Below are positions 1 through 64,000 of a DNA stretch of 64,000 nucleotides, piece after piece. Source of the stretch: Lachnospiraceae bacterium NK4A179. GTDB lineage: Bacteria; Bacillota; Clostridia; Lachnospirales; Lachnospiraceae. Location of the stretch: contig ATWC01000002.1 in the NCBI GenBank assembly GCA_000421045.1, forward strand, positions 1 to 64,000, given 5' to 3'. Under the pieces are notes generated by a model, which was not told the DNA's origin, did no database searches, and saw nothing but the letters and a program-made list of their open reading frames with translations. Position 1 is the stretch's first letter. Each line of letters starts with the position of its first letter. The translations under genes were made by a program, and so were the position numbers.

Positions 1-828
1 CATCCACTCTCTGGTATTGATTATCTTGGCAAGTGTATCCTTAAAATATGCATCATCTCTTACAGCCTCTGCTCCGAGCAGAAGTGAAGGAGTATTCATC
101 GTATACGAATTGATGGAATACTTCACATCATTGATATACTTGATAAGCTTCTCAGAGCCCATCGCAAAGCCTATACGTACACCTGCCATAGCCCTGGACT
201 TGGAGAATGTCCTTATCACAAGCAGGTTTTCATACTTATCAAGTAGCGGAAGGACCGAAGCATCGTCTCCGGCAAAATCAACGTAAGCCTCATCTATCAT
301 TACTATGCTGTCAGGATTGTTCTTTATTATATATTCAAGAGTTTCCCTGCTTTCCAAAAGACCCGTGGGCGCATTCGGATTCGGAATTATTATGCCACCG
401 TTAGGCGCAATGTAATCCTCCTTTACTATATGGAAATTCTGATCCAGTTCTTTGGTCTCATACGGGATCTTATATACATCTGCCCATACAGGATAAAAAG
501 AATATGTTACATCCGGGAAAAACACCGGCTTCCCGGAATTAAAGAATGTGAGAAATGCCACTGATATGACATCATCAGATCCGACACCGACAAAAACCTG
601 CTTCGGAGAAAGTTTATAATATTCTGCCAGACATTTCACAAGTGAACCCGTATCAGCTTCAGGATAAAGTCTCAGGTCCTTGTAATTTTCTTCTTCCAGG
701 ATCCTCTTAACCCCCGGTGCCGGCGGATAAGGGCACTCATTTGTGTTAAGCTTTATTATCCCCTCCGACTTCGGCTGTTCCCCGGGTGTATAAGGTACTA
801 CTTTTCTTACATTATCTTCCCAACTCAT
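1..828 (-). CDS. hisC: Histidinol-phosphate aminotransferase, 3' end cut by window edge
   Basis: PLP-dependent class I/II aminotransferase that converts imidazole-acetol phosphate to histidinol phosphate in histidine synthesis. The first 276 codons are present and the stop lies outside the window. Translation shows LNTNECPYPP near the N-terminus, GVGSDD for the cofactor phosphate, NPNAPTG (substrate/PLP loop), DEAYVDF (the Asp that contacts the PLP pyridine) and RTFSKSRAMAGVRIG carrying the Schiff-base lysine. The ATG is preceded by AAAGGA and overlaps the stop of the upstream phosphoesterase in ATGA, so the two are translationally coupled. No other his gene is visible, so HisC rests on the motifs. 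A closely related aromatic-type aminotransferase is less likely. Confidence 0.88.
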   Translation of the reverse strand, partial: MSWEDNVRKVVPYTPGEQPKSEGIIKLNTNECPYPPAPGVKRILEEENYKDLRLYPEADTGSLVKCLAEYYKLSPKQVFVGVGSDDVISVAFLTFFNSGKPVFFPDVTYSFYPVWADVYKIPYETKELDQNFHIVKEDYIAPNGGIIIPNPNAPTGLLESRETLEYIIKNNPDSIVMIDEAYVDFAGDDASVLPLLDKYENLLVIRTFSKSRAMAGVRIGFAMGSEKLIKYINDVKYSINSYTMNTPSLLLGAEAVRDDAYFKDTLAKIINTREWM

Positions 829-1463
829 TGTTCTCTTTCCTTTATCTTTTCAAATTGATCTTCATATTCTGTTTCATATTCAAACATATAGCTTTCATAG
901 GGATTTATGATAAGCGTATCTTTATGTGTTTTCAAGCGCTTATACTGTCTCCCGTAATTGGTATGTACATGTCCGTGGAGAAAATACCGCGGCTCGTACT
1001 TATCCAACAGTTTGCCAAAAGCCTTGAATCCCATGTGAGGAAGGTCTTCACCGTCACCTATCCCAAATGCAGGAGAATGCGTCACAAGTATATCAAAGCC
1101 TCCGTTCTTTTTTATCTTTGGAAGAAGCATCCCGACACGGCAATCCATATCGTATTGATTATACTGATTAATACCTTTCTTATAACGCATTGAACCACCC
1201 AGGCCGATTATCCTTACGCCCTGATATATATACATCTTCCCTTCAATACATACGCAGCCGTCAGGCGGATGATCCTTATATGTATCATCGTGATTGCCTC
1301 GTACATATATGATCGGAGCCTTTGAAAAAGTCGCCAGAAACGAAAGATAATCGGCATTAAGATCACCACATGAAATAATCAGATCTATTCCATCAAGTTT
1401 TCCGGGCTGATAATAATCCCAATAATTCTTTGATTCTTTATCAGCAAGAGCCAGTATTCTCAA
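825..1463 (-). CDS. Small calcineurin-like metallophosphoesterase
   Basis: A 212-residue cytosolic phosphoesterase with the dinuclear-metal motif set in order: Asp8 (ILALADKE), GD at 33-34 (SCGDLNAD), GNHDD at 56-60, TH at 128-129 (ILVTHSP) and GHVH at 164-167. No signal peptide. The start is TTG, overlapping the TGA of the upstream gene in TTGA, with GGAGG about 9 nt upstream. This start keeps the first metal ligand Asp8 near the N-terminus as in the family. It sits between the ParB/BMP fusion gene and hisC with 4-nt overlaps on both sides, so it is made from the same transcript. The substrate cannot be told from the sequence. Confidence 0.85.
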   Translation of the reverse strand: MRILALADKESKNYWDYYQPGKLDGIDLIISCGDLNADYLSFLATFSKAPIIYVRGNHDDTYKDHPPDGCVCIEGKMYIYQGVRIIGLGGSMRYKKGINQYNQYDMDCRVGMLLPKIKKNGGFDILVTHSPAFGIGDGEDLPHMGFKAFGKLLDKYEPRYFLHGHVHTNYGRQYKRLKTHKDTLIINPYESYMFEYETEYEDQFEKIKEREQ

Positions 1464-3469
1464 CTCTCCTCGCCTCCATCTTCTTCCGATGAAGTTTTAT
1501 CGACAGATTTTTCTGCATCTGCTCCGACATTGATACCCTGTACTCTCACAAGATCCACAGCTTCATCCTTAAGTTCAGATATATCAGGTATGTATCCGAC
1601 TATGTTTTCGTTGAGCCAGTTAATGGAAACAGATTCCTTGGCCGAAAGACTCTGACCATCCTCACACCTGAGCTCACCTTCCTGATCATATATAGGTCCC
1701 ATAAAAGGATTGAAATCCATCTCTTTAATACCGGAACGGAATGCACGCAGCAGTCTTACAAGTCCGGACGGAAGATTTCTTGAATATATAACATCAATAG
1801 CGCCCGAAGACATGCCCCAGAAATAATTAAGGGCCTGCGGGCCAAAAACGTTTTCATCATTTTTATAACCGCCAATAAGGATCGACTGTATGATCTCCTC
1901 ATAGAGCTTGCCCCAGTGTCGCACCGGCATGGCAAGGTTTGTATGAGTACCATCCTCATTAAGCATAAATAATCCAAACTCCTGTCCCATGCTCACCCTT
2001 GCATTAAGATCCCTTCCTGAGATGAGACTGATATCATTTTTCTTAAACTCCTCAAACGGATCCCTATCCTTAACCATCGACCACTCAAGATAAACCTTTG
2101 CCCTCGGATTGACTGTCTGTACACCCAAAGCAAACGCATTGATCTCGGCAGTGGTTCCATGTATCGGATAGTCTGAAATGTATCCTATTTCTCCGTGTTC
2201 AAGCATAGCGCCCGCAATAGCACCTATAATAAACTTCGCCTCATACATTCTCAGGTAATATGATCTTATGGTCTGATGAGAGAGACTCATCGAGCAGTTA
2301 AGTATGACCACCTCGGGATATTTGATCGCGGCTTTAAGCGCAGATGCAGCAAGTTTTGGCGAAGTTGCAAATATAACCTTGTTACCGGCAGCGACTGCCG
2401 CATCGAACACTTCATCAGCATCATCGTCATCGACTCTTTCAATAGAAGAAGTAATGATCTTGTCACCAAAAACATCCATAACAGATTTTCTGCCGAGTTC
2501 ATGCGAATATGTCCATGAAGATTCTGCTGCAGATTTATCATGTATAAACGCTATCTTAAGCGGAGCACTCACGCGTGAAAGCAGCATTTTAAGCGCAGGA
2601 CGCTTTGATTCCGGAGTAGGATCGAGCACAAGCGTAAGCTCATCTCCTCTGTCATAAAGATCAAACTCTTTCCAGAATTTCATGATATCATTGTGAAGTT
2701 CGTTCTGACTCTTATCCTTTACATCTTCGTAACGGTAAACGCTCAGATAAAGAGCGACAGCATCGCCTGCAGAGATGCCAAGTTTTCCTTCCGCACGTAA
2801 ATTGAATTCATTTTCAAAAAAGGTAAAAAAGGCTCTGAACTCAAGCCGTTCTTCTTTTGTCCATCTAAGCCTCTCCTTACGTTCTGCATCAGTCTCCTCG
2901 GTTTCGGGAGCTTCAGCCTTGGGATAGGTTTCATCAAGAAGCTTTGCGAAATTTCCCTCCCTGGTCATATACAGATAATTAATTTCCGTAAGATCATAGA
3001 AATCCAAAAATTCATAATAGATCCTGTTTTCCGGTTCATCCGTACGCTTCGGGATCATTCTTGTAACGCTGCCTTCTATGCAAACTGAATCCATATACTT
3101 GGAAACGGAAACTCTCTTGTTTCCCTCGACAACGTAGAATTTGTTTCCGAACTCGTAAACCTTTATTGGCTCTCTGAGCCCTTCTGCTGCCAGACTGTCA
3201 TACAACTGAAACCATTTCATCGCAAACTCTGAATTCTCACGGAGTATAGGCATGAAATTTGCCGCAAAAGAAGTGGTCCTTCCTGCGGAATAGGTACCTA
3301 CGATCTGTTTTAACGGTATCTGCACAAGTCCCAGCGGAACCTGAGACTCGATCTCCACATGGGAGACGATCTCATCAAGAACAGGAAGATACGGATACTC
3401 ACCGCGTGAAACACGGAGTTTGTATTCTTTTTCCCCAAGCTTCATTGCTTTAATATAGTCCGTTATCAT
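1460..3469 (-). CDS. ParB-like N-terminal domain fused to a BMP/PnrA-type ligand-binding domain
   Basis: A 669-residue protein without signal peptide, lipobox or membrane helix. Residues about 45-135 resemble a ParB/Srx-type domain: PLGLVQIPLKQIVGTYSAGR followed by VVEGNKRVSVSKY (115-125), the usual GxxR-like element. Residues about 293-620 match the basic membrane protein (BMP, PnrA/Med) substrate-binding fold: KIAFIHDK, VIFATSPKLAASALKAA, VVILNCS, GAIAGAMLEHGEIGYIS and INAFALGVQTVNPRAKVYLEW. BMP proteins are normally exported lipoproteins that bind purine nucleosides. Here the domain must act in the cytoplasm. The ATG lies one base after the larC stop, and the 3' end overlaps the phosphoesterase. 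Likely a nucleoside-responsive regulator or sensor; the function is inferred only. Confidence 0.75.
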   Translation of the reverse strand: MITDYIKAMKLGEKEYKLRVSRGEYPYLPVLDEIVSHVEIESQVPLGLVQIPLKQIVGTYSAGRTTSFAANFMPILRENSEFAMKWFQLYDSLAAEGLREPIKVYEFGNKFYVVEGNKRVSVSKYMDSVCIEGSVTRMIPKRTDEPENRIYYEFLDFYDLTEINYLYMTREGNFAKLLDETYPKAEAPETEETDAERKERLRWTKEERLEFRAFFTFFENEFNLRAEGKLGISAGDAVALYLSVYRYEDVKDKSQNELHNDIMKFWKEFDLYDRGDELTLVLDPTPESKRPALKMLLSRVSAPLKIAFIHDKSAAESSWTYSHELGRKSVMDVFGDKIITSSIERVDDDDADEVFDAAVAAGNKVIFATSPKLAASALKAAIKYPEVVILNCSMSLSHQTIRSYYLRMYEAKFIIGAIAGAMLEHGEIGYISDYPIHGTTAEINAFALGVQTVNPRAKVYLEWSMVKDRDPFEEFKKNDISLISGRDLNARVSMGQEFGLFMLNEDGTHTNLAMPVRHWGKLYEEIIQSILIGGYKNDENVFGPQALNYFWGMSSGAIDVIYSRNLPSGLVRLLRAFRSGIKEMDFNPFMGPIYDQEGELRCEDGQSLSAKESVSINWLNENIVGYIPDISELKDEAVDLVRVQGINVGADAEKSVDKTSSEEDGGEES

Positions 3470-3470
3470 A

Positions 3471-4745
3471 TCAGGCTTTTACCTCTTTTTTTGTTTCATA
3501 ACTGCTGCCGGCTTTTACGTTCACTTCATGCAGACTCAGACCGTTCTCTCGTGCGATCTTTGCTGCATCATCATATTCGGGTTTGTACTTCGAAGAACCG
3601 AAACCTTCCGAAACCTTGATCCTCACTTCTCCGTATCCGGTCTCTGCCGTATCCATACGACGCTTAAGCACATATCTTTGGGCATCAAATCTTCTTATAC
3701 CCAGCGTTGACGTGTTCTTGAAAACCGTCTCCGCCATTATTTTTTCATCATCTTCAGTACACAGGCAAACCAGAAGATTTCCGGATCTTCCTTTTTTCAT
3801 GATCACAGGTACTGTATATACATCCTTTGCGCCTTTTTCCATAAGGAGCTCTGCAGCATATGCGAGTTCCTCACCGCTCATATCATCTATCTCACATTCA
3901 AGCTTCACTATATGTTCCATATCTCCGCTGTCAGTTACTCCGGAAAATACCCTCACACAATTGGCTCTCTCAAATTTCTTTCTGCCAAACCCATATCCGC
4001 ATGAATCCGTTTTCATAAGAGGCATGGCTCCGAAACTGTCAGCAAAATACTTAAGGATTGCTGCCCCCGTAGGAGTACAGAGTTCCCCCTGTATCTCTCC
4101 TCCGTAAATCGGAACGTCCTTCAGAATATATGCTGTAGCAGGAGCAGGCACAGGAAGTATACCGTGCACACATTTAACACTTCCGGCCCCCACATGTATA
4201 GGAGAAACGATCACCTTCTCTGCTCCGATCTCATTAAACAGAAGGCAGGCAGCGGTAACATCTGCCACTGCGTCCATAGTACCCACTTCATGGAAATGGA
4301 TATCGCTTACAGGAACTCCATGGACACTGCTCTCAGCCTCGGCCAGCATCCTGTATATATTTTTTGCGTCTTCCTTAACTATATCAGGTGCAGACGCGTG
4401 ATCTATCATGTGAAAGACTTCATGCAATGAGCCTCCATGGTGATGGCCATGATGATCATGATGGTCATGAGGTTCATGATATTCCTCGTGATGGTCATCA
4501 TGATGATCTTCAGCATGGTGATCATGCAAATGCTCATCCTCTTCCATTCCGTTGTATTTCACATCCGTATGTATGCCTTTTATCCCACAGTCAGAATATT
4601 CTTCCAGTTTATAAACGATCCCCGGAAGTGACAAAGAATTCAGCTTATCCTCAACATTCTTTCTGTCTCCAAGACATCCGGCCAGTGCGGATATAAGCAT
4701 ATCACCGGCAGCTCCCATCCCGCATTCTATATAAAGTGTTTTCAC
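3471..4745 (-). CDS. larC: Pyridinium-3,5-bisthiocarboxylic acid mononucleotide nickel insertion protein
   Basis: LarC inserts nickel into the P2TMN precursor to make the nickel-pincer cofactor used by lactate racemase and its homologues. The 424-residue product has the N-terminal ECGMGAAGDMLISAL signature, HFHEVGTMDAVADV and the CTPTGAAIL segment typical of the family. Residues about 73-105 are extremely rich in His, Asp and Glu, fitting a nickel-binding loop. The start is GTG with GGAGGGATCTG directly upstream, and the gene follows larB by 19 nt. It is one uninterrupted frame, whereas I recall LarC of Lactobacillus plantarum being made by frameshifting between larC1 and larC2. larA and larE are not in the window. 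Confidence 0.9.
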   Translation of the reverse strand: MKTLYIECGMGAAGDMLISALAGCLGDRKNVEDKLNSLSLPGIVYKLEEYSDCGIKGIHTDVKYNGMEEDEHLHDHHAEDHHDDHHEEYHEPHDHHDHHGHHHGGSLHEVFHMIDHASAPDIVKEDAKNIYRMLAEAESSVHGVPVSDIHFHEVGTMDAVADVTAACLLFNEIGAEKVIVSPIHVGAGSVKCVHGILPVPAPATAYILKDVPIYGGEIQGELCTPTGAAILKYFADSFGAMPLMKTDSCGYGFGRKKFERANCVRVFSGVTDSGDMEHIVKLECEIDDMSGEELAYAAELLMEKGAKDVYTVPVIMKKGRSGNLLVCLCTEDDEKIMAETVFKNTSTLGIRRFDAQRYVLKRRMDTAETGYGEVRIKVSEGFGSSKYKPEYDDAAKIARENGLSLHEVNVKAGSSYETKKEVKA

Positions 4746-4764
4746 CAGATCCCTCCACTCAAAA

Positions 4765-5511
4765 CTAAGCCTTCTCTCCCAAATGGTTGATCATGCTTGC
4801 CATATAGCCTGCTCCGAAACCATTGTCTATATTCACCACACTCACTCCGCTGGCGCAGGAATTGAGCATGGAAAGAAGCGCCGAAAGTCCCCCGAATGAA
4901 GCACCGTACCCAACACTCGTCGGAACCGCTATCACCGGAGCATCCGCAAGCCCACCCACAACACTGGCGAGTGCTCCTTCCATACCTGCCACAACAATGA
5001 TCACCCTGGCATTCATAATATCCTCATCGTGTGAAAGAAGTCTGTGAAGCCCTGCAACGCCCACATCATACAGTCTGTTCACACGGTTACCGAGTGCTTC
5101 AGCCGTAACTGCCGCTTCCTCTGCAACGGGTATATCACTTGTGCCGCCTGTAGCGATAAGGATCACGCCCTCGGTACGGATCTCAGGCATTGCACCCGCA
5201 ATGGCGATACGTGCATCCGCAAAATATCTGTGAGGGATCCTGAGTTCAGCCGCCCTTGTACTGTCAATCCTTGTAATAAGAACGGTCTCTGCCCCGTTTG
5301 CAATAAGTCTGTCGGCAATGGCATCTATCTGTGCCGCGTTTTTGCCTGCACCATAGATCACTTCCGGAACCCCCTGCCTGAGTGCCCTGTGCAGATCAGG
5401 CTTGGCAAAGCCCAGATCCTCAAACGGTGCTTTCTTAAGTTTAAGCACTGCCGCATCAGGACTTACCTTTCCTTCAGCCACATCTTTCATCAGTTTTTCT
5501 ATGTCAGTCAT
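4765..5511 (-). CDS. larB: Pyridinium-3,5-biscarboxylic acid mononucleotide synthase
   Basis: LarB carboxylates and hydrolyses nicotinic acid adenine dinucleotide, the first step of nickel-pincer cofactor synthesis. The protein (248 residues) resembles the PurE/AIR carboxylase fold: PEVIYGAGKNAAQI, GVILIATGGTSDIPVAEEAA, RLYDVGVAGLHRLLSH, VVAGMEGALASVVGGL and VPTSVGYGASFGGLSALL. I chose the ATG at 5511 because GGAGGC lies 6 nt upstream. A longer reading from 5547 adds 12 residues that look unlike the family and would place the ribosome binding site inside the gene. It is the first gene of the larB-larC-BMP-phosphoesterase-hisC run. Confidence 0.9.
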   Translation of the reverse strand: MTDIEKLMKDVAEGKVSPDAAVLKLKKAPFEDLGFAKPDLHRALRQGVPEVIYGAGKNAAQIDAIADRLIANGAETVLITRIDSTRAAELRIPHRYFADARIAIAGAMPEIRTEGVILIATGGTSDIPVAEEAAVTAEALGNRVNRLYDVGVAGLHRLLSHDEDIMNARVIIVVAGMEGALASVVGGLADAPVIAVPTSVGYGASFGGLSALLSMLNSCASGVSVVNIDNGFGAGYMASMINHLGEKA

Positions 5512-5616
5512 ATGTATGCCTCCATGCGGCTGTGAGGAACCGTTCATAAACAGTTCCTTAACGTAACATTACGAGATTCATTGTATCATAAGGAATTGCA
5601 GCAGAAAATGTTCAAG

Positions 5617-6330
5617 TTAATTCGCTAAAGTTCCTAAGTAGGGCGGAATGAATATAAACGCATTGGCTGCCATATGGAAGATAAAACACAATAGCAGATC
5701 CCTCTTTGTCCTGTATAGCAATGCGATCACCAGTCCCATGAGGGAAGCGTATATCACCTGCACCGGAACTATATGCATTATTCCAAAGAAAAGCGAGGAC
5801 AGGATAATCGCCGCGATCTCTCCCAGATGCTTTTCTATCCTTCCATACATAAGCCATCTGAAGGTCATCTCTTCTAAAAGCGGTGAAACAAAAACATAAA
5901 GGATCAGGCCGGGTATAAAGGGCGTAGTCTTCGGATCAAAGCTTGCAGCGGAATAGAACTTTTCATCAGTTCCCAACATATCTATCAGAAAAGCTATCAT
6001 CCTGTTTAACAAAACCGAAAGAATGCCGCCCAAAGCAAATGCAACAAATATGGCCAAAGCTCTCTTGGATTTCCCGGCATATACAGCTTTCTCCGGCTTA
6101 TCAGTTTTCATAAATACAAGGAGCAGTATCAGCGCAGTCAGAGTATAAGCAAGTATATTAAACATATATTCGGCAACCGAGGCATGTCTCCTGAAAAGAT
6201 CCGCCGCACCGTTTCCCGAAGAAATGACCGCAGATGTGATCATATCCGCAGACACAAGAAATGTTTTAAGCAAAACGGAATATAACGCAAAAGGTGCAAG
6301 CATATATACCGCTCTTTTAAATGATCCCAT
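5617..6330 (-). CDS. CPBP-family intramembrane metalloprotease
   Basis: A 237-residue polytopic membrane protein (six or more hydrophobic segments) with the CPBP/CAAX-protease motifs: EEMTFRWLMYGR (EExxxR), SSLFFGIMH (FxxxH) and a last motif around FIFHMAANAF. Family members cleave within membranes or modify prenylated or bacteriocin-like substrates; the target here is unknown. The start at 6330 (MGSFKRAV) has AAAGGA about 9 nt upstream. A longer frame to 6396 would run through the thiT promoter and is rejected. Transcribed divergently from the thiamine transporter. Confidence 0.85.
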   Translation of the reverse strand: MGSFKRAVYMLAPFALYSVLLKTFLVSADMITSAVISSGNGAADLFRRHASVAEYMFNILAYTLTALILLLVFMKTDKPEKAVYAGKSKRALAIFVAFALGGILSVLLNRMIAFLIDMLGTDEKFYSAASFDPKTTPFIPGLILYVFVSPLLEEMTFRWLMYGRIEKHLGEIAAIILSSLFFGIMHIVPVQVIYASLMGLVIALLYRTKRDLLLCFIFHMAANAFIFIPPYLGTLAN

Positions 6331-6354
6331 TCCACATGTTCCTTTCTGTTTATC

Positions 6355-6384
6355 TTGACAATTATACCATTTAGAGAGTATAGT
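6355..6384 (+). promoter_or_regulatory. Promoter for the TPP-riboswitch/thiT transcript
   Basis: TTGACA at 6355-6360, an 18-nt spacer and TATAGT at 6379-6384. The predicted start near 6391 leaves only a few bases before the first riboswitch stem. On the opposite strand a TATAAT (6366-6361) could serve the divergent CPBP gene, but no good -35 box accompanies it. Confidence 0.75.
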
Positions 6385-6397
6385 AGCACGGTACAAA

Positions 6398-6480
6398 AAC
6401 GCTAGGGGCGCATTCGCTGAGACGGATCATGATCCGGACCCTTTTACCTGAACCGGGTAATACCGGCGTAGGGAAGCGAA
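6398..6480 (+). ncRNA. TPP (THI-element) riboswitch
   Basis: The conserved thiamin-pyrophosphate aptamer core is readable: AGGGGCGC near the 5' end, GCTGAGA at 6416-6422, then ACCCTTTTACCTGAACCGGG and GTAATACCGGCGTAGGGAAG. The closing stem P1 pairs CGCT (6400-6403) with AGCG (6475-6478). Downstream, AGCCCTC (6486-6492) can pair with GAGGCT (6512-6517), which lies in the thiT ribosome binding site and is followed by seven T. Ligand binding could therefore block translation or terminate transcription. Placement before a thiamine transporter supports the call. Confidence 0.93.
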
Positions 6481-6523
6481 GAGTTAGCCCTCTTTGAGAA
6501 AAAAACACAAGGAGGCTTTTTTT

Positions 6524-7270
6524 ATGGACAAATTTATTTTGTATTCAGCAGAAGACGGGGCCTATGCACTTACTCAGGCAGGCATAGTCGCAGTGATCGT
6601 GATCGCAGGTATTCTCGTCCTGCTCACCGCATTTCTCGCATCAAGGGCAATGAATATTGCCGCTATTTCCGATACTGAACAGGAAAATAAAGCAGCTAAA
6701 ACAAAAGAAAAGACAGGCAAAAAGCTTTTTTCCACAAAGCAGCTTGTCGTTTCGGCACTGGGCATCGCTCTCGCTTTTGCCCTTTCCTATGTAAAGATAA
6801 TACCCATGCCCTGGGGCGGCTCAGTTACTCTCTGCTCCATGCTCTTCATCACACTTATAGGATTCTGGTACGGCCCCGCCATAGGTCTCACAGCCGGGCT
6901 GGCCTACGGTCTGCTTCAGTTTGTACAGGACGGTGCAAGCTATATGCTTAATCCTCTGCAGGTATTCCTTGATTACATCTTCGCATTCACCGCACTCGGT
7001 GTATCAGGATTTTTCAACAAAACGAAGCACGGCCTCGTTACGGGTTATATCGTTGCCGTACTTGCAAGAGGCGCATTCCATGTGCTCGGAGGATATCTCT
7101 ACTGGATGGACTATATGCCTGACAATTTCCCTTCGCAGCTTGCATCAATTTATCCCTTCTGTTACAACTACTCTTTCCTGCTCTTAGAAGCAGTGCTCAC
7201 CATAATCATAATATCCATACCCGCGGTAAAGAAAGCATTGATCAAGATAGGTCGCACAGTACAGGGGTAA
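6524..7270 (+). CDS. thiT: Thiamine ECF-transporter substrate-binding subunit ThiT
   Basis: Membrane S-component (248 residues) that binds thiamine and works with a shared EcfAAT energy module encoded elsewhere. After an N-terminal helix and a charged stretch (about 55-75) come the ThiT core segments: ALSYVKIIPMPWGGSVTL, FWYGPAIGLTAGLAYGLLQF, MLNPLQVFLDYIFAFTALG and GGYLYWMDYMP. These Trp and Tyr residues line the thiamine pocket in known ThiT. The extra N-terminal helix is longer than in Lactococcus ThiT. ATG at 6524 has AAGGAGG 8 nt upstream; a frame from 6494 lacks a site. Regulated by the upstream TPP riboswitch. Confidence 0.92.
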   Translation: MDKFILYSAEDGAYALTQAGIVAVIVIAGILVLLTAFLASRAMNIAAISDTEQENKAAKTKEKTGKKLFSTKQLVVSALGIALAFALSYVKIIPMPWGGSVTLCSMLFITLIGFWYGPAIGLTAGLAYGLLQFVQDGASYMLNPLQVFLDYIFAFTALGVSGFFNKTKHGLVTGYIVAVLARGAFHVLGGYLYWMDYMPDNFPSQLASIYPFCYNYSFLLLEAVLTIIIISIPAVKKALIKIGRTVQG

Positions 7271-7293
7271 ACGCAGATACAAGAAAAAGGAAT

Positions 7294-7326
7294 AAAAAAA
7301 CACAGGCTCTGCAGCCTGTGTTTTTT
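7294..7326. terminator. Bidirectional intrinsic terminator between thiT and the HD-GYP gene
   Basis: Stem CACAGGCT (7301-7308) pairs with AGCCTGTG (7313-7320) over a CTGC loop. It is flanked by an A-run on the left and a T-run on the right, so it works for the convergent genes on both strands. Confidence 0.9.
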
Positions 7327-7337
7327 ATGTATCAACT

Positions 7338-9005
7338 TCAGTTCATTCCGTTTAAAGGTCGTTCATTAGGCCTCATACCCGCATCCTGACCATATATCAG
7401 AGCAGCCGGTTCACCGGCACGTACACCCGAAGCTTTCTCCTGCTCCTCCATACGGGCTCCGTCACTCTGGATATTACCAAATGCAATCTCTTCGATTTCT
7501 TTCTCTCGCATCTCCTCTTCCTTCATCTCTGAGATAAGCTTATCGAAATTCTTCCTCATGTAATCAGATACTATACGCACTATACCGGCATCAAGCTTGC
7601 CCTCATCAACCATCTCTGCAAGGACCTCAAGCGCCTGATCAAGCGTCATCTTTTTCTTATACGGTCTGTCATCGGCTGTAAGCGAGTCAAATATATCACA
7701 TACTGTGATCAACCTGGTAAGCAGATCAAGCTGCTCATCCTTAAGGCCGCGCGGATAGCCGCTTCCGTCAATATACTCATGATGGTTTGCCGCTATATCC
7801 ATTACCTTGTCATACTTACCATAGAAATTGATCTTTGAAAGCATCTGTGCGGTGTAGATAACATGACGCTGAACTGTCTCTCTCTCTTCATCCGTAAGTG
7901 TTCCCTTTCGGATATGCAGAGCACGGTTCTCATTCTCTGTAAGATAATGGATGACCGAACCATCAAAATCCTCAAATTTTTTCTCTGCCATCTTATCAAT
8001 AAACGCTATCTGCTCATCGGTAAGAAAACCGGCAGTATTAAAAGTATCAAGCTGCTCCAGAAACTTCTCAAGAAGCTGGTCCTCTTCCTGCCAAAGCTCG
8101 ATCTGCATCTTGTTTTCAAGCATATCGATCTTCATTTTGAGCCTGATCTTTTCGAGCTTATTCTTAAGATCCGAATAACCTTCACCGAGTCTGGTCGCTT
8201 TGTTAAGAACCTCTCGCGGAGTTATCATCTTTCCTATATCATGAAGCATTGCCGCCATGTGCAGCTGTTCCTGATCATTCGGTGATATGAATACATCTAT
8301 ATCGCCTCTTGTATGAAGCGCATTGATATGATCGGTGATCTCCTCACAATATCTGGCAACATGTTTTGTATGTTTGCCATTGTACGGAGTACGTGCGTCG
8401 ATCGCGGTCGTCATACATTCAACGAAGGATCCGAGGAGTTCCTCCTGATCCTGGATCAGTATCATATTTGTAAGAGTGTTGGCCATCTGCGCTGTAAGCG
8501 ACTGTACCATACGCTCATAGTCGGTATCAAAAGGAATGATATTTCGTCCGACATCCATGCAGTTATAAAGCATCATCACGCCAAGAACATCCTGCCCGGG
8601 CTCAAGGATCGGAGCCACAAGAACAGACTGTGTAAGGTATGAATGCTTCTTATCAAACTGCTTGATGGAATTAATGTCGAATCTGTCGTCAGAATATATA
8701 TCCGGGATATTGAGCATATCCTCAGGATGACGGTAGCAGTATGTGAAGATATCCCTGTCATCATCGGCAGCGTCCATCTTATCTGCTTCTATACTGCTCT
8801 TCTTATTATCGGAATCAAGTGTACGATTGATATCGAGAAGATGCTTGAGCTTACCTTCTGCTGCAATGTATAGCGTACCACCATCTGCGTTGGTAAACTT
8901 AACGCAGCTGTCCAAAATCATATCGAAAAGGGTATAGAAATTACCTTCAGTGGCAATGTTATAACCCAGATCGAGCAGTCTGTCTATGTCTTCAGTTATC
9001 TGCAT
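7338..9005 (-). CDS. GAF - HD-GYP cyclic-di-GMP phosphodiesterase
   Basis: A 555-residue cytosolic protein. Residues about 15-185 form a GAF-like sensor domain. From about 195 comes an HD-GYP domain: HDIGK at 255-259 and, near 415, HHEYIDGSGYPRG followed by TVCDIFDSLTADDRPYKK. HD-GYP enzymes hydrolyse cyclic-di-GMP using a di-iron centre. Between HDIGK and HHE lies a long, highly charged helical insertion (about 90 residues, many K, E, L and M), larger than in typical family members. A charged C-terminal tail follows. No membrane segment, so it probably senses a cytosolic signal. Stands alone on its strand. Confidence 0.9.
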   Translation of the reverse strand: MQITEDIDRLLDLGYNIATEGNFYTLFDMILDSCVKFTNADGGTLYIAAEGKLKHLLDINRTLDSDNKKSSIEADKMDAADDDRDIFTYCYRHPEDMLNIPDIYSDDRFDINSIKQFDKKHSYLTQSVLVAPILEPGQDVLGVMMLYNCMDVGRNIIPFDTDYERMVQSLTAQMANTLTNMILIQDQEELLGSFVECMTTAIDARTPYNGKHTKHVARYCEEITDHINALHTRGDIDVFISPNDQEQLHMAAMLHDIGKMITPREVLNKATRLGEGYSDLKNKLEKIRLKMKIDMLENKMQIELWQEEDQLLEKFLEQLDTFNTAGFLTDEQIAFIDKMAEKKFEDFDGSVIHYLTENENRALHIRKGTLTDEERETVQRHVIYTAQMLSKINFYGKYDKVMDIAANHHEYIDGSGYPRGLKDEQLDLLTRLITVCDIFDSLTADDRPYKKKMTLDQALEVLAEMVDEGKLDAGIVRIVSDYMRKNFDKLISEMKEEEMREKEIEEIAFGNIQSDGARMEEQEKASGVRAGEPAALIYGQDAGMRPNERPLNGMN

Positions 9006-9071
9006 CTAATGAAAAACCTCACTTAAACTCCGAGAGTATTATACCAAAACACCTTAATACTTTCCACCATA

Positions 9072-12000
9072 TTATATACGAACGCACGTTTGTAACGCAA
9101 ACGAGTAAATCAGCCTTTCCGAAACTTCCATACCTCTTATCTGTGAAAGTGCATCCGCATAGATCTCAAGCTGACGGCTGTAACGACTTACAAGCCTGTC
9201 GCTGCTACTCACACGGTCAGTCTTATAATCAAGCAGTATTAGCTTACCATCCTCTTCAAAGAAGGCATCTATGACCCCCTGGACCAGTATGTCCTCGTCT
9301 GAAGGAAATGCTTTGTCAAACCTGTCTGCCGGCACCGCAAAGAAAAACGGTTGCTCCCTGTAAAGCTTTCCTCTTTTGGCTGCTGCGACCATCCGTGCCG
9401 CAAGCGGATCTTTAAAAAAGGCGGCAGCCTTTTTTGCATCCACATCTTCTGCCGCAGTAGCACTGAGCCTGCCGGAAGCCGTCTCTTTCCGGATAACGCT
9501 TTTTATGATCTCACTGCCGTCTATACTGCTAAGATCATTCGGAAGTTCCCCAAACGGTAGCAGTTCCATCACGCGGTGAAAAGCAGTTCCTGTCTCAGCC
9601 GCACGATTCTCGCCTCCCGAGACAAAAGACGGAATATAGCTTTCTTCTTCCGTATCCGGATACATGAAGGTCTCACCGGTCTCTATATCCTCTTTATCAC
9701 GGTTTGCCTTCTTAAGTTCGGAAACTGTGGTCTTCGCAAAAAGTCCTTTAAGAGAAGCGTAGCCATACGTGTATTCTTTCTTTCTGGTATACTCATCATA
9801 TAGCACGTCATCCACAGAAAGATTACCCTCAAGCAACGGAACAGCTCTGTCGATGGCTGTTTTGTCGAGACCCGTGATATATCCTGCTATATCCGACTCG
9901 CTTACGTTCTTTACATAACCGGCTTTAGACGCATTTCCCAATAAAAGGGCATATCGGATCATATCCGCAAAACATAATGCATCAGGAACCTCTTTTATTT
10001 CAGGTCCTGTCGAATTTTTTCCATAAAGATCGACATCGACAAGGATCAGTTTTTCCTTTGCGCGTGTGAGCGCCACATACAGGACTCTCATTTCCTCAGC
10101 GATCGCATCCATCCTTTTCTTTGATGCAAACACAGTATACTTGAGTCCTTTTTTCACAAGACGATCTTTGGTGTCTATGGCTTTCATGGCGATACCCATG
10201 TCTGAATCCGCAATGAAAGGCGCCTTGCTTTCGGAAAATCTAAATGCAGACGAAAGGCCCGGTATCACTACAACAGGAAACTCAAGACCTTTGCTCTTGT
10301 GTATGGTCATTATACGGACTACATCAGCTTTTTCATCCAGTACCGGAGCCTCTCCGTAATCTACATCCCTGTCCTTTAACTCATTGATATAGCGTACGAA
10401 ACGAAACAGACCATGATAAGAGGTTTCTTCAAAAGCAGAGGCTCTTTCAAGAAGCAGGCCGATATCGGCACGTCTGCCGAGTCCTCCCGGCAGGGCTGTC
10501 ATTCTCTCCTTTAATGAACTATCAGCCACCATCTTTTCTATAAGTTCTCTTATTCCCATGGTGACTGCATATTTCCTGAAATCCGAAAGCCATGCGATAA
10601 ATGATTTCGATGCTTCCATTATCTCATCGGTCACATCGCCATGTCCTTCCGCAGAAAGTTTCACTGCCTCATACAGGCTGCAGTTTTCCTTTTTGGTGAT
10701 GCCTCTAAGCTCTGCCATGCCTTCGTTATCAAACAATTCAAGGAGGCCTGTCAGTGTTCCGTATAAAGGTATATCCTGATCAGGATCATCTACTACCTTT
10801 AAGGCATTCAGTATCAGTTTTATCTCAAGTGTATCAAAATACCCCGCAGCACTTTCATAATAAAGAGGCATTCCAAACTCATCAAAATACGTCTTAAGAG
10901 TATCTTCATATCCTCTCGAACGCACCAGGATCACAATGTCACTGTAGCGGACAGGCCTCATCTGTTTGGTATCTTTATCAAAGACCATAAAGCCGCTTTC
11001 CATAAGCTGCTTTATCCTGAGTGTGCAGATAAGCGCCTCATATTCCTTCACATTATCCGCAAGTGTATCATCTTCCTTATCATTAGGTTTATAGAATCTG
11101 AGAACTTCCGTCTTAAATTCATCCCCTTTAGCCGCAGGATAATAATCAGCACCATTATATAATCTTGCCTTATCATCATATTCGATCCCGCAGTTATTCC
11201 TGTGCATTATGTTCTCAAAGATATCATTAACAAAATCCAGCACTTCGGCCCTGCTTCGGAAATTCCGGTTAAGATCTATACGTCTGTTGATACCGCTTTC
11301 CTTATAACTCTCATACTTTTCCATGAATATGGAAGGTCTGGCATGTCTGAACCCGTAGATGCTCTGCTTAACATCCCCGACCGTAAAATATCCATCCGAA
11401 CGTGCGATACTGTGAAGAAGCTCCTCCTGAACCATATTGCTGTCCTGATACTCATCGACAAATATATATCTGAAATATTCTCTGTATTCCTCAGCTACAG
11501 GTGTCGGTTTACCGTCATCCCCTGTAAGTATCTGCAGCGCAAAATGCTCCATGTCGCTGAAGTCTATTAGATTCTTCTCTCTCTTTTCGGCATCAAACCT
11601 TTCCTTCAGTTTTAAGACAAGTCTTATAAGCTCGGAAACATTGCGCGACGAAAGAAGCAGCTCTCTGTCAGCTCCCGCACTATCTGTCCCAAAGATATTC
11701 ATCGCTTCCTTCAGTTCATCTCTTGCCCTGTCTATATATGCTTTTGCCCTCTCCCTTATATCAGGATCCTCATTCTTTTTCCCCCTTGCACCGCGAAGTG
11801 AAGGAGCCTCAATACTCTGAAGGAATTCAACTCTGGCCTCAAAGCCATCTTTTGAAAGTGCATTTTCCGAAATGCTCACAAGTTTTACGCAGGCATCTGT
11901 ATAAGCGGAAGGACCGTCTGTCATCCTTGAAAGCTTCTCAGCTTCGGATGCGCATGCAAAACATCTTTTCAGATGACCTGTTCCCTTGTCATATGCAAGT

Positions 12001-12641
12001 TTGAGCCATACGCTGTCTTCTGCATCGCTCATGCTCTTTTCATTTTTTTCGAGTGCAGACATAAGCCACTTTTCGGGACGCGGCTCACTGAGAGCGGTTT
12101 CAAGCAGGGAAAGCATCATATCCTCAACTGTTTTTTCCGAACTGCCTGTAACATAGCTTTCAATAAAGTTTAAAAACTCAGGATCGTTTTTCTCATACTC
12201 ATCTTCAAGTATGCCGGATACAGCATCCGAAAGCATCAGCTTGCGTTCACCTTCATCCATGGGTCTGAAACCCGGTTCGAGATCTATCGCAGAAAAATTA
12301 TTCCTCACAACATATAATGAAAAACTGTCTATCGTTGTGATCTGCGCATTCTGTATAAGGCTCTCCTGCTTTGCAAGCCGCCTGTTGTCGGGATCTTTTT
12401 CAAGAAGCTTAAGAACCGCATCAGCGATCCTCTCCCTCATCTCTGCCGCAGCAGCTTTTGTAAATGTCACAATGAGCAAATGGTCGATATCAACGGGATC
12501 ATCTCTGTCTGTTATAAGGGATATGATCCTGGAGACAAGCACGGCAGTCTTACCACTGCCTGCAGCAGCAGAAACCAGAAGAGATGATCCTCTGGCATCG
12601 ATGACCGACTGCTGTTCTTCTGTAAAATTCATATCACCCAT
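9072..12641 (-). CDS. addA: ATP-dependent helicase/nuclease subunit A
   Basis: AddA, the UvrD-like helicase and nuclease subunit of the AddAB double-strand-break processing complex (the Gram-positive counterpart of RecBCD). The 1189-residue length is typical. Walker A is AAAGSGKT (25-32) and Walker B is IFVDEYQDSN. The helicase motif VGDVKQSIYGFRHA and EMRVLYVALTRAKEKL are clear. The C-terminal RecB-type nuclease carries GVIDAFFEEDGKLILLDYKTD. The ATG has AGAGGA 6 nt upstream and begins 2 nt after the addB stop, so the pair is translationally linked. Confidence 0.95.
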   Translation of the reverse strand: MGDMNFTEEQQSVIDARGSSLLVSAAAGSGKTAVLVSRIISLITDRDDPVDIDHLLIVTFTKAAAAEMRERIADAVLKLLEKDPDNRRLAKQESLIQNAQITTIDSFSLYVVRNNFSAIDLEPGFRPMDEGERKLMLSDAVSGILEDEYEKNDPEFLNFIESYVTGSSEKTVEDMMLSLLETALSEPRPEKWLMSALEKNEKSMSDAEDSVWLKLAYDKGTGHLKRCFACASEAEKLSRMTDGPSAYTDACVKLVSISENALSKDGFEARVEFLQSIEAPSLRGARGKKNEDPDIRERAKAYIDRARDELKEAMNIFGTDSAGADRELLLSSRNVSELIRLVLKLKERFDAEKREKNLIDFSDMEHFALQILTGDDGKPTPVAEEYREYFRYIFVDEYQDSNMVQEELLHSIARSDGYFTVGDVKQSIYGFRHARPSIFMEKYESYKESGINRRIDLNRNFRSRAEVLDFVNDIFENIMHRNNCGIEYDDKARLYNGADYYPAAKGDEFKTEVLRFYKPNDKEDDTLADNVKEYEALICTLRIKQLMESGFMVFDKDTKQMRPVRYSDIVILVRSRGYEDTLKTYFDEFGMPLYYESAAGYFDTLEIKLILNALKVVDDPDQDIPLYGTLTGLLELFDNEGMAELRGITKKENCSLYEAVKLSAEGHGDVTDEIMEASKSFIAWLSDFRKYAVTMGIRELIEKMVADSSLKERMTALPGGLGRRADIGLLLERASAFEETSYHGLFRFVRYINELKDRDVDYGEAPVLDEKADVVRIMTIHKSKGLEFPVVVIPGLSSAFRFSESKAPFIADSDMGIAMKAIDTKDRLVKKGLKYTVFASKKRMDAIAEEMRVLYVALTRAKEKLILVDVDLYGKNSTGPEIKEVPDALCFADMIRYALLLGNASKAGYVKNVSESDIAGYITGLDKTAIDRAVPLLEGNLSVDDVLYDEYTRKKEYTYGYASLKGLFAKTTVSELKKANRDKEDIETGETFMYPDTEEESYIPSFVSGGENRAAETGTAFHRVMELLPFGELPNDLSSIDGSEIIKSVIRKETASGRLSATAAEDVDAKKAAAFFKDPLAARMVAAAKRGKLYREQPFFFAVPADRFDKAFPSDEDILVQGVIDAFFEEDGKLILLDYKTDRVSSSDRLVSRYSRQLEIYADALSQIRGMEVSERLIYSFALQTCVRI

Positions 12642-12643
12642 AA

Positions 12644-15600
12644 CTAATCCTCTTTACCGCATATGAGTTTAAAAGCTTCATCTGATTTAAGCTCTTTTTT
12701 AACTGTCTCAAATCCCGGGATTTTCTTTTCAAATCTGCATATCTCACGGATACTGCAATACTGACACGCTCCTTCCACCGGCTTTATGCTGATATTCCCG
12801 TCAGATATATCCTTTGCAAGTTCATCTGTTTTCTTTTCTGCAAATGACAGTATGCTATCCATCTCTTCACGGCTTACAACCTGCGCATTCGAAGCGAAGC
12901 TTCCGTCCTTCTTAAACTTCATCTTCACATTTTCCGAAACACCTGATGAAGCAGCATCCGTATCCAATGCTTCCGGGACTCCGTCTTCTGAAATAAAACG
13001 TCCGTCCGGCAGCATTTCCATACGCTTAAGCGTCTCTATTTCTTCAGCCGTCTTGCCCTTTCCCTCTTTATCGCAATCGATCATAGGATCCTTCAATGAG
13101 AAATAGAAATAGGCAGCAGGCACTATCTCCTTTCCTGAGAATCTTTCCTCCATCGCTTTCTTTGCTTCACTAAGATATACCGGCAGCTGCAACTGAAGGC
13201 CCATGTAAAGATCAGGCAGATCAAACTGAACTTTTCCGGATTTATAATCCGTTACCTTAAGAAGTTTTTTATCTCCGTCATCGCAGGTATCCACTCTGTC
13301 GATACGTCCGCGCATTTTAAACTTAAAACCGCTCTCCGTCACTATCTCCCGTTCAAAAGGAAGTTCCGCCGCATACGGCACAAAGCGGCCGTTTCCAAGC
13401 TGTCTTTTAAGCGTTTTCAAGCTGTTTTTCAATATCCTCAAAAGACGTCTGTTCTGATAGGACGTTCTGTGATCCTTGAAAATGATCTCTGCGCCAAACT
13501 CTCCCTCAGCATCAGCAACGGCTTCTTCAAGTATCTTTTCACATTCCTCCCAGGAAATTTCCGAAATCCGCTTTCCTTCAGCCGCAAGCTTTTCAAAGAA
13601 GATCCTAAGAACTTCGTGATAGATTGTTCCCATATCCACATTTTCAAAACGGCTGTTCTCTCTTTCCCTGAGTTTCATACCAAAGCCAAGGAAATGCGCA
13701 TAAGGACAGCCGGCATGTTTTTCCAGTGAAGATATACTGCAGGCTATCTCTCTTCCGTATACCATAGCCACAGCCTTTTTCGAAAGAGGGTGGGAAGCAT
13801 AACTGTAAAAAGCATTTTCTATAAGTTTGTTAACCAGCACGCTGTCATTTTTCTTTTCCTCACCGACAAGAATGTTTAACAGTTTCCTGTCATCTTCGGA
13901 AAGAAGACCGGCAGCATATCTGCACAAAAGCAGTGAAATAAGTGACAGACTTCCCCTGCCCCCCGGAATAAGATCAAGGCCTGATCTGTCGGATGCTTTT
14001 GCCGCAGACAGCCCGGGAAGTATCTTCTTAATCACGCCGAGCACATATGAAGGCCTGAGCGAACCACCGGTCTTATCCATTGAAGAATAAGAAAGGATAA
14101 GCTTTTCTGAAGGCCGTGTCATCGCGTGATATATATATAGTCTCTGTATATACATCTGCTGCCTTGGTGTAGGCGAAAGAGCAAAACCTGAAGATATAAG
14201 AAACTCACGGTCCAGGTCCGAGATCATGCCGCCGCTTGAATTGCCTCCGGGTATGATACCGTCATTGAAGCCCGCTGCAAACAACACCTTTACAGGTTTG
14301 AAGCGCGTCCTCTGCATATCACCTATCACAACCCTGTCTGTGTCGATAGGAAGCACGCCTATCATGATCTCTTCTATACCGGCCTTCAATATCTCAAGAT
14401 ATTCCTTAAGATCCATCACCTCATCAGATAAAAGAGAATCTATCTGTTCAAAGAGTTCGCAGATATATCTGTAGATCTGCTCATATTCTTTCTGCCTGAC
14501 TATATCTCCCTCACGGGCAAACTCTTCTGCATATGCCTTCAGTTTCTTTTCACATTCATTTGCTGTTACATATGCATATACAGCTCGTGTTATCTCTGAA
14601 GCAGTCTTTCCCTTTCTGACAGGAATAAGCGGTTTTAGCATATCCCAGAAACGCTTTCTTATATCATTGATGCGTTTCATGGCATTTACGCGATCTTCAT
14701 CATCAGGGTATCTTCTCTTCAGATATCCCGGAACCCTTATAAAATCCCTGCTGTAATTCTTCTCTCCTCTTATGCCCGTAGCATACAGATAATTATCAAG
14801 CATGCTTATGTCATCAGGATCGATACCTGTCATGCCGCTCTTTAAAAAGTGTATAACGGTCTCATAAGAAAAATCGCATGTTATTGTTTCAAGCGCGCTT
14901 CTTAAAAACTCCGTAAAAGGAGTCATATAAAGCTTTCTGCTGTAATCGGCAAATATAGGAATATCAAATTCTGCTGCCAGTTCATCAAGATAAGGAGCAT
15001 AAATATCCATACTTCCTACAGCTACTGCAATATCTCTGTAGGCATAGCCTCCCTCAAGAGTGAGTTCTGCAATACGGGTGAATATCTCTCTCATCTCAGC
15101 AGCCGGATCATCCGCAACAAAAAGTTGTACCTCCGCTGAAGGATCGTCTGTATAGAAAGAAGCATGCTCCCTGAAGATGCCGCTCTCCAATGCAGACAGC
15201 GCCGGTCTGTTTTTATATCTGATAACAGGGGAGCCCTGCAGATAAACATCAGTGATCCTGTCGCATTCCGCATCCTTAGCGAGCTGTTCCATCGCTCCTA
15301 TGGTCTTTCTGCTCAACGAAAAAAGTCTGTGTTCATCATCATCGGTGCGGTAGCTCTCGGCCTCCTCCGCAGGCATAATGATACTCATCCAGACTTCGCT
15401 GCATTTGCGCATCAGTTCGTAAACAACTCTTTCCTGCACCGGCGTGAATCCGGTGAATCCGTCAAAAGCTACTACCGCGCCTTTTAATTTTTCAGATCTT
15501 TTGATGCCATCTGCAAGGACATCGAATTTTTCTTCTTTCGTTATATACTTTCCCTCACAGAAGGAACGCATTTTTTCATAAACAAGCTTTATATCTTTTA

Positions 15601-16066
15601 GCTTTCCGTTAAGATAGGGCTTTCCGGAAGTAACGGAAAGAAGACCATCCATATCGGACGGAGAAATGCCGTACTGTTCAAATTCGGATATAACGGATTT
15701 TACTTCATGAACGTAACCGGTGCGCTTGAACGACTTTCCGATCACCGGAAGACTGTCAGAAATATCTGCAGCCACTTTTCTGATAATAAGATTTTTTCCC
15801 GTATCATCAAGAATAAGGCGGGAACTGTATCCCACCTCATCTCCTATCCTGTGCATGAGTCTTCCAAAACTCTGCACATCGATATTCATAATGCCCCGGT
15901 TCGGGTTCTTAAGGACCATCTCTTTCTGAGCCTGCAGCGTAGACTGATCCGGAACTATCAGAATAAACTGTCTGTCCGGATCTGCTGCTGCAAGTTCAGT
16001 CAGATCATCCTCTATCCTTGATGTTTTGCCGGAGCCCGATGCTCCGATGTAAAACTTTAAAGACAT
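12644..16066 (-). CDS. addB: ATP-dependent helicase/deoxyribonuclease subunit B
   Basis: AddB (1140 residues), partner of AddA. It carries Walker A GASGSGKT near the N-terminus, the helicase-like but degenerate body that recognises Chi, and a C-terminal RecB-type nuclease (KVTDYKSGK). The four-cysteine iron-sulfur staple is visible as C in HAGCPYAHFLGF plus the C-terminal cluster CQYCSIREICRFE. Located directly between gatB (24 nt gap) and addA. Having DNA-repair genes on the same strand behind gatCAB suggests read-through from the aspS T-box unit. No terminator is seen in the gap. Confidence 0.94.
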   Translation of the reverse strand: MSLKFYIGASGSGKTSRIEDDLTELAAADPDRQFILIVPDQSTLQAQKEMVLKNPNRGIMNIDVQSFGRLMHRIGDEVGYSSRLILDDTGKNLIIRKVAADISDSLPVIGKSFKRTGYVHEVKSVISEFEQYGISPSDMDGLLSVTSGKPYLNGKLKDIKLVYEKMRSFCEGKYITKEEKFDVLADGIKRSEKLKGAVVAFDGFTGFTPVQERVVYELMRKCSEVWMSIIMPAEEAESYRTDDDEHRLFSLSRKTIGAMEQLAKDAECDRITDVYLQGSPVIRYKNRPALSALESGIFREHASFYTDDPSAEVQLFVADDPAAEMREIFTRIAELTLEGGYAYRDIAVAVGSMDIYAPYLDELAAEFDIPIFADYSRKLYMTPFTEFLRSALETITCDFSYETVIHFLKSGMTGIDPDDISMLDNYLYATGIRGEKNYSRDFIRVPGYLKRRYPDDEDRVNAMKRINDIRKRFWDMLKPLIPVRKGKTASEITRAVYAYVTANECEKKLKAYAEEFAREGDIVRQKEYEQIYRYICELFEQIDSLLSDEVMDLKEYLEILKAGIEEIMIGVLPIDTDRVVIGDMQRTRFKPVKVLFAAGFNDGIIPGGNSSGGMISDLDREFLISSGFALSPTPRQQMYIQRLYIYHAMTRPSEKLILSYSSMDKTGGSLRPSYVLGVIKKILPGLSAAKASDRSGLDLIPGGRGSLSLISLLLCRYAAGLLSEDDRKLLNILVGEEKKNDSVLVNKLIENAFYSYASHPLSKKAVAMVYGREIACSISSLEKHAGCPYAHFLGFGMKLRERENSRFENVDMGTIYHEVLRIFFEKLAAEGKRISEISWEECEKILEEAVADAEGEFGAEIIFKDHRTSYQNRRLLRILKNSLKTLKRQLGNGRFVPYAAELPFEREIVTESGFKFKMRGRIDRVDTCDDGDKKLLKVTDYKSGKVQFDLPDLYMGLQLQLPVYLSEAKKAMEERFSGKEIVPAAYFYFSLKDPMIDCDKEGKGKTAEEIETLKRMEMLPDGRFISEDGVPEALDTDAASSGVSENVKMKFKKDGSFASNAQVVSREEMDSILSFAEKKTDELAKDISDGNISIKPVEGACQYCSIREICRFEKKIPGFETVKKELKSDEAFKLICGKED

Positions 16067-16090
16067 AACCCCTTAATCCATCAATATGCT

Positions 16091-17578
16091 TTAAGCCTGA
16101 TCGAGCAGTTCCTTAAGAAGCTGATTGACAGTTCCCGGATCAGCCTTACCCTTGGCCTGCTTCATTACCTGTCCAACAAGGAAACCTATTGCCTTCTGCT
16201 TGCCACCCTTATAATCAGCTACGGATGCCGGATTATCAGCGATAACCTGCTCACAGATACCCTTTATCGCTCCGGTATCATTTTCCTGCTTAAGTCCGTT
16301 TTCTTCAACATACTTTACAGGATCCGTATCATTCTCAAACATTACTTCAAACACCTGCTTGGCAGTATTGTTATTGATCACTTTCTTGTCGACCAGATTT
16401 ATAAGGTCGGCAAGATGAGCAGGTGAGAATACTATATCCTCCGCATCCATATTCTTTTCTTTAAGAAGCCTCATAGTCTCAACCATCAGCCAGTTTGAAA
16501 CCTTTTTAGGCTGTCCGCAGAGTTTTGTTGCCTCTTCGAATATATCCGCTGTTTTCTTGGTTGCAGTGATAAGCTCAATATCGTAATCAGGAATACCATA
16601 CTCTGTCTTATAGCGTTCCATCTTCTCAGGTCTGAATTCAGGTGCGGATGCTTTCACTTTTTCGATCCACTCATCAGATATATCTATGGGGATCAGATCG
16701 GGATCAGGGAAGTATCTGTAATCCTGTGCATCTTCCTTTGATCTCATCGCATATGATTCAGACTTTGTGTCATCCCAGCGTCTCGTCTCCTGAATGACTG
16801 TGCCGCCGGACTCAAGTATATCTATCTGTCTCTCGCGCTCACCGGCTATGGCATGCTGTATCGATGTGAATGAGTTAAGGTTTTTCATTTCGGTTCTTGT
16901 TCCGAACTTTTCACTTCCGACTTCTCTTACGGAAAGGTTCACATCTGCTCTCATCGAGCCTTCTTCAAGCTTGCAATCCGATGCCCCGAGATACTGTACG
17001 AACATACGCAGCTTTTCAAGATAAGCGATAACCTCTTCAGCAGAGCGCATGTCAGGTTCCGATACTATCTCTATAAGAGGCACACCTGAACGGTTATAAT
17101 CAACAAGTGAACAATCACCCCATTCATCATGGATAAGCTTTCCGGCATCTTCCTCCATATGTATCTCATGGATGCCTACACGCTTTCTCTTAACTTCACC
17201 GGATTCTGTCTTACCTGCATTCTTTTCATTAACAGACAGCTTTCCTGTCTCGATCTCAACATAACCGTTTCTGCATATAGGAAGATAAAGCTGTGAGATC
17301 TGATAATTCTGCGGGTTATCCGGATAGAAATAATTCTTTCTGTCAAACTTGCAGTGTCTTGTTATCTCACAGTTTGTTGCAAGACCAACAGCCATTGCAT
17401 ATTCAACAACCTGTTTGTTCAATACAGGAAGCGATCCCGGCATTCCTGTACATACAGGACATGTATGTGTATTAGGTGCTCCTCCGAAAGCTGTAGAGCA
17501 TCCGCAGAAGATCTTTGTCTTGGTTGCAAGTTCAACATGAACTTCGAGGCCTATGACTGTTTCGTATTCTTTACTCAT
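16091..17578 (-). CDS. gatB: Asp-tRNA(Asn)/Glu-tRNA(Gln) amidotransferase subunit B
   Basis: GatB (495 residues) binds and phosphorylates the misacylated tRNA and positions it for transamidation. Signatures: EVHVELATKTKIFCGC with the zinc-type pair CPVCTGMPGSLPVLN, NPQNYQISQ, HMEEDAGKL and the C-terminal YqeY-like domain ending GTVNQLLKELL. I use the ATG at 17578, which shares its A with the gatA stop (TGATG) and has AGGGGG 8 nt upstream. A GTG one codon earlier is also possible. Confidence 0.95.
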   Translation of the reverse strand: MSKEYETVIGLEVHVELATKTKIFCGCSTAFGGAPNTHTCPVCTGMPGSLPVLNKQVVEYAMAVGLATNCEITRHCKFDRKNYFYPDNPQNYQISQLYLPICRNGYVEIETGKLSVNEKNAGKTESGEVKRKRVGIHEIHMEEDAGKLIHDEWGDCSLVDYNRSGVPLIEIVSEPDMRSAEEVIAYLEKLRMFVQYLGASDCKLEEGSMRADVNLSVREVGSEKFGTRTEMKNLNSFTSIQHAIAGERERQIDILESGGTVIQETRRWDDTKSESYAMRSKEDAQDYRYFPDPDLIPIDISDEWIEKVKASAPEFRPEKMERYKTEYGIPDYDIELITATKKTADIFEEATKLCGQPKKVSNWLMVETMRLLKEKNMDAEDIVFSPAHLADLINLVDKKVINNNTAKQVFEVMFENDTDPVKYVEENGLKQENDTGAIKGICEQVIADNPASVADYKGGKQKAIGFLVGQVMKQAKGKADPGTVNQLLKELLDQA

Positions 17579-19023
17579 CACACAGTCCCCCTTATCTTTT
17601 CGTATGTATATGCAGCCTGAATAAGTGTCTTTTCCTTAAAGCAGTCACCTATAAGCTGAAGGCCTATCGGAAGACCTGTCTTATCTTTACCGCAGGGCAG
17701 ACATATTCCCGGAAGTCCGGCAAGGTTCACTGAAATAGTATAAATATCACCGAGATACATCTTCATTGGATCAGATAAGCTCTTTCCAAGCTCCGGAGCT
17801 GTCGTAGGTGCAACAGGTCCGAGAATAAAATCATACTTTGCAAATGCTTCATCAAAAGCCTGTTTGATCAGAGCCTTTACCTTAAGGGCCTTCAGATAGT
17901 ATGCATCATAATATCCTGATGAAAGCACGAAAGAACCGAGCATTATACGTCTCTGTACCTCTGGTCCAAATCCTTCTGAACGTGTCTTCTTGTACAGGTC
18001 ATGAAGATCTGTAAAGTTGTCTGTGCGGTATCCGTATTTTATACCGTCAAATCTCTCAAGGTTTGAGCTTGCCTCTGCATCAGCTATGGTGTAATAAGCA
18101 GGTATTGCATATTTAACAAGTTTTAGATCAAACTCCTCAACTTCTGCTCCTGCTGCCTTAAGATCTTCCGCAGCCTTCTTTACAGCTGCTGCCACTTCCG
18201 GATCAAGACCGTCTCCAAAATAATCACGCGGCAGACCTATCTTCATCCCCTTCACATCTTCCTTAAGTGCAGATGTGAAATCCGTATCCTTTCGGTCCAG
18301 AGAAGTGGAATCCTTCTTATCATGTGAGGCAATGGCCTCAAGTATCACAGCTATATCCTCTGTACTCTTGGCAAGCGGTCCTATCTGATCAAGTGATGAA
18401 CCGTAAGCCACAAGGCCGTATCTGGATACAGTTCCGTAGGTCGGTTTCATTCCAACAACTCCGCAGTATCCTGCAGGCTGTCTGATAGATCCACCCGTAT
18501 CGGATCCAAGCGCAAACGCACACTCATCCGCTGCAACTGCAGCAGCCGATCCGCCGGATGAACCACCGGGTACATGCGCCGTATTCCTTGGATTCCTCGT
18601 GACACCGAATGCCGAAGTCTCTGTCGTAGAACCCATGGCAAACTCATCCATATTGGTCTTGCCGAGAACTATCGATCCCGCATTCTCAAGATTCTCCACA
18701 GCGGTTGCCGTAAATGTCGGAACAAAGTTATAAAGTATCTTTGATGCACAGGTTGTCTTCAGATCCTTTGTGCACATATTATCCTTTATAGCCGCAGGAA
18801 CGCCTGCAAGAGGGCTCTTAAGCTCTCCCGCATCGATCTTCTTCTGAACATCCTCCGCTCTCTTATATGCTGCATCCTTATCGACCGTGATATAGGCATG
18901 CACTTCCTCATCCTTTTTATCTATGGCAGCAAAGCAGGCATCCAGCGCTTCCTTAACGGAAACCTCTTTTTCCTTTATCTTCCTGCCAAGCGCTACAGCG
19001 CTCAGTTCATTTATATCTGACAT
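17578..19023 (-). CDS. gatA: Asp-tRNA(Asn)/Glu-tRNA(Gln) amidotransferase subunit A
   Basis: Amidase-signature glutaminase subunit (481 residues) that frees ammonia from glutamine for GatB. The catalytic Ser-cisSer-Lys set is visible: Lys in AAIKDNMC and the glycine/serine-rich GGSSGGSAAAVAADE with LGSDTGGSIRQPA. Length and order gatC-gatA-gatB match the canonical operon. The start lies 11 nt after gatC. Confidence 0.95.
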   Translation of the reverse strand: MSDINELSAVALGRKIKEKEVSVKEALDACFAAIDKKDEEVHAYITVDKDAAYKRAEDVQKKIDAGELKSPLAGVPAAIKDNMCTKDLKTTCASKILYNFVPTFTATAVENLENAGSIVLGKTNMDEFAMGSTTETSAFGVTRNPRNTAHVPGGSSGGSAAAVAADECAFALGSDTGGSIRQPAGYCGVVGMKPTYGTVSRYGLVAYGSSLDQIGPLAKSTEDIAVILEAIASHDKKDSTSLDRKDTDFTSALKEDVKGMKIGLPRDYFGDGLDPEVAAAVKKAAEDLKAAGAEVEEFDLKLVKYAIPAYYTIADAEASSNLERFDGIKYGYRTDNFTDLHDLYKKTRSEGFGPEVQRRIMLGSFVLSSGYYDAYYLKALKVKALIKQAFDEAFAKYDFILGPVAPTTAPELGKSLSDPMKMYLGDIYTISVNLAGLPGICLPCGKDKTGLPIGLQLIGDCFKEKTLIQAAYTYEKIRGTV

Positions 19024-19034
19024 AGGTCTGCTCC

Positions 19035-19328
19035 TTAATCAAAAGTGCGCGGAACTACGAATGCACTATCCTTCTCCTCCGGTGCATTCTTAAGTATCGC
19101 CTCGTGATCGTCACCATTTGTAACCACATCCTCCCTGAAGCAGTTTACTTCAGGATGGATATGAGTCATCGGTTCTACGCCCTCGGTATCAACTTCTCCG
19201 AGTTCATCGATATAATCAAGCATCTGGGCAAGGTCCTTCTTGGCCTGCTCCTTCTGCTCTTCATTTAACTTAAGCTTTGAAAGTATGCCGACATATTCTA
19301 TGGTTTCATCACTTATAACATTAGCCAT
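19035..19328 (-). CDS. gatC: Asp-tRNA(Asn)/Glu-tRNA(Gln) amidotransferase subunit C
   Basis: A 97-residue GatC that wraps around GatA and stabilises the GatCAB complex. Typical features are the N-terminal helix with YVGILSKLKLNEEQ and the central EVDTEGVEPMTH. The gene lies 14 nt downstream of aspS and 11 nt upstream of gatA, clearly one operon. Confidence 0.93.
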   Translation of the reverse strand: MANVISDETIEYVGILSKLKLNEEQKEQAKKDLAQMLDYIDELGEVDTEGVEPMTHIHPEVNCFREDVVTNGDDHEAILKNAPEEKDSAFVVPRTFD

Positions 19329-19342
19329 GTCTGCCTCCTGTA

Positions 19343-21088
19343 TCAGTCGCGTACTTTGATGTGTACTTCGCGAAGCTGCTGCTCGGTTACTTCATTGGGT
19401 GCACCACACATAAGGTCCTGAGCTGTTCCGCTCATAGGGAACGGGATCACTTCACGGATATTTTCTTCATTCTTAAGGAGCATGATCATACGATCAACTC
19501 CCGGTGCCATACCTGCGTGAGGCGGTGCTCCAAACTGGAAAGCATTATAGAGAGCTCCGAACTTGTTCTTAAGAACTTCCTCATCATAACCTGCGATCTC
19601 GAATGCTTTTACCATTATCTTCATATCATGGTTTCTTACTGCGCCTGAAGAAAGCTCAACACCGTTGCAGACGATATCATACTGATATGCAAGTATCGTC
19701 AGAGGATCCTCCTCTTCAAGAGCCTTAAGCCCGCCCTGAGGCATTGAGAACGGATTGTGTGTAAAGCCTATCTTCTTCTCTTCCTCATTGTATTCATACA
19801 TAGGGAAGTCATTGATATAGCAGAAACGGTATGCGTTCTTTTCAAGCAGGTCGAGACGATTTGCTATCTCTGTCATAAGCTGTCCTGCATAAAGAGCTGC
19901 CTGCTTTTCCTTATCGGCAATGAAGAAGATGGTATCACCTGCATTAAGACCTGCAAGATCCTTTATCTCCGTCTTCATGTCATCAGGTATAAACTTGTCG
20001 ATAGGTCCCTTGTAAGAAAGGTCCTCCTGCACCTCAAGGTATCCAAGGCCACCCATACCGATGGACTGTGCAAACTTAAGAAGCTTTTCATGGAAGCCTT
20101 TTGACATCTGCTGGTGTACATTTATCGCACGTACAGTCTTTCCGTGGAAAGGCTTGAATGTACATCTCTGGAAGAACTCTGTCACATCTATGATACGGAG
20201 AGGATTTCTGAGATCCGGCTTATCCGTACCGAACTCAAGCATTGCCTGCTTATATGAGATAACAGGATAAGGAGCCTGGGTTACCGAATATCCCTCGGGT
20301 GCAAACTTATTGAAGGTATCTGTAAGAACCTGCTCACCTACCTTGAACACATCTTCCTGTGTTGCAAAACTCATTTCAAAATCGAGCTGATAGAATTCTC
20401 CCGGGCTTCTGTCTGCTCTTGCATCTTCATCACGGAAGCAGGGAGCTATCTGGAAATACTTATCAAAACCTGAAACCATGAGCAGCTGCTTATACTGCTG
20501 AGGTGCCTGGGGAAGAGCATAGAACTTGCCCTTATATTTTCTTGAAGGAACGATATAGTCTCTTGCACCTTCAGGTGATGACGCACAGAGTATGGGAGTC
20601 TGTATCTCAAGGAATCCCATCTCGGTCATCTTCTGTCTTAAGTAGCTTATAACCTGTGAGCGAAAGATCATATTATCCTTGACCTTCTTATTGCGGAGAT
20701 CAAGATAACGATACTTAAGACGCACATCCTCTCTTGTCTCTTTTGAAGTCATTATCTCAAAAGGAAGCTGACGGTATACCTTACCGAGAACCTCAACACT
20801 CTTTGCCTCTACCTCAACGGTTCCTGACTGGATCTTCGGATTATATGTATCCTCCGAACGCTTCTGCACTGGTCCTTCCACGGAGATACAATCCTCACGT
20901 GTAAGGCCTTCAAGAAGGCTTGTATCACGCATTACAACCTGTACCACTCCGTACTGGTCGCGCAGATCGATAAAGGACACACCGCCATGGTCCCTTATGT
21001 TCTCGAGCCAGCCGGCCACTTTTACTGACTGGCCGATCTTCTCTTCACTGATCTCATCAAGTGTTAATGTTCTGTACTGATCACTCAT
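19343..21088 (-). CDS. aspS: Aspartate-tRNA ligase, bacterial type
   Basis: Class IIb synthetase, 581 residues. An N-terminal OB-fold anticodon domain (VAGWLENIRDHGGVSFIDLRD), motif 2 (FRDEDARADRSPGEFYQLDFE), the bacterial GAD insertion domain (about 300-410) and motif 3 (GAPPHAGMAPGVDRM) are all present. His34 in RDHGG is, as I recall, the residue type linked with non-discriminating AspRS that also charges tRNA-Asn; discriminating forms tend to have Leu there. Together with adjacent gatCAB this suggests Asn-tRNA(Asn) is made by transamidation. Regulated by the upstream T-box. Confidence 0.95.
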   Translation of the reverse strand: MSDQYRTLTLDEISEEKIGQSVKVAGWLENIRDHGGVSFIDLRDQYGVVQVVMRDTSLLEGLTREDCISVEGPVQKRSEDTYNPKIQSGTVEVEAKSVEVLGKVYRQLPFEIMTSKETREDVRLKYRYLDLRNKKVKDNMIFRSQVISYLRQKMTEMGFLEIQTPILCASSPEGARDYIVPSRKYKGKFYALPQAPQQYKQLLMVSGFDKYFQIAPCFRDEDARADRSPGEFYQLDFEMSFATQEDVFKVGEQVLTDTFNKFAPEGYSVTQAPYPVISYKQAMLEFGTDKPDLRNPLRIIDVTEFFQRCTFKPFHGKTVRAINVHQQMSKGFHEKLLKFAQSIGMGGLGYLEVQEDLSYKGPIDKFIPDDMKTEIKDLAGLNAGDTIFFIADKEKQAALYAGQLMTEIANRLDLLEKNAYRFCYINDFPMYEYNEEEKKIGFTHNPFSMPQGGLKALEEEDPLTILAYQYDIVCNGVELSSGAVRNHDMKIMVKAFEIAGYDEEVLKNKFGALYNAFQFGAPPHAGMAPGVDRMIMLLKNEENIREVIPFPMSGTAQDLMCGAPNEVTEQQLREVHIKVRD

Positions 21089-21154
21089 TTTCTTCTTCCT
21101 TTCTTAATGCTGCTCATCACCCGGCAGGGATAATTCTTTCTTCCTGCAAGTGAA

Positions 21155-21194
21155 TAAAAAAGTCCCGGGATATGTGTTTTACATATCCCGGGAC
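21155..21194 (-). terminator. T-box-controlled terminator upstream of aspS
   Basis: Nearly perfect inverted repeat AGTCCCGGGATATGT / ACATATCCCGGGACT with a short A-rich loop. On the minus strand it is followed by a run of T (complement of 21155-21161). Confidence 0.92.
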
Positions 21195-21445
21195 GGATCA
21201 AACAAATCAATCCGCGGTACCACCCGCTTTGAAGCCTTTAATTCCATATAGCTTCCACTCTCCAAGCTTAACGCGCTTACTCGTATACCCCTACCTGCCC
21301 TGTTTCATGCTCTCAGGATATCTGCTCCGGAGTGTTCCCCTTTGTCTCTAAAGCCGGATGCGCTTTCAGCCGATGACGCTTCCTCTCTGATGCCCTCTGA
21401 TGACAGGAGTCTCCTTCAATGCATTTGGATATTATTAAATTAACT
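21155..21445 (-). promoter_or_regulatory. T-box leader of aspS (Asp-specific candidate)
   Basis: The minus strand carries the T-box bulge sequence GGGTGGTACCGCGG (21225-21212), preceded by a stem I region with AG-rich motifs (AGAGAGG) and followed by a terminator. The 33-nt terminator hairpin (21194-21162) has stem GTCCCGGGATATGT with its complement and is followed by TTTTTT. A plausible specifier codon is GAC (Asp) at 21346-21344 in the context TTAGAGACAAAGG. Uncharged tRNA-Asp would favour the antiterminator and switch on aspS-gatCAB and probably addBA. The specifier assignment is inferred; the T-box identity is solid. Fills the 400-nt gap between aspS and the next gene. Confidence 0.92.
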
Positions 21446-21451
21446 TTTCAA

Positions 21452-21480
21452 ACTATAGCATAAGCCGGTTTAAAATTCAA
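21452..21480 (-). promoter_or_regulatory. Promoter of the aspS T-box transcript
   Basis: On the minus strand TTGAAT (21480-21475), a 17-nt spacer and TATAGT (21457-21452). It starts the leader about 280 nt before the terminator, the usual T-box leader length. Confidence 0.8.
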
Positions 21481-21489
21481 TCATTTTAG

Positions 21490-23520
21490 CTATTTCCAAA
21501 AGCATACTGCCTTGTAGACCCTATACCAGCATTCCGGGCCGGTGTAATCCAGGCTAAGGACCGTAGCATATGAACTAAAAAAGTAAAGGAAATAATATAC
21601 TATTCCCCAAACCAGAGACAATAAAATGATAGCATGGATTAAGTTTCTATACTTCCTGTTCTGTTCCGCTTCCAAAAGCATCACAACAGTTTCGATTCCC
21701 AACAACAGCCCGAAGTCAAATATGTACCTGATGACAAGGTAGAAATATGATACTGCTATCATAAAGAATGCAAGAAATATCAGTAAAATTCGGAGTATAT
21801 TACCTGAATTGCTTTTTGATTTATTAAAGTGCCAGCAAAACAAAGACCCTAATGAAATCGGGAAGATCACAAAATACCCCGCCAGATTATCACTTACATT
21901 TTCTGCAATAAGATCAGGAATGTGATATATGACCCAGGGAAAATCAGTACTAAAGTGCGGAATTGTAAAAAGATAAAAGAGGGCTGCGCTCTTAAAACCG
22001 GCAAAAGAAAACTGTCTATTATAAATCTGTCCGAATGTAAGGTTATAATATGCCCCAAAATCAGCTACGGATCCGAAACGTGCATAGTTATAGTACATAA
22101 GCGGAATGGCTACAATTATATAAGGCATGATAAAAAACAACCAATACCTTAAAGTGTTCTTTTTTAACATTTTTTCCTTAAGCAGCGGATATGCGACCAA
22201 TGCACAGAATGTAAGCTGCGGTCTGCATCCGGCAATAAGTGCAAAGCAAAAAGATCCTGCAGCGATCAGTTTTTTATCAGATTTTGAAGCTATTCCCGCC
22301 CAAGTATAAAAATAGCTCCCCCAGATCAAAAGAGTTACGCCACAAAGCTGTGGGATAGTATAATTCAGCCCGCCATAAAACAACACATTGATCGACGACA
22401 TAAGCAGAAGCAGCGCGTATAAAGATACATATGTTCCAATTGATGTATTGTTATGATAACGTTTAATATATGCGGAAAGAAACTGAGCCAATCCCCAAAG
22501 GAATAAAGCAAGAACAAAAAAGAAACATAATGAGTACGACAGCATCTTCCCGGTTATCAGATAGTATGGCAGGAAAGCTAATACAGAAGGAACGACTCCG
22601 AAATATACATAGTATTTTCCCTTGTAATACGCATAATCAAGCAGATAGTCTACATTTTGGCGCAATTCATAGTTGTATGGATCATCCATTTGAAGCAGTT
22701 CCTGACTGGGTGTCAGATCTGTGTAGAAATGTCCCTGTGCAAGTGCTTTAGTAAGTTCACCATAAGAATCAACAGCAGGAGTTTTATTTAACCAGATCGG
22801 ATTGCTGACTCCTATGCAGATAAATAAGCATAAAGCGACAACGGCAGGCGCCAGCATGACAAAAGGCGTTCCTTTGTATGGTTTTGTCCATATACTGCTT
22901 CCCGGTGCAAATGCGATAATGAAAAAAAACAGCATACTGATACTAAGGAAACGGATAATATTGAATTCAAAAGGAATGGTCTTATTTACATATACCGAAT
23001 CAATATACGCATCACCTGATAACTTAACGTTATCATGACTAAACTCGGTAAGAATGTAATAATCACCTGCAGGGAGATTTATATACATACTGTTTTCTTC
23101 AGATAGATAAGATACACGTTCTTTGTGAAAAAGCTGTGCACCTGTAGTATCGAAAACAGTAACTCTTTGATTTATTGTAAATTTATCAATTGTGTAGACT
23201 ACATTGTCCGACGTATTACTCGGACGAATATGATGTATGTATGGAGCCGTGTCACCCGATATAGATGTTGCAAAAGTCAGAGACTTGAGTTCACCGGAGT
23301 ATTGAAAAAAGACTCTGACGTTCTCGGTTGAAAGCAGCTTGAATCTGTTTCCATCAACAGAAGCATTTTCATCTGTTGAGATATCTGATATGGGTATAGA
23401 CTGTTCGTCCGGAATAAGCGTACACCAATACCTGAAATTGAATAAATACACTTCTGCTATCAAGACTATAATTATAACCAAACAGTATTTTCTTTTTTGT
23501 GAAGATAGTTTATTTAACAT
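21490..23520 (-). CDS. Large polytopic membrane protein with an N-terminal extracytoplasmic domain
   Basis: A 676-residue protein of unknown function. One hydrophobic helix near the N-terminus is followed by a beta-rich extracytoplasmic region of about 150 residues (ending near AGDYYILTEF). Then come about ten membrane segments. A conserved-looking loop (YYKGKYYVYFGVVP after an Asp-rich LQMDDPYNYE) recalls GT-C-type glycosyltransferase membrane proteins of Clostridia, which would place it in cell-surface glycan assembly; this is a guess. I chose ATG at 23520, although no ribosome binding site is evident. A TTG at 23580 would add 20 residues. The gene is more AT-rich than its neighbours. Confidence 0.65.
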   Translation of the reverse strand: MLNKLSSQKRKYCLVIIIVLIAEVYLFNFRYWCTLIPDEQSIPISDISTDENASVDGNRFKLLSTENVRVFFQYSGELKSLTFATSISGDTAPYIHHIRPSNTSDNVVYTIDKFTINQRVTVFDTTGAQLFHKERVSYLSEENSMYINLPAGDYYILTEFSHDNVKLSGDAYIDSVYVNKTIPFEFNIIRFLSISMLFFFIIAFAPGSSIWTKPYKGTPFVMLAPAVVALCLFICIGVSNPIWLNKTPAVDSYGELTKALAQGHFYTDLTPSQELLQMDDPYNYELRQNVDYLLDYAYYKGKYYVYFGVVPSVLAFLPYYLITGKMLSYSLCFFFVLALFLWGLAQFLSAYIKRYHNNTSIGTYVSLYALLLLMSSINVLFYGGLNYTIPQLCGVTLLIWGSYFYTWAGIASKSDKKLIAAGSFCFALIAGCRPQLTFCALVAYPLLKEKMLKKNTLRYWLFFIMPYIIVAIPLMYYNYARFGSVADFGAYYNLTFGQIYNRQFSFAGFKSAALFYLFTIPHFSTDFPWVIYHIPDLIAENVSDNLAGYFVIFPISLGSLFCWHFNKSKSNSGNILRILLIFLAFFMIAVSYFYLVIRYIFDFGLLLGIETVVMLLEAEQNRKYRNLIHAIILLSLVWGIVYYFLYFFSSYATVLSLDYTGPECWYRVYKAVCFWK

Positions 23521-23613
23521 ATAAATTGTTTTAGATGGTTGAACTGTTTCTGTAATGCAATTATGCAGATATCTCCCCAATTATACTTGCAGATATTTTA
23601 TCTTTCAATGAAT

Positions 23614-23649
23614 ACAAAAAACAGAAAAGCTTTCGCCTTTCTGTTTTTT
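23614..23649. terminator. Intrinsic terminator downstream of the PRTase gene
   Basis: ACAGAAAAG pairs imperfectly with CTTTCTGT around a short loop, with A-rich left and T-rich right flanks. It ends the minus-strand PRTase transcript and separates it from the membrane-protein gene. Confidence 0.8.
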
Positions 23650-23677
23650 ATATCATTTCTTTCTGACGTTCAAGATT

Positions 23678-24316
23678 TTAAACCGTACTGTATCCGAATC
23701 CGTTGCATATAGCATCAACTTTAGCCTTATCTTTACATAACGGACAGCTTTCCGGTGCATAACTGTGATAATCCGGAAGGTCAGTAGTCGAATATAGGGA
23801 ATGGATAGGAATTCCCATAACCTTTGATGCTGCCGAGAATATAGCAGATACACCTACTATATGACCTTCATTGTAGCCTACAGCTTCCATCGCGCTCGAA
23901 AGCGAGCTTCCTGTTGATACAGTAGCTGTGAGCATAAGAACTTCCTTGCCTCTGATCATGTGTTCTATATTCTCACGGAAAATGATCTGGCCGGAAGTAT
24001 CATATTCAGGGCTCATAACATATATAGTCTTGTGTGCATTCTTTGATATTACACCGGCCTTTGTAAGTTTGTTTGCCAGATATGCTCCGACAACTTCCAT
24101 GTTTTCAAGACAAAGGATCGTATCAATAACAGTTGACGCGAGATACATATCGGCCATCTCTTCACCGGTCGCTCTTGCTTCTCTCTGTCTTGCCTTCATA
24201 TCACTTAAGTCCATGTAATAATTTACATGCGAATGCGGAGTAATGAAGTGCCCCGGGATATATCTGAGCACAACATCCTTGTTCCTGGAATAATCAATCT
24301 TTTTGTAATCCTGCAT
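23678..24316 (-). CDS. Orotate-phosphoribosyltransferase-like protein with an atypical PRPP loop
   Basis: A 212-residue type I phosphoribosyltransferase fold. Conserved context includes DTILCLENMEVVGAYLANKL and a PRPP-loop segment VLMLTATVSTGSSLSSAMEAV. In ordinary PRTases this loop carries two acidic residues before TTGGS (the EDVITTGGS pattern). Here both are replaced (TATVSTGSS), so catalysis on PRPP may be altered or lost. The C-terminus has CPLCK and a further Cys (CNGFGYS), a possible metal site. No pyrimidine genes are adjacent. Expressed after ydcF-like and amidase genes on the same strand. Confidence 0.7.
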   Translation of the reverse strand: MQDYKKIDYSRNKDVVLRYIPGHFITPHSHVNYYMDLSDMKARQREARATGEEMADMYLASTVIDTILCLENMEVVGAYLANKLTKAGVISKNAHKTIYVMSPEYDTSGQIIFRENIEHMIRGKEVLMLTATVSTGSSLSSAMEAVGYNEGHIVGVSAIFSAASKVMGIPIHSLYSTTDLPDYHSYAPESCPLCKDKAKVDAICNGFGYSTV

Positions 24317-24399
24317 CTCGTAACCTCCTCATGTTTTTTTAATCCCACAATATATATTATAAGCTCCGAAGCTTCAAAAGTAAAATCCTGTTACCGGGA

Positions 24400-25203
24400 T
24401 CATATATTTCCAAACACAAAATCCTTTGCAATACCGCAGCTTTCCCTGAGCATATTATTTGGAAGATATCTTGGCGCCGACATCCCTGCAATTCCGCAGA
24501 CATTTTTATATCCATAATGCTTTGCCAAAGCCACTCCGCGGAACACATGATAATTGCTTGTCACGATTCCCACACTGGCATGTTCCTTATCCAGAAGCTT
24601 GGCTGAAAAAGCTATATTTTCTGCTGTATTTGTAGACTTTTCTTCTGTGAGTATCCTGTCAGGATCAATCCCGTTTTCAACCATATACTGTTTCATGATG
24701 ACAGCTTCGGGAGCAGGCTCATTATATCCCTGCCCTCCCGATACTATAGCCTTTGTATCAGGATTATTTTCCATATATTCAATAGCAGCTTTAAGGCGCC
24801 ATACAGTCACTACAGATGGTCCGTTTTTCTTAACCTGTGAGCCAAGCACGATAATATAATCCAGATCAGGCACTCCTTTTGCATTAAACTGTGAAATGAT
24901 CATCCCCTGTGTTACTGCTTCAAAAAGAATTCCCAGAACAAGAAAAACAACGCAGATAACTTTTATCGGTTTCTTTACTTTTTTCCAGGCATGCTTATAT
25001 GCCATAAATGACAACAATGCAAATACTGCAGCTATCACAAACCATATAAGAAAAAAGGCTGTGCCGGAATGCACCATAAAAACAACTATACCGTACATCC
25101 CCGAAAGAACAGATGCCGCAGCAAAGAGCAGGTAAGAATAATTCTTTTTTATACTTTTCTTCGCTTTTAATTTATTATTAGTATTTTTATTATCTTTCTT
25201 CAC
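24400..25203 (-). CDS. YdcF/SanA-like DUF218 membrane protein
   Basis: A 267-residue protein with a Lys/Asn-rich N-terminus, three hydrophobic helices (about 22-105) and a DUF218 (ElyC/SanA/YdcF) domain: DYIIVLGSQVKKNGPS, IVSGGQGYNEPAPEA, ILTEEKSTNTAENI and VTSNYHVFRG. These proteins act in envelope maintenance through an unknown reaction, perhaps on lipid-linked intermediates. It lies 25 nt downstream of the cell-wall amidase gene, so co-expression in an envelope unit is likely. Confidence 0.85.
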   Translation of the reverse strand: MKKDNKNTNNKLKAKKSIKKNYSYLLFAAASVLSGMYGIVVFMVHSGTAFFLIWFVIAAVFALLSFMAYKHAWKKVKKPIKVICVVFLVLGILFEAVTQGMIISQFNAKGVPDLDYIIVLGSQVKKNGPSVVTVWRLKAAIEYMENNPDTKAIVSGGQGYNEPAPEAVIMKQYMVENGIDPDRILTEEKSTNTAENIAFSAKLLDKEHASVGIVTSNYHVFRGVALAKHYGYKNVCGIAGMSAPRYLPNNMLRESCGIAKDFVFGNI

Positions 25204-25228
25204 GTATAGAACCTCTGATACTTACCAT

Positions 25229-26248
25229 TCATCTTCCGAAATATTCATCCACGCCGTTTGCAAGACCTTCGACCATCTTTTTCTGACCTGAACTGTCATT
25301 CATAAAAAGATCATCGGACTTGTTGGTCATATAACCCATTTCAAATATACATACCGGCACCTGACTCCAGTTGATACCGCTCATATTATCTTCTTCGATA
25401 ACACCCTTATTCTTAATCCCGGTTGCTGCCGAATAATTATTTACCAGGGCATCACAAAGTTTCCTGCTTGCAGCATACTCATTGGCATTCCACGGGTTTT
25501 TTTTCGTCTGACATATACCTTCTGCTCCTGATACAGATGCATTATCGGAGCCGTTTGCATGTATACGTATAAAAGCATCCGCATTATTGTTATTCGCTAT
25601 CATGGCTCGTTCCGAATTGCTCAGATCCACATCTTCCGTAGTCCTGGTCATGATAACAGTATATCCGCGTCTCTCAAGTTCATCCCTAAGAGCAAGTCCG
25701 ATCTGCAGATTGAGAGCATGTTCTGTCACACCTGAAAAGCGACCTTCCGTACCTGATGACACCTTAGCTTTCATCTGATCTGAGCCCGGTCCTACTGGTT
25801 CCTTAGCACTATTGCCCTTCCCCTGATGTCCCGGATCTATGCATACCACAATCCCCGAATGTGCTGCTTTGTTTTCCGGAGCAGGCGTCACTGTTTCAAC
25901 TGTATCATCTGTTTCATCTGTTTCTGATGAACCATTTTCGTAAGCTGCTGCTTCCGATACGCTTTCTTCTGCAGCCATATCGGAGGCAGATAATTCTTCG
26001 GAATACCCTTCTTCCGAAGAGCCGTCTTCAGGATCATCTTCATTCAAAACACTTTCTTCTGACACAGCTGTATCTTCCGGCACAGTATCATCTGCCAGAC
26101 TCTCTTCTTTATTATCATATCCAAGGTTCAGGTTCACAACCTGAACTGCCTCCTCTGAACTCTGTACAGTTTCCGAAGCAGGCTCTTTGTCTGAACAGGC
26201 GACCAGAAGCAAAAAACTCATAAGAGTTACCGTTATCAGTTTTCTCAT
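25229..26248 (-). CDS. N-acetylmuramoyl-L-alanine amidase lipoprotein (Amidase_3)
   Basis: A 339-residue surface lipoprotein. The signal peptide ends in lipobox LVAC with lipidated Cys18. Residues about 20-125 are a low-complexity Ser/Glu/Asp-rich spacer that would extend the enzyme into the wall. The catalytic domain shows VVCIDPGHQG (zinc His), the zinc Glu in VTEHALNLQ, RRGYTVIMTR, AFIRIHANGS (zinc His) and the final catalytic Glu in VCIFEMGYMTN. It cleaves the lactyl-peptide bond of peptidoglycan. Start ATG with GGAGGAAT upstream. Confidence 0.9.
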   Translation of the reverse strand: MRKLITVTLMSFLLLVACSDKEPASETVQSSEEAVQVVNLNLGYDNKEESLADDTVPEDTAVSEESVLNEDDPEDGSSEEGYSEELSASDMAAEESVSEAAAYENGSSETDETDDTVETVTPAPENKAAHSGIVVCIDPGHQGKGNSAKEPVGPGSDQMKAKVSSGTEGRFSGVTEHALNLQIGLALRDELERRGYTVIMTRTTEDVDLSNSERAMIANNNNADAFIRIHANGSDNASVSGAEGICQTKKNPWNANEYAASRKLCDALVNNYSAATGIKNKGVIEEDNMSGINWSQVPVCIFEMGYMTNKSDDLFMNDSSGQKKMVEGLANGVDEYFGR

Positions 26249-26402
26249 TATTCCTCCTTAGCCGATTCTGAATATTATAACTTATGGAAGCAAATGCTCG
26301 CAGCAATAATGTCAAAAACGCTAAAAATATACCACAGAATTATAATGCATTCCAAAAACATAAGTGTATAATCAGCTTGCTTAAAAATCAGGAGAAAATA
26401 CT

Positions 26403-27773
26403 ATGAAGACTACACAGAACATGACAACGGGCAGTCCTGTCCGCCATATAATACTTTTTTCGATACCGATGATGATCGGTAATATCATTCAACAGTTCTA
26501 CAATCTGGCGGATTCGATAGTAGTCGGAAGAGTTGTCGGCCGTACTGCCTTGGGCGCGATAGGCGCTACGGGTTCGGTCACCTTTCTTTTCTTTGCCCTC
26601 TGCAACGGCATAGGCTCCGGCGGCGGAGTCATCACCTCGCAGTACTTCGGGCGCGATGATAAAAAAAAGGTTAAAAGATGTATATTCAATGTTGCACTTA
26701 TAATGCTTATATTTCCGTTGATCGTAGGTGCCGCTGCATTCTTTCTTTCAAGACCGCTGCTCATACTGTTAGACACACCCGAGACCATGCTTCCGGATGC
26801 AGTAACTTATATGCAGATGATGAGCATAGGCCTTGTTTTTGTTTCACTTTATAATTATATTTCCTCAATGCTGCGCGCACTCGGTGATTCCATGACACCT
26901 TTGATGTTTTTGATATTTGCCAGCCTGGTCAATATCGGACTTGATATAACATTTGTTAAATTCCTGGGACTTGGTGTACTCGGTGCGGCACTTGCCACTC
27001 TTATATCGCAGTTTCTCTCAGGCGTTCTGTGCTTGCTCTTTGCCATACGGACCAATCCGTATTTTCATCTTGAGAAAAAAGACATGCGTTATGACCGCAA
27101 AGTCGTAAAAGACTCTCTTCGACTGGGCATCCCTCTTTCACTTCAGTTTTCAATGATCGCCGTATCATGTATGGCTCTTCAGCGTGTAGTGAACGGCTTT
27201 GGAGATATCGCAGTAACTGCTTTTACCGCCACAAGCCGTATCGAGCAGGTCATTCACCAGCCCTACCAGACGTTAAGTGCAGCACTTTCAACCTATAGCG
27301 GCCAGAACTACGGCGCAAATAAAAAAGACCGCGTGATAGAAGGCTATCGCAAAAGCCTGCTTATCATGGCGATCTTTACTCTGATCATGATACCTGTCTT
27401 ACAATTTTTCGGAGAAGACATAGTCTCTCTCTTCTTAACTGATGAACCCGAGGTTATCAGGACAGGAGCCATAGCGCTGCGCATCTCATCGCTCTTCTAT
27501 TTATTCCTGGGAGTTATATATGTAGCCCGTGGTGTACTGAGCGGTATAGGTGATGCCTTTTTTGCCCTCCTGAACGGTATTGTCGAGGTAATAGGCCGAT
27601 TTACGATCCCCCTGTTTTTGACCGCTATCCCCATGATAGGCATGTGGGGCATATGGTGGTCCGTAGGTATTGTGTGGTTCGTAAGCGGATTGACTGCATG
27701 GCTCAGGTATGTGCAGAAAATGAGGGAACTCACCGGAAAAAAACTTATTCCTGATAAGGCGGCTGTTCGATAG
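26403..27773 (+). CDS. MATE-family multidrug efflux protein
   Basis: A 456-residue inner-membrane antiporter with about 12 helices and the MATE pattern: N-terminal GSPVRHIILFSIPMMIGNI, QQFYNLADSIVVGRVVG, SSMLRALGDSMTPL and the second-half RGVLSGIGDAFFALLNG. It exports drugs or metabolites using a Na+ or H+ gradient. ATG has AGGAGA 8 nt upstream. Single-gene unit, divergent from the amidase; a TATAAT at 26367-26372 may be its -10 box. Confidence 0.92.
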   Translation: MKTTQNMTTGSPVRHIILFSIPMMIGNIIQQFYNLADSIVVGRVVGRTALGAIGATGSVTFLFFALCNGIGSGGGVITSQYFGRDDKKKVKRCIFNVALIMLIFPLIVGAAAFFLSRPLLILLDTPETMLPDAVTYMQMMSIGLVFVSLYNYISSMLRALGDSMTPLMFLIFASLVNIGLDITFVKFLGLGVLGAALATLISQFLSGVLCLLFAIRTNPYFHLEKKDMRYDRKVVKDSLRLGIPLSLQFSMIAVSCMALQRVVNGFGDIAVTAFTATSRIEQVIHQPYQTLSAALSTYSGQNYGANKKDRVIEGYRKSLLIMAIFTLIMIPVLQFFGEDIVSLFLTDEPEVIRTGAIALRISSLFYLFLGVIYVARGVLSGIGDAFFALLNGIVEVIGRFTIPLFLTAIPMIGMWGIWWSVGIVWFVSGLTAWLRYVQKMRELTGKKLIPDKAAVR

Positions 27774-27838
27774 TTTTTTCTTCCCCTCATACCCAAATTT
27801 TACACATCTAAATATTGATAAAATACAAAATTATACTG

Positions 27839-28408
27839 TCAGGAATACTCTCTTATCAGTGATATGAGCAGATCACTCAGTACAGGAACCGCTATAAGCA
27901 CATCCAGAACTGCAGCATAAACAGGTTTTATCTTTCCGTATATCTTTTCAGTCAAAGGATGTGTAACTTTAAAATAAAAAACTGCCATCACCGCAAATAT
28001 CAAACTTGTAAAAACACATGAACGATCCATGATCGAAAGCGGCCATCCGCTGTATGTCCAGAAATAGTAACCATATATCCATTCCAATACATACGAAGAT
28101 ATCAGTTCAAACACTGTTGTGACAAAAAAAGAAATAGCAAATAAGGCAGCAGTGTTTTTTATCTTTCTCACAAAAAGCAGAAGCAAGAATCCGCCAAAAG
28201 CATAAATCGGAATGAGCGGTAAAGTCATCACCCCCCTGTCGGCATAATAATGAAACACCAACCACACACATGTAATTTCATATACCCAACCCATGAATGA
28301 ATTTATAATGAATTCCACTTCATACCTGAGTAAAAATTCTGCAACTCCGGTTTTTCTTACGCCTTCGGTTTGGTGATCACTGCGATGATCAGATCCCATT
28401 TCCCGCAT
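27839..28408 (-). CDS. Putative ABC-transporter type IV (CmpB/DUF1113) membrane protein
   Basis: A 189-residue membrane protein with about five helices. Family-like segments are FIINSFMGWVYEITCVW, RGVMTLPLIPIYAFGGF, VTTVFELISSYVLEWIYG and FWTYSGWPLSIMDRSC. The biochemical role of the family is not established. The N-terminus before residue 25 is hydrophilic and poorly conserved, so a later start is possible. The fold-back repeat at 28454-28570 lies directly upstream. Confidence 0.75.
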   Translation of the reverse strand: MREMGSDHRSDHQTEGVRKTGVAEFLLRYEVEFIINSFMGWVYEITCVWLVFHYYADRGVMTLPLIPIYAFGGFLLLLFVRKIKNTAALFAISFFVTTVFELISSYVLEWIYGYYFWTYSGWPLSIMDRSCVFTSLIFAVMAVFYFKVTHPLTEKIYGKIKPVYAAVLDVLIAVPVLSDLLISLIREYS

Positions 28409-28453
28409 TTACTTTTACTCCACTAATACTTCCCACTTGTTACAGACCACTAA

Positions 28454-28570
28454 CTTCCTCACACCGGCAACTTGTCTGACAGCGGAACCGTCCCTGATGA
28501 ATCTCTGCATTTTCGAGAACTGCTAAGACTCACTTTAACACTGTCAGACAATGCTGCACGGTGTAGGAAG
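28454..28570. repeat. Fold-back repeat, short copy (family member 1)
   Basis: Imperfect long inverted repeat. CTTCCTCACACCG (28454-28466) faces CGGTGTAGGAAG (28559-28570), and TTGTCTGACAG (28472-28482) faces CTGTCAGACAA (28541-28551). The left end and about 30 flanking bases match the start of the larger copy at 31036. The reverse complement of its right half (TCTGACAG..AAGTGAG..TAGCAG..CGAAAATGC) matches the inner left arm of that copy. The right arm contains the stop codon and last codons of the glycerate kinase-Nudix gene. Confidence 0.8.
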
Positions 28571-30187
28571 TTTGAGTACTCCATTTAGTATACTATCACA
28601 CAACTCATCATTCTCATCGTACACAAGCTTCAATGTAAAAAACGGAGCATCCTCATAAAGAAGCTTTAAGAATATCCTGTCGCCGGGCCATAGATTGAGG
28701 TCGGATATCTTTTCTTTCTCAACCCATTTAAGGACACCCTCATTACATTCATACTCTTCTTCCGGCTCGGTAAAATCTTCAGAGGTATAAAGCATCATTA
28801 TATCGGTCACATTCCGCCCCGAGATAAAGCTGACAATACCGCGAAGTTTTTCTGAGTTCATGACTATCCCGCTTTCCTCAAACACTTCGCGCCTTGCGCA
28901 ATCCTCCGGACTTTCATTTTTTTCAAGATGTCCACCAATCCCAATCCACTTTCCCTTATTCACATCTTTCTCTTTTTTTGTACGGTGAAGCATAAGATAC
29001 TTCCCGTCCTTTTCAAGATAGCATATGGTGGTGCATATGACAGGTTGAAAAAAGCGGCTCTTTTTTAATCTGAATACCTGTTCTGCAGTCCTTCGTAAAT
29101 TTTCGGATGCTGTTTCTTTTCTGCAGGCAGCATGTATATCCATAGGTTCGCCTATTACCGGGAAATATGCTTCAATTCCGCAGGCATTGCATTTATCGGC
29201 ACCATCTCCTACAGCCCCTCCAAAAGCTATCACCGGAACGCCATAAGCGCCTGCAGCTTTCGCTATACCTACCGGAACCTTTCCCATTGCCGTCTGCTCA
29301 TCCAGACGTCCCTCGCCTGTAATGACACAGTCTGCCTCCTTTATCAGATCATGGAATCCGTTATATTCGAGCACCATATCTATGCCTGGCTTAAGATCTG
29401 CATTCAGAAAAGTCTTAAGCGCAAATCCCAGCCCCCCTGCCGCGCCTGAACCGGCAGCCTTTTCATCAGCATCAGGAATAGTCTTTTTGACCGCAACAGC
29501 ATATGAAGAAAGCCATCCATCCATTATTTCCACATCAGAAGACGCCAGACCTTTCTGCGGACCGAATACCGCACTGCAGCCGTTCACCCCGTTCAAAGGA
29601 TTAGTCACATCACAGGCTGCAGTAAAAGTGCATTCTTTAAGAACAGGTGCCGCATTATCGATTCGTATCGTTCTTACATTTTCAAGGGAGCTTCCGTTTA
29701 TCCCGACCGCTTCTCCTTTCTCATCAAGGAATTCAAAACCGAGAGCTGACAGCATTCCGATACCACCGTCATTCGTGCCGCTCCCGCCAAGACCGATAAC
29801 TATATCTCTGCAGCCTTTTGCCACCGCATCAAGTATCAGTTCTCCAAGTCCGTATGTAGTTGTATTAATGGGATTCCTTTTATCTGAAGGAATAAGATCC
29901 AGACCACACGCTGATGCAGATTCCAGCACAGCTGTACGACCATTATTCATTACCGCATAAACCGCTTTTACTTTTTCGGAAAGTGGTCCGCAGATCAAAA
30001 CCTCTTCCCTGCGTGTCCCCTCTCTGCCAAGAAAAGCACCTGTCATGCCCTCCCCTCCATCAGAGACGGGAAGCACGTCAACATCAGCTGAAGGGATGGC
30101 GCATAGCACCCCTTTTTTAACAGCCTCTCCTGCTTCATACGAAGACAGGCTTTCCTTAAATGAATCCATTGCCACGATTATCTTCAT
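28544..30187 (-). CDS. Glycerate kinase fused to a C-terminal Nudix hydrolase
   Basis: A 547-residue two-domain protein. Residues 1 to about 375 are a complete type 1 (GarK/GlxK) glycerate kinase: KIIVAMDSFKESLSSYEA, PVSDGGEGM, GLGGSGTNDGGIGML, DVTNPLNGVNG and ITGEGRLDEQTAMGK. From about 385 a MutT-like Nudix domain follows (ICYLEKDGKYLMLHR) with Nudix box GGHLEKNESPEDCARREVFEESG. The frame runs through without interruption. The kinase makes 2- or 3-phosphoglycerate; the Nudix substrate is unknown. ATG at 30187 opens the kinase motif, while a TTG at 30205 is rejected. The last codons lie in a fold-back repeat. Confidence 0.87.
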   Translation of the reverse strand: MKIIVAMDSFKESLSSYEAGEAVKKGVLCAIPSADVDVLPVSDGGEGMTGAFLGREGTRREEVLICGPLSEKVKAVYAVMNNGRTAVLESASACGLDLIPSDKRNPINTTTYGLGELILDAVAKGCRDIVIGLGGSGTNDGGIGMLSALGFEFLDEKGEAVGINGSSLENVRTIRIDNAAPVLKECTFTAACDVTNPLNGVNGCSAVFGPQKGLASSDVEIMDGWLSSYAVAVKKTIPDADEKAAGSGAAGGLGFALKTFLNADLKPGIDMVLEYNGFHDLIKEADCVITGEGRLDEQTAMGKVPVGIAKAAGAYGVPVIAFGGAVGDGADKCNACGIEAYFPVIGEPMDIHAACRKETASENLRRTAEQVFRLKKSRFFQPVICTTICYLEKDGKYLMLHRTKKEKDVNKGKWIGIGGHLEKNESPEDCARREVFEESGIVMNSEKLRGIVSFISGRNVTDIMMLYTSEDFTEPEEEYECNEGVLKWVEKEKISDLNLWPGDRIFLKLLYEDAPFFTLKLVYDENDELCDSILNGVLKLPTPCSIV

Positions 30188-30201
30188 ACCCGGTTCACCA
30201 A

Positions 30202-30465
30202 TCAATCCTTTGTCCAGTATGGCTTCTGATCCTTATGCGTAAAGCCTACCATCTTGCCGCGATAATCTTCCACCACTTCCGAATAGTATTCTTTCTGTTT
30301 TTCGTTTAACTTTCCCTGCTCAATAAGCCTGTTAAATACAGCCTCAAGATTTCTGAAATCATCCTGAGCAGCATCCTTGTAATTATTTGACATATTGAGC
30401 TTCAGTTTAAGTACCGCATCCTCAAGCTCACTGTTCTTCCCCAGATGCTTAAACAATCCAAACAT
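30202..30465 (-). CDS. Small soluble protein of unknown function
   Basis: An 87-residue charged, helical protein (ELEDAVLKLKLNMSNNYKDA, LNEKQKEYYSEVVEDYRGKM). No family recognised, no signal peptide or membrane segment. A strong GGGAGGGAG site precedes the ATG, which abuts the TAA of the glycosylase gene. The stop lies 14 nt before the glycerate kinase fusion. The tight spacing on both sides makes it a real gene of a three-gene operon. Confidence 0.75.
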   Translation of the reverse strand: MFGLFKHLGKNSELEDAVLKLKLNMSNNYKDAAQDDFRNLEAVFNRLIEQGKLNEKQKEYYSEVVEDYRGKMVGFTHKDQKPYWTKD

Positions 30466-30984
30466 TTACGCTCCCTCCCGGGTCAATTCTTTTTTCCATG
30501 CTTCCGTCAGCTTATCCAGACTCCATGCGGCGTTGGCCGGGCTGCTTGAGGGCAGGCACACCGCCTTTATCCCCGTAATGCTTTCGAGATATTTAATATA
30601 GTATTTTTCAGCAGTCTTTCCATTTACAAATATACGTTTCACGGATGACTTTTTGATGATGCCGTTAATATCCGCAGGGATCACATTTTTAATGCTGCTG
30701 TCAGACGAACCTGTTATATCACACTCTTCTATTACATCATACAAAGCCAGATGATGCTTAAGTATAAGTTTCTTTTTGGCACCTGTATCATCATGAAGCG
30801 GCACAGGCTCCCCGTATACTGCCGCGATGATCTTCCAGAAACGATTCTGCGGATGTCCGTAGAAAAAAGCCTGATCCCTTGATCTCACAGAGGGAAAGCT
30901 GCCCAGTATCAGGGTATCGGAAGCTTTGTTATATAAAGGAGGGAAGCCGTGTTTTTGCCTGTTTTCAACTGCTGTTTTTTTCAT
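30466..30984 (-). CDS. DNA-deoxyinosine glycosylase (UDG superfamily, family 6 type)
   Basis: A 172-residue base-excision repair enzyme. It shows the signature LGSFPSVRSRDQAFFYGHPQNRFWK, typical of the hypoxanthine-DNA glycosylase branch of the uracil-DNA glycosylase superfamily. A second motif ends CLPSSSPANAAWSLDKL (the SSPAN loop). It would remove hypoxanthine arising from adenine deamination. First gene of the unit with the small protein and the glycerate kinase-Nudix fusion; a Nudix domain in the same operon fits nucleotide-damage control. The long fold-back repeat lies directly upstream. Confidence 0.88.
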   Translation of the reverse strand: MKKTAVENRQKHGFPPLYNKASDTLILGSFPSVRSRDQAFFYGHPQNRFWKIIAAVYGEPVPLHDDTGAKKKLILKHHLALYDVIEECDITGSSDSSIKNVIPADINGIIKKSSVKRIFVNGKTAEKYYIKYLESITGIKAVCLPSSSPANAAWSLDKLTEAWKKELTREGA

Positions 30985-31035
30985 AAGATGATTTTACCAT
31001 ATAACCAAAACTTCTCACTTGTTATATGCCGCTAA

Positions 31036-31265
31036 CTTCCTCACACCGTGTAGCCTTATCTGATGGTATTTAAGTGAGCCATAGCAGATCCCGAAAATGC
31101 ATAGAGTCACCAGGAACGGTCCGCCACGGATGGCGGGCCGAGTAAACAACGCCACATGGAAGTGGCGTGTGAACGGTTCCGGGAACATGCAATAGTTTTG
31201 CGCATTTTCGTAAGAACTGCTTGGCGAACGATACTACCATCAGATAAGGCTACACGGTGCGGAAA
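31036..31265. repeat. Fold-back repeat, long copy (family member 2)
   Basis: A 25-nt perfect inverted repeat (31044-31068 with 31235-31259, CACCGTGTAGCCTTATCTGA at the left arm's 5' end). Inside it further arms pair: CGAAAATGC (31092-31100) with GCATTTTCG (31202-31210), GGAACGGT with its near-complement GAACGGTTCC, and an apical hairpin CGCCAC/GTGGCG (31150-31167). The outer end CTTCCTCACACCG and the 30 bases before it match the copy at 28454. It occupies most of the 410-nt gap between the glycosylase and metal-resistance genes. No coding capacity seen. Confidence 0.85.
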
Positions 31266-31295
31266 GCTTTACCATAATATAAATAATTTCTGCTA

Positions 31296-31325
31296 TTGAC
31301 ACATAGCAGATACCAGGTGTATCAT
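31296..31325 (+). promoter_or_regulatory. Promoter of the heavy-metal operon
   Basis: TTGACA (31296-31301), 18-nt spacer and TATCAT (31320-31325). The predicted transcription start (about 31332) falls inside the operator that follows. Confidence 0.7.
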
Positions 31326-31329
31326 CTGA

Positions 31330-31353
31330 ACATATGAACAGTCATTCATATGT
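31330..31353 (+). promoter_or_regulatory. SmtB/CadC-type operator
   Basis: Perfect palindrome ACATATGAA-CAGTCA-TTCATATGT containing TGAACA and ATTCA elements, the pattern of ArsR/SmtB-family 12-2-12 sites. It covers the predicted transcription start. The CadC-like repressor encoded as the third gene of this operon is the obvious ligand, giving metal-released autoregulation. Confidence 0.8.
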
Positions 31354-31396
31354 TTCATTAAATAACTTTTAATCCAAAAATATAAGGAGAACAAAA

Positions 31397-31615
31397 ATGA
31401 AAAAAACTTATAAGATCGATGTCGACTGTGCAAACTGTGCAAACAAAATGGAGGAAGCTGCAAAAAACACTTCCGGTATAAAGGATGCTTCAGTTAACTT
31501 CATGACACTCAAGATGAAGGTTGAATTCGATGAAGGCGCTGATGCAGATACCGTTATGAAGGAAGTACTGAAGAACTGCAAAAAAGTTGAAAAGGACTGC
31601 GAGATATATCTTTAA
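31397..31615 (+). CDS. Heavy-metal-associated (HMA) domain protein
   Basis: A 72-residue single HMA domain: KTYKIDVDCANCANKMEEAA has the metal-binding CxxC as CANC at about residues 13-16, followed by the ferredoxin-like fold ending CEIYL. The downstream ATPase has no HMA domain of its own, so this protein probably serves as a detached metal-delivery domain. ATG is preceded by AAGGAGA. It lies 23 nt upstream of the ATPase gene. Confidence 0.87.
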   Translation: MKKTYKIDVDCANCANKMEEAAKNTSGIKDASVNFMTLKMKVEFDEGADADTVMKEVLKNCKKVEKDCEIYL

Positions 31616-31638
31616 TTGACCCCGGACGGAGGCTTGCT

Positions 31639-33525
31639 ATGAACAGGAAACAAAAGATCATGCTTGTACGGATCATCATATCCACCGTACTGCTTATAAT
31701 ATTTCATTTTCTCCCTGCAAAGGGACTTATACGATTTTTCCTGTATCTCATACCGTACCTGATAATAGGTTATGACATACTTCTGAAAGCAGGGCACGGC
31801 ATAGCCAACAGACAGGTTTTTGATGAAAATTTTCTGATGGCGATCGCAACAGTAGGAGCATTCGCCATCGCACTTATAAACGGAAGCGGCGACTATACTG
31901 AAGCTGCTGCCGTAATGCTCTTCTATCAGATCGGCGAACTCTTTCAGAGTGCTGCAGTAGGAAAAAGCAGAAAAAATATCAGTGAACTGATGGATATACG
32001 TCCGGACTATGCGAACATAGAACAGGACGGCGAGATCATAAAGACCGATCCCGATGAGGTGGAGCCGGGAACCATTATCATAGTCAATCCCGGTGAGAAG
32101 ATCCCCATCGACGGCATAGTTGTCGATGGAAACAGCACACTTAACACTTCAGCGCTCACCGGTGAAAGTGTTCCCAGAACTGCCGAACCGGGAGATGAAG
32201 TGATAAGTGGCTGCATTAACTTAAGCGGCGTACTTAAGATAAAGACCACAAAAGAATTCGAAGAATCTACCGTATCAAAGATACTTGAGCTTGTGGAAGA
32301 TTCCACATCCAGAAAATCCAGATCAGAGGCCTTCATCAGCAGGTTTGCCAAAATATATACACCCGCAGTATGCGGTGCAGCACTTGCTCTGGCTCTGCTC
32401 CCTCCGCTTTTCAATCTCCTGATCATCAAAACAGATCCTGCCTTTGCAGAATGGATCTACAGGGCACTCACATTCCTTGTTATCAGCTGTCCGTGCGCGC
32501 TTGTTATAAGCATTCCGTTAAGCTTCTTTGCAGGCATTGGCGGAGCAAGCCGTGAAGGTATACTGATAAAAGGTTCAAATTATCTTGAAATGCTCTCTCA
32601 TACCAGAATAACAGCCTTCGATAAAACAGGGACAATGACCAAAGGCGTATTTGAAGTAAGTGCCGTGCATCACGCCACGATCGATGAAGACAGACTGATG
32701 TACCTGGCTGCCCACGCAGAATGCGCTTCTTCACACCCTATTGCCAAAAGCATCATAAAAGCTGCTTCATGCAGCATTGACAGATCCAAAGTTTCCGATA
32801 TCGAAGAGATAGGCGGAAACGGCATAACCGCAGTTGTAGATGGACACAAAATTGCAATCGGAAACCGCAGGCTTATGGAAAAGATCGGTGTTGAATATAA
32901 GGACTGTCACAAAACCGGCACCATTGTCCATATAGCAATAGACGGTGAATACAGCGGGCATATCATCATCTCCGATATGATAAAGCCCACCGCAAAGGAC
33001 GCTGTTGCCGACCTTCACAAAGCAGGTGTCTCAAAGACCGTAATGCTCACGGGCGATGCGGAAAGCATAGGAAAAGAAACTGCCGAAATGCTGGGGATCG
33101 ATGAAGCAAGATGCGAACTCCTGCCAGCAGATAAAGTAAGCGCGATCGAAGAACTCTTGTCTGAAAAGAAAGGAAATGATATCCTTGTTTTCGTCGGTGA
33201 CGGCATAAACGATGCACCGGTACTGGGCAGAGCCGATATCGGTATTGCTATGGGAGCACTCGGATCCGATGCTGCGATAGAAGCCGCTGACATCGTTCTT
33301 ATGGATGACGACCCGCAAAAGATAGCTAAAGCCATCCGTATTTCAAGAAAATGCATGCGCATCGTATATGAAAACATATGGTTTGCGATCGGCATCAAGT
33401 TTATCTGTCTTATACTGGGTGCCCTTGGCATAGCAAACATGTGGCTTGCCATATTTGCCGATGTAGGCGTAATGATAATAGCGGTTCTTAATGCAATAAG
33501 AGCGCTTCTTGTAAAGAAACTGTAA
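31639..33525 (+). CDS. P1B-type heavy-metal exporting ATPase (Zn/Cd/Pb group)
   Basis: A 628-residue P-type ATPase that starts directly with membrane helices. Motifs in order: TGESVP (actuator domain), ISCPCALVISIP (CPC metal site in the membrane), DKTGTMTKG (phosphorylated Asp), ASSHPIAKSI (HP locus) and VGDGINDAPVLGRADIGIAMG. The CPC motif and the CadC-like repressor in the operon point to Zn(II), Cd(II) or Pb(II) export; copper is less likely. Its stop is followed within 20 nt by the repressor gene. Confidence 0.92.
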   Translation: MNRKQKIMLVRIIISTVLLIIFHFLPAKGLIRFFLYLIPYLIIGYDILLKAGHGIANRQVFDENFLMAIATVGAFAIALINGSGDYTEAAAVMLFYQIGELFQSAAVGKSRKNISELMDIRPDYANIEQDGEIIKTDPDEVEPGTIIIVNPGEKIPIDGIVVDGNSTLNTSALTGESVPRTAEPGDEVISGCINLSGVLKIKTTKEFEESTVSKILELVEDSTSRKSRSEAFISRFAKIYTPAVCGAALALALLPPLFNLLIIKTDPAFAEWIYRALTFLVISCPCALVISIPLSFFAGIGGASREGILIKGSNYLEMLSHTRITAFDKTGTMTKGVFEVSAVHHATIDEDRLMYLAAHAECASSHPIAKSIIKAASCSIDRSKVSDIEEIGGNGITAVVDGHKIAIGNRRLMEKIGVEYKDCHKTGTIVHIAIDGEYSGHIIISDMIKPTAKDAVADLHKAGVSKTVMLTGDAESIGKETAEMLGIDEARCELLPADKVSAIEELLSEKKGNDILVFVGDGINDAPVLGRADIGIAMGALGSDAAIEAADIVLMDDDPQKIAKAIRISRKCMRIVYENIWFAIGIKFICLILGALGIANMWLAIFADVGVMIIAVLNAIRALLVKKL

Positions 33526-33541
33526 TGTGTGGGAGAAGAAA

Positions 33542-33925
33542 ATGTCTGAAGAAAAAGCAGCAAAAATGATCGCGGCCGGATGCTGTGAAGAGATCAAGAT
33601 CCACGAGGATCTTATGAAAAAAGTAACCGATACTCTTCCCGAAGAAGAAGATCTGTATGATCTGGCCGAGCTGTTCAAGATATTCGGAGACTCAACAAGA
33701 ATACGTATACTCTTTGTTCTGTTTGAGGCAGAGGTGTGTGTCTGCGATATGGCAGCTATACTTGGAATGACCCAGTCAGCCATTTCTCACCAGCTTAGGA
33801 TACTTAAGGCCAACCGTCTTGTAAAAACAAGACGTGACGGAAAACAGATCTTCTACTCCCTCGACGATGAGCATGTCAGGTCGATCATTGAGGCCGGATG
33901 CATACATCTTAAAGAAGATGACTGA
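33542..33925 (+). CDS. ArsR/SmtB-family metal sensor, CadC-like
   Basis: A 127-residue winged-helix repressor. The DNA-reading helix is MTQSAISHQLRILKANRLV, followed by the wing TRRDGKQIFYSL. The metal ligands of the alpha-3N site known from CadC are visible: Cys66 and Cys68 (EVCVCDMA) plus N-terminal Cys14-Cys15. This site type binds Cd, Pb or Bi. ATG at 33542 has GGGAG upstream; a GTG at 33527 adds five residues. Last gene of the operon and expected to bind the palindrome at 31330. Confidence 0.88.
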   Translation: MSEEKAAKMIAAGCCEEIKIHEDLMKKVTDTLPEEEDLYDLAELFKIFGDSTRIRILFVLFEAEVCVCDMAAILGMTQSAISHQLRILKANRLVKTRRDGKQIFYSLDDEHVRSIIEAGCIHLKEDD

Positions 33926-33931
33926 TTATCA

Positions 33932-33960
33932 TTGACAAGTCCGCCGGCTTATGATATCTT
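33932..33960 (+). promoter_or_regulatory. Promoter of tRNA-Arg
   Basis: TTGACA (33932-33937), 17-nt spacer and TATCTT (33955-33960), about 24 nt before the mature tRNA 5' end. Confidence 0.7.
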
Positions 33961-33983
33961 AACAGTCGTGCTTTCGGGCATAT

Positions 33984-34057
33984 GTGCGTGTAGCTCAGCT
34001 GGATAGAGCGTCTGGCTACGGACCAGAAGGTCGTGGGTTCGAATCCTGTCACGCACA
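33984..34057 (+). tRNA. tRNA-Arg(ACG)
   Basis: A 74-nt cloverleaf. The acceptor arm GTGCGTG pairs with CACGCAC. The D arm contains AGCTCAGCTGGATAGAGC. The anticodon stem TCTGG/CCAGA holds loop CTACGGA with anticodon ACG (read as ICG, Arg CGN codons). The T arm is GGGTTCGAATCC. CCA is not encoded. An intrinsic terminator follows immediately. Confidence 0.96.
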
Positions 34058-34060
34058 CTA

Positions 34061-34092
34061 AAAGACGGTTCTCAAATGAGGACCGTCTTTTT
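34061..34092 (+). terminator. Terminator after tRNA-Arg
   Basis: AAAGACGGT..CTC pairs with GAG.ACCGTCTTT over an AAAT loop, followed by T-residues. Confidence 0.88.
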
Positions 34093-34219
34093 GCATATAT
34101 TTATGATATTATATAAGGGTCCCAAGGTGCAAAATCCGGATCAGGCTTGCCTGAATGATGATTTTGACCTTATGTAGTATGGATCAATAATATCAGATCG
34201 ACTCCGGAGCAATTCACAT

Positions 34220-35047
34220 ATGATAAAACATAAACCCACAATTCTTATAATTGCAATCTTATGTGCTTTTTTCCTTGCAGCCTGCGGGGAAACAAGATGT
34301 GATTTCTGCGGCGAAGAAAAACAATGCAAGGTCTTTGAGATAAACGGGGTAATGAGAAATATCTGCAACGACTGTCTGAACAATACAGCCAGCGCTGTTT
34401 CAGGCAATGTGGCAAGAGGATATGCAAAACTGTATGAAGACGGTGTTCTTGAATATCCTTCCGATTCACCGCTAAAACCCGTTTCAGATACTCCCGCCTC
34501 AACGGAAGCTACCGAAAAACCTTCTGCTCCGGATATCATCATCCCTTCCGTTTCAAACGGAGATACTGATATTTCCGAGGCCGCATCCGTAATAGACGGC
34601 GAAGAACCGTCCTTCGACATCGGCGAAACTCCGGACACTGCCGTATCGGAAACTTCTTCAGCTTCCTCTGATGACCGCGTCGATAACATAAACCGCGGAC
34701 TTCTACCAGAAGGCTTTTCTCTTGCAGAGGACGGCTCAGGATCCGGACGCTACAACATGATGTCCGGTGATACCGATACCGGCATCGATTTCACCTTTGT
34801 GGATGACAAGCTGAAGATCGAAGAATATGATGAAAACTATGCGCAGCAGTATGTAAAAGCTGTTATACGTACCATACTCGCCTATACAAACAGCAACGAT
34901 TATGACGGCTATGGTCACGATGTCTACAACAGTACTCTGGAAAACGGAAATTATAAATCCGGCGGTGTGACCTTTTTCTCATCAGTAGGAACCACCGACG
35001 AGATCGAAAAAGGGTACCCTCTCACCACTTTTACCATAGTCCCCTGA
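34220..35047 (+). CDS. Cys-rich lipoprotein of unknown function
   Basis: A 275-residue lipoprotein. The signal peptide ends with lipobox LAAC (Cys22). Right after it is a small zinc-ribbon-like module: CDFC (27-30) and later ICNDC with about 20 residues between. A long Ser/Thr/Pro/Glu-rich linker (about 80-165) leads to a C-terminal globular region (GFSLAEDGSG to the end) of unknown type. A zinc ribbon on the outside of the membrane is unusual. TTGACC at 34162 may belong to its promoter. Not recognised as a known family. It ends about 160 nt before the pseudo-AAA+/VirD4 pair and is probably a separate unit. Confidence 0.7.
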   Translation: MIKHKPTILIIAILCAFFLAACGETRCDFCGEEKQCKVFEINGVMRNICNDCLNNTASAVSGNVARGYAKLYEDGVLEYPSDSPLKPVSDTPASTEATEKPSAPDIIIPSVSNGDTDISEAASVIDGEEPSFDIGETPDTAVSETSSASSDDRVDNINRGLLPEGFSLAEDGSGSGRYNMMSGDTDTGIDFTFVDDKLKIEEYDENYAQQYVKAVIRTILAYTNSNDYDGYGHDVYNSTLENGNYKSGGVTFFSSVGTTDEIEKGYPLTTFTIVP

Positions 35048-35116
35048 CCTCTATGTAAATATTGAACAAATCAAACCGTTGTAAGGCACTTTCCTATGGT
35101 AATTATTCAGTAAATC

Positions 35117-35125
35117 TGATATAAT
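35117..35125 (+). promoter_or_regulatory. Extended -10 promoter of the pseudo-AAA+/VirD4 unit
   Basis: TGATATAAT gives a perfect -10 box with the TG extension; the -35 region (TGGTAA, 35097-35102) is weak. The start near 35132 coincides with a hairpin ACGTG-N10-CACGT (35133-35152) that would cap the mRNA 5' end, a feature that often stabilises transcripts. Confidence 0.65.
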
Positions 35126-35209
35126 CTTCTTTACGTGTGGGGGGATGCACGTCTTAATATACAAAAGCATTCCTTACAGAAACCTAAAATAAGAAAGGCG
35201 GGTAATACA

Positions 35210-36073
35210 ATGGCTGAAAACCGGTACTACAAAGAGATCATGAGCCTTAAAGGCATGAATGATTTCAAGGATGTCATCGAACAGTGGCATCGTCTCAGTG
35301 AAAACATGCGTAAGTTCAACGCAAAGAAGGCTCCGACACTTCCCAACCTGTTATGGGCATCCGACAACGGTATGGATCTGGAAGACATCACAAACCTGCT
35401 CACCGGTTTTGTATACGAAGAACAGAATCTGCTTGATTTCTACGGTGCTGTACAGGACCTCGACTACTTTATGGAGTATGTTCCCAACGGTGAAGAATTC
35501 CATGAGATCGATAAGATTGCCGAAAAGATCAGAGGCGCTGCCGGTTTCCGTTCAGAATACAGAGGCATCATGGCTATTGATGTCAGCGAGTGGATCGGAC
35601 ATTTCCAGGAAGAGAATTTCATAGAGGTTCTCAAATATCTGCAGTCAATCTCTTCAGATATCCTTTACATATTCCAGATACCTAATTTCAATCCTCAGGC
35701 TGTTGAGCAGCTCACTCAGATCCTTGCTCTCTTCTTCCATATACAGCCGATCGAGATGAAGCTTCCCGAGTCAGCAGAACTTGCTGAATACACAAAGGAT
35801 CTCCTGCTTCAGTATGGTCTTACACTTGACACTGAGGCTGAGCAGATGCTCACCAACTCAGTTGCTAGACTTAAAGAAGATCAGTATTTTGCAGGCTATA
35901 CACTGCTTGACCGTATGGCCTCCGACATTGCATATTCCATCTTCACTTCCACTCCTCCCTATGACGGACTGGTAACGAAGGGCATGATCACTGCTTTCGC
36001 TCCTGACGGAATATATGTAAATGAGATGATACAGAACAACGCGCGCGTATTCACGTCGCAGTTTAATTATTAA
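35210..36073 (+). CDS. Probable inactive AAA+-like protein, partner of the VirD4-like ATPase
   Basis: A 287-residue soluble protein not matching any family I know by name. Its layout follows a CbbX/SpoVK-like AAA+ domain. TLPNLLWASDNGMDLED sits where Walker A should be but lacks GK[ST]. GIMAIDVSEWIGHF sits where Walker B should be, keeping one Asp and losing the catalytic Glu. DILYIFQIPNFN resembles sensor 1, and LAEYTKDLLLQYGLTLDTEA followed by a helical segment resembles the lid. ATP binding therefore looks lost. ATG at 35210 has AAAGGCGGG upstream; a frame from 35135 has no site. It lies 22 nt before the ATPase gene. The fold is inferred from pattern only. Confidence 0.7.
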   Translation: MAENRYYKEIMSLKGMNDFKDVIEQWHRLSENMRKFNAKKAPTLPNLLWASDNGMDLEDITNLLTGFVYEEQNLLDFYGAVQDLDYFMEYVPNGEEFHEIDKIAEKIRGAAGFRSEYRGIMAIDVSEWIGHFQEENFIEVLKYLQSISSDILYIFQIPNFNPQAVEQLTQILALFFHIQPIEMKLPESAELAEYTKDLLLQYGLTLDTEAEQMLTNSVARLKEDQYFAGYTLLDRMASDIAYSIFTSTPPYDGLVTKGMITAFAPDGIYVNEMIQNNARVFTSQFNY

Positions 36074-36095
36074 GAAAGGGAGGCTCCCACGAAAA

Positions 36096-37592
36096 ATGGC
36101 AAGCAATCAGATAAAAAACAACAGATACAAAGCTAACAAGGGCCAGACACGTTGGGCAACAGTTGAAGAGATACAGCGTTCAGCCACCAAGGTTGACCTG
36201 CATGCTCCTGTTTACCCCACAGCCGGCATTCCTGTTATGTCAGACGGAAACACAGCATACCTTGACGGTACCGATACACATACACTTATCTTCGGTGCTA
36301 CCGGTTCAAAGAAGACCCGTATCTTCTGTATGCCTACCATCAACATGATGATAAGAGCAGGTGAGTCTTTCGTCGTAACCGACCCTAAGGCTGAGCTTTA
36401 TGTCCGCACAGGCGGATTTGCAAAAGAAAGAGGATACAAGCTCGTCGTACTTAACTTCCGTGATATCGGATACGGCGACATGTGGGATCCCCTTGCACTT
36501 CCTTTCGAGTATTACACTCACGGAAGAAAAGATGAAGCAAACAACCTCATCAACGACCTTGCAGCTACACTTTCAGCAAGACAGAAGGAAAACTCAACCG
36601 ATCTGCTCTACCCTCTGATGGCTGAAACACTTCTTACAGCTAACATGTATCTGCTTTTCGAAGCAGCTGCTGCAGAAGGCGCAGTTAACATGCGAAGCCT
36701 TACAGCTCTCTGCTCACAGTCAGCTCTTGAATCACTCAAGACTCTCGCCGGAAAGATGAGCTCACAGAATACGATCGGTATGCTCTTCAAGGGTACACTC
36801 CTTGGTGAGAACGAAAAGACCATCGGTTCTATCATGTCAGTACTTTACGGAATGGTTTCAATCTTCAACCTGAACAAGAGACTTACCGACATGCTCTGCC
36901 ACAACACCTTCGATATGAGAATGTTCGGTCACGAAAAGACAGCAGTCTATATCATCGTACCTGATGAAAAGACCACCTGTCACTTCCTTGTAACAATGTT
37001 CATCAAGCAGGTTTATGAAATCCTCATCGGTGAAGCTCAGAAGCAGCCCACTCTTTCACTTCCTGTCAGAGTAAACTTCGTACTGGACGAGTTCTGTAAT
37101 ATCCCGAAGATCCCGGATATGCCGTCCATGATATCTGCCGGCCGAAGCCGAAACATGAGATTCTATCTGATAGTTCAGTCTATCCATCAGCTTAAGGGTC
37201 GTTACGGAGAAGATGCTGATACGATCAAAGGTAACTGCGATAACTGGGTATTCCTTACATCCCGTGAGCGTGACCTCTTAACAGAAATGAGTTTCCTCTG
37301 CGGTGAAATAGATGCATGGGGCCCCGCAGGTCCTGAGAAGAGACAGCTCATATCCATCTCCGAGCTGCAGCGTTTCAATAAGCAGAAAGGTGAAGTTCTC
37401 ATCCTCCACGGACGTGAGTATCCTTTCATCACATACATGGCCGACATTGACCAGTATCCTGATTTCGCTAACTACCGCGTTGTGCCTATCCCGCCTATCG
37501 AGATACCGCACGTACCTACATTCGATGTAATCAAGTTCACAACAAAGAATGCATTCCTTCCGGACGGCGTTCCTTTCAACGAGCCGGACTGA
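36096..37592 (+). CDS. VirD4/TraG-like type IV coupling ATPase lacking a membrane anchor
   Basis: A 498-residue cytosolic ATPase. It begins at the coupling-protein motif GQTRWATVEE (compare GxARWA), with no N-terminal membrane helices. Walker A is GATGSKKT (67-74) with Lys in place of the usual second Gly. Next come VVTDPKAELY and DMWDPLALPF. Walker B is NFVLDEFCNIPKI. The arginine/sensor region is SAGRSRNMRFYLIVQSIHQL, followed by NCDNWVFLTSRE, all as in VirD4/TraG. Coupling proteins pump DNA or proteins into secretion channels, but no relaxase, VirB4 or pilus gene is near. Preceded by GAAAGGGAGG and ended by a strong terminator. Confidence 0.85.
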   Translation: MASNQIKNNRYKANKGQTRWATVEEIQRSATKVDLHAPVYPTAGIPVMSDGNTAYLDGTDTHTLIFGATGSKKTRIFCMPTINMMIRAGESFVVTDPKAELYVRTGGFAKERGYKLVVLNFRDIGYGDMWDPLALPFEYYTHGRKDEANNLINDLAATLSARQKENSTDLLYPLMAETLLTANMYLLFEAAAAEGAVNMRSLTALCSQSALESLKTLAGKMSSQNTIGMLFKGTLLGENEKTIGSIMSVLYGMVSIFNLNKRLTDMLCHNTFDMRMFGHEKTAVYIIVPDEKTTCHFLVTMFIKQVYEILIGEAQKQPTLSLPVRVNFVLDEFCNIPKIPDMPSMISAGRSRNMRFYLIVQSIHQLKGRYGEDADTIKGNCDNWVFLTSRERDLLTEMSFLCGEIDAWGPAGPEKRQLISISELQRFNKQKGEVLILHGREYPFITYMADIDQYPDFANYRVVPIPPIEIPHVPTFDVIKFTTKNAFLPDGVPFNEPD

Positions 37593-37612
37593 TACATCAG
37601 TTTTCAGATTCA

Positions 37613-37650
37613 AAAAAGCTTCAGCCATTTTCATGGTTGAAGCTTTTTTA
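37613..37650 (+). terminator. Terminator of the pseudo-AAA+/VirD4 unit
   Basis: AAAAGCTTCAGCCA pairs with TGGTTGAAGCTTTT over a short loop, followed by T-residues. The A-run on the left makes it usable in both directions for the convergent ABC permease. Confidence 0.9.
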
Positions 37651-37696
37651 TTGTTACTATTCTACTATTCACAGCCCTTCGTGCTGCTTTGTCAGA

Positions 37697-40309
37697 TCAT
37701 CCTATCTCACGTATACGCTCCACAATGCTTGCCTTAGAGAGTCCTTTATAAGAAACTAACGGTACTATTATTCCAAGCAGAGCCATTATCGGCAGCACCA
37801 TCAATACCGGTGTGATCGAAAAATGATCTGAATAAAACCAGAAGAGCTCGTTCGATACAGCATTTACCACAGGAACAAAGATCACTGACATAATAAGCGC
37901 TATTACTCCCGATCCGGCAGTATAGATCATGCCTTCAGTTATAAGCATTTCCTTAACCTGTTTTCCGGTCATACCTATAGCCTGCAGAACTGCGATCTCA
38001 TTCTTTCTTGTTATGATCCCTGCCATGATAGTATTTAAGAAATTAAGTATCCCTACAAATCCTATGATCAGGCTAAGTAATCCGCCAACGAGAACAAACA
38101 TGTTTTTGAATCCTTCAAAATCAGCTCTTCTTACGGCTTTGCTTTCATAAGTAATACCGGTGTTTTCTTCACAATAATCATGTATATAGTTTTCTGCTTT
38201 TTCTTCATCTTCAACAGAAGCTGTATCAAAGGCATAGAATAAAGGTACAACACTCTCTCCGAAATCTGATCTCAGCATATCAGAGCCTACGATCACATCG
38301 TACGTGCCTGATGACATGCGTTCACTGATATCGATCGGAACCTCTACATATGCACAAACAGTATACTCATATTCAGTGATCCCTGTGTATATCGCACATG
38401 AATCTTCAGTTTCCTGTCCAACGTTTCCGCTCTCACCTGCTTCAATACCTTCTGCCCAAGCCAGTGATATCTTTTCACCGATCTCCGGGGCATTCTCATC
38501 AAGCACATACTCTCCGTTTTCAAGTTTATGTGTAAGAATGGCAACATATCTGGTATCACGATCTTTGAGTAAAGAAGCATCTCCCTCACATACCTCAAGT
38601 CTGTCGATCAGAAAATCGTCCATTCCTTCTATTACGCTGCTTGAATAAAACTGTCCGCTTTCTTTAGAAGGCTTTGTTGTTAATTGCGGCTGAAACATAT
38701 GGTACATTTCATAGTTTTCTTTACCAAGCTTCAGAAGAGGCAACCCGGTAAGATCATAAGCAAATCCATCATTCTCTATAGCCACGTTTTCCTTTATGTC
38801 CTTTGCATTTTCTGCAAGCATTGAATTCAGATCGGGTCCGGCAAACTTAAAATATGATAAATCTCCGACCACGAAATCTGTAGACATTTCCGATTCCAGC
38901 CATTTTTCCGAATCAAAACCACCCGTAAACATATTTACAGCATTCAGGACAACAAGTGAAAGAGCAAGTGACACAAATACTACCATTGTTTTCTTTTTGT
39001 TTCTGCCAACGTTTGCCAGCGCCATATCAAAAGGCTTTGCACCTCTTGTATTCTTTTTCTTTTTTCCACCCGATATGCTTTCATTGTATTTTAATGCTTC
39101 GATCGGTGATACTTTTCCGGCTGTCTTTCCCGGCTTTATCACGGAGATCATAACAGTAACGATCTCAAAAAATCCGGATGCGATAAACACTATAGGAGAA
39201 GTTGTGATCATCGCACAATTGTCTGCCATCGTCGTTATCTTCAAAACAACAGGTGTAAGCCATGAACCAAGGATATATCCAAGTATCAGACCTGCCGGAA
39301 TACCAATCGCACAAAGGACGAGTGCCTGGATCCTGATGATCTTCTTGACCTGCTTCTGTGTAGTTCCTATGGTTTTGAGCAGGCCGTAAAAACGTATATC
39401 GCTTACTACAGATATCTGGAAAACGTTATATATGATCAGGTATCCGGTAAAAATAACCAGCAATAAGAATACTGACATGGGAACAAGCATTTCTAACAAT
39501 TCTGTCCCTTCCATGCTTCCGGAAGTATATCCGGGATTAATCCCGTACCTTATGCTTTCATCCGTACTTTCATCACCGCAAGTGTAACCACTCTCTTCTA
39601 TTACTCTGATCATTTTGCCCTCTGCACCTACAGGTGAAGAGAACTTAACATCCATATTGATCTTTATCGGTTCGAGACCGCGATCCTCAGCTATAGCAAT
39701 AATGGATTCTGCATATTCTTTGGATACGTTAATGAAATGTGCAGGGCTGACCGGATCAAACTCCCAGTATCCCACTAATGTAAATGTATCCTGATAGCCG
39801 CTTTGATCCTCGCCTTTTCCATTGATCTCAAAGGAAAGATCGATCTGTTCACCAATAACCGGCTCATACCCGAGGAGTTTTAAAGCTTCCTTATCCATTA
39901 CTATCTCGTTATAAGCTTCAGGCATATGTCCGTCTTCAAGCTCGATAAAGGACCATTCAGCAGTATTTGCATCCATATAACTTATCTCTGCGGACTGATT
40001 ATGGAAAGTATCCTCACTGTTTATTCCAAGGATCATACGCTCTCCGTATTCCTTGATATTATCATTCTTTATCAGATCTGCTTCCTGTGCTGCAGTGATA
40101 TCTTTAAATGTTCCATGAGAGCTTCCGCCAAGTTTTCTGAAAACGCTCATCTCATAGGATGCATTGATCGACATTATGATCGTAAACAGCGATGTAAAAA
40201 GAATTGCAGTAAGTATGATCGCCGCTATGGTTATCACATTTCTTCTTTTGTTGGAAGCAAGGCTTCTGCCTGCGATCTTGTAAATGCTTTTTTTGTTATT
40301 AACCTTCAT
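37697..40309 (-). CDS. ABC transporter permease, FtsX/MacB-like
   Basis: An 870-residue permease with two FtsX-type halves. An N-terminal helix follows SNKRRNVITIAAIILTAILF. A large extracytoplasmic domain leads to a three-helix core (VSDIRFYGLLKTIGTTQKQ). A second such set ends with ITRKNEIAVLQAIGMTGKQV and a C-terminal helix pair. Proteins of this type move lipids or peptides mechanically, or confer antibiotic-peptide resistance. ATG at 40309 directly follows the ATPase gene (7 nt). Longer readings overlap the ATPase and are rejected. Last gene of the two-component/ABC cluster. Confidence 0.87.
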   Translation of the reverse strand: MKVNNKKSIYKIAGRSLASNKRRNVITIAAIILTAILFTSLFTIIMSINASYEMSVFRKLGGSSHGTFKDITAAQEADLIKNDNIKEYGERMILGINSEDTFHNQSAEISYMDANTAEWSFIELEDGHMPEAYNEIVMDKEALKLLGYEPVIGEQIDLSFEINGKGEDQSGYQDTFTLVGYWEFDPVSPAHFINVSKEYAESIIAIAEDRGLEPIKINMDVKFSSPVGAEGKMIRVIEESGYTCGDESTDESIRYGINPGYTSGSMEGTELLEMLVPMSVFLLLVIFTGYLIIYNVFQISVVSDIRFYGLLKTIGTTQKQVKKIIRIQALVLCAIGIPAGLILGYILGSWLTPVVLKITTMADNCAMITTSPIVFIASGFFEIVTVMISVIKPGKTAGKVSPIEALKYNESISGGKKKKNTRGAKPFDMALANVGRNKKKTMVVFVSLALSLVVLNAVNMFTGGFDSEKWLESEMSTDFVVGDLSYFKFAGPDLNSMLAENAKDIKENVAIENDGFAYDLTGLPLLKLGKENYEMYHMFQPQLTTKPSKESGQFYSSSVIEGMDDFLIDRLEVCEGDASLLKDRDTRYVAILTHKLENGEYVLDENAPEIGEKISLAWAEGIEAGESGNVGQETEDSCAIYTGITEYEYTVCAYVEVPIDISERMSSGTYDVIVGSDMLRSDFGESVVPLFYAFDTASVEDEEKAENYIHDYCEENTGITYESKAVRRADFEGFKNMFVLVGGLLSLIIGFVGILNFLNTIMAGIITRKNEIAVLQAIGMTGKQVKEMLITEGMIYTAGSGVIALIMSVIFVPVVNAVSNELFWFYSDHFSITPVLMVLPIMALLGIIVPLVSYKGLSKASIVERIREIG

Positions 40310-40316
40310 GATACCT

Positions 40317-40997
40317 TTATCTCCCTTCGGTTGCTGAAACAATATGGCCATCCTCGATCCTGATGACTCTGTCTGCAAGCTGGGCGATCTCATCATTATG
40401 AGTGATCATCACAATAGTCTGAGAATACTTCTCGGCAGATACTTTCAACAGGCTTAACACATCCTGTCCTGTTTTTGAATCAAGATTTCCCGTCGGCTCA
40501 TCGGCTAGAATGATCGCCGGTCTGAACGCGAGCGCCCTTGCTATTGCAACACGCTGCTGCTGTCCTCCGGAAAGCTGATTTGGAAGATTCTCATTTCTTT
40601 TTGTTAACATTAAAGTATCCATGATCTCTTCTACAAATTTTTTATCAACCTTCTCACCATCAAGCTCCATAGGAAGAACTATGTTTTCATATACATTAAG
40701 CATAGGAACAAGGTTAAACGCCTGGAAAACAAAACCGATCTTTCTTCTTCTGAAAATAGTCAGCTCATCATCCTTAAGATCAAAGATTGGTACTCCGTCT
40801 ACGATAACCTCGCCGGAAGTCGGTCTGTCCAGACCTCCCAGCATATGAAGAAGTGTTGATTTTCCGCTTCCTGATGTGCCAACAATAGCCAGAAATTCGC
40901 CTTTGTTGACTGCCAGATCAACACCGTCAAGAGCATAAACTCTGTTCTCTCCCTGTCCATAAACTTTTTTCAGATTCTTTGCTTCTAAAATACTCAT
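40317..40997 (-). CDS. ABC transporter ATP-binding protein (MacB/LolD type)
   Basis: A 226-residue ATPase: Walker [11 protein letters not shown]-loop [13 protein letters not shown], signature [15 protein letters not shown], Walker [13 protein letters not shown] and H-loop [11 protein letters not shown]. This is the standard partner of FtsX-like permeases. It follows the histidine kinase gene by about 160 nt with an intrinsic terminator in between, so its expression relative to the two-component genes may be tuned. Confidence 0.92.
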
Positions 40998-41057
40998 TAC
41001 AAAACCTCTCTTATTTTATTTCGATCCGGGATGCTCTAAACCTGCACATTCGTGTGA

Positions 41058-41093
41058 ATAAAAAAGTGTGTAGGTTCCTTCCCTCTACACACT
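41058..41093 (-). terminator. Terminator between the histidine kinase and ABC genes
   Basis: On the minus strand AGTGTGTAG pairs with CTACACACT over an 11-nt loop, followed by TTTTTTATT. It would end the regulator transcript or attenuate read-through into the ABC genes. Confidence 0.82.
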
Positions 41094-41160
41094 GATTATC
41101 GCACCTGATTCTTACCAGATTCTTTCACAGAAAACATTAATTCTGTCACTTTTGTAAGAT

Positions 41161-42069
41161 TTAAGTCTGTTTTTTAAGAAAAACAAGAAATTCCGATCCT
41201 TTGCCGGGCTTTGATACCACTTTAATATATCCGCCTTCTTTTGTGATGATCTCTCTGGCAAGATACAGGCCTATTCCAACACCTTCTTTATCGCGTGAAG
41301 ACGAAAGCCTGCCAAATCTTGAAAATATCTTAGGGATATCCTCTTCAGCTATTCCGATCCCGGTGTCTTTTACGCTTATACACGAAAACATTTCCGTAGA
41401 CTTGATAGAAATCTGTATCCCGCCTTTATCCGTGTATTTAACAGCATTTTCGGCAATATTACACAGGGCTTCAAGAGTCCACTTATAATCAAACACAGCG
41501 GTCTCATCATCATCCGTAACCGAAAATGAAATTCCCTTACCCTCCGCTTTTTTTCTGACAGCGGATTCCGTTTCCTTTATCAGTTTCCCAATACTCCATT
41601 CCTGCGGGGTTAAAACAAGTATACCGTTTTCAAGACGGGACAGTTTTACCAGTGCATCTACAAGAAACCTCAGTTTTTCCGCTTCATTTTCTATTGCATC
41701 AAGACTTTCTTTCTGATCTGCATCCAGATCGGTCTCTCTTAACAGCTCACTGTGCAAAAGCAGATTTGCTATCGGAGTTTTGGTCTGATGTGAAATATCC
41801 GCAATGAGCGTTTTGATCTTATCACGATCCTTCAATACATTTGCAGCAGAAAAAGAAGATGCCTGAAGATAATCAGACAGTTTTGACTCTATCCTGGATG
41901 TCCTGTACTCAGAAAACTCTTCCTCGCAAAATTCTCCTTTTACAGCTCTATCCAGCATGTTTTCGACATGATCCAGTGTTTTCTTTGATCTGTATCTGTA
42001 ATAAACAGAATAAGCCACAGCACCCACAGTAATGCAGCACATTACGGCTATGATCCATTCATTCATCAT
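41161..42069 (-). CDS. Sensor histidine kinase
   Basis: A 302-residue kinase with a single evident membrane helix (residues 4-24) and no extracytoplasmic domain. The H-box is IADISHQTKTPIANLLLHSE (phosphorylated His). N-box ALCNIAENAVKYT, G1 VKDTGIGIAEEDIP and G2 GVGIGLYLA are present. Like other small kinases paired with FtsX-type ABC exporters, it may sense through its transporter rather than directly. The first bases overlap the response regulator stop by 11 nt. Confidence 0.9.
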   Translation of the reverse strand: MMNEWIIAVMCCITVGAVAYSVYYRYRSKKTLDHVENMLDRAVKGEFCEEEFSEYRTSRIESKLSDYLQASSFSAANVLKDRDKIKTLIADISHQTKTPIANLLLHSELLRETDLDADQKESLDAIENEAEKLRFLVDALVKLSRLENGILVLTPQEWSIGKLIKETESAVRKKAEGKGISFSVTDDDETAVFDYKWTLEALCNIAENAVKYTDKGGIQISIKSTEMFSCISVKDTGIGIAEEDIPKIFSRFGRLSSSRDKEGVGIGLYLAREIITKEGGYIKVVSKPGKGSEFLVFLKKQT

Positions 42070-42745
42070 CCTTTACCCACATGTATCCAAGTCCATATAC
42101 CGTTTTGATATAGTCCTTAGCCTTAAGCTTATCACGAAGCCTCTTTATTGCCACGGAAAGCGCGTTCTCATCAACATATTCTGCCCCATCCGTCCATAAT
42201 CTGTCGATCAGATCATCTCTTGAAAGCGTGATCCCACGGTTACTCACAAGCATTTTTATAAGACGCTGTTCTGTCTTGCTAAGCGAGACTTCCTCTCCAT
42301 CGATCGAAAAGATCATACGCGCAAAATCAAAGGAGTAACCGCCGATCGTAACCACTTCTCCGACAGCTAGCGGTTCTGATTTACGCAGCTGTGTATTTAC
42401 ACGCGCTCTTAATACACTTAACGAAAACGGTTTCGTAACATAATCATCCGCACCCAGTTCAAGCCCTTTAACAATATCCGAATCAGTATCATTTGCAGAC
42501 AGCAATATTACCGGATATGAAAGCTTTTTCTCTCTGATCTCTCTTACCAGATCAAGGCCGTTTCCATCCGGAAGATTAATATCAAGCAGGATCAGTGCAG
42601 GTTTTGTCAAAAAGATCTGCTCTCTGGCGCTTTTCAGATCCTCACAGGATACAATGCTTCTGGAGTCATCCTTCAGAGCCTTACACAGACCGGCGCCAAG
42701 ATCCTTATCGTCTTCTACTATAACTATTTGAATATTATTACGCAT
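42059..42745 (-). CDS. OmpR/PhoB-family response regulator
   Basis: A 228-residue two-domain regulator. The receiver has DD near residues 13-14, phospho-acceptor in LILLDINLPDGNG and Lys in YVTKPFS. The C-terminal winged helix includes LSKTEQRLIKMLVSN and VAIKRLRDKL, ending KTVYGLGYMW. Expected to control the ABC genes downstream. Upstream on the minus strand TTGCAG, 18 nt and TATAAT (42779-42774) form a likely promoter. Confidence 0.93.
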   Translation of the reverse strand: MRNNIQIVIVEDDKDLGAGLCKALKDDSRSIVSCEDLKSAREQIFLTKPALILLDINLPDGNGLDLVREIREKKLSYPVILLSANDTDSDIVKGLELGADDYVTKPFSLSVLRARVNTQLRKSEPLAVGEVVTIGGYSFDFARMIFSIDGEEVSLSKTEQRLIKMLVSNRGITLSRDDLIDRLWTDGAEYVDENALSVAIKRLRDKLKAKDYIKTVYGLGYMWVKDDE

Positions 42746-42773
42746 AAATATAAACCTTTCTCAAATGCTAATC

Positions 42774-42803
42774 ATTATAATACATACGGCAAATAAACTG
42801 CAA
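42774..42803 (-). promoter_or_regulatory. Promoter of the two-component genes
   Basis: TTGCAG (42803-42798), 18-nt spacer and TATAAT (42779-42774) on the minus strand, 29 nt before the response regulator ATG. Confidence 0.7.
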
Positions 42804-42812
42804 AAATAAAAC

Positions 42813-42848
42813 CGCAAAAAAAGAAGTCATACATGACTTCTTTTTTGC
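42813..42848. terminator. Terminator at the end of the trp operon
   Basis: GAAGTCAT pairs with ATGACTTC over two bases, with flanking A- and T-runs. About 120 nt of untranslated sequence lie between the trpA stop and this hairpin; only a short inverted repeat TCCGAA/TTCGGA is visible there. Confidence 0.88.
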
Positions 42849-42970
42849 GCTAAAAGTAATATCCCTGCTCATCCGCATTATATCCGTAACACTATTGCAT
42901 CGAAGAATTATTAACCAGCCAAATCCTCCGAATGATGTTTCGGATGCTTCGGGCTACACAAGCGATCTCG

Positions 42971-43744
42971 TTATGAATTAGCAGCAGCCTTCATATCTCT
43001 TACATATGCAGCAACCTTATCAACAGAAGCAGCACCGTCTGCTGCCACCATGCGTACTATCGCTGAACCTACGATAACACCATCGGATACAGCTGCCATA
43101 CTGCGCGCCTGTTCTGTATCTGAAATTCCGAAACCTATGCAGCAGGGTATGTCAGAAACCTTCTTAACTTTTTCTATCATAGCTCCTACATTTGTTGTGA
43201 TATGCTCACGTACACCGGTCACACCAAGAGAAGAAACACAGTACAGGAATCCTTCCGCTGACTTTGCGATCCTTTCAATGCGTTCATCGGATGTAGGAGC
43301 GATCATATTGATAAGATCGACGCCGTATTTATGACATACACTCCTGACCTCTTCACTTTCTTCAAAAGGAACATCAGGGATTATGATACCGTCTATACCG
43401 GCTTCCGAAGCATTCTTTATGAAACGGTCATTTCCGTATGAAAAAACAGGATTGTAATATGTCATGAAAACAAGCGGGATCTCAGACTTTGCGCGTACAC
43501 GTTTAACCAGCTCAAACAGATCATCCGTTGTGGTACCGCCTTTTAAAGCCCTTTCATCCGCTTCCTGTATTACAGGACCTTCCGCTATGGGATCAGAAAA
43601 CGGTATTCCTATCTCTATGATGTCCGCACCGTTCTCTGCCATCCTAAGTATCAGCTTTTCAGTTGTTGCAAGATCCGGATCTCCGCCTGTAATAAAGGGA
43701 ACGAAAACCTTTCCGGCATTAAATGCATTTTGTATTCTGCTCAT
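42971..43744 (-). CDS. trpA: Tryptophan synthase alpha chain
   Basis: TrpA (257 residues) splits indole-3-glycerol phosphate to indole and glyceraldehyde 3-phosphate. Motifs: FVPFITGGDPD, GADIIEIGIPFSDPIAEGPVIQ (catalytic Glu and Asp) and GIIIPDVPFEES. ATG at 43744 has AGGGAG 8 nt upstream; a longer frame overlaps trpB. Last gene of the operon, 13 nt after trpB. Confidence 0.95.
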   Translation of the reverse strand: MSRIQNAFNAGKVFVPFITGGDPDLATTEKLILRMAENGADIIEIGIPFSDPIAEGPVIQEADERALKGGTTTDDLFELVKRVRAKSEIPLVFMTYYNPVFSYGNDRFIKNASEAGIDGIIIPDVPFEESEEVRSVCHKYGVDLINMIAPTSDERIERIAKSAEGFLYCVSSLGVTGVREHITTNVGAMIEKVKKVSDIPCCIGFGISDTEQARSMAAVSDGVIVGSAIVRMVAADGAASVDKVAAYVRDMKAAANS

Positions 43745-43757
43745 CTTTTTATCTCCC

Positions 43758-44948
43758 TTAATCAAATATCTGTACGCCGCGGTATCTGGCAATAGCAGCA
43801 ACATCTTTGTCGCCTCTTCCCGAAACTGTCACAACTATTATCTTATCTTTGCCCAATTCAGGAGCAAGCTTCCTTGCATAGCTTATGGCATGTGCACTCT
43901 CTATTGCAGGGATGATACCCTCAACTCTTGATAGATACTCAAATGCGCTTACAGCCTCATCATCGGTAACAGGCACATATTCTGCCCTTCCGATCGAGTT
44001 CAGATATGCATGTTCAGGCCCTATTCCCGGATAATCAAGACCGGCCGAAATCGAATACACTTCATCTATCTGTCCATACTCATTCTGGCAGAAAAGAGAT
44101 TTCATACCATGAAATACCCCAAGTTTACCATTTGCCATTGTAGCGGCATTCCTTGCAGTATTCACACCCTCGCCTGCAGCTTCACAGCCGATAAGCCTTA
44201 CCGAAGGATCATTTATAAAATCAAAGAATGTTCCCATTGAATTGGACCCGCCGCCTACACAGGCAAGGACTGCGTCAGGAAGACGCCCCTCTTTCTCCAT
44301 AAGCTGAGCCTTTATCTCTTCACCAATGATCTTCTGGAAATCACGGACTATCATAGGGAAGGGATGCGGTCCCATAACCGAACCCAGTACATAAAGGGTA
44401 TCATCCATACGGCCGGCCCATTCACGCATCGCCTCATTAACGGCATCCTTAAGTGTCATGGTTCCGGTTGAAACAGGGTGCACCTTTGCTCCAAGCAGTT
44501 CCATACGATATACATTCAGAGCCTGCCTCTCGGTATCGGTCTTACCCATGAATATCTCGCATTCCATGTCCATGAGAGCTGCAGCCGTAGCGGTAGCAAC
44601 ACCATGCTGTCCGGCACCGGTCTCTGCTATAACTCTCGTCTTCCCCATTTTCTTTGCAAGAAGCACCTGACCAAGCACGTTGTTTATTTTATGAGAACCG
44701 GTATGATTGAGATCCTCTCTTTTGAGATATATCTTCGCTCCACCAAGATCCTTAGTCATTTTCTCTGCATAATACAGAAGCGAAGGTCTGCCTGCATACT
44801 CATTAAGAAGATACTTCAGTTCTTTCTTGAAATCCTCATCATTCTTATACTTCTCATATGCCTCTTCCAGTTCATGAATGGCCGGCATAAGCGTCTCCGG
44901 CACATACTGTCCGCCGAAATCTCCGTACCTTCCTTTTATCTCTTCCAT
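43758..44948 (-). CDS. trpB: Tryptophan synthase beta chain
   Basis: TrpB (396 residues, TrpB1 type) condenses indole with serine. [15 protein letters not shown] has the PLP lysine, [13 protein letters not shown], the phosphate loop [12 protein letters not shown] and VSGRGDKD are all present. The gap to trpC is 58 nt, leaving no room for trpF, which usually sits here. Confidence 0.96.
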
Positions 44949-45006
44949 AGCCGCTCTCCTTTATTGATTAAATCGCGTTTATATATTTAGATTATTATAT
45001 CTGCAT

Positions 45007-45822
45007 TTAACTTCTCAGGGAGCTCAGCATTTCTGCCTTGTTCCCGCTTGTTACCATTGCTTCACCTATGAGAACTGCATCTGTCCCGCAATCTCTGATA
45101 CGTCTGATATCATCCGGAGTATGGATCCCGGATTCCGAAATAAACAGTTTATCCTGCGGTATCAGATGCCTTAATTCTTCAGTATGACTTATATCGGTCT
45201 TAAAGGTTCTCAGATCACGGTTGTTGATCCCTATGATCTCTGCACCTGCCGAAAGTGCCCTGTCTATCTCCTCAGCAGAATGAGTTTCAACAATAGCGGC
45301 AAGTTTAAGTTCCTTAGCCCTCTTCAGATACTGTTCCAGCTGTTTCTGCTCAAGTATGGCTGTTATGAGCAGCACAGCCGAGGCTCCCAGTATTTCAGCC
45401 TCATATATCATATACTCATCTACCGTGAAATCTTTGCGCAGAGCCGGGATGCTAACATTCTGTACGATCGCTTTCAGATAAGCATCCTTTCCCTTAAAAT
45501 ACTCGGGCTCTGTAAGGACCGAAAGCGCATCCGCACCGGCTGCCTCATATTCCCTTGCGATATCCACCGGCCTGAATGCGTCATCGGATACCATAGTTCC
45601 CTTTGACGGAGAGGCTTTTTTCACTTCGCATATAAACGAAAGACCTTCCCTTGAAAGAGCCCCGGTAAATGCCGCAGCTCCGGTCATTCCTGCCTCTTCT
45701 CTTGCTTCCAAAGCCTTCTCCGCATTAAGCAACACCTCGGAAACACTTGCGTGCTCCTTTTGCTTTTCTATACGACCAAGTGTATAGGCCGCTATCTCAT
45801 CAAGAATATTTTTATCAGACAT
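45007..45822 (-). CDS. trpC: Indole-3-glycerol phosphate synthase
   Basis: TrpC (271 residues), a TIM-barrel enzyme acting just before tryptophan synthase. FICEVKKASPSKG (catalytic Lys), ALSVLTEPEYFKG, ALRKDFTVDEYMIYEA, IIGINNRDLRTF and ISESGI follow the family pattern. It is not fused to TrpF. Confidence 0.95.
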   Translation of the reverse strand: MSDKNILDEIAAYTLGRIEKQKEHASVSEVLLNAEKALEAREEAGMTGAAAFTGALSREGLSFICEVKKASPSKGTMVSDDAFRPVDIAREYEAAGADALSVLTEPEYFKGKDAYLKAIVQNVSIPALRKDFTVDEYMIYEAEILGASAVLLITAILEQKQLEQYLKRAKELKLAAIVETHSAEEIDRALSAGAEIIGINNRDLRTFKTDISHTEELRHLIPQDKLFISESGIHTPDDIRRIRDCGTDAVLIGEAMVTSGNKAEMLSSLRS

Positions 45823-45839
45823 ATCCTATATAAACCTCA

Positions 45840-46406
45840 TCAGATACTCAAAAAGTTATCCAATATCTTCTTTCCCTCAGGTGTAAGAACTGATTCAGGA
45901 TGAAACTGCAATCCGTATATATCATAGTCCTTATGCTTAACAGCCATTATCTCCCCGTCATCGGTAAGACCTATAACCTTCAGGCATTCAGGCAGGCCCT
46001 CTTCCGAAACCGCCAACGAATGATATCTTGCCACCTTTATGCGCCCGGAAAGACCTGCAAATATCTTTTCATCTTTGTCGATCTTTATAACAGACTGCTT
46101 TCCATGCATCAGCTGCTTTGCATGAACCATCCTGGCTCCGAAGCTCTCACATATTCCCTGGTGTCCGAGACAGATGCCAAGGATTGGTATCTTACCCTTG
46201 AAATACTGAACCGCCTCTTCGGAACGTCCTGCATCCTTAGGCCAGCCGGGACCCGGAGAGATGATAAGTCTTGAGGGCTTCAGCGCTTCCATTTCTTCAC
46301 AGGTAAGTGCATCGTTCCTGATAACCTTTATATCGGGATCCGTTGATCCAATGAGCTGATACAGATTATATGAAAAACTGTCATAATTATCTATAAGAAG
46401 ATTCAT
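45840..46406 (-). CDS. trpG: Anthranilate synthase component II (glutamine amidotransferase)
   Basis: A 188-residue class I glutamine amidotransferase supplying ammonia to TrpE. DNYDSFSYNLYQ, SPGPGWPKDAG, nucleophile Cys in ILGICLGHQGICESF and the His/Glu pair in GLQFHPESVLTPEG. Overlaps the trpE stop by 4 nt (ATGA). It may also serve para-aminobenzoate synthase; no pab genes are seen. Confidence 0.93.
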   Translation of the reverse strand: MNLLIDNYDSFSYNLYQLIGSTDPDIKVIRNDALTCEEMEALKPSRLIISPGPGWPKDAGRSEEAVQYFKGKIPILGICLGHQGICESFGARMVHAKQLMHGKQSVIKIDKDEKIFAGLSGRIKVARYHSLAVSEEGLPECLKVIGLTDDGEIMAVKHKDYDIYGLQFHPESVLTPEGKKILDNFLSI

Positions 46407-47869
46407 GCATTCCCCTCCTCCATAGCAACTACTACAGCCTTTGCTTTGTTAAGGCTCTCCTCAAATTCCTTCTCAGGAACAGAATCGGACACGATACCAG
46501 CTCCGCTCCTGACATGTACTTTGCCGTTTTTCTTATACGCAAGGCGTATCGCAATGCACATATCCATATTTCCAGTGAAATCGATGTATCCGACTGCACC
46601 TCCGTATATGCCTCTCTTATCCTTTTCAAGCTTCGCGATTATCTCGCAGGCTCTGATCTTGGGAGCGCCTGAAAGCGTGCCGGCAGGAAGAACTGCATTT
46701 ATCGCATCGACCGCATCCATATCCTCACACATAACTCCGCGAACGGTTGATGAGATATGCATGATATGTGAATACTTTTCCACCTGCTTGTATTTTTCCA
46801 CTTCAACAGTTCCGAAACGGCTTACTCTGCCAAGATCATTACGTCCGAGATCTACCAGCATATTATGCTCGGCAAGTTCCTTCTCATCCGAAAGGAGCGC
46901 TGCTTCAAAAGCCGCATCCTCTGCCTCATTGACTCCGCGTTTGCTTGAACCTGCAAGCGGGAAGGTATGAAGCACGCCATTTTCAAGCTTTACAAGCGTT
47001 TCAGGTGAAGCACCTGCCACCTCAAGTGTATCGCTTGCAAAATAAAACATATAAGGAGACGGATTAAGCGAGCGTAACTGTCTGTAAACATTCATAAGCG
47101 AACCTTCATATTCGCCCGTAAGGCAGTTTGAAAGCACTACCTGGAATATATCTCCATCAAAAATATACTCCTTCGCTTTATCCACCATCCCGCAGAACTG
47201 TTCTTTTGAAAAACGCGGCTTAAGTTCAGACTTAAGGCGTCCCTTAAACTCTTCATCACTGTATCTGCCGAAAGCCGCATCCCTCATTTCCTTTATACGA
47301 TCTGCTGCCTTCTCATACTCTTCATCAATGTCATCCAATTTGAGATTTACGATAAAGTAGATCTTCTGTCTGAAATGATCAAAAGCTATCAATCTGTCAA
47401 AGAGCATCAGATCCACGTCTGCAAAGCCTTCGCTATCCTCGGTTTCGATACGCAGACGCTCTTCATTGTACCTGATATAGTCGTATGAAAAATAACCCAT
47501 AAGACCGCCTGTAAATGAAGGCATACCCTCGATCACCGGACTCCTGTATTTTTCAAGAAGCTCTCTTATATCTGAAGCAGGATGATCCGTATGACGCTCG
47601 CAGATAAAACTGTTGTCTGCAACATTTCTTATCCGAAGATTTCCTTCAGTACATGTCAGCTCAAGCTTAGGATCATATCCTATGAAAGTATATCTTCCCC
47701 ATTTGCCATGCTCTGCGCTCTCAAGTATAAAGCATCTCTTGCCTGCACTGCGAAGCGCCCTGAGAACTTCTATCGGAGTACGTTCATCTGCAAGTATGGA
47801 ATCCGCTACCGGAACATAGCTGTAATCTGTCACATATTTACTGCATTCTTCAAGTGTGGGAAATATCAT
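46403..47869 (-). CDS. trpE: Anthranilate synthase component I
   Basis: A 488-residue chorismate-binding enzyme producing anthranilate. The feedback site region LLESAE-like (FILESAEHGKWGRYTFIG) is present near the N-terminus. Catalytic segments include DGDIFQVVLSNCLTGEY, SPSPYMFYF-like (NPSPYMFYF), AGTLSGAPKIRACEII and VRSGAGIVSDSVPEKEFEE. It lies 10 nt after trpD. Confidence 0.95.
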   Translation of the reverse strand: MIFPTLEECSKYVTDYSYVPVADSILADERTPIEVLRALRSAGKRCFILESAEHGKWGRYTFIGYDPKLELTCTEGNLRIRNVADNSFICERHTDHPASDIRELLEKYRSPVIEGMPSFTGGLMGYFSYDYIRYNEERLRIETEDSEGFADVDLMLFDRLIAFDHFRQKIYFIVNLKLDDIDEEYEKAADRIKEMRDAAFGRYSDEEFKGRLKSELKPRFSKEQFCGMVDKAKEYIFDGDIFQVVLSNCLTGEYEGSLMNVYRQLRSLNPSPYMFYFASDTLEVAGASPETLVKLENGVLHTFPLAGSSKRGVNEAEDAAFEAALLSDEKELAEHNMLVDLGRNDLGRVSRFGTVEVEKYKQVEKYSHIMHISSTVRGVMCEDMDAVDAINAVLPAGTLSGAPKIRACEIIAKLEKDKRGIYGGAVGYIDFTGNMDMCIAIRLAYKKNGKVHVRSGAGIVSDSVPEKEFEESLNKAKAVVVAMEEGNA

Positions 47870-47879
47870 TTGAGCCTCC

Positions 47880-48905
47880 TTATTCAGCCTGGTTTGAAGC
47901 CTTTACAAGAGCATCAAGTCTTTCAAGTGCCTTGCCGTTATCTATAAGCTCTGCTGCCTTCTTTACGCCCTCAGCCATGCTGTCAGCCTTTCCGCCTACG
48001 TAGATAGCTGCACCTGCATTTAAAAGAACGGTTTCACGCTTAGGGCCTGTGATCTTTCCGCTTAAGATATCTCTTGTTATCTGTGCATTTTCTGCAGGTG
48101 TTCCTCCTGCAAGCTCTGATTTGTCGCATCTCTTAAATCCGAAATCCTCGGGACAGATCTCGTAAGTTTTATACCATCCGTCCTTAAGCTCGCAAACCTT
48201 GGTCTCAGAGCTCATGCTTATCTCATCAAGCTTATCCTCTCCGTAAACTATCATTCCTCTTTCAACACCAAGTCCGGACACAACGCTTGCAAGAGGCTCT
48301 GCAAGATATCCGTCATATACGCCAAGCAGCATGTATTTGGGCTTTCCGGGATTTGTCAGCGGGCCAAGTATATTGAACACCGTACGCACACCAAGCTCTT
48401 TTCTGATGGCTCCCACATACTTCATTGATGTGTGATACTTCTGAGCAAAGAAGAAACACATTCCGGCATCCTTAAGCAGTCTTTTGCACATTTCAGGATC
48501 CTCATCGATATTTACTCCGAGAGCCTCAAGGCAGTCTGCTGTACCGCACTTTGAGGAAGCTGCACGGTTTCCGTGCTTTGCAACCTTAACACCGGCCGCA
48601 CTGATAACGAATGCTGATGTGGTTGAAATATTGAAACTTCCGGCATGATCTCCGCCTGTACCGACTATCTCAAGTACATCCATCCCGTGATCAACCTGTA
48701 CTGCATGTTCTCTCATTGCTGTAGCACAGCCGAGTATCTCATCAACGGTCTCTGCTCTGGCACTCTTTGTGGAAAGTGCAGCCAGAAACGCCGCATTCTG
48801 TGTCTGTGTTGTCTCGCCGTTCATTATCTCATTCATTACGGCGTATGCTTCATCATAGCTTAAGTTCTGCTTGTTTACGATCTTTACAATAGCTTCTTTG
48901 ATCAT
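47880..48905 (-). CDS. trpD: Anthranilate phosphoribosyltransferase
   Basis: TrpD (341 residues) joins anthranilate to [25 protein letters not shown] (PRPP loop), [41 protein letters not shown] and NILGPLTNP are diagnostic. It is the first gene of the operon, directly behind the T-box leader, an unusual position because trpE normally leads. Confidence 0.95.
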
Positions 48906-49044
48906 TTTTCTTCTCCTTTTGTTTTGTGATGTGTTTGATTTATAGTGTCTTAAAAGAGATTTACTTTTGCCATCGAAAAACCTGTATCTGAAACATTTTC
49001 TTATTCTCCATACGCTGACATTTTTCCTTACGGCGGCTCTGCGA

Positions 49045-49085
49045 TAAATAAAAAACCTGTCCTGACATCTTTGTCAGGACAGGTT
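49045..49085 (-). terminator. T-box-controlled terminator upstream of trpD
   Basis: Fourteen-base perfect stem AACCTGTCCTGACA / TGTCAGGACAGGTT over a four-base loop, followed on the minus strand by TTTTTATTT. Confidence 0.93.
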
Positions 49086-49349
49086 AAAATCATCTTTACC
49101 TGCGGTACCACCTGAATTGATCTTGATCAGATCCGCTCTGTTCACGCACCATCATGCGTTTCCCCTAAATAACGGCGGGTTCTCCGTCGACAGCTAATCT
49201 GATACCCATATCGATAGTCTCATTTTGCCATCGCCCTCCCGGAGCCATTCCACAAGACCTTTGCTGCCGCATCTCACCGCCGCGGCTCTCTGTTAACTCA
49301 GGTGTACCTCATGTACTATTTCCGGTCATCGGTTTATCTCTGTTAAATT
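49045..49349 (-). promoter_or_regulatory. T-box leader of the trp operon (Trp-specific candidate)
   Basis: The minus strand carries AGGTGGTACCGCAGG (49113-49099), the conserved tRNA acceptor-binding bulge. Upstream is a stem I region with AGAGAGCC and GGTGAGA, downstream a terminator. A specifier UGG (Trp) is visible at 49252-49250 within GTCTTGTGGAATGGCTC; the neighbouring GGCTC can pair with GAGCC as expected in stem I. Uncharged tRNA-Trp would relieve termination. The leader and a further 140 nt before trpD without evident features fill the 490-nt gap. Confidence 0.93.
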
Positions 49350-49355
49350 GATTGG

Positions 49356-49384
49356 ATTATATTCTATCTTTATCGCTTTTGCAA
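49356..49384 (-). promoter_or_regulatory. Promoter of the trp operon
   Basis: TTGCAA (49384-49379), 17-nt spacer and perfect TATAAT (49361-49356) on the minus strand, directly before the T-box leader. Confidence 0.82.
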
Positions 49385-49398
49385 GCCCTAATCTAAAA

Positions 49399-51912
49399 TC
49401 AGTCTTTTTCGCCCCAGATCTTTCTGTTGAGCTCTGCATCCTTTGCGCCGATCATATCAAGGACTTCCTTAGCTTTCTTCTGCTCTTCTATAGCTCGTGA
49501 CTCATCCTTAACAAGCAGTTCCAACGAACCTGAAATGGTATCGATGTTGTTCTTAAACTCCTCGACCATATCAGCGGTACGCTGTCTCGCAACTCTTATA
49601 ACTTCTTCCTTGTAGGCTACGAACTGCTCAACCGTCTGAGCATTGAATGCACGCTCAAGATCGCGCTTATATGCCTTTTTATCCATCGTATTGAATATCA
49701 GTATAGCTTTCTGCTCATTGATATAATCGTTCATCTTAAGAGCTGTAAGCTCTGAAGGCGGGATCTCGGTCTCGGATATATCTGCGATCCTTCGGATAAG
49801 ACCTTCATCAATACCCTTGTATTCCTTGATCCTCTTTACGATTATATTCTTGAGCTCCTGCACCTGCGAAGAAAGGATGTTTCCGCGGATACGCTTATAA
49901 ACATCATCTATCTCCTGAAGGTATCTGTTGAGCTCGCTGATGATTATCTCATTCTTTTTCTCAAAGATCTCAGGTTTGAGAGCGATCCACTGCATCTTAT
50001 CTGCCTGACGGCTGGCAGCTTCCTGTCTCTTCTCTATCTCATGAACAAGTTCCTTTATCTCGGCAACCTGTGTCTCAAGCGAATCATCCGTGATGCGTGC
50101 TACATACTCATCATGCGCAGCTTCGATATCTTTGACCATGCTTGTCTTCATGATCTCGATATTCTTTTCAATATGCTCCTTTGAAAGCCTTGCCTGATTC
50201 TCTATTGCTTCATAGTCAACACGTACGAAATTGATCAGGTTCTCAATACTGTCATAAAGTCCCTTTGCCTTAACAGCCAGGGCATACTTTCTGGCATACT
50301 TCATGATCTCCTGCTCTATGGCATACATGCCGGAATTTACATAAATCCTGCGGATTACACCGTCAAGCGCATTACCGCATTCTCTGGCAGCTCTCTCGGA
50401 ATCTGCGATAAGTTCCTTGGTCTCAAAATCAGCATTTGCAAGCTTGTCATAACGGTAGAAGATACCGCTTTCAGCCTGTATGTTTGAAGGATTCTCCGTG
50501 AACGGATCGACCGTAGGCTCGTTGTTTATCTCATTCTTATGGTTTGCAAGCCATGTACGCTCATCATCAAGATCGATATTTGCCTGTATGGCCTTGCTGA
50601 TATATGCAGCTTTTGATGAAACGAAGAAGAGACGTGCCTGTGAAAGGTCTATCTCCATATCTTCCTCATCACAGATCTTATCTTCTTCCTTCAGGGAAAC
50701 CATGACCTTCTTGTTTCTTAAAAGCTTAAGATCCTTGCTGGTCTTTGTGTCTGCCTGATTGATAACATGAAATGAACGGTCAAGGTCAATCGAAACGCCC
50801 TGATCATTCTTGGAGCCGTCACGAAAACCGTTGATAAGCTTGTAAAGCACAGAATTTCCGGTGCCTTCCATCTTCGTAGGCTCATACATAACGATAAGTA
50901 TTGAATTTGTCTGCTGCTGAAGAGCTTCCTTCAGGATAAGCAGATGTTCTGCGGAATTGGAATCGGTACCAGGAGTATCAAAGAATGTGAAATTGATATC
51001 TCTGCAGAGAGGAATGGGATAACAAACCTCGATAATACCATTGATATAACTTGACCCGTCAGGCTGCTCATGATTGGGCACGTCATTGAGGCGCTTAAGT
51101 ATCCTGCATAACTGCTCGTGCTGCTTAAGTCCGAGTTCAGCCACACTTGAGGTTTCCAGATCAAGCATCTTTCTGATGACACCATCCTCATGAGGATTCT
51201 GTGTCTTTACCACTTCAAACTGGCCTATTGCCTCGTTCCAGACAATCTGCACATTATCCGCTCTGTTCTCTTTTGAAGAATGGAGCGTGAAATTAACCTT
51301 GGGGGTCTTACTATTCTTGATCTTGAACATCTTGGCAGTTTCTGAATTGATGCTCTCAGGGAGTATACGTCTGCCGATGATTGCGTTGATAAATGTGGAT
51401 TTTCCTGCTGAATATGTTCCTACCAGGCAGAGATTAACCTCATCCTGATCAAGTACTGCCTTACGCTCATCGAAGAGCTTCTTACGCAGACGGAACATCT
51501 GCTTTGTTTCCTGATTCTTCAATTCTGTATCAAATGATGCAAGGGCCTCGTCACAGAATTTGCTTATAGCTTCATAAATTTCAGAAACATTAGGCAACTC
51601 GATATATTCGGATATCTTGAATATTTCTTTGCCTTTTTCCTCATTATAATCAAGAACTTTCTTGCGAAAATCCTCGTAATCTATCTTTGTTCCTTTAAAT
51701 GTAAGGTTAACGTTGTCTTTTGAGAACTGTTCCCAGATATCATCAAAGAATGCCGATCCCTGATTCTGAAGGAGAAATTCACCTGATCCGGGAGAATACT
51801 TTACAAGGAAAGGACAATCCTCATAAGGGATCTCCACAAAATCGCCTTTAAACCGTCCAAAGAACCTAATCTCCTTCTTGACGGGGTGGTACATGATCAT
51901 TAACTCTTTCAT
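49399..51912 (-). CDS. Dynamin-like large GTPase
   Basis: An 837-residue protein of the dynamin superfamily. After an N-terminal region of about 160 residues (partly beta-rich) comes the GTPase: G1 GTYSAGKST (165-173), a threonine-containing switch, G3 DTPGTDS and G4-like VINQADTK. Long heptad-rich helical stalks fill about 560-837, and no clear membrane helix is seen. Bacterial dynamins remodel or protect membranes, often under phage or peptide stress; the role here is unknown. Single gene downstream of deoD and separated from it by a terminator. AGGGGG lies about 10 nt before ATG. Confidence 0.83.
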   Translation of the reverse strand: MKELMIMYHPVKKEIRFFGRFKGDFVEIPYEDCPFLVKYSPGSGEFLLQNQGSAFFDDIWEQFSKDNVNLTFKGTKIDYEDFRKKVLDYNEEKGKEIFKISEYIELPNVSEIYEAISKFCDEALASFDTELKNQETKQMFRLRKKLFDERKAVLDQDEVNLCLVGTYSAGKSTFINAIIGRRILPESINSETAKMFKIKNSKTPKVNFTLHSSKENRADNVQIVWNEAIGQFEVVKTQNPHEDGVIRKMLDLETSSVAELGLKQHEQLCRILKRLNDVPNHEQPDGSSYINGIIEVCYPIPLCRDINFTFFDTPGTDSNSAEHLLILKEALQQQTNSILIVMYEPTKMEGTGNSVLYKLINGFRDGSKNDQGVSIDLDRSFHVINQADTKTSKDLKLLRNKKVMVSLKEEDKICDEEDMEIDLSQARLFFVSSKAAYISKAIQANIDLDDERTWLANHKNEINNEPTVDPFTENPSNIQAESGIFYRYDKLANADFETKELIADSERAARECGNALDGVIRRIYVNSGMYAIEQEIMKYARKYALAVKAKGLYDSIENLINFVRVDYEAIENQARLSKEHIEKNIEIMKTSMVKDIEAAHDEYVARITDDSLETQVAEIKELVHEIEKRQEAASRQADKMQWIALKPEIFEKKNEIIISELNRYLQEIDDVYKRIRGNILSSQVQELKNIIVKRIKEYKGIDEGLIRRIADISETEIPPSELTALKMNDYINEQKAILIFNTMDKKAYKRDLERAFNAQTVEQFVAYKEEVIRVARQRTADMVEEFKNNIDTISGSLELLVKDESRAIEEQKKAKEVLDMIGAKDAELNRKIWGEKD

Positions 51913-52010
51913 TATTTTTGGCCCCCTGTGGCATATATTGTGCCTAACTAAACAAAATATCCACGATTAAGTATATCTAAAAGCCCTGAAAAAAACAAGG
52001 GAACTCCACG

Positions 52011-52056
52011 AAAAAAGCCTCTTCGGGGAGAACAATTTGTATCCGAAAAGGCTTTT
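52011..52056 (-). terminator. Terminator downstream of deoD
   Basis: On the minus strand AAGCCTTTTCGG pairs with CCGAAGAGGCTT (one G-U pair) over a loop of about 16 nt, followed by TTTTTT. Confidence 0.85.
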
Positions 52057-52071
52057 CCTTGAAATTTGTAT

Positions 52072-52797
52072 CTAATCTGCCAGTTCTGCGGCAGTTTTCA
52101 GAGCAATTTCCATCATCTGTCTGAAGGAAGTCTGGCGCTCTTCAGCACTCAGCGCCTCTCCCGTAAGTATATGATCCGAAACTGTGAACATACCCAAAGC
52201 TTTTTTATGGGCTTTGGCAGCATTCATATAAAGAGCCGCCGTCTCCATCTCTATACAGAGAACCCCCATCTTTATCCACCTGTCATTGGCATCATCCTGT
52301 GCATCATAGAAGGTATCCGATGAAAGCACATTGCCGACATGATAGGATGCTTCAAGCATCTCAGCGTTGTCCACTGCCTTCTTTAGAAGACCAAAATCCG
52401 CTATGGGAGCGAATACCCCCGGAAGTTCAAACTGTCTGGCGTAATTCGAATTAGTGGAAGCACCAAGAGCAAACACGATGTCTCTTACTTTTACATCTTC
52501 ATTTATGGAACCGGTGGATCCTATGCGGATTATATTCTCTACTCCAAAGAAATTGTAGAGTTCATAACTGTATATGCCGATGGATGGCATTCCCATTCCG
52601 CTTGCCATGACCGTAACAGGCTTTCCCTCATATTTACCGGTATAACCCTGTACACCTCTGACATTATTTACAAGCCTTGCATCATCCAGAAAGTTCTCTG
52701 CAATAAACTTTGATCTCAGTGGATCTCCGGGCATAAGAACTGTTTTTGCAAAATCCTCAGGTGAGGCATTGATATGCGGTGTAGGATAAGCTGCCAT
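52072..52797 (-). CDS. deoD: Purine-nucleoside phosphorylase, DeoD type
   Basis: A 241-residue hexameric-type phosphorylase that splits (deoxy)inosine, guanosine and adenosine to base and (deoxy)ribose 1-phosphate. TPHINASPEDFAKTVLMPGDP, phosphate-binding RIGSTGSI, MGVLCIEMETAALYMNAA (ribose contacts) and TVSDHILTGE with the catalytic Asp are present. It lies 24 nt after the anti-sigma gene on the same strand, with no terminator between. Confidence 0.94.
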   Translation of the reverse strand: MAAYPTPHINASPEDFAKTVLMPGDPLRSKFIAENFLDDARLVNNVRGVQGYTGKYEGKPVTVMASGMGMPSIGIYSYELYNFFGVENIIRIGSTGSINEDVKVRDIVFALGASTNSNYARQFELPGVFAPIADFGLLKKAVDNAEMLEASYHVGNVLSSDTFYDAQDDANDRWIKMGVLCIEMETAALYMNAAKAHKKALGMFTVSDHILTGEALSAEERQTSFRQMMEIALKTAAELAD

Positions 52798-52821
52798 TCT
52801 GTTCCTCCGTTTTCTGATCTG

Positions 52822-54075
52822 TCATTTGAGTTTTTTTATAAGTGAGACCATATCGCCTTTGCTGTTAAGTCTTACCTCTATATAATACTTCTCAGTTTCA
52901 ATATTCACAACCCATGAGACCTCAACGGTAGTGATCTGTGTTTCGTTTTTATCATTCCCGACGCCGGTTTCTTTACCTTCCGATGATGACTTCCCTGAAT
53001 TTTTATTATCCGAAGCCTTATTCTCAGAGACTGCCTTATTGTCGGAAACAGCCTTATTGTCACTGACAGCCTTGTTGTCCGATACTGCCTTATTGTCACT
53101 GACAGCCTTGTTGTCTGATACTGCCTTGTTATCACTTACGGCCTTATTGTCAGATGCTGTCTTTTCATCATTCTTATCACTCTTATCTGTCTTCTCAACA
53201 GTCTTTGTTTCAATCTTAGCCTCATAACTACTCTTTGATGAAACAACTACATCAGCAGATACTCCCGCTTCATAAAGAGCGATCTTATATGCTGCACTCT
53301 GGCCTTTCTCATCATTTTTGACAAGTGCTTCGGCAAGAAGTTCTCTGTCACTTAATGCAGGCTTTTCTTCTTTTTTCTCTTCCTTCTCCTCTTTCTTTTT
53401 CACTTCAGGAGTAGGTGTCGGTGTAGGCGTAACACTGCGTTCTGATTTCTCAACCGCCTTATCATTTTCAGCGATCAGATTTTCATCTGCAGCCGGCTTA
53501 TCTTCTGAAACTGTTGTCTGTGAAGGAACCGCCTCTGTAGCTGCAGCCATTGATACTGTAGTATTCTTATCAGCTGCCGGAGCCTCCGTCGGGATCTTAA
53601 CAGGCTCTTCAGCGCTTAATGCACCGTTACGATAAAGTGCTCCGATTATGGCATTCTCTGCCACATCATCATCAACGCCTTTAAGATTCATCTTATTAAC
53701 GGCGTCCTTAGCTTCATAATTAAGGGTATTCACATCCACAACCCTGCCTGATGAATTAAGACAAAGCGAAACATCAGGACTTATCTCAATGATGCTGGCC
53801 GTAGCCACATCCGGTTCTTCAACCTGATCCTTATCTTCTTTTCTGTCGGTAAGGAGCACAAGATTGACTGAAAGCAGAAGCACTGCAGCAGCAGAGAGAC
53901 CTGTGCAGACTAACGGAAGCACCGGCCTTGTTTTTCTTACCAATCCCATGGGCATAGGAACAATTGCATCATTTTCCGATGCATTCTCAAGACGTCCCTT
54001 CACTTTATCCAGGACATCCGGCGTGGCATGTTCCCAGGCCGTTCTTAATTTTTTCTCTGTATCACTGCTGTTCAA
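52822..54075 (-). CDS. RsgI-like anti-sigma factor with a tandem-repeat linker
   Basis: A 417-residue single-pass membrane protein. The cytosolic N-terminus (about 1-48) would bind the sigma factor, and one helix spans about 51-72. An RsgI-like extracytoplasmic module follows: IIEISPDVSLCLNSSGRVVDVNTLN and a helix ending IIGALYRNG. Then come a Thr/Pro/Glu/Lys-rich linker (TPTPTPTPE) and a repeated block DNKAVS, copied seven times in a row. A short beta-rich C-terminus (EVSWVVNIETEKYYIEVRLN) ends the protein. It overlaps the sigma gene by 14 nt, so the two are made together. Signal unknown. Confidence 0.82.
   Translation of the reverse strand: MNSSDTEKKLRTAWEHATPDVLDKVKGRLENASENDAIVPMPMGLVRKTRPVLPLVCTGLSAAAVLLLSVNLVLLTDRKEDKDQVEEPDVATASIIEISPDVSLCLNSSGRVVDVNTLNYEAKDAVNKMNLKGVDDDVAENAIIGALYRNGALSAEEPVKIPTEAPAADKNTTVSMAAATEAVPSQTTVSEDKPAADENLIAENDKAVEKSERSVTPTPTPTPEVKKKEEKEEKKEEKPALSDRELLAEALVKNDEKGQSAAYKIALYEAGVSADVVVSSKSSYEAKIETKTVEKTDKSDKNDEKTASDNKAVSDNKAVSDNKAVSDNKAVSDNKAVSDNKAVSDNKAVSENKASDNKNSGKSSSEGKETGVGNDKNETQITTVEVSWVVNIETEKYYIEVRLNSKGDMVSLIKKLK
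53005..53157. repeat. Tandem 18-nt coding repeat (DNKAVS) in the anti-sigma gene
   Basis: About eight near-identical 18-nt units, several arranged as alternating 36-nt pairs (for example ACTGACAGCCTTGTTGTC). All units keep the reading frame. This layout is prone to copy-number change by slippage, which would alter linker length without frameshift. Confidence 0.9.
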
Positions 54076-54667
54076 GTTTATCCTCCAGAGCTTTCTGCAG
54101 CTTCTTTATTGAGCGGTTATACTTAGAAAGCACTGTCGCTAACGGCATGTTATAGATTTCCGCTATCTCTCTGTGCTTAAGCCCCGATACAGCATGCAGC
54201 ATTACGATCTGAGCTTCCTCATCATTCAGCACTTTCATTGCGCTTTTTATGACGATACGGTCCTCAGTACCGAAGTTTTCTGCAGCTTCATCAGAAACCG
54301 CGTTCCATTCATAGTCCGGAAGGCTACCCTCATGCTTCCCTGACCGCAGCTTCATAAGAGCGAGGTTTCTTGTGATAGTCACGATCCACGCCATAGGTTT
54401 ACCTTCGCTTTTGTATGCCTTTGCATTAAGACACACCTTCACATATGTGTCCTGCATGACATCTTCAGCGTCCTCAGCGCTTTTAAGCATGGAAAACGCA
54501 AATGCATATATGCCGCTCTGTGTTAGTTCATATATCACATCCAAAGCCGGCATGCTGCCTTTTGCGAGTTCACCAAGAGCATTGTCCAGTTTTCTGTTTC
54601 TCTCTTTTGCGTCATCGGTGGGAGCATCCATTCCCCCTGTCTGAGCAGACATCAAGACGAAAAACAT
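54062..54667 (-). CDS. ECF-type RNA polymerase sigma factor
   Basis: A 201-residue group 4 sigma factor. Region 2 shows YAFAFSMLKSAEDAEDVMQDTYVKVC and AWIVTITRNLALMKLR. Region 4 shows LNDEEAQIVMLHAVSGLKHREIAEIYNMPLATVLSKYNRSIKKLQ. ATG at 54667 has AAGGAG 8 nt upstream. Its partner, the RsgI-like anti-sigma factor, overlaps the 3' end. Regulon unknown; autoregulation is likely. Confidence 0.92.
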   Translation of the reverse strand: MFFVLMSAQTGGMDAPTDDAKERNRKLDNALGELAKGSMPALDVIYELTQSGIYAFAFSMLKSAEDAEDVMQDTYVKVCLNAKAYKSEGKPMAWIVTITRNLALMKLRSGKHEGSLPDYEWNAVSDEAAENFGTEDRIVIKSAMKVLNDEEAQIVMLHAVSGLKHREIAEIYNMPLATVLSKYNRSIKKLQKALEDKLEQQ

Positions 54668-54739
54668 GTGCCGGTCTCCTTCCGGTTATCAAAAGAATGC
54701 ACAAAGTCCGGAATTTATTTCAAATTCCCAGAAAAAATT

Positions 54740-55336
54740 TCAGACTCCGAGTTTGATCATTTCAACTGCTTTATCTATTCCAACCCTGGAGGTATTGATG
54801 ACAAGGTCATAATACCTGCCGTCTCCCCACTCATGATTCGAATAATAATCATAGTAGGCAGCCCTGTCTTTATCGCTGCGAAGGCACATTCCTTCCGCCT
54901 CTTTTTCGGAAATACCGTGTCTTTCAGCGGTATTTTTTATCCTGAAATCCATATCCGCATGTACAAATACGGTAAAAAGCCCCGGCATTTCGGAAAGCAC
55001 ATAGTCAGCACATCTTCCGATAAAGATGCCCGAGCCGTCTTCTGCGAGTTTTCTCATTGTGTTGAACTGTGCCAGATAGAGCTCCAGAGCTAACGGTTTC
55101 TGGAACACTGTGCCATAACTGTTCACACCCATAGCCAAGGCAAACAAAAAGCTGTTCGTCGGCTTCTCATCATTTTTTTCCAGAACTTCCTGCGCAAAGC
55201 CGCTCTTACGGGCAGCCTCGTTGATTATCTCCTTGTCATAAAAGGGGATATCCAGATCCTTTGCAAGCCTGCGGCCTATTTCCCTTCCGCCGCTTCCCAG
55301 TTCACGTCCGATAGTAATAAGAATTTTGTCAGCCAT
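54740..55336 (-). CDS. Cytidylate-kinase-like protein
   Basis: A 198-residue P-loop kinase of the cytidylate-kinase-like family. The P-loop is ITIGRELGSGGREIGRRLA, followed by IPFYDKEIINEAA, GIFIGRCADYVLSEMPGLFTVFVHAD and a basic lid (RIKNTAERHGISEKEA). It is distinct from true CMP kinase by its FYDKE segment and AAYYDYYSNHEWGD motif. Substrate unknown. Own Shine-Dalgarno AGGAGG. Confidence 0.85.
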   Translation of the reverse strand: MADKILITIGRELGSGGREIGRRLAKDLDIPFYDKEIINEAARKSGFAQEVLEKNDEKPTNSFLFALAMGVNSYGTVFQKPLALELYLAQFNTMRKLAEDGSGIFIGRCADYVLSEMPGLFTVFVHADMDFRIKNTAERHGISEKEAEGMCLRSDKDRAAYYDYYSNHEWGDGRYYDLVINTSRVGIDKAVEMIKLGV

Positions 55337-55354
55337 ATCCGTATCCTCCTTTGA

Positions 55355-55390
55355 TTAAAAAATCCTCCGCAGACCCGTGCGGAGGATTAT
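55355..55390 (-). terminator. Terminator after the CheY-like gene
   Basis: AATCCTCCGCA pairs with TGCGGAGGATT over six bases. On the minus strand a T-run (complement of 55355-55361) follows. Confidence 0.9.
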
Positions 55391-55417
55391 TAAACTATTG
55401 ATACTGCTCTTCGGGCG

Positions 55418-55777
55418 TCAGCCTACAACTTTTTTAACTGCTTCTATTACGCGGTCAGCCTGAAAAGGCTTAACTATGAAATCTCTGGCACCGGACTGAA
55501 TAGCTTCGATAACCATCGCCTGCTGGCCCATTGCGGAACACATGATCACTTTAGCGCCTGCATCCCCAGCCTTGATCTCCTTAAGAGCCTGGATTCCGTC
55601 TTTCTCGGGCATCGTAATATCCATAAGTACAAGATCAGGCTTAAGTTCTGAATATTTACTGACTGCAACGCTGCCGTTTTCCGCCTCGCCAGCTACCTCG
55701 TAACCATTCTTAGTCAGGATATCCTTGATCATCATCCGCATAAATGCGGCGTCATCAACAACAAGTATCTTCGCCAT
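55418..55777 (-). CDS. Stand-alone CheY-like response regulator
   Basis: A 119-residue single receiver domain: DD at 8-9 (ILVVDDAAFMR), phospho-acceptor Asp in LVLMDITMPEKDG, Thr/Ser switch in VIMCSAMGQQ and Lys in DFIVKPFQ. The sequence is close to clostridial CheY, which binds the flagellar switch, but no chemotaxis gene is near. TAGACA, 17 nt and TATCAT upstream on the minus strand may be its promoter. Confidence 0.92.
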   Translation of the reverse strand: MAKILVVDDAAFMRMMIKDILTKNGYEVAGEAENGSVAVSKYSELKPDLVLMDITMPEKDGIQALKEIKAGDAGAKVIMCSAMGQQAMVIEAIQSGARDFIVKPFQADRVIEAVKKVVG

Positions 55778-55913
55778 TTGCTGTACTCCTTACAGAAATA
55801 ATTCTTTCAATAATACCCGCAAAACTATATTAATGATATAACAAAAATGCTTATTTGTCTATGTTATTTTGCTTTCGGGATAATGATAACACAGCACTTT
55901 GCAAAACACAAGA

Positions 55914-55942
55914 TTGAGCGCTTTCCACGCATTTGCTATGAT
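55914..55942 (+). promoter_or_regulatory. Promoter of the SAH/MTA deaminase gene
   Basis: TTGAGC (55914-55919), 17-nt spacer and TATGAT (55937-55942), about 35 nt before the GTG start. Confidence 0.7.
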
Positions 55943-55976
55943 ACTATACCATAATAAAGAGGAGGTATATTAACCA

Positions 55977-57272
55977 GTGAACATACAGATCGATAATATA
56001 ACCGCACTGCTTCCCGGAGCAGATAAAAAGCAGCCTTTCGAAGCAGTAAAAACAAACATTTACATTTCCGGTGACCGAATTGCCGGCATAGGAAAATGCC
56101 CCGAAGGTTTCAAGGCAGAAAAGAACATAGACGGCACAGACAGACTCGTGATCCCCGGACTCATAAACGCACACACACACTCATATATGGCATTTATGCG
56201 CAACGTAGCTGATGACCTCTCTTTTGAAGACTGGCTCTTTGGACGCGTAAGCAAGATCGAGGACCTTATGAGCGATGAAGATGCCTATTGGGGAGCCAAT
56301 CTTGCAATACTCGAGATGATGAAGAGTGGCACCACCTGCTTCAATGACATGCAAATGAACATAATGCAGACAACCCGCGCCGTTAAGGAATCGGGAATGA
56401 GAGCTGTAATATGCAGAGGTCTTGTGGGATCAGGAAATGATGAGGCCGGACGCAGCAGGCTCGAGCAAACATATTCAGAAAGAGATGCTTTCAAAGACTG
56501 TGACAGACTCACCTTCAGGCTCGGGCCTCATGCTCCCTACACCTGCGATGAAGCATATCTTAAGATCATTGCAAAAGAAGCAGCCGAGCAGAACATGGGC
56601 ATACATATGCATCTGTCCGAAAGTGTGACCGAGATCGAAAATTGCCGCAAAGACTACGGTTGCAGCCCCATTGAACTTGCAGAACGCACCGGCCTTTTCG
56701 AACACCCTTTTATTGCAGCTCACTGCGTCCAGATCAACGACAATGATATGAACATTCTGAAAAAACATAATGTAAGCGTTGTAACAAATCCTGCCAGTAA
56801 CATGAAGCTCGGAAACGGTTTTGCTCCCGTTCCCGAAATGCTTGAAAAAGGCATCAACGTGTGCATAGGAACCGACGGAGCAGCCAGCAACAACTCTCTG
56901 AACCTGATCCACGAAATGAGCCTGGTAGCTCTCATCCATAAGGGTACACACAGGTCACCTCTTTCCGTGAGTGCAGCAGATGCATTTGCAATGGCTACCA
57001 TCAACGGAGCAAAGGCGCTCTCCCTCGATAACGAGATAGGTTCCATCGAAATCGGCAAAAAAGCTGACCTTGCCATTCTTAACCTTAAGACACCATCAAT
57101 GTGGCCTGTAAACAATCCGCTTGCTTCCCTCTCCTATTCCGCAAACGGATCTGAGGTTGAAACCGTAATAATAAACGGTGAGATAACCATGGAGAACAGG
57201 CATGTGCTCACCATGGATGAAGAACGCATCTATGCCGAAACCGAAAAGACAAGACAGAGGATCTGTGGTTGA
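55977..57272 (+). CDS. mtaD: 5-Methylthioadenosine/S-adenosylhomocysteine deaminase
   Basis: A 431-residue amidohydrolase that deaminates SAH or MTA to the inosyl derivatives. Metal motif NAHTHSYMAFMR, IHMHLSESVTEI, AHCVQIND and GTDGAASNNSLNL are in family order. IGSIEIGKKADLAIL is near the end. Start is GTG with GAGGAGG about 11 nt upstream. Convergent with ahcY, which handles the next step of SAH recycling. Guanine-deaminase-like alternatives are less likely given SNNSLNL. Confidence 0.88.
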   Translation: MNIQIDNITALLPGADKKQPFEAVKTNIYISGDRIAGIGKCPEGFKAEKNIDGTDRLVIPGLINAHTHSYMAFMRNVADDLSFEDWLFGRVSKIEDLMSDEDAYWGANLAILEMMKSGTTCFNDMQMNIMQTTRAVKESGMRAVICRGLVGSGNDEAGRSRLEQTYSERDAFKDCDRLTFRLGPHAPYTCDEAYLKIIAKEAAEQNMGIHMHLSESVTEIENCRKDYGCSPIELAERTGLFEHPFIAAHCVQINDNDMNILKKHNVSVVTNPASNMKLGNGFAPVPEMLEKGINVCIGTDGAASNNSLNLIHEMSLVALIHKGTHRSPLSVSAADAFAMATINGAKALSLDNEIGSIEIGKKADLAILNLKTPSMWPVNNPLASLSYSANGSEVETVIINGEITMENRHVLTMDEERIYAETEKTRQRICG

Positions 57273-57284
57273 ACTGATTTTTCA

Positions 57285-57525
57285 AGACGCGCTGTAACAA
57301 TACGTAGACTGCAGTGCGGCGGTGCATATGTGTTCGTTCCGGACCCTTGAGCTGCGGAGATACAGTCCATGAGCAGATACTTAGCGAACAGCGCCTTAAG
57401 AAAAAAGAAAAGCCTGAAGAGGCTTTTCTTTTTTCTGCGGTGTGAGCGCTCGCTTGCGAAGGGTTTAGGAAGGAATACATATCACCGCTAAAGCTCTGCA
57501 ACACAACTTAAATTACAGCGCGTCT
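57285..57525. repeat. Long fold-back structure between mtaD and ahcY
   Basis: Thirteen-base perfect ends AGACGCGCTGTAA (57285-57297) and TTACAGCGCGTCT (57513-57525) enclose further imperfect pairing: TGCAG..GGCGGTGCATATG with CATATCACCGC..CTGCA, and TTAGCGAACAGCGC with GAGCGCTCGCTTGCGAA. At the centre lies a terminator. It fills the whole gap between the two stops. Its ends do not match the fold-back family at 28454 and 31036. Confidence 0.8.
57401..57434. terminator. Bidirectional terminator between mtaD and ahcY
   Basis: AAAAAAGAAAAGCCT pairs with AGGCTTTTCTTTTTT over a GAAG loop. It serves both convergent genes. Confidence 0.93.
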
Positions 57526-57528
57526 AAT

Positions 57529-58776
57529 TTAAAGATTTGATGAGTTAAGGTATTTCTCCTGCTCAGGTGTGAGCACATCAATTTCCTTACCGAGGAACTT
57601 AAGTTTCTTAACAGCAACTTCCTTATCCACTTCTTCAGGCACATCGATAAGCTTTGTCTTAAGCTCAGCGCCATGCTCAACCAGATATTTTGCAGAGAGT
57701 GCCTGGATCGCAAAACTCATATCCATGATCTCGGCCGGATGTCCGTCACCGCATGCAAGGTTTACAAGTCGACCCTCACCGAGCACTGCTATGGTCTTAC
57801 CATTTGAAAGCTTATAACCGATTATGTTGTTCCTGAGTTCATGTGACTCAACAGCCATCTCACGCAGGCCTGCCATATCTATTTCGCAATCAAAGTGTCC
57901 TGCATTGCAGAGGATAGCTCCGTCCTTCATCTCCATGAAGTCTTCGCCCTCTATGACCTTATCGCAGCCTGTAACGGTAACAAAGAAATCACCCAAAGCA
58001 GCTGCTTTCTTCATAGGCATTACTTCAAAACCATCCATCACCGCTTCTATAGCCTTAACCGGATCGATCTCCGTAACAATGACCTTTGCTCCGAGCCCTT
58101 TTGCTCTCATCGACACGCCCTTGCCACACCATCCGTAACCTGCTACCACTACAGTTTTGCCTGCAACGATAAGATTTGTGGTACGGTTGATTCCATCCCA
58201 TACAGACTGACCGGTGCCATATCTGTTATCAAAGAAATGCTTGCACTGTGCATTGTTTACCTTGACCATCGGGAATAAGAGCTTGCCTTCCCTGTTCATT
58301 GCTTCGAGTCTGATGATACCTGTAGTAGTCTCCTCACAGCCTCCGATCACCCCGGGTATGAGCTCCCTGAATTCGGTATGCATCATGTGAACCAGATCAC
58401 CGCCATCGTCTATTATGATCGAAGGGCCTACCTTAAGCACTTCCCTGATATGTGCATCATACTCTTCAGGTGTGCTTCCGTGCCATGCATGTACCTCCAG
58501 ACCATCAGCAACAAGGGCAGCAGCTACGTCATCCTGTGTAGAAAGAGGATTGGAGCCGGTAACATACATTTCTGCCCCACCGGCTTTCAGGACCTTACAA
58601 AGGTATGCAGTCTTCGCTTCAAGATGCACTGAAAGTGCCACTTTCTTTCCGGCAAAAGGCTTTGATACAGAAAACTCTTCTTCAAGAGTCCTAAGAAGAT
58701 CACAGTGGTTCTTTACCCATTCGATCTTCATCTTTCCCGAAGGGGCCAGGTTGATATCTCTTATCTCACTTCCCAT
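57529..58776 (-). CDS. ahcY: Adenosylhomocysteinase-like enzyme, short form
   Basis: A 415-residue NAD-dependent hydrolase of S-adenosyl- (or S-inosyl-) homocysteine. Substrate-domain motifs HLEAKTAYLCKVLKAGGAEM and IIDDGGDLVHMMH are visible. The Rossmann motif is VVAGYGWCGKGVSMRAKGLG, followed by CNAGHFDCEIDM. It lacks the 40-residue insert and the C-terminal KPDHYRY tail of long forms, ending LTPEQEKYLNSSNL like thermophile and archaeal types. ATG at 58776 has AGGAGG 6 nt upstream; longer frames are rejected. The adjacent deaminase suggests inosylhomocysteine as possible substrate. Confidence 0.9.
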   Translation of the reverse strand: MGSEIRDINLAPSGKMKIEWVKNHCDLLRTLEEEFSVSKPFAGKKVALSVHLEAKTAYLCKVLKAGGAEMYVTGSNPLSTQDDVAAALVADGLEVHAWHGSTPEEYDAHIREVLKVGPSIIIDDGGDLVHMMHTEFRELIPGVIGGCEETTTGIIRLEAMNREGKLLFPMVKVNNAQCKHFFDNRYGTGQSVWDGINRTTNLIVAGKTVVVAGYGWCGKGVSMRAKGLGAKVIVTEIDPVKAIEAVMDGFEVMPMKKAAALGDFFVTVTGCDKVIEGEDFMEMKDGAILCNAGHFDCEIDMAGLREMAVESHELRNNIIGYKLSNGKTIAVLGEGRLVNLACGDGHPAEIMDMSFAIQALSAKYLVEHGAELKTKLIDVPEEVDKEVAVKKLKFLGKEIDVLTPEQEKYLNSSNL

Positions 58777-58829
58777 TTTTTCCTCCTGAATAACTTTACA
58801 TTTATAAATACCTTTCGGCGTTCCCACCA

Positions 58830-58861
58830 TAAAAAAGCGGTCCCTCTTTCGAAGGACCGCC
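58830..58861 (-). terminator. Terminator downstream of hpf
   Basis: GCGGTCC pairs with GGACCGC over about ten bases. On the minus strand TTTTTT follows. Confidence 0.88.
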
Positions 58862-58875
58862 ATATCTTTATATTA

Positions 58876-59403
58876 TCAAATCTCAGGTTCGATCAGTCCG
58901 TAAGTATTGCCTTTTCTCTTATAAACCACATTGACCTGATCTGTCTCTGCATTGCAGAATACGTAGAAACTATGGCCAAGAAGCTCCATCTGTACGCATG
59001 CATCTTCAGGATACATAGGCTTGATATCAAACTTCTTGCTGCGGATGATCTTGATCTCCTCGTCATCCATGAAATCCTTCTCAAGGTATTCCTTCTTGAA
59101 GTATCCGCCTTCCTGCTGCTTATCAGTGATCTTGGTCTTATACTTCTTAAGCTGCCTCTCGATTATCTCTTCCACAAGATCTATAGAAACATACATGTCG
59201 TTGCTGACCTGTTCAGAACGAATGATGCTGCCTTTTACCGGAATGGTAACTTCTATCTTCTGTCTGTCCTTCTCTACGGAAAGAGTTACATGAACCTCGG
59301 TATCTTCCGTAAAATACTTTTCAAGCTTTCCTATCTTTTCTTCTACAGCGTTTTTTAAGCCCTCCGTAACCTCGATGTTTTTGCCTAGAATAACAAATTT
59401 CAT
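58876..59403 (-). CDS. hpf: Ribosome hibernation promoting factor, long form
   Basis: A 175-residue long HPF. The N-terminal S30AE domain (MKFVILGKNIEVTEGLKNAV to about 100) blocks the decoding centre. A charged linker with DDEEIKIIRSKKFDIKPMYPEDAC leads to the C-terminal dimerisation domain (LGHSFYVFCNAETDQVNVVYKRKGNTYGLIEPE), which joins two ribosomes into 100S dimers. Strong promoter upstream and own terminator, so a monocistronic gene. Confidence 0.95.
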   Translation of the reverse strand: MKFVILGKNIEVTEGLKNAVEEKIGKLEKYFTEDTEVHVTLSVEKDRQKIEVTIPVKGSIIRSEQVSNDMYVSIDLVEEIIERQLKKYKTKITDKQQEGGYFKKEYLEKDFMDDEEIKIIRSKKFDIKPMYPEDACVQMELLGHSFYVFCNAETDQVNVVYKRKGNTYGLIEPEI

Positions 59404-59501
59404 TTGCGATCCCTCCTTGTCTTATGAATGCGGTTTGCACTATTTAGGCTCACACTCCGCGGCGGATCAACTCGTTTCCGCGGGCACTTTTATGATAAGA
59501 A

Positions 59502-59530
59502 ATTATAGCATAAGCGCCCTGTCATTACAA
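59502..59530 (-). promoter_or_regulatory. Promoter of hpf
   Basis: TTGTAA (59530-59525), 17-nt spacer and perfect TATAAT (59507-59502) on the minus strand. Confidence 0.78.
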
Positions 59531-59546
59531 CCTCGCGGGGTATTAC

Positions 59547-59577
59547 GAAAAACCGCATCCTCTTTAAGGATGCGGCT
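59547..59577 (-). terminator. Terminator of the NlpC/P60 gene
   Basis: CCGCATCC pairs with GGATGCGG over TCTTTAA. On the minus strand TTTTT follows. Confidence 0.9.
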
Positions 59578-59600
59578 TCATTGTCTGTATGTTCTGTATA

Positions 59601-60992
59601 TCAGAATATCCTTCGTATTCCCAGGAGACCTCTGTACCTCGCATCTCCTATAACGATACCTGTCTTTGTAGTACTTGCATGGACTATCCTGCCGCCTCCT
59701 ATATAGATCGCTACATGACCGGAGTAGCAGAGTATGTCACCGGGCTGAGCATTCTCAAGTCCATTGACAGCATATCCTACACTTCTGTCAGCGGTTGAAG
59801 AATGAGGAAGCTTGACACCGAAATTCTGGTAAACACTCATAACGAATCCCGAGCAGTCAGTTCCGTTTGTAAGGCTCGATCCGCCATATACATAAGGATT
59901 GCCGACAAACTGGCAGGCAAAGTTTGCAACATCGGTACCTGCACCGCTTCCTGATATTTCCGGCACAACATATGTGGCAGCGCTCTTTCCGCTTGTACCT
60001 GCAGCAGCAGTAGCTTTCTTCTTTGCTTCAGCTGCTTTCTTTCTTGCCGCTTCAGCTGCTTCTCTCGCAGCCTTTCTCTCTGCTTCTTCTTTAGCAAGAC
60101 GCGCTTCTTCTTCAGCCTTGCTTTCAGCATGTACGAAATCGGTCCTCAGATCCACATAATCAGTGGATACATAACCGTCGCCTTCTTCTATGGATACTTT
60201 TACGAAATCTTCGGTCTCTTCAAGTACCAGAAGATCCTCACCTCTGGGAATAAGACCGAGCACTTCAGATCCGGTATCAGGCTCTGTTCTTACTTTAAGA
60301 GTAGTAGTATTTACTGTAGCCATTCTTGTGCCGACCTTTTTGGCAAGCTCGATAGCATCCTCACCGGTCACACAATATTCAGCCTTAACATAGCCTGTTA
60401 CATTTCCCGAATGTATCTTATACCATTCGTCGCATTCCTCAAGGAACTCGCCTGCAGAATGATCGTAAAGCTTACCGACAACCTCACCGTCGGTGCTTGG
60501 AACAGCTCTTACATTAACATAATCGTTTACATCAGCAATGACCAGATCGCTGAAATGCTCAGGATCTCTGGCAAGTGCCTCATTTTCGGAAACAAGCTGA
60601 GCTTCCTTTATCTCATTTGCCGAATCCTGCGCAGCATTTATGATGCTTACAGCCTTGAATGCAGCAGACTTTGCACCCGACTCATCGATCGTGAGCGCTG
60701 CCGCTGCGCCAACATGCTCAAGTTCCGCAATATCCTTATACTCCGGACTTTCTTCAAGTGCTGCCGCTGCACCGTATGCAGGGATTATATCCCGTATATT
60801 CTCTGTTCCCTGTGCTGCAGGGCCTGCAGGCTTCTGAAGCTCAAGTGTTACAGCCGCCGGTGTCTCGGCAGGTGCTGCCGAAACATGCATATCTTTTATC
60901 TGGGAAGCTCCCGTTGAAATAACGGAAGCTATAGAGATCCATACCGCGCCGCTAATTAAAGCAGTCCTTAACTTACCTGTAGTTTTGCCCAT
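59601..60992 (-). CDS. Secreted NlpC/P60 peptidoglycan hydrolase with two SH3 domains
   Basis: A 463-residue exported wall enzyme. A signal peptide (about 1-40) is followed by an Ala/Glu-rich region. Two bacterial SH3 domains (about 158-210 NVRAVPSTDGEVVGKL and 225-285 KVRTEPDTGSEVLGLI) would bind the wall. A Lys/Glu/Ala-rich coiled coil (about 295-335) leads to the C-terminal NlpC/P60 domain. Its catalytic Cys is in GTDCSGFVMSVYQNFG, with His in SGHVAIYIGGG and RIVHAS. It cleaves stem-peptide bonds. Confidence 0.92.
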   Translation of the reverse strand: MGKTTGKLRTALISGAVWISIASVISTGASQIKDMHVSAAPAETPAAVTLELQKPAGPAAQGTENIRDIIPAYGAAAALEESPEYKDIAELEHVGAAAALTIDESGAKSAAFKAVSIINAAQDSANEIKEAQLVSENEALARDPEHFSDLVIADVNDYVNVRAVPSTDGEVVGKLYDHSAGEFLEECDEWYKIHSGNVTGYVKAEYCVTGEDAIELAKKVGTRMATVNTTTLKVRTEPDTGSEVLGLIPRGEDLLVLEETEDFVKVSIEEGDGYVSTDYVDLRTDFVHAESKAEEEARLAKEEAERKAAREAAEAARKKAAEAKKKATAAAGTSGKSAATYVVPEISGSGAGTDVANFACQFVGNPYVYGGSSLTNGTDCSGFVMSVYQNFGVKLPHSSTADRSVGYAVNGLENAQPGDILCYSGHVAIYIGGGRIVHASTTKTGIVIGDARYRGLLGIRRIF

Positions 60993-61048
60993 AAAAGGTA
61001 AAATATCCTCTCAGTTAATTGTTACAACTTTGTTAAGATATGTTACGA

Positions 61049-61077
61049 ATAATACCATTCGAGTTATGTTTTGTCAA
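61049..61077 (-). promoter_or_regulatory. Promoter of the NlpC/P60 gene
   Basis: TTGACA (61077-61072), 17-nt spacer and TATTAT (61054-61049) on the minus strand, leaving a leader of about 50 nt before the ATG. Confidence 0.8.
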
Positions 61078-61108
61078 CTGACCATTACATTTATTGCCTA
61101 TAACACTA

Positions 61109-61852
61109 TCATTTATTGCGGTCAGCCTTACATAATATCTTCTCAGCCGTAATAAGATCGTCAGGTGTTGTCACCTTTATATTCTCATAATCCCCCATGG
61201 TAAGTTTCACTTTTACATCCGAAAACATCTCTGCTACCGAAGCATCATCCGTAACCATGATCTCCTGACCGTTACGTATCGCCCTGTACATTTTCTCATA
61301 TGCATCCGTGATGATCCTCATATCAAAAGCCTGCGGAGTCTGGGCTATCCATACCCTGTCCCTTACGGGTGTATCTTTAATGAATCCGTTTTCATCCGCG
61401 ATCTTTACAGTATCCTTTGAAGGCACCGCAGTACAGCAGGCCCCATATTCCACAGCATCAGCGATCGTTCTTTCAATAACGTCTCTGCTTATCATGGCCC
61501 TGGCCGCATCATGGATCAATACATAACCATCCATGCTCCTGTTTCTCTGTTCAAATATATCCAGTGCGCTCCTTATCCCATTCCATGAGGAATCAAATCG
61601 TTCCTTCCCTCCTGTGGCTACCCTGCTCACCTTTTTAAAACCATATCTGCAGACAATGTTCTCATAGACCTTTTCTTCATCGCCTTCATTCACGACCAGA
61701 ATGATATCCGTAACGGAGCTTTCTTCAAAAGCCTTTACGGAATAATAAAGAAGAGGATGTCCTCCTATCTCCATATACTGCTTTGGCACATCCGAATGCA
61801 TACGCCTGCCGGAACCTCCGGCAAGTATTACCGCAGCTGCGGGTTTGTTCAT
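61109..61852 (-). CDS. ispD: 2-C-methyl-D-erythritol 4-phosphate cytidylyltransferase
   Basis: A 247-residue MEP-pathway enzyme attaching CMP to methylerythritol phosphate. Signature [31 protein letters not shown]-like ([16 protein letters not shown]), AVPSKDTVK and [12 protein letters not shown]-pathway isoprenoid synthesis fits Clostridia. TarI-like CDP-ribitol synthases are related; the DAARAMI and TPQAF context supports IspD. Divergent from glpK. Confidence 0.88.
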
Positions 61853-61925
61853 AAGATCCCTCCGAAAAAAAGTGTTATACTTAATCTATGTAACATCTAA
61901 CAGTTTAGCACAGGGGGATTACATT

Positions 61926-63422
61926 ATGGAGAAAAAATATATCTGTGCACTTGATGCCGGAACCACAAGCAACAGATGCATAATCTTTGACCATGAGAGC
62001 AACATCGTTTCCATGGTCCAGCGTGAATTCACACAGATCTACCCAAAGCCCGGCTGGGTTGAACATAACCCATCCGAGATCTGGTCCACAATGCTCGGTG
62101 CTGCCGTCGAAGCTTTGCAGAAGGCAGATATCGATCCCTCAGAGATTGCCGCGATCGGCATCACAAATCAGCGTGAAACCACCATAGTCTGGGACAAAAA
62201 TACCGGAGAGCCCGTATATAACGCGATAGTATGGCAATGCAGGCGTACCGCGGAATACTGCGACAGTCTCAAAGAAAAAGGACTCGCGGATAAATTCCGC
62301 GAAAAGACAGGTCTGGTCATCGATGCATATTTTTCAGGTACAAAACTCAAATGGATACTTGACAATGTTCCCGGGGCCAGAAAGAAAGCCGAAAACGGTG
62401 ATTTGCTTTTTGGCACAGTCGAATGCTTCCTTATCTGGAAACTCACAAAAGGAAGAGTACACGCTTCAGATTATTCCAATGCCGCCAGAACACAGCTGTT
62501 CAACATAAACACTCTTGAATGGGATGAAGATATCCTGAATGAATTTGACATTCCGACATCGATGCTTCCGGGAGTCCGTCCTTCCAGCGGTGTTTTCGGA
62601 ATGTGCGATACACAGTGGTTCGGCTGTGAGATACCTATAGCCGGTGCTGCCGGAGACCAGCAGTCCGCACTCTTCGGGCAGAACTGCTTTGAAGAAGGCT
62701 CGGCCAAAAACACGTACGGGACAGGATGTTTCCTGCTTATGAATACCGGAGAAAAACCTGTATTCTCCAAAAACGGTCTGGTCACCACCATTGCCTGGGG
62801 GATTGACGGCTGTGTGAACTATGCGCTTGAAGGTTCCGTATTTATTGCAGGTGCATCCATACAGTGGCTCAGAGATGAACTTAAGATGATAGATTCCGCA
62901 GAAGACACAGAATATCTTGCCTGCAAAGTAAAGGACACAGGCGGCTGCTACGTCGTTCCCGCTTTCACGGGACTTGGCGCCCCCTATTGGAACCAGTATG
63001 CCAGAGGCATCATAACCGGTCTGACACGCGGAGTGAACAAATATCACATCATACGTGCTGTTCTTGAATCCATAACATTCGAGACGATGGATGTGCTAAA
63101 AGCCATGGAAGCCGACAGCGGGATCGCACTTAAGAGCCTGAAGGTTGACGGAGGTGCAAGCGCCAACAACTTCCTTATGCAGACTCAGGCCGATATCGCA
63201 GGCATAGACGTGATAAGACCCGCTTGTGTTGAGACCACCGCCATGGGCGCAGCTTTTCTCGCAGGGCTTGCAGTAGGATTCTGGGATTCAAAGGAAGATC
63301 TTAAGAAGAATATACATGAAGGAAGAACTTTCACCCCTTCCATTGCAATGAAGGAAAGGGAAGAAAAGATAAAAGGCTGGAAGCGTGCGGTACGCACCGC
63401 ATCCGCCTGGACAGAGGCATGA
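61926..63422 (+). CDS. glpK: Glycerol kinase
   Basis: FGGY kinase (498 residues) producing glycerol 3-phosphate. [16 protein letters not shown] (phosphate loop), [51 protein letters not shown] and [12 protein letters not shown] are diagnostic. ATG at 61926 has AGGGGG about 8 nt upstream; a frame from 61845 is rejected. No glpF or glpD is adjacent. Confidence 0.96.
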
Positions 63423-63448
63423 TACATACATACATACGTATCTGATAC

Positions 63449-64000
63449 TTACCTCTCCCCAAGTTTGAGATTCGGAACGGCGTTTAAGGACATATCACTC
63501 CTAACGCCGTTTTTAAATTCGTAATAAGCCGCTGCACCTATCATTGCTGCATTGTCTGTGCAATAGATCGGTTCGGGACGATAAAACTTTATTCCTCGTT
63601 TCTCGCATCCCTCTTCAAAAGCCTTTCTTAAATGTCTGTTTGAAGCAACACCTCCGGCAATGGCAAAGATCTTTTCTCCGCCTTCCTCAAGTGCCGCATA
63701 AGCATGCTCGGTAAGCACATCAACAACAGATGCCTGAAAAGAAGCCGCTACATCTGCCTGACTTACTTCTATTCCTTCCATACGCGCAGAATTAAGATAA
63801 TTCAGGACAGCACTCTTCAAACCGCTAAAAGAAAAATCATATATGTTATCTGCCACCTTTGCCCTCGGAAATTCTATCGCCGCAGGATCACCTGCGTCGG
63901 AAACTTTATCTATCTTGGGTCCGCCCGGATATCCTAACCCTATAGCCCTTGCCACTTTATCAAACGCTTCACCGGCAGCATCATCCCTGGTCTTTCCGAG
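63449..64000 (-). CDS. tsaD: tRNA N6-adenosine threonylcarbamoyltransferase, 5' end outside the window
   Basis: C-terminal 183 codons of TsaD, the catalytic subunit for t6A37 in ANN-decoding tRNAs. The frame is open to the window edge ([20 protein letters not shown]). [42 protein letters not shown] and [17 protein letters not shown] (metal-binding Asp) are all family signatures. Convergent with glpK (26 nt between stops). Confidence 0.95.
63476..63514 (+). terminator. Possible glpK terminator lying antisense within tsaD
   Basis: AACGGCGTT (63476-63484) pairs perfectly with AACGCCGTT (63503-63511) over an 18-nt loop, followed by TTT. It overlaps the last tsaD codons, so it would be read only by glpK transcripts. 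The loop is long, which lowers confidence. Confidence 0.45.

Follow-up and report, generated by a model that had tools for sequence, protein, structure and literature searches.

What does a VirD4-type ATPase do on a chromosome where its neighbours have nothing to do with conjugation? The question is raised by two adjacent genes in the window (the whole stretch of 64,000 nucleotides that was analysed), in which a protein of 287 aa (P0001, 35210..36073, + strand) precedes a soluble VirD4/TraG-type ATPase of 498 aa (P0002, 36096..37592, + strand). Both ORFs were confirmed at these positions, 22 nt apart, and the genes around them (a P-type metal ATPase, an ArsR-like regulator, a tRNA-Arg, a lipoprotein and an ABC exporter) are those described by an earlier reading of the DNA made from its letters alone, hereafter the sequence-only reading. 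That reading had noted the lack of conjugation genes beside the pair, which we confirmed: the window genes include no relaxase, VirB4 or pilus gene, and a search of the whole genome returned no VirB4-type ATPase above the cutoff. The evidence presented below makes it probable that the pair belongs to a machine that unfolds proteins and is not a leftover of gene transfer.

As judged from its sequence, P0002 is a VirD4-family ATPase in form and not an Hsp100 unfoldase. It matched the Pfam model PF02534 (E 8e-38) and the NCBIfam model NF045973, 'VirD4-like conjugal transfer protein, CD1115 family' (267.9 bits against a cutoff of 250), and the motifs named in the sequence-only reading were found by alignment, Walker A (GATGSKKT, residues 67-74) at 36294..36317 and Walker B (VLDEF) at 37080..37094, both on the + strand. 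The Walker A lysine and the Walker B glutamate were kept in all relatives examined, the glutamate being invariant. In the Walker A variant of P0002, a Lys replaces the Gly that precedes the catalytic Lys, a change common to the ClpP-linked relatives at loci L071, L092 and L095 described below. The N-terminus carries no membrane helices, again as had been proposed: the maximum Kyte-Doolittle hydrophobicity of this region was 0.25-0.43 in the P0002 orthologs of L033 and L037, against values above 1.5, indicative of a hydrophobic anchor, in 19 of 20 conjugative VirD4 controls, which had the usual G-K-T wherever a Walker A was called. The AlphaFold model of P0002 (pLDDT 89.6) had as its nearest solved structures Cagbeta, the closest, and TrwB, with HerA-nuclease complexes among the weaker matches; Cagbeta recruits and moves protein. 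In P0002 we identified no loop through which it might dock on ClpP. Since the anchor and the gene context, two defining features of coupling proteins, both fail, the automatic label 'conjugal transfer protein' is not acceptable for P0002. Two further candidates were rejected, an SSB-like C-terminal tail (DGVPF; DDVPFTE in the relative G054), whose motif stops short of the extreme end, and membership of a known defence system, for which the PADLOC output was limited to a weak match between P0002 and mad8 (E 0.0016), with no match for P0001.

The AlphaFold model of P0001 (pLDDT 89.7) showed an AAA+ core with a helical lid, and a structure search placed CbbX, clamp-loader delta and RuvB as its nearest folds, the first match being CbbX, a protein remodeller (TM-scores of about 0.5-0.6). 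The only NCBIfam match was a weak one to holA (E 2e-6). By alignment, WASDNGMDLED stands at the Walker A position, and P0001 lacks intact Walker A and B motifs, the nucleotide-binding motif having been lost in the genus. Because Walker A is replaced in P0001 and retained as AGSGKS in its ortholog in G054 (locus L068), the name pseudo-AAA+ (pAAA) that the sequence-only reading had given to this protein is apt. A likeness of P0001 to chromosome-replication ORFs in L096 and L098 was put down to the common AAA+ fold only.

The two genes had also been credited with a promoter and a terminator of their own. The terminator is present, as an intrinsic one with a 17-pair stem and a T run at 37612..37649 (+ strand); the promoter was not borne out, since a sigma-70 scan called none ahead of P0001 and the promoter-like sites in the region were at chance level (7 found, 6.3 expected). 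Upstream of the pair lies the lipoprotein gene (34220..35047, + strand), whose product has a CxxC...CxxC directly after the lipobox and a weak match to the ClpX-type zinc finger (PF06689, E 0.022, below the cutoff). It had been taken for a mere flanking gene and proved to keep its place upstream of the pair in 22 of 30 genus loci, despite differing outer flanks. This synteny, together with the lack of a predicted terminator between the lipoprotein and the pair, would suit a motor that acts with the lipoprotein in an envelope process, for example membrane-protein export or turnover. We regard such a role as very unlikely, given that the lipobox predicts a lipoprotein outside the cell, that the gene was not seen beside the distant, out-of-genus loci and that at least three genus loci (L027, L029 and L031) keep the pair without it. 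Because of these last loci, we treat the lipoprotein as an optional companion of the pair.

The pair is conserved in gut bacteria and near-core in its Lachnospiraceae genus. Orthologs of P0001 were present in 31 of 35 genus genomes and those of P0002 in 33, a count that includes G021, which has a fragment, and G032, whose copy lies at a contig edge; full-length P0002 orthologs were 82-97% identical. Strains XPB1003 and AB2028 are among the genus members with the pair. The two genes were adjacent wherever both share a contig, assembly-split copies aside, while the outer flanking genes varied between members. The dN/dS values (0.02-0.04 for P0002 and 0.06-0.10 for P0001) indicate that both genes are under strong purifying selection. 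The pair is thus conserved side by side through the genus, and searches of phage, plasmid and viral-contig collections did not find P0001, in agreement with the proposal that the pair is chromosomal and lies outside mobile elements. Either of two findings would have counted against that proposal, confinement of the pair to integrative conjugative elements (ICEs) or a missing membrane-anchor gene in relatives; the pair was not ICE-confined, and no conjugative-type anchor gene adjoined it in relatives. An ICE or plasmid remnant was rejected on the strength of the genus-wide synteny, the lack of a VirB4 above the cutoff and the absence of P0001 from the phages, plasmids and viral contigs searched. 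A related possibility is that P0002 arose from a conjugative coupling protein by trimming and serves mobilisable elements in trans; its CD1115-family score over the cutoff and the relaxase genes of the window genome, located only on another contig (C16), speak for it. Against it stand the missing anchor, the same lack of a VirB4-type ATPase in a genome where P0002 is the single VirD4 match, the conservation throughout the genus, the absence of P0001 from mobile-element collections and the position of P0002 in a clade apart from the conjugative VirD4 proteins sampled; we consider it highly improbable.

An indication of function came from outside the genus. Profile searches with P0001 covered 391 genomes of Clostridia, 392 of the order and 399 of the phylum, and found homologs beyond the genus to be rare. 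In every VirD4-bearing distant locus with complete flanks, the pAAA gene came immediately before a VirD4-like gene without an anchor, and in 9 of 9 such loci, from nine genomes of six other Clostridia families, a dedicated ClpP gene adjoined the pair; L129, which is cut by a contig end, is outside this count. The order was pAAA-VirD4-ClpP in L071, L092 and L095 and ClpP-pAAA-VirD4 in L069, L070, L089, L126, L127 and L128, and the genes often overlapped by a few bases. The linked ClpP genes gave Pfam matches of E 4e-53 to 5e-71 and kept the catalytic Ser and His, with Asn at the usual Asp position in L092 and L095. In 20 conjugative VirD4 loci that came from the same search and served as controls, neither ClpP nor pAAA occurred within about 6 kb. 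As the genomes have one to six ClpP genes each, we estimate the probability of chance ClpP adjacency at well under 1% per locus. Neither in the genus loci read nor in G054 did a ClpP gene stand beside the pair, and the search of the window genome found a single ClpP, a housekeeping one next to clpX and lon, and no second copy; for these reasons, a ClpP step is not implied for the window pair itself. Several of the distant VirD4-like proteins carried an extra C-terminal domain (L128:3735-5576, L126:1804-3465, L069:324-2090 and L089:10443-12317), which in L128 had a weak model match, to a ribosomal L7/L12-type domain (PF00542, E 9e-4, below the cutoff), the others being similar by eye. The L7/L12 C-terminal domain has the same fold as the ClpS adaptor.

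In a tree of 36 VirD4 proteins, P0002 and the G054 ortholog grouped together (support 99/97) and then joined the ClpP-linked proteins of L071, L092 and L095 (83/70). A larger clade (88/89) held all the soluble VirD4-like proteins together with one anchored protein, L072, and the conjugative VirD4 proteins fell outside it. The linked ClpPs were likewise separate from the housekeeping ClpPs, and their split paralleled that of their VirD4 partners. The separation of the soluble clade from the conjugative VirD4 proteins sampled makes P0002 look like an old lineage rather than a recent domestication. The simplest reading of these trees, in which the branches between the window clade and the ClpP-linked proteins have moderate support, is that the three-gene arrangement is likely the older one and that the window genus and G054 lost the dedicated ClpP.

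Taken together, these results support, with a probability of roughly 0.55, the assignment of P0001 and P0002 to a Clostridial family of cytosolic machines composed of a pAAA protein, a soluble VirD4/TrwB-type ATPase and, in most cases, a dedicated ClpP, of which the window pair would be a reduced, genus-core member. In the window pair, the pAAA gene directly precedes an anchorless VirD4-like gene, whose product falls in the soluble clade, and no dedicated ClpP adjoins. The sequence-only reading had proposed a DNA- or protein-handling machine, perhaps acting in DNA uptake, segregation or defence; the ClpP-linked relatives favour the protein-handling part of that proposal over DNA uptake or segregation. 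The main rival is a soluble DNA motor, in which an ATPase of the VirD4/HerA-FtsK type would travel along DNA during repair, during segregation or in a defence directed at DNA; P0001 would be a clamp-loader- or RuvB-like accessory, and the ClpP of relatives would have a regulatory role only. It draws on the match of P0002 to DNA-coupling proteins in both Pfam and fold, the HerA-nuclease complexes among its weaker fold matches, the presence of RuvB and clamp-loader delta among the nearest folds of P0001 along with the holA match, and a Card1-like gene near the G054 pair. We nevertheless consider it unlikely, as the complete distant loci were joined strictly to ClpP and not to nucleases, no nuclease adjoined the genus loci read, and CbbX, the first fold match of P0001, acts on protein.

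Some relatives combine the pAAA domain with other partners. At L088:7534-11578 and L091:9000-11708, a single protein joins a pAAA-like domain to an active AAA domain with AAA_lid_6, and ClpP follows, so that pAAA would adjoin another kind of motor together with the same peptidase; by analogy, P0001 and P0002 may work as stacked rings. We treat this link as suggestive, since other pAAA-AAA fusions (L090, L093, L094, L100, L131 and L132) have no ClpP nearby. The two-domain gene of L088 is also preceded by a Card1-like gene, which is related to the one at the G054 pair locus (31% identity over 410 aa, E 1e-70), and in L095 a Card1-like domain is fused to a kinase; the Card1-like gene thereby ties three architectures together (the L068 pair locus, L088 and L095). 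The G054 locus (L068:3244-14798) holds, in addition to the pair and the Card1-like gene, genes for a RyR-domain membrane protein, a zf-HC2 protein, a membrane nSTAND/NACHT-like NTPase and a TIR-Sel1 protein. At L095:1015-13123, the neighbour of the three-gene unit encodes a protein of 1412 aa with protein kinase and Card1-like nuclease domains, and a TIR-Sel1 protein is encoded on the other strand.

Such neighbours raise the possibility of a chromosomal conflict (defence) module, in which an attack would prompt motor and pAAA to process a sensor or effector protein, in the manner of other conflict systems based on NTPases. The TIR-Sel1, NTPase, RyR-domain and Card1-like genes at the G054 locus, the TIR-Sel1 protein and kinase-Card1 fusion in L095, and the ClpB-like AAA, PP2C and kinase genes in L089 all fit this possibility. 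In the window genus, however, no such gene adjoins the pair, the Card1-like gene was absent from the six genomes searched, and near-universal presence with dN/dS of 0.02-0.10 resembles a core function; PADLOC gave no convincing match for P0001 or P0002. We therefore judge a conflict module improbable for the window pair.

Two of the ClpP-linked clusters, L069:324-19614 and L070:1736-14847, contain genes for ThiF-type E1, E2-like, ubiquitin-like and JAMM proteins, along with transglutaminase-like and SPFH proteins, ClpP, pAAA and two VirD4-like ATPases. The E2-like protein includes SPNVFRSGVACIDNW and the JAMM protein GHTHPDLGVFYSQTD, and the ubiquitin-like protein ends in ...VA, not GG. From these gene contents, the clusters are a candidate bacterial ubiquitin-like protease system. 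L127 has a related cluster, with no E1 or ubiquitin-like genes on its contig.

In the cytosolic machine that we favour, P0002 would form a hexameric ring that hydrolyses ATP to thread a substrate protein through its pore, and the catalytically dead P0001 would form or cap a second ring and select substrates. The choice of protein as substrate is inferred from the union of these genes with ClpP, the destructive chamber to which, in most relatives, the unfolded chain would pass. In the window genus, where the dedicated ClpP is missing from the locus, the pair may dock on the single housekeeping ClpP, or may unfold or remodel proteins without a peptidase. A bolder proposal, which we put forward tentatively and hold to be somewhat doubtful as a whole, is that a VirD4-class hexamer of the FtsK-HerA lineage, seated under a pseudo-AAA+ ring, is a ClpP unfoldase; that in some Clostridia it is coupled to E1-E2-ubiquitin-like-JAMM tagging, as a bacterial analogue of the ubiquitin-proteasome pathway; and that the window pair is its stripped, core-genome form. 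To our knowledge, Hsp100 AAA+ unfoldases are the only motors that drive ClpP proteases, and secretion and conjugation channels are all that VirD4-type motors feed. If the family is real, proteolysis inside the cell can run on a conjugation-type motor, and a conserved gene pair now annotated 'conjugal transfer protein' gains a purpose; the small, compact loci L071, L092 and L095 offer material for a direct test of the idea that VirD4-type motors serve ClpP. Our literature search, limited to open-access sources, found no description of a VirD4-ClpP linkage, and as far as that literature shows the family is unreported.

Compared with known systems, P0002 has the same RecA-like motor, all-alpha domain and Walker A/B motifs as the VirD4/TraG/TrwB proteins of the CD1115 family (NF045973, PF02534), but differs from them in its altered Walker A (SKKT), its pseudo-AAA+ partner and the ClpP of its relatives, as well as in lacking a membrane anchor, a neighbouring relaxase or VirB4, and any VirB4 above the cutoff elsewhere in its genome. 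P0001 shares its fold with CbbX, RuvB and clamp-loader delta, at 10-18% identity, and is set apart by the nucleotide-binding motif lost in the genus and by its VirD4-like gene partner. Bacterial E1-E2-ubiquitin-like-JAMM clusters (PADLOC E1-E2) have their counterpart in L069 and L070, which contain all four components and add pAAA, two VirD4-like ATPases and ClpP, whereas the window locus is without ubiquitin-like genes; VirD4 and ClpP are both absent from the text of a 2006 survey of ubiquitin-like systems in prokaryotes (PMC1779556). As in the Hsp100/Clp-ClpP machines (ClpXP, ClpAP and ClpCP), the relatives of P0002 join an ATPase motor gene to a ClpP gene, although the motor is of the VirD4 type and not an Hsp100 AAA+ protein and ClpP is missing at the window locus, and the tandem pseudo- and active ATPase domains of L088 and L091 resemble the two-domain Clp ATPases.
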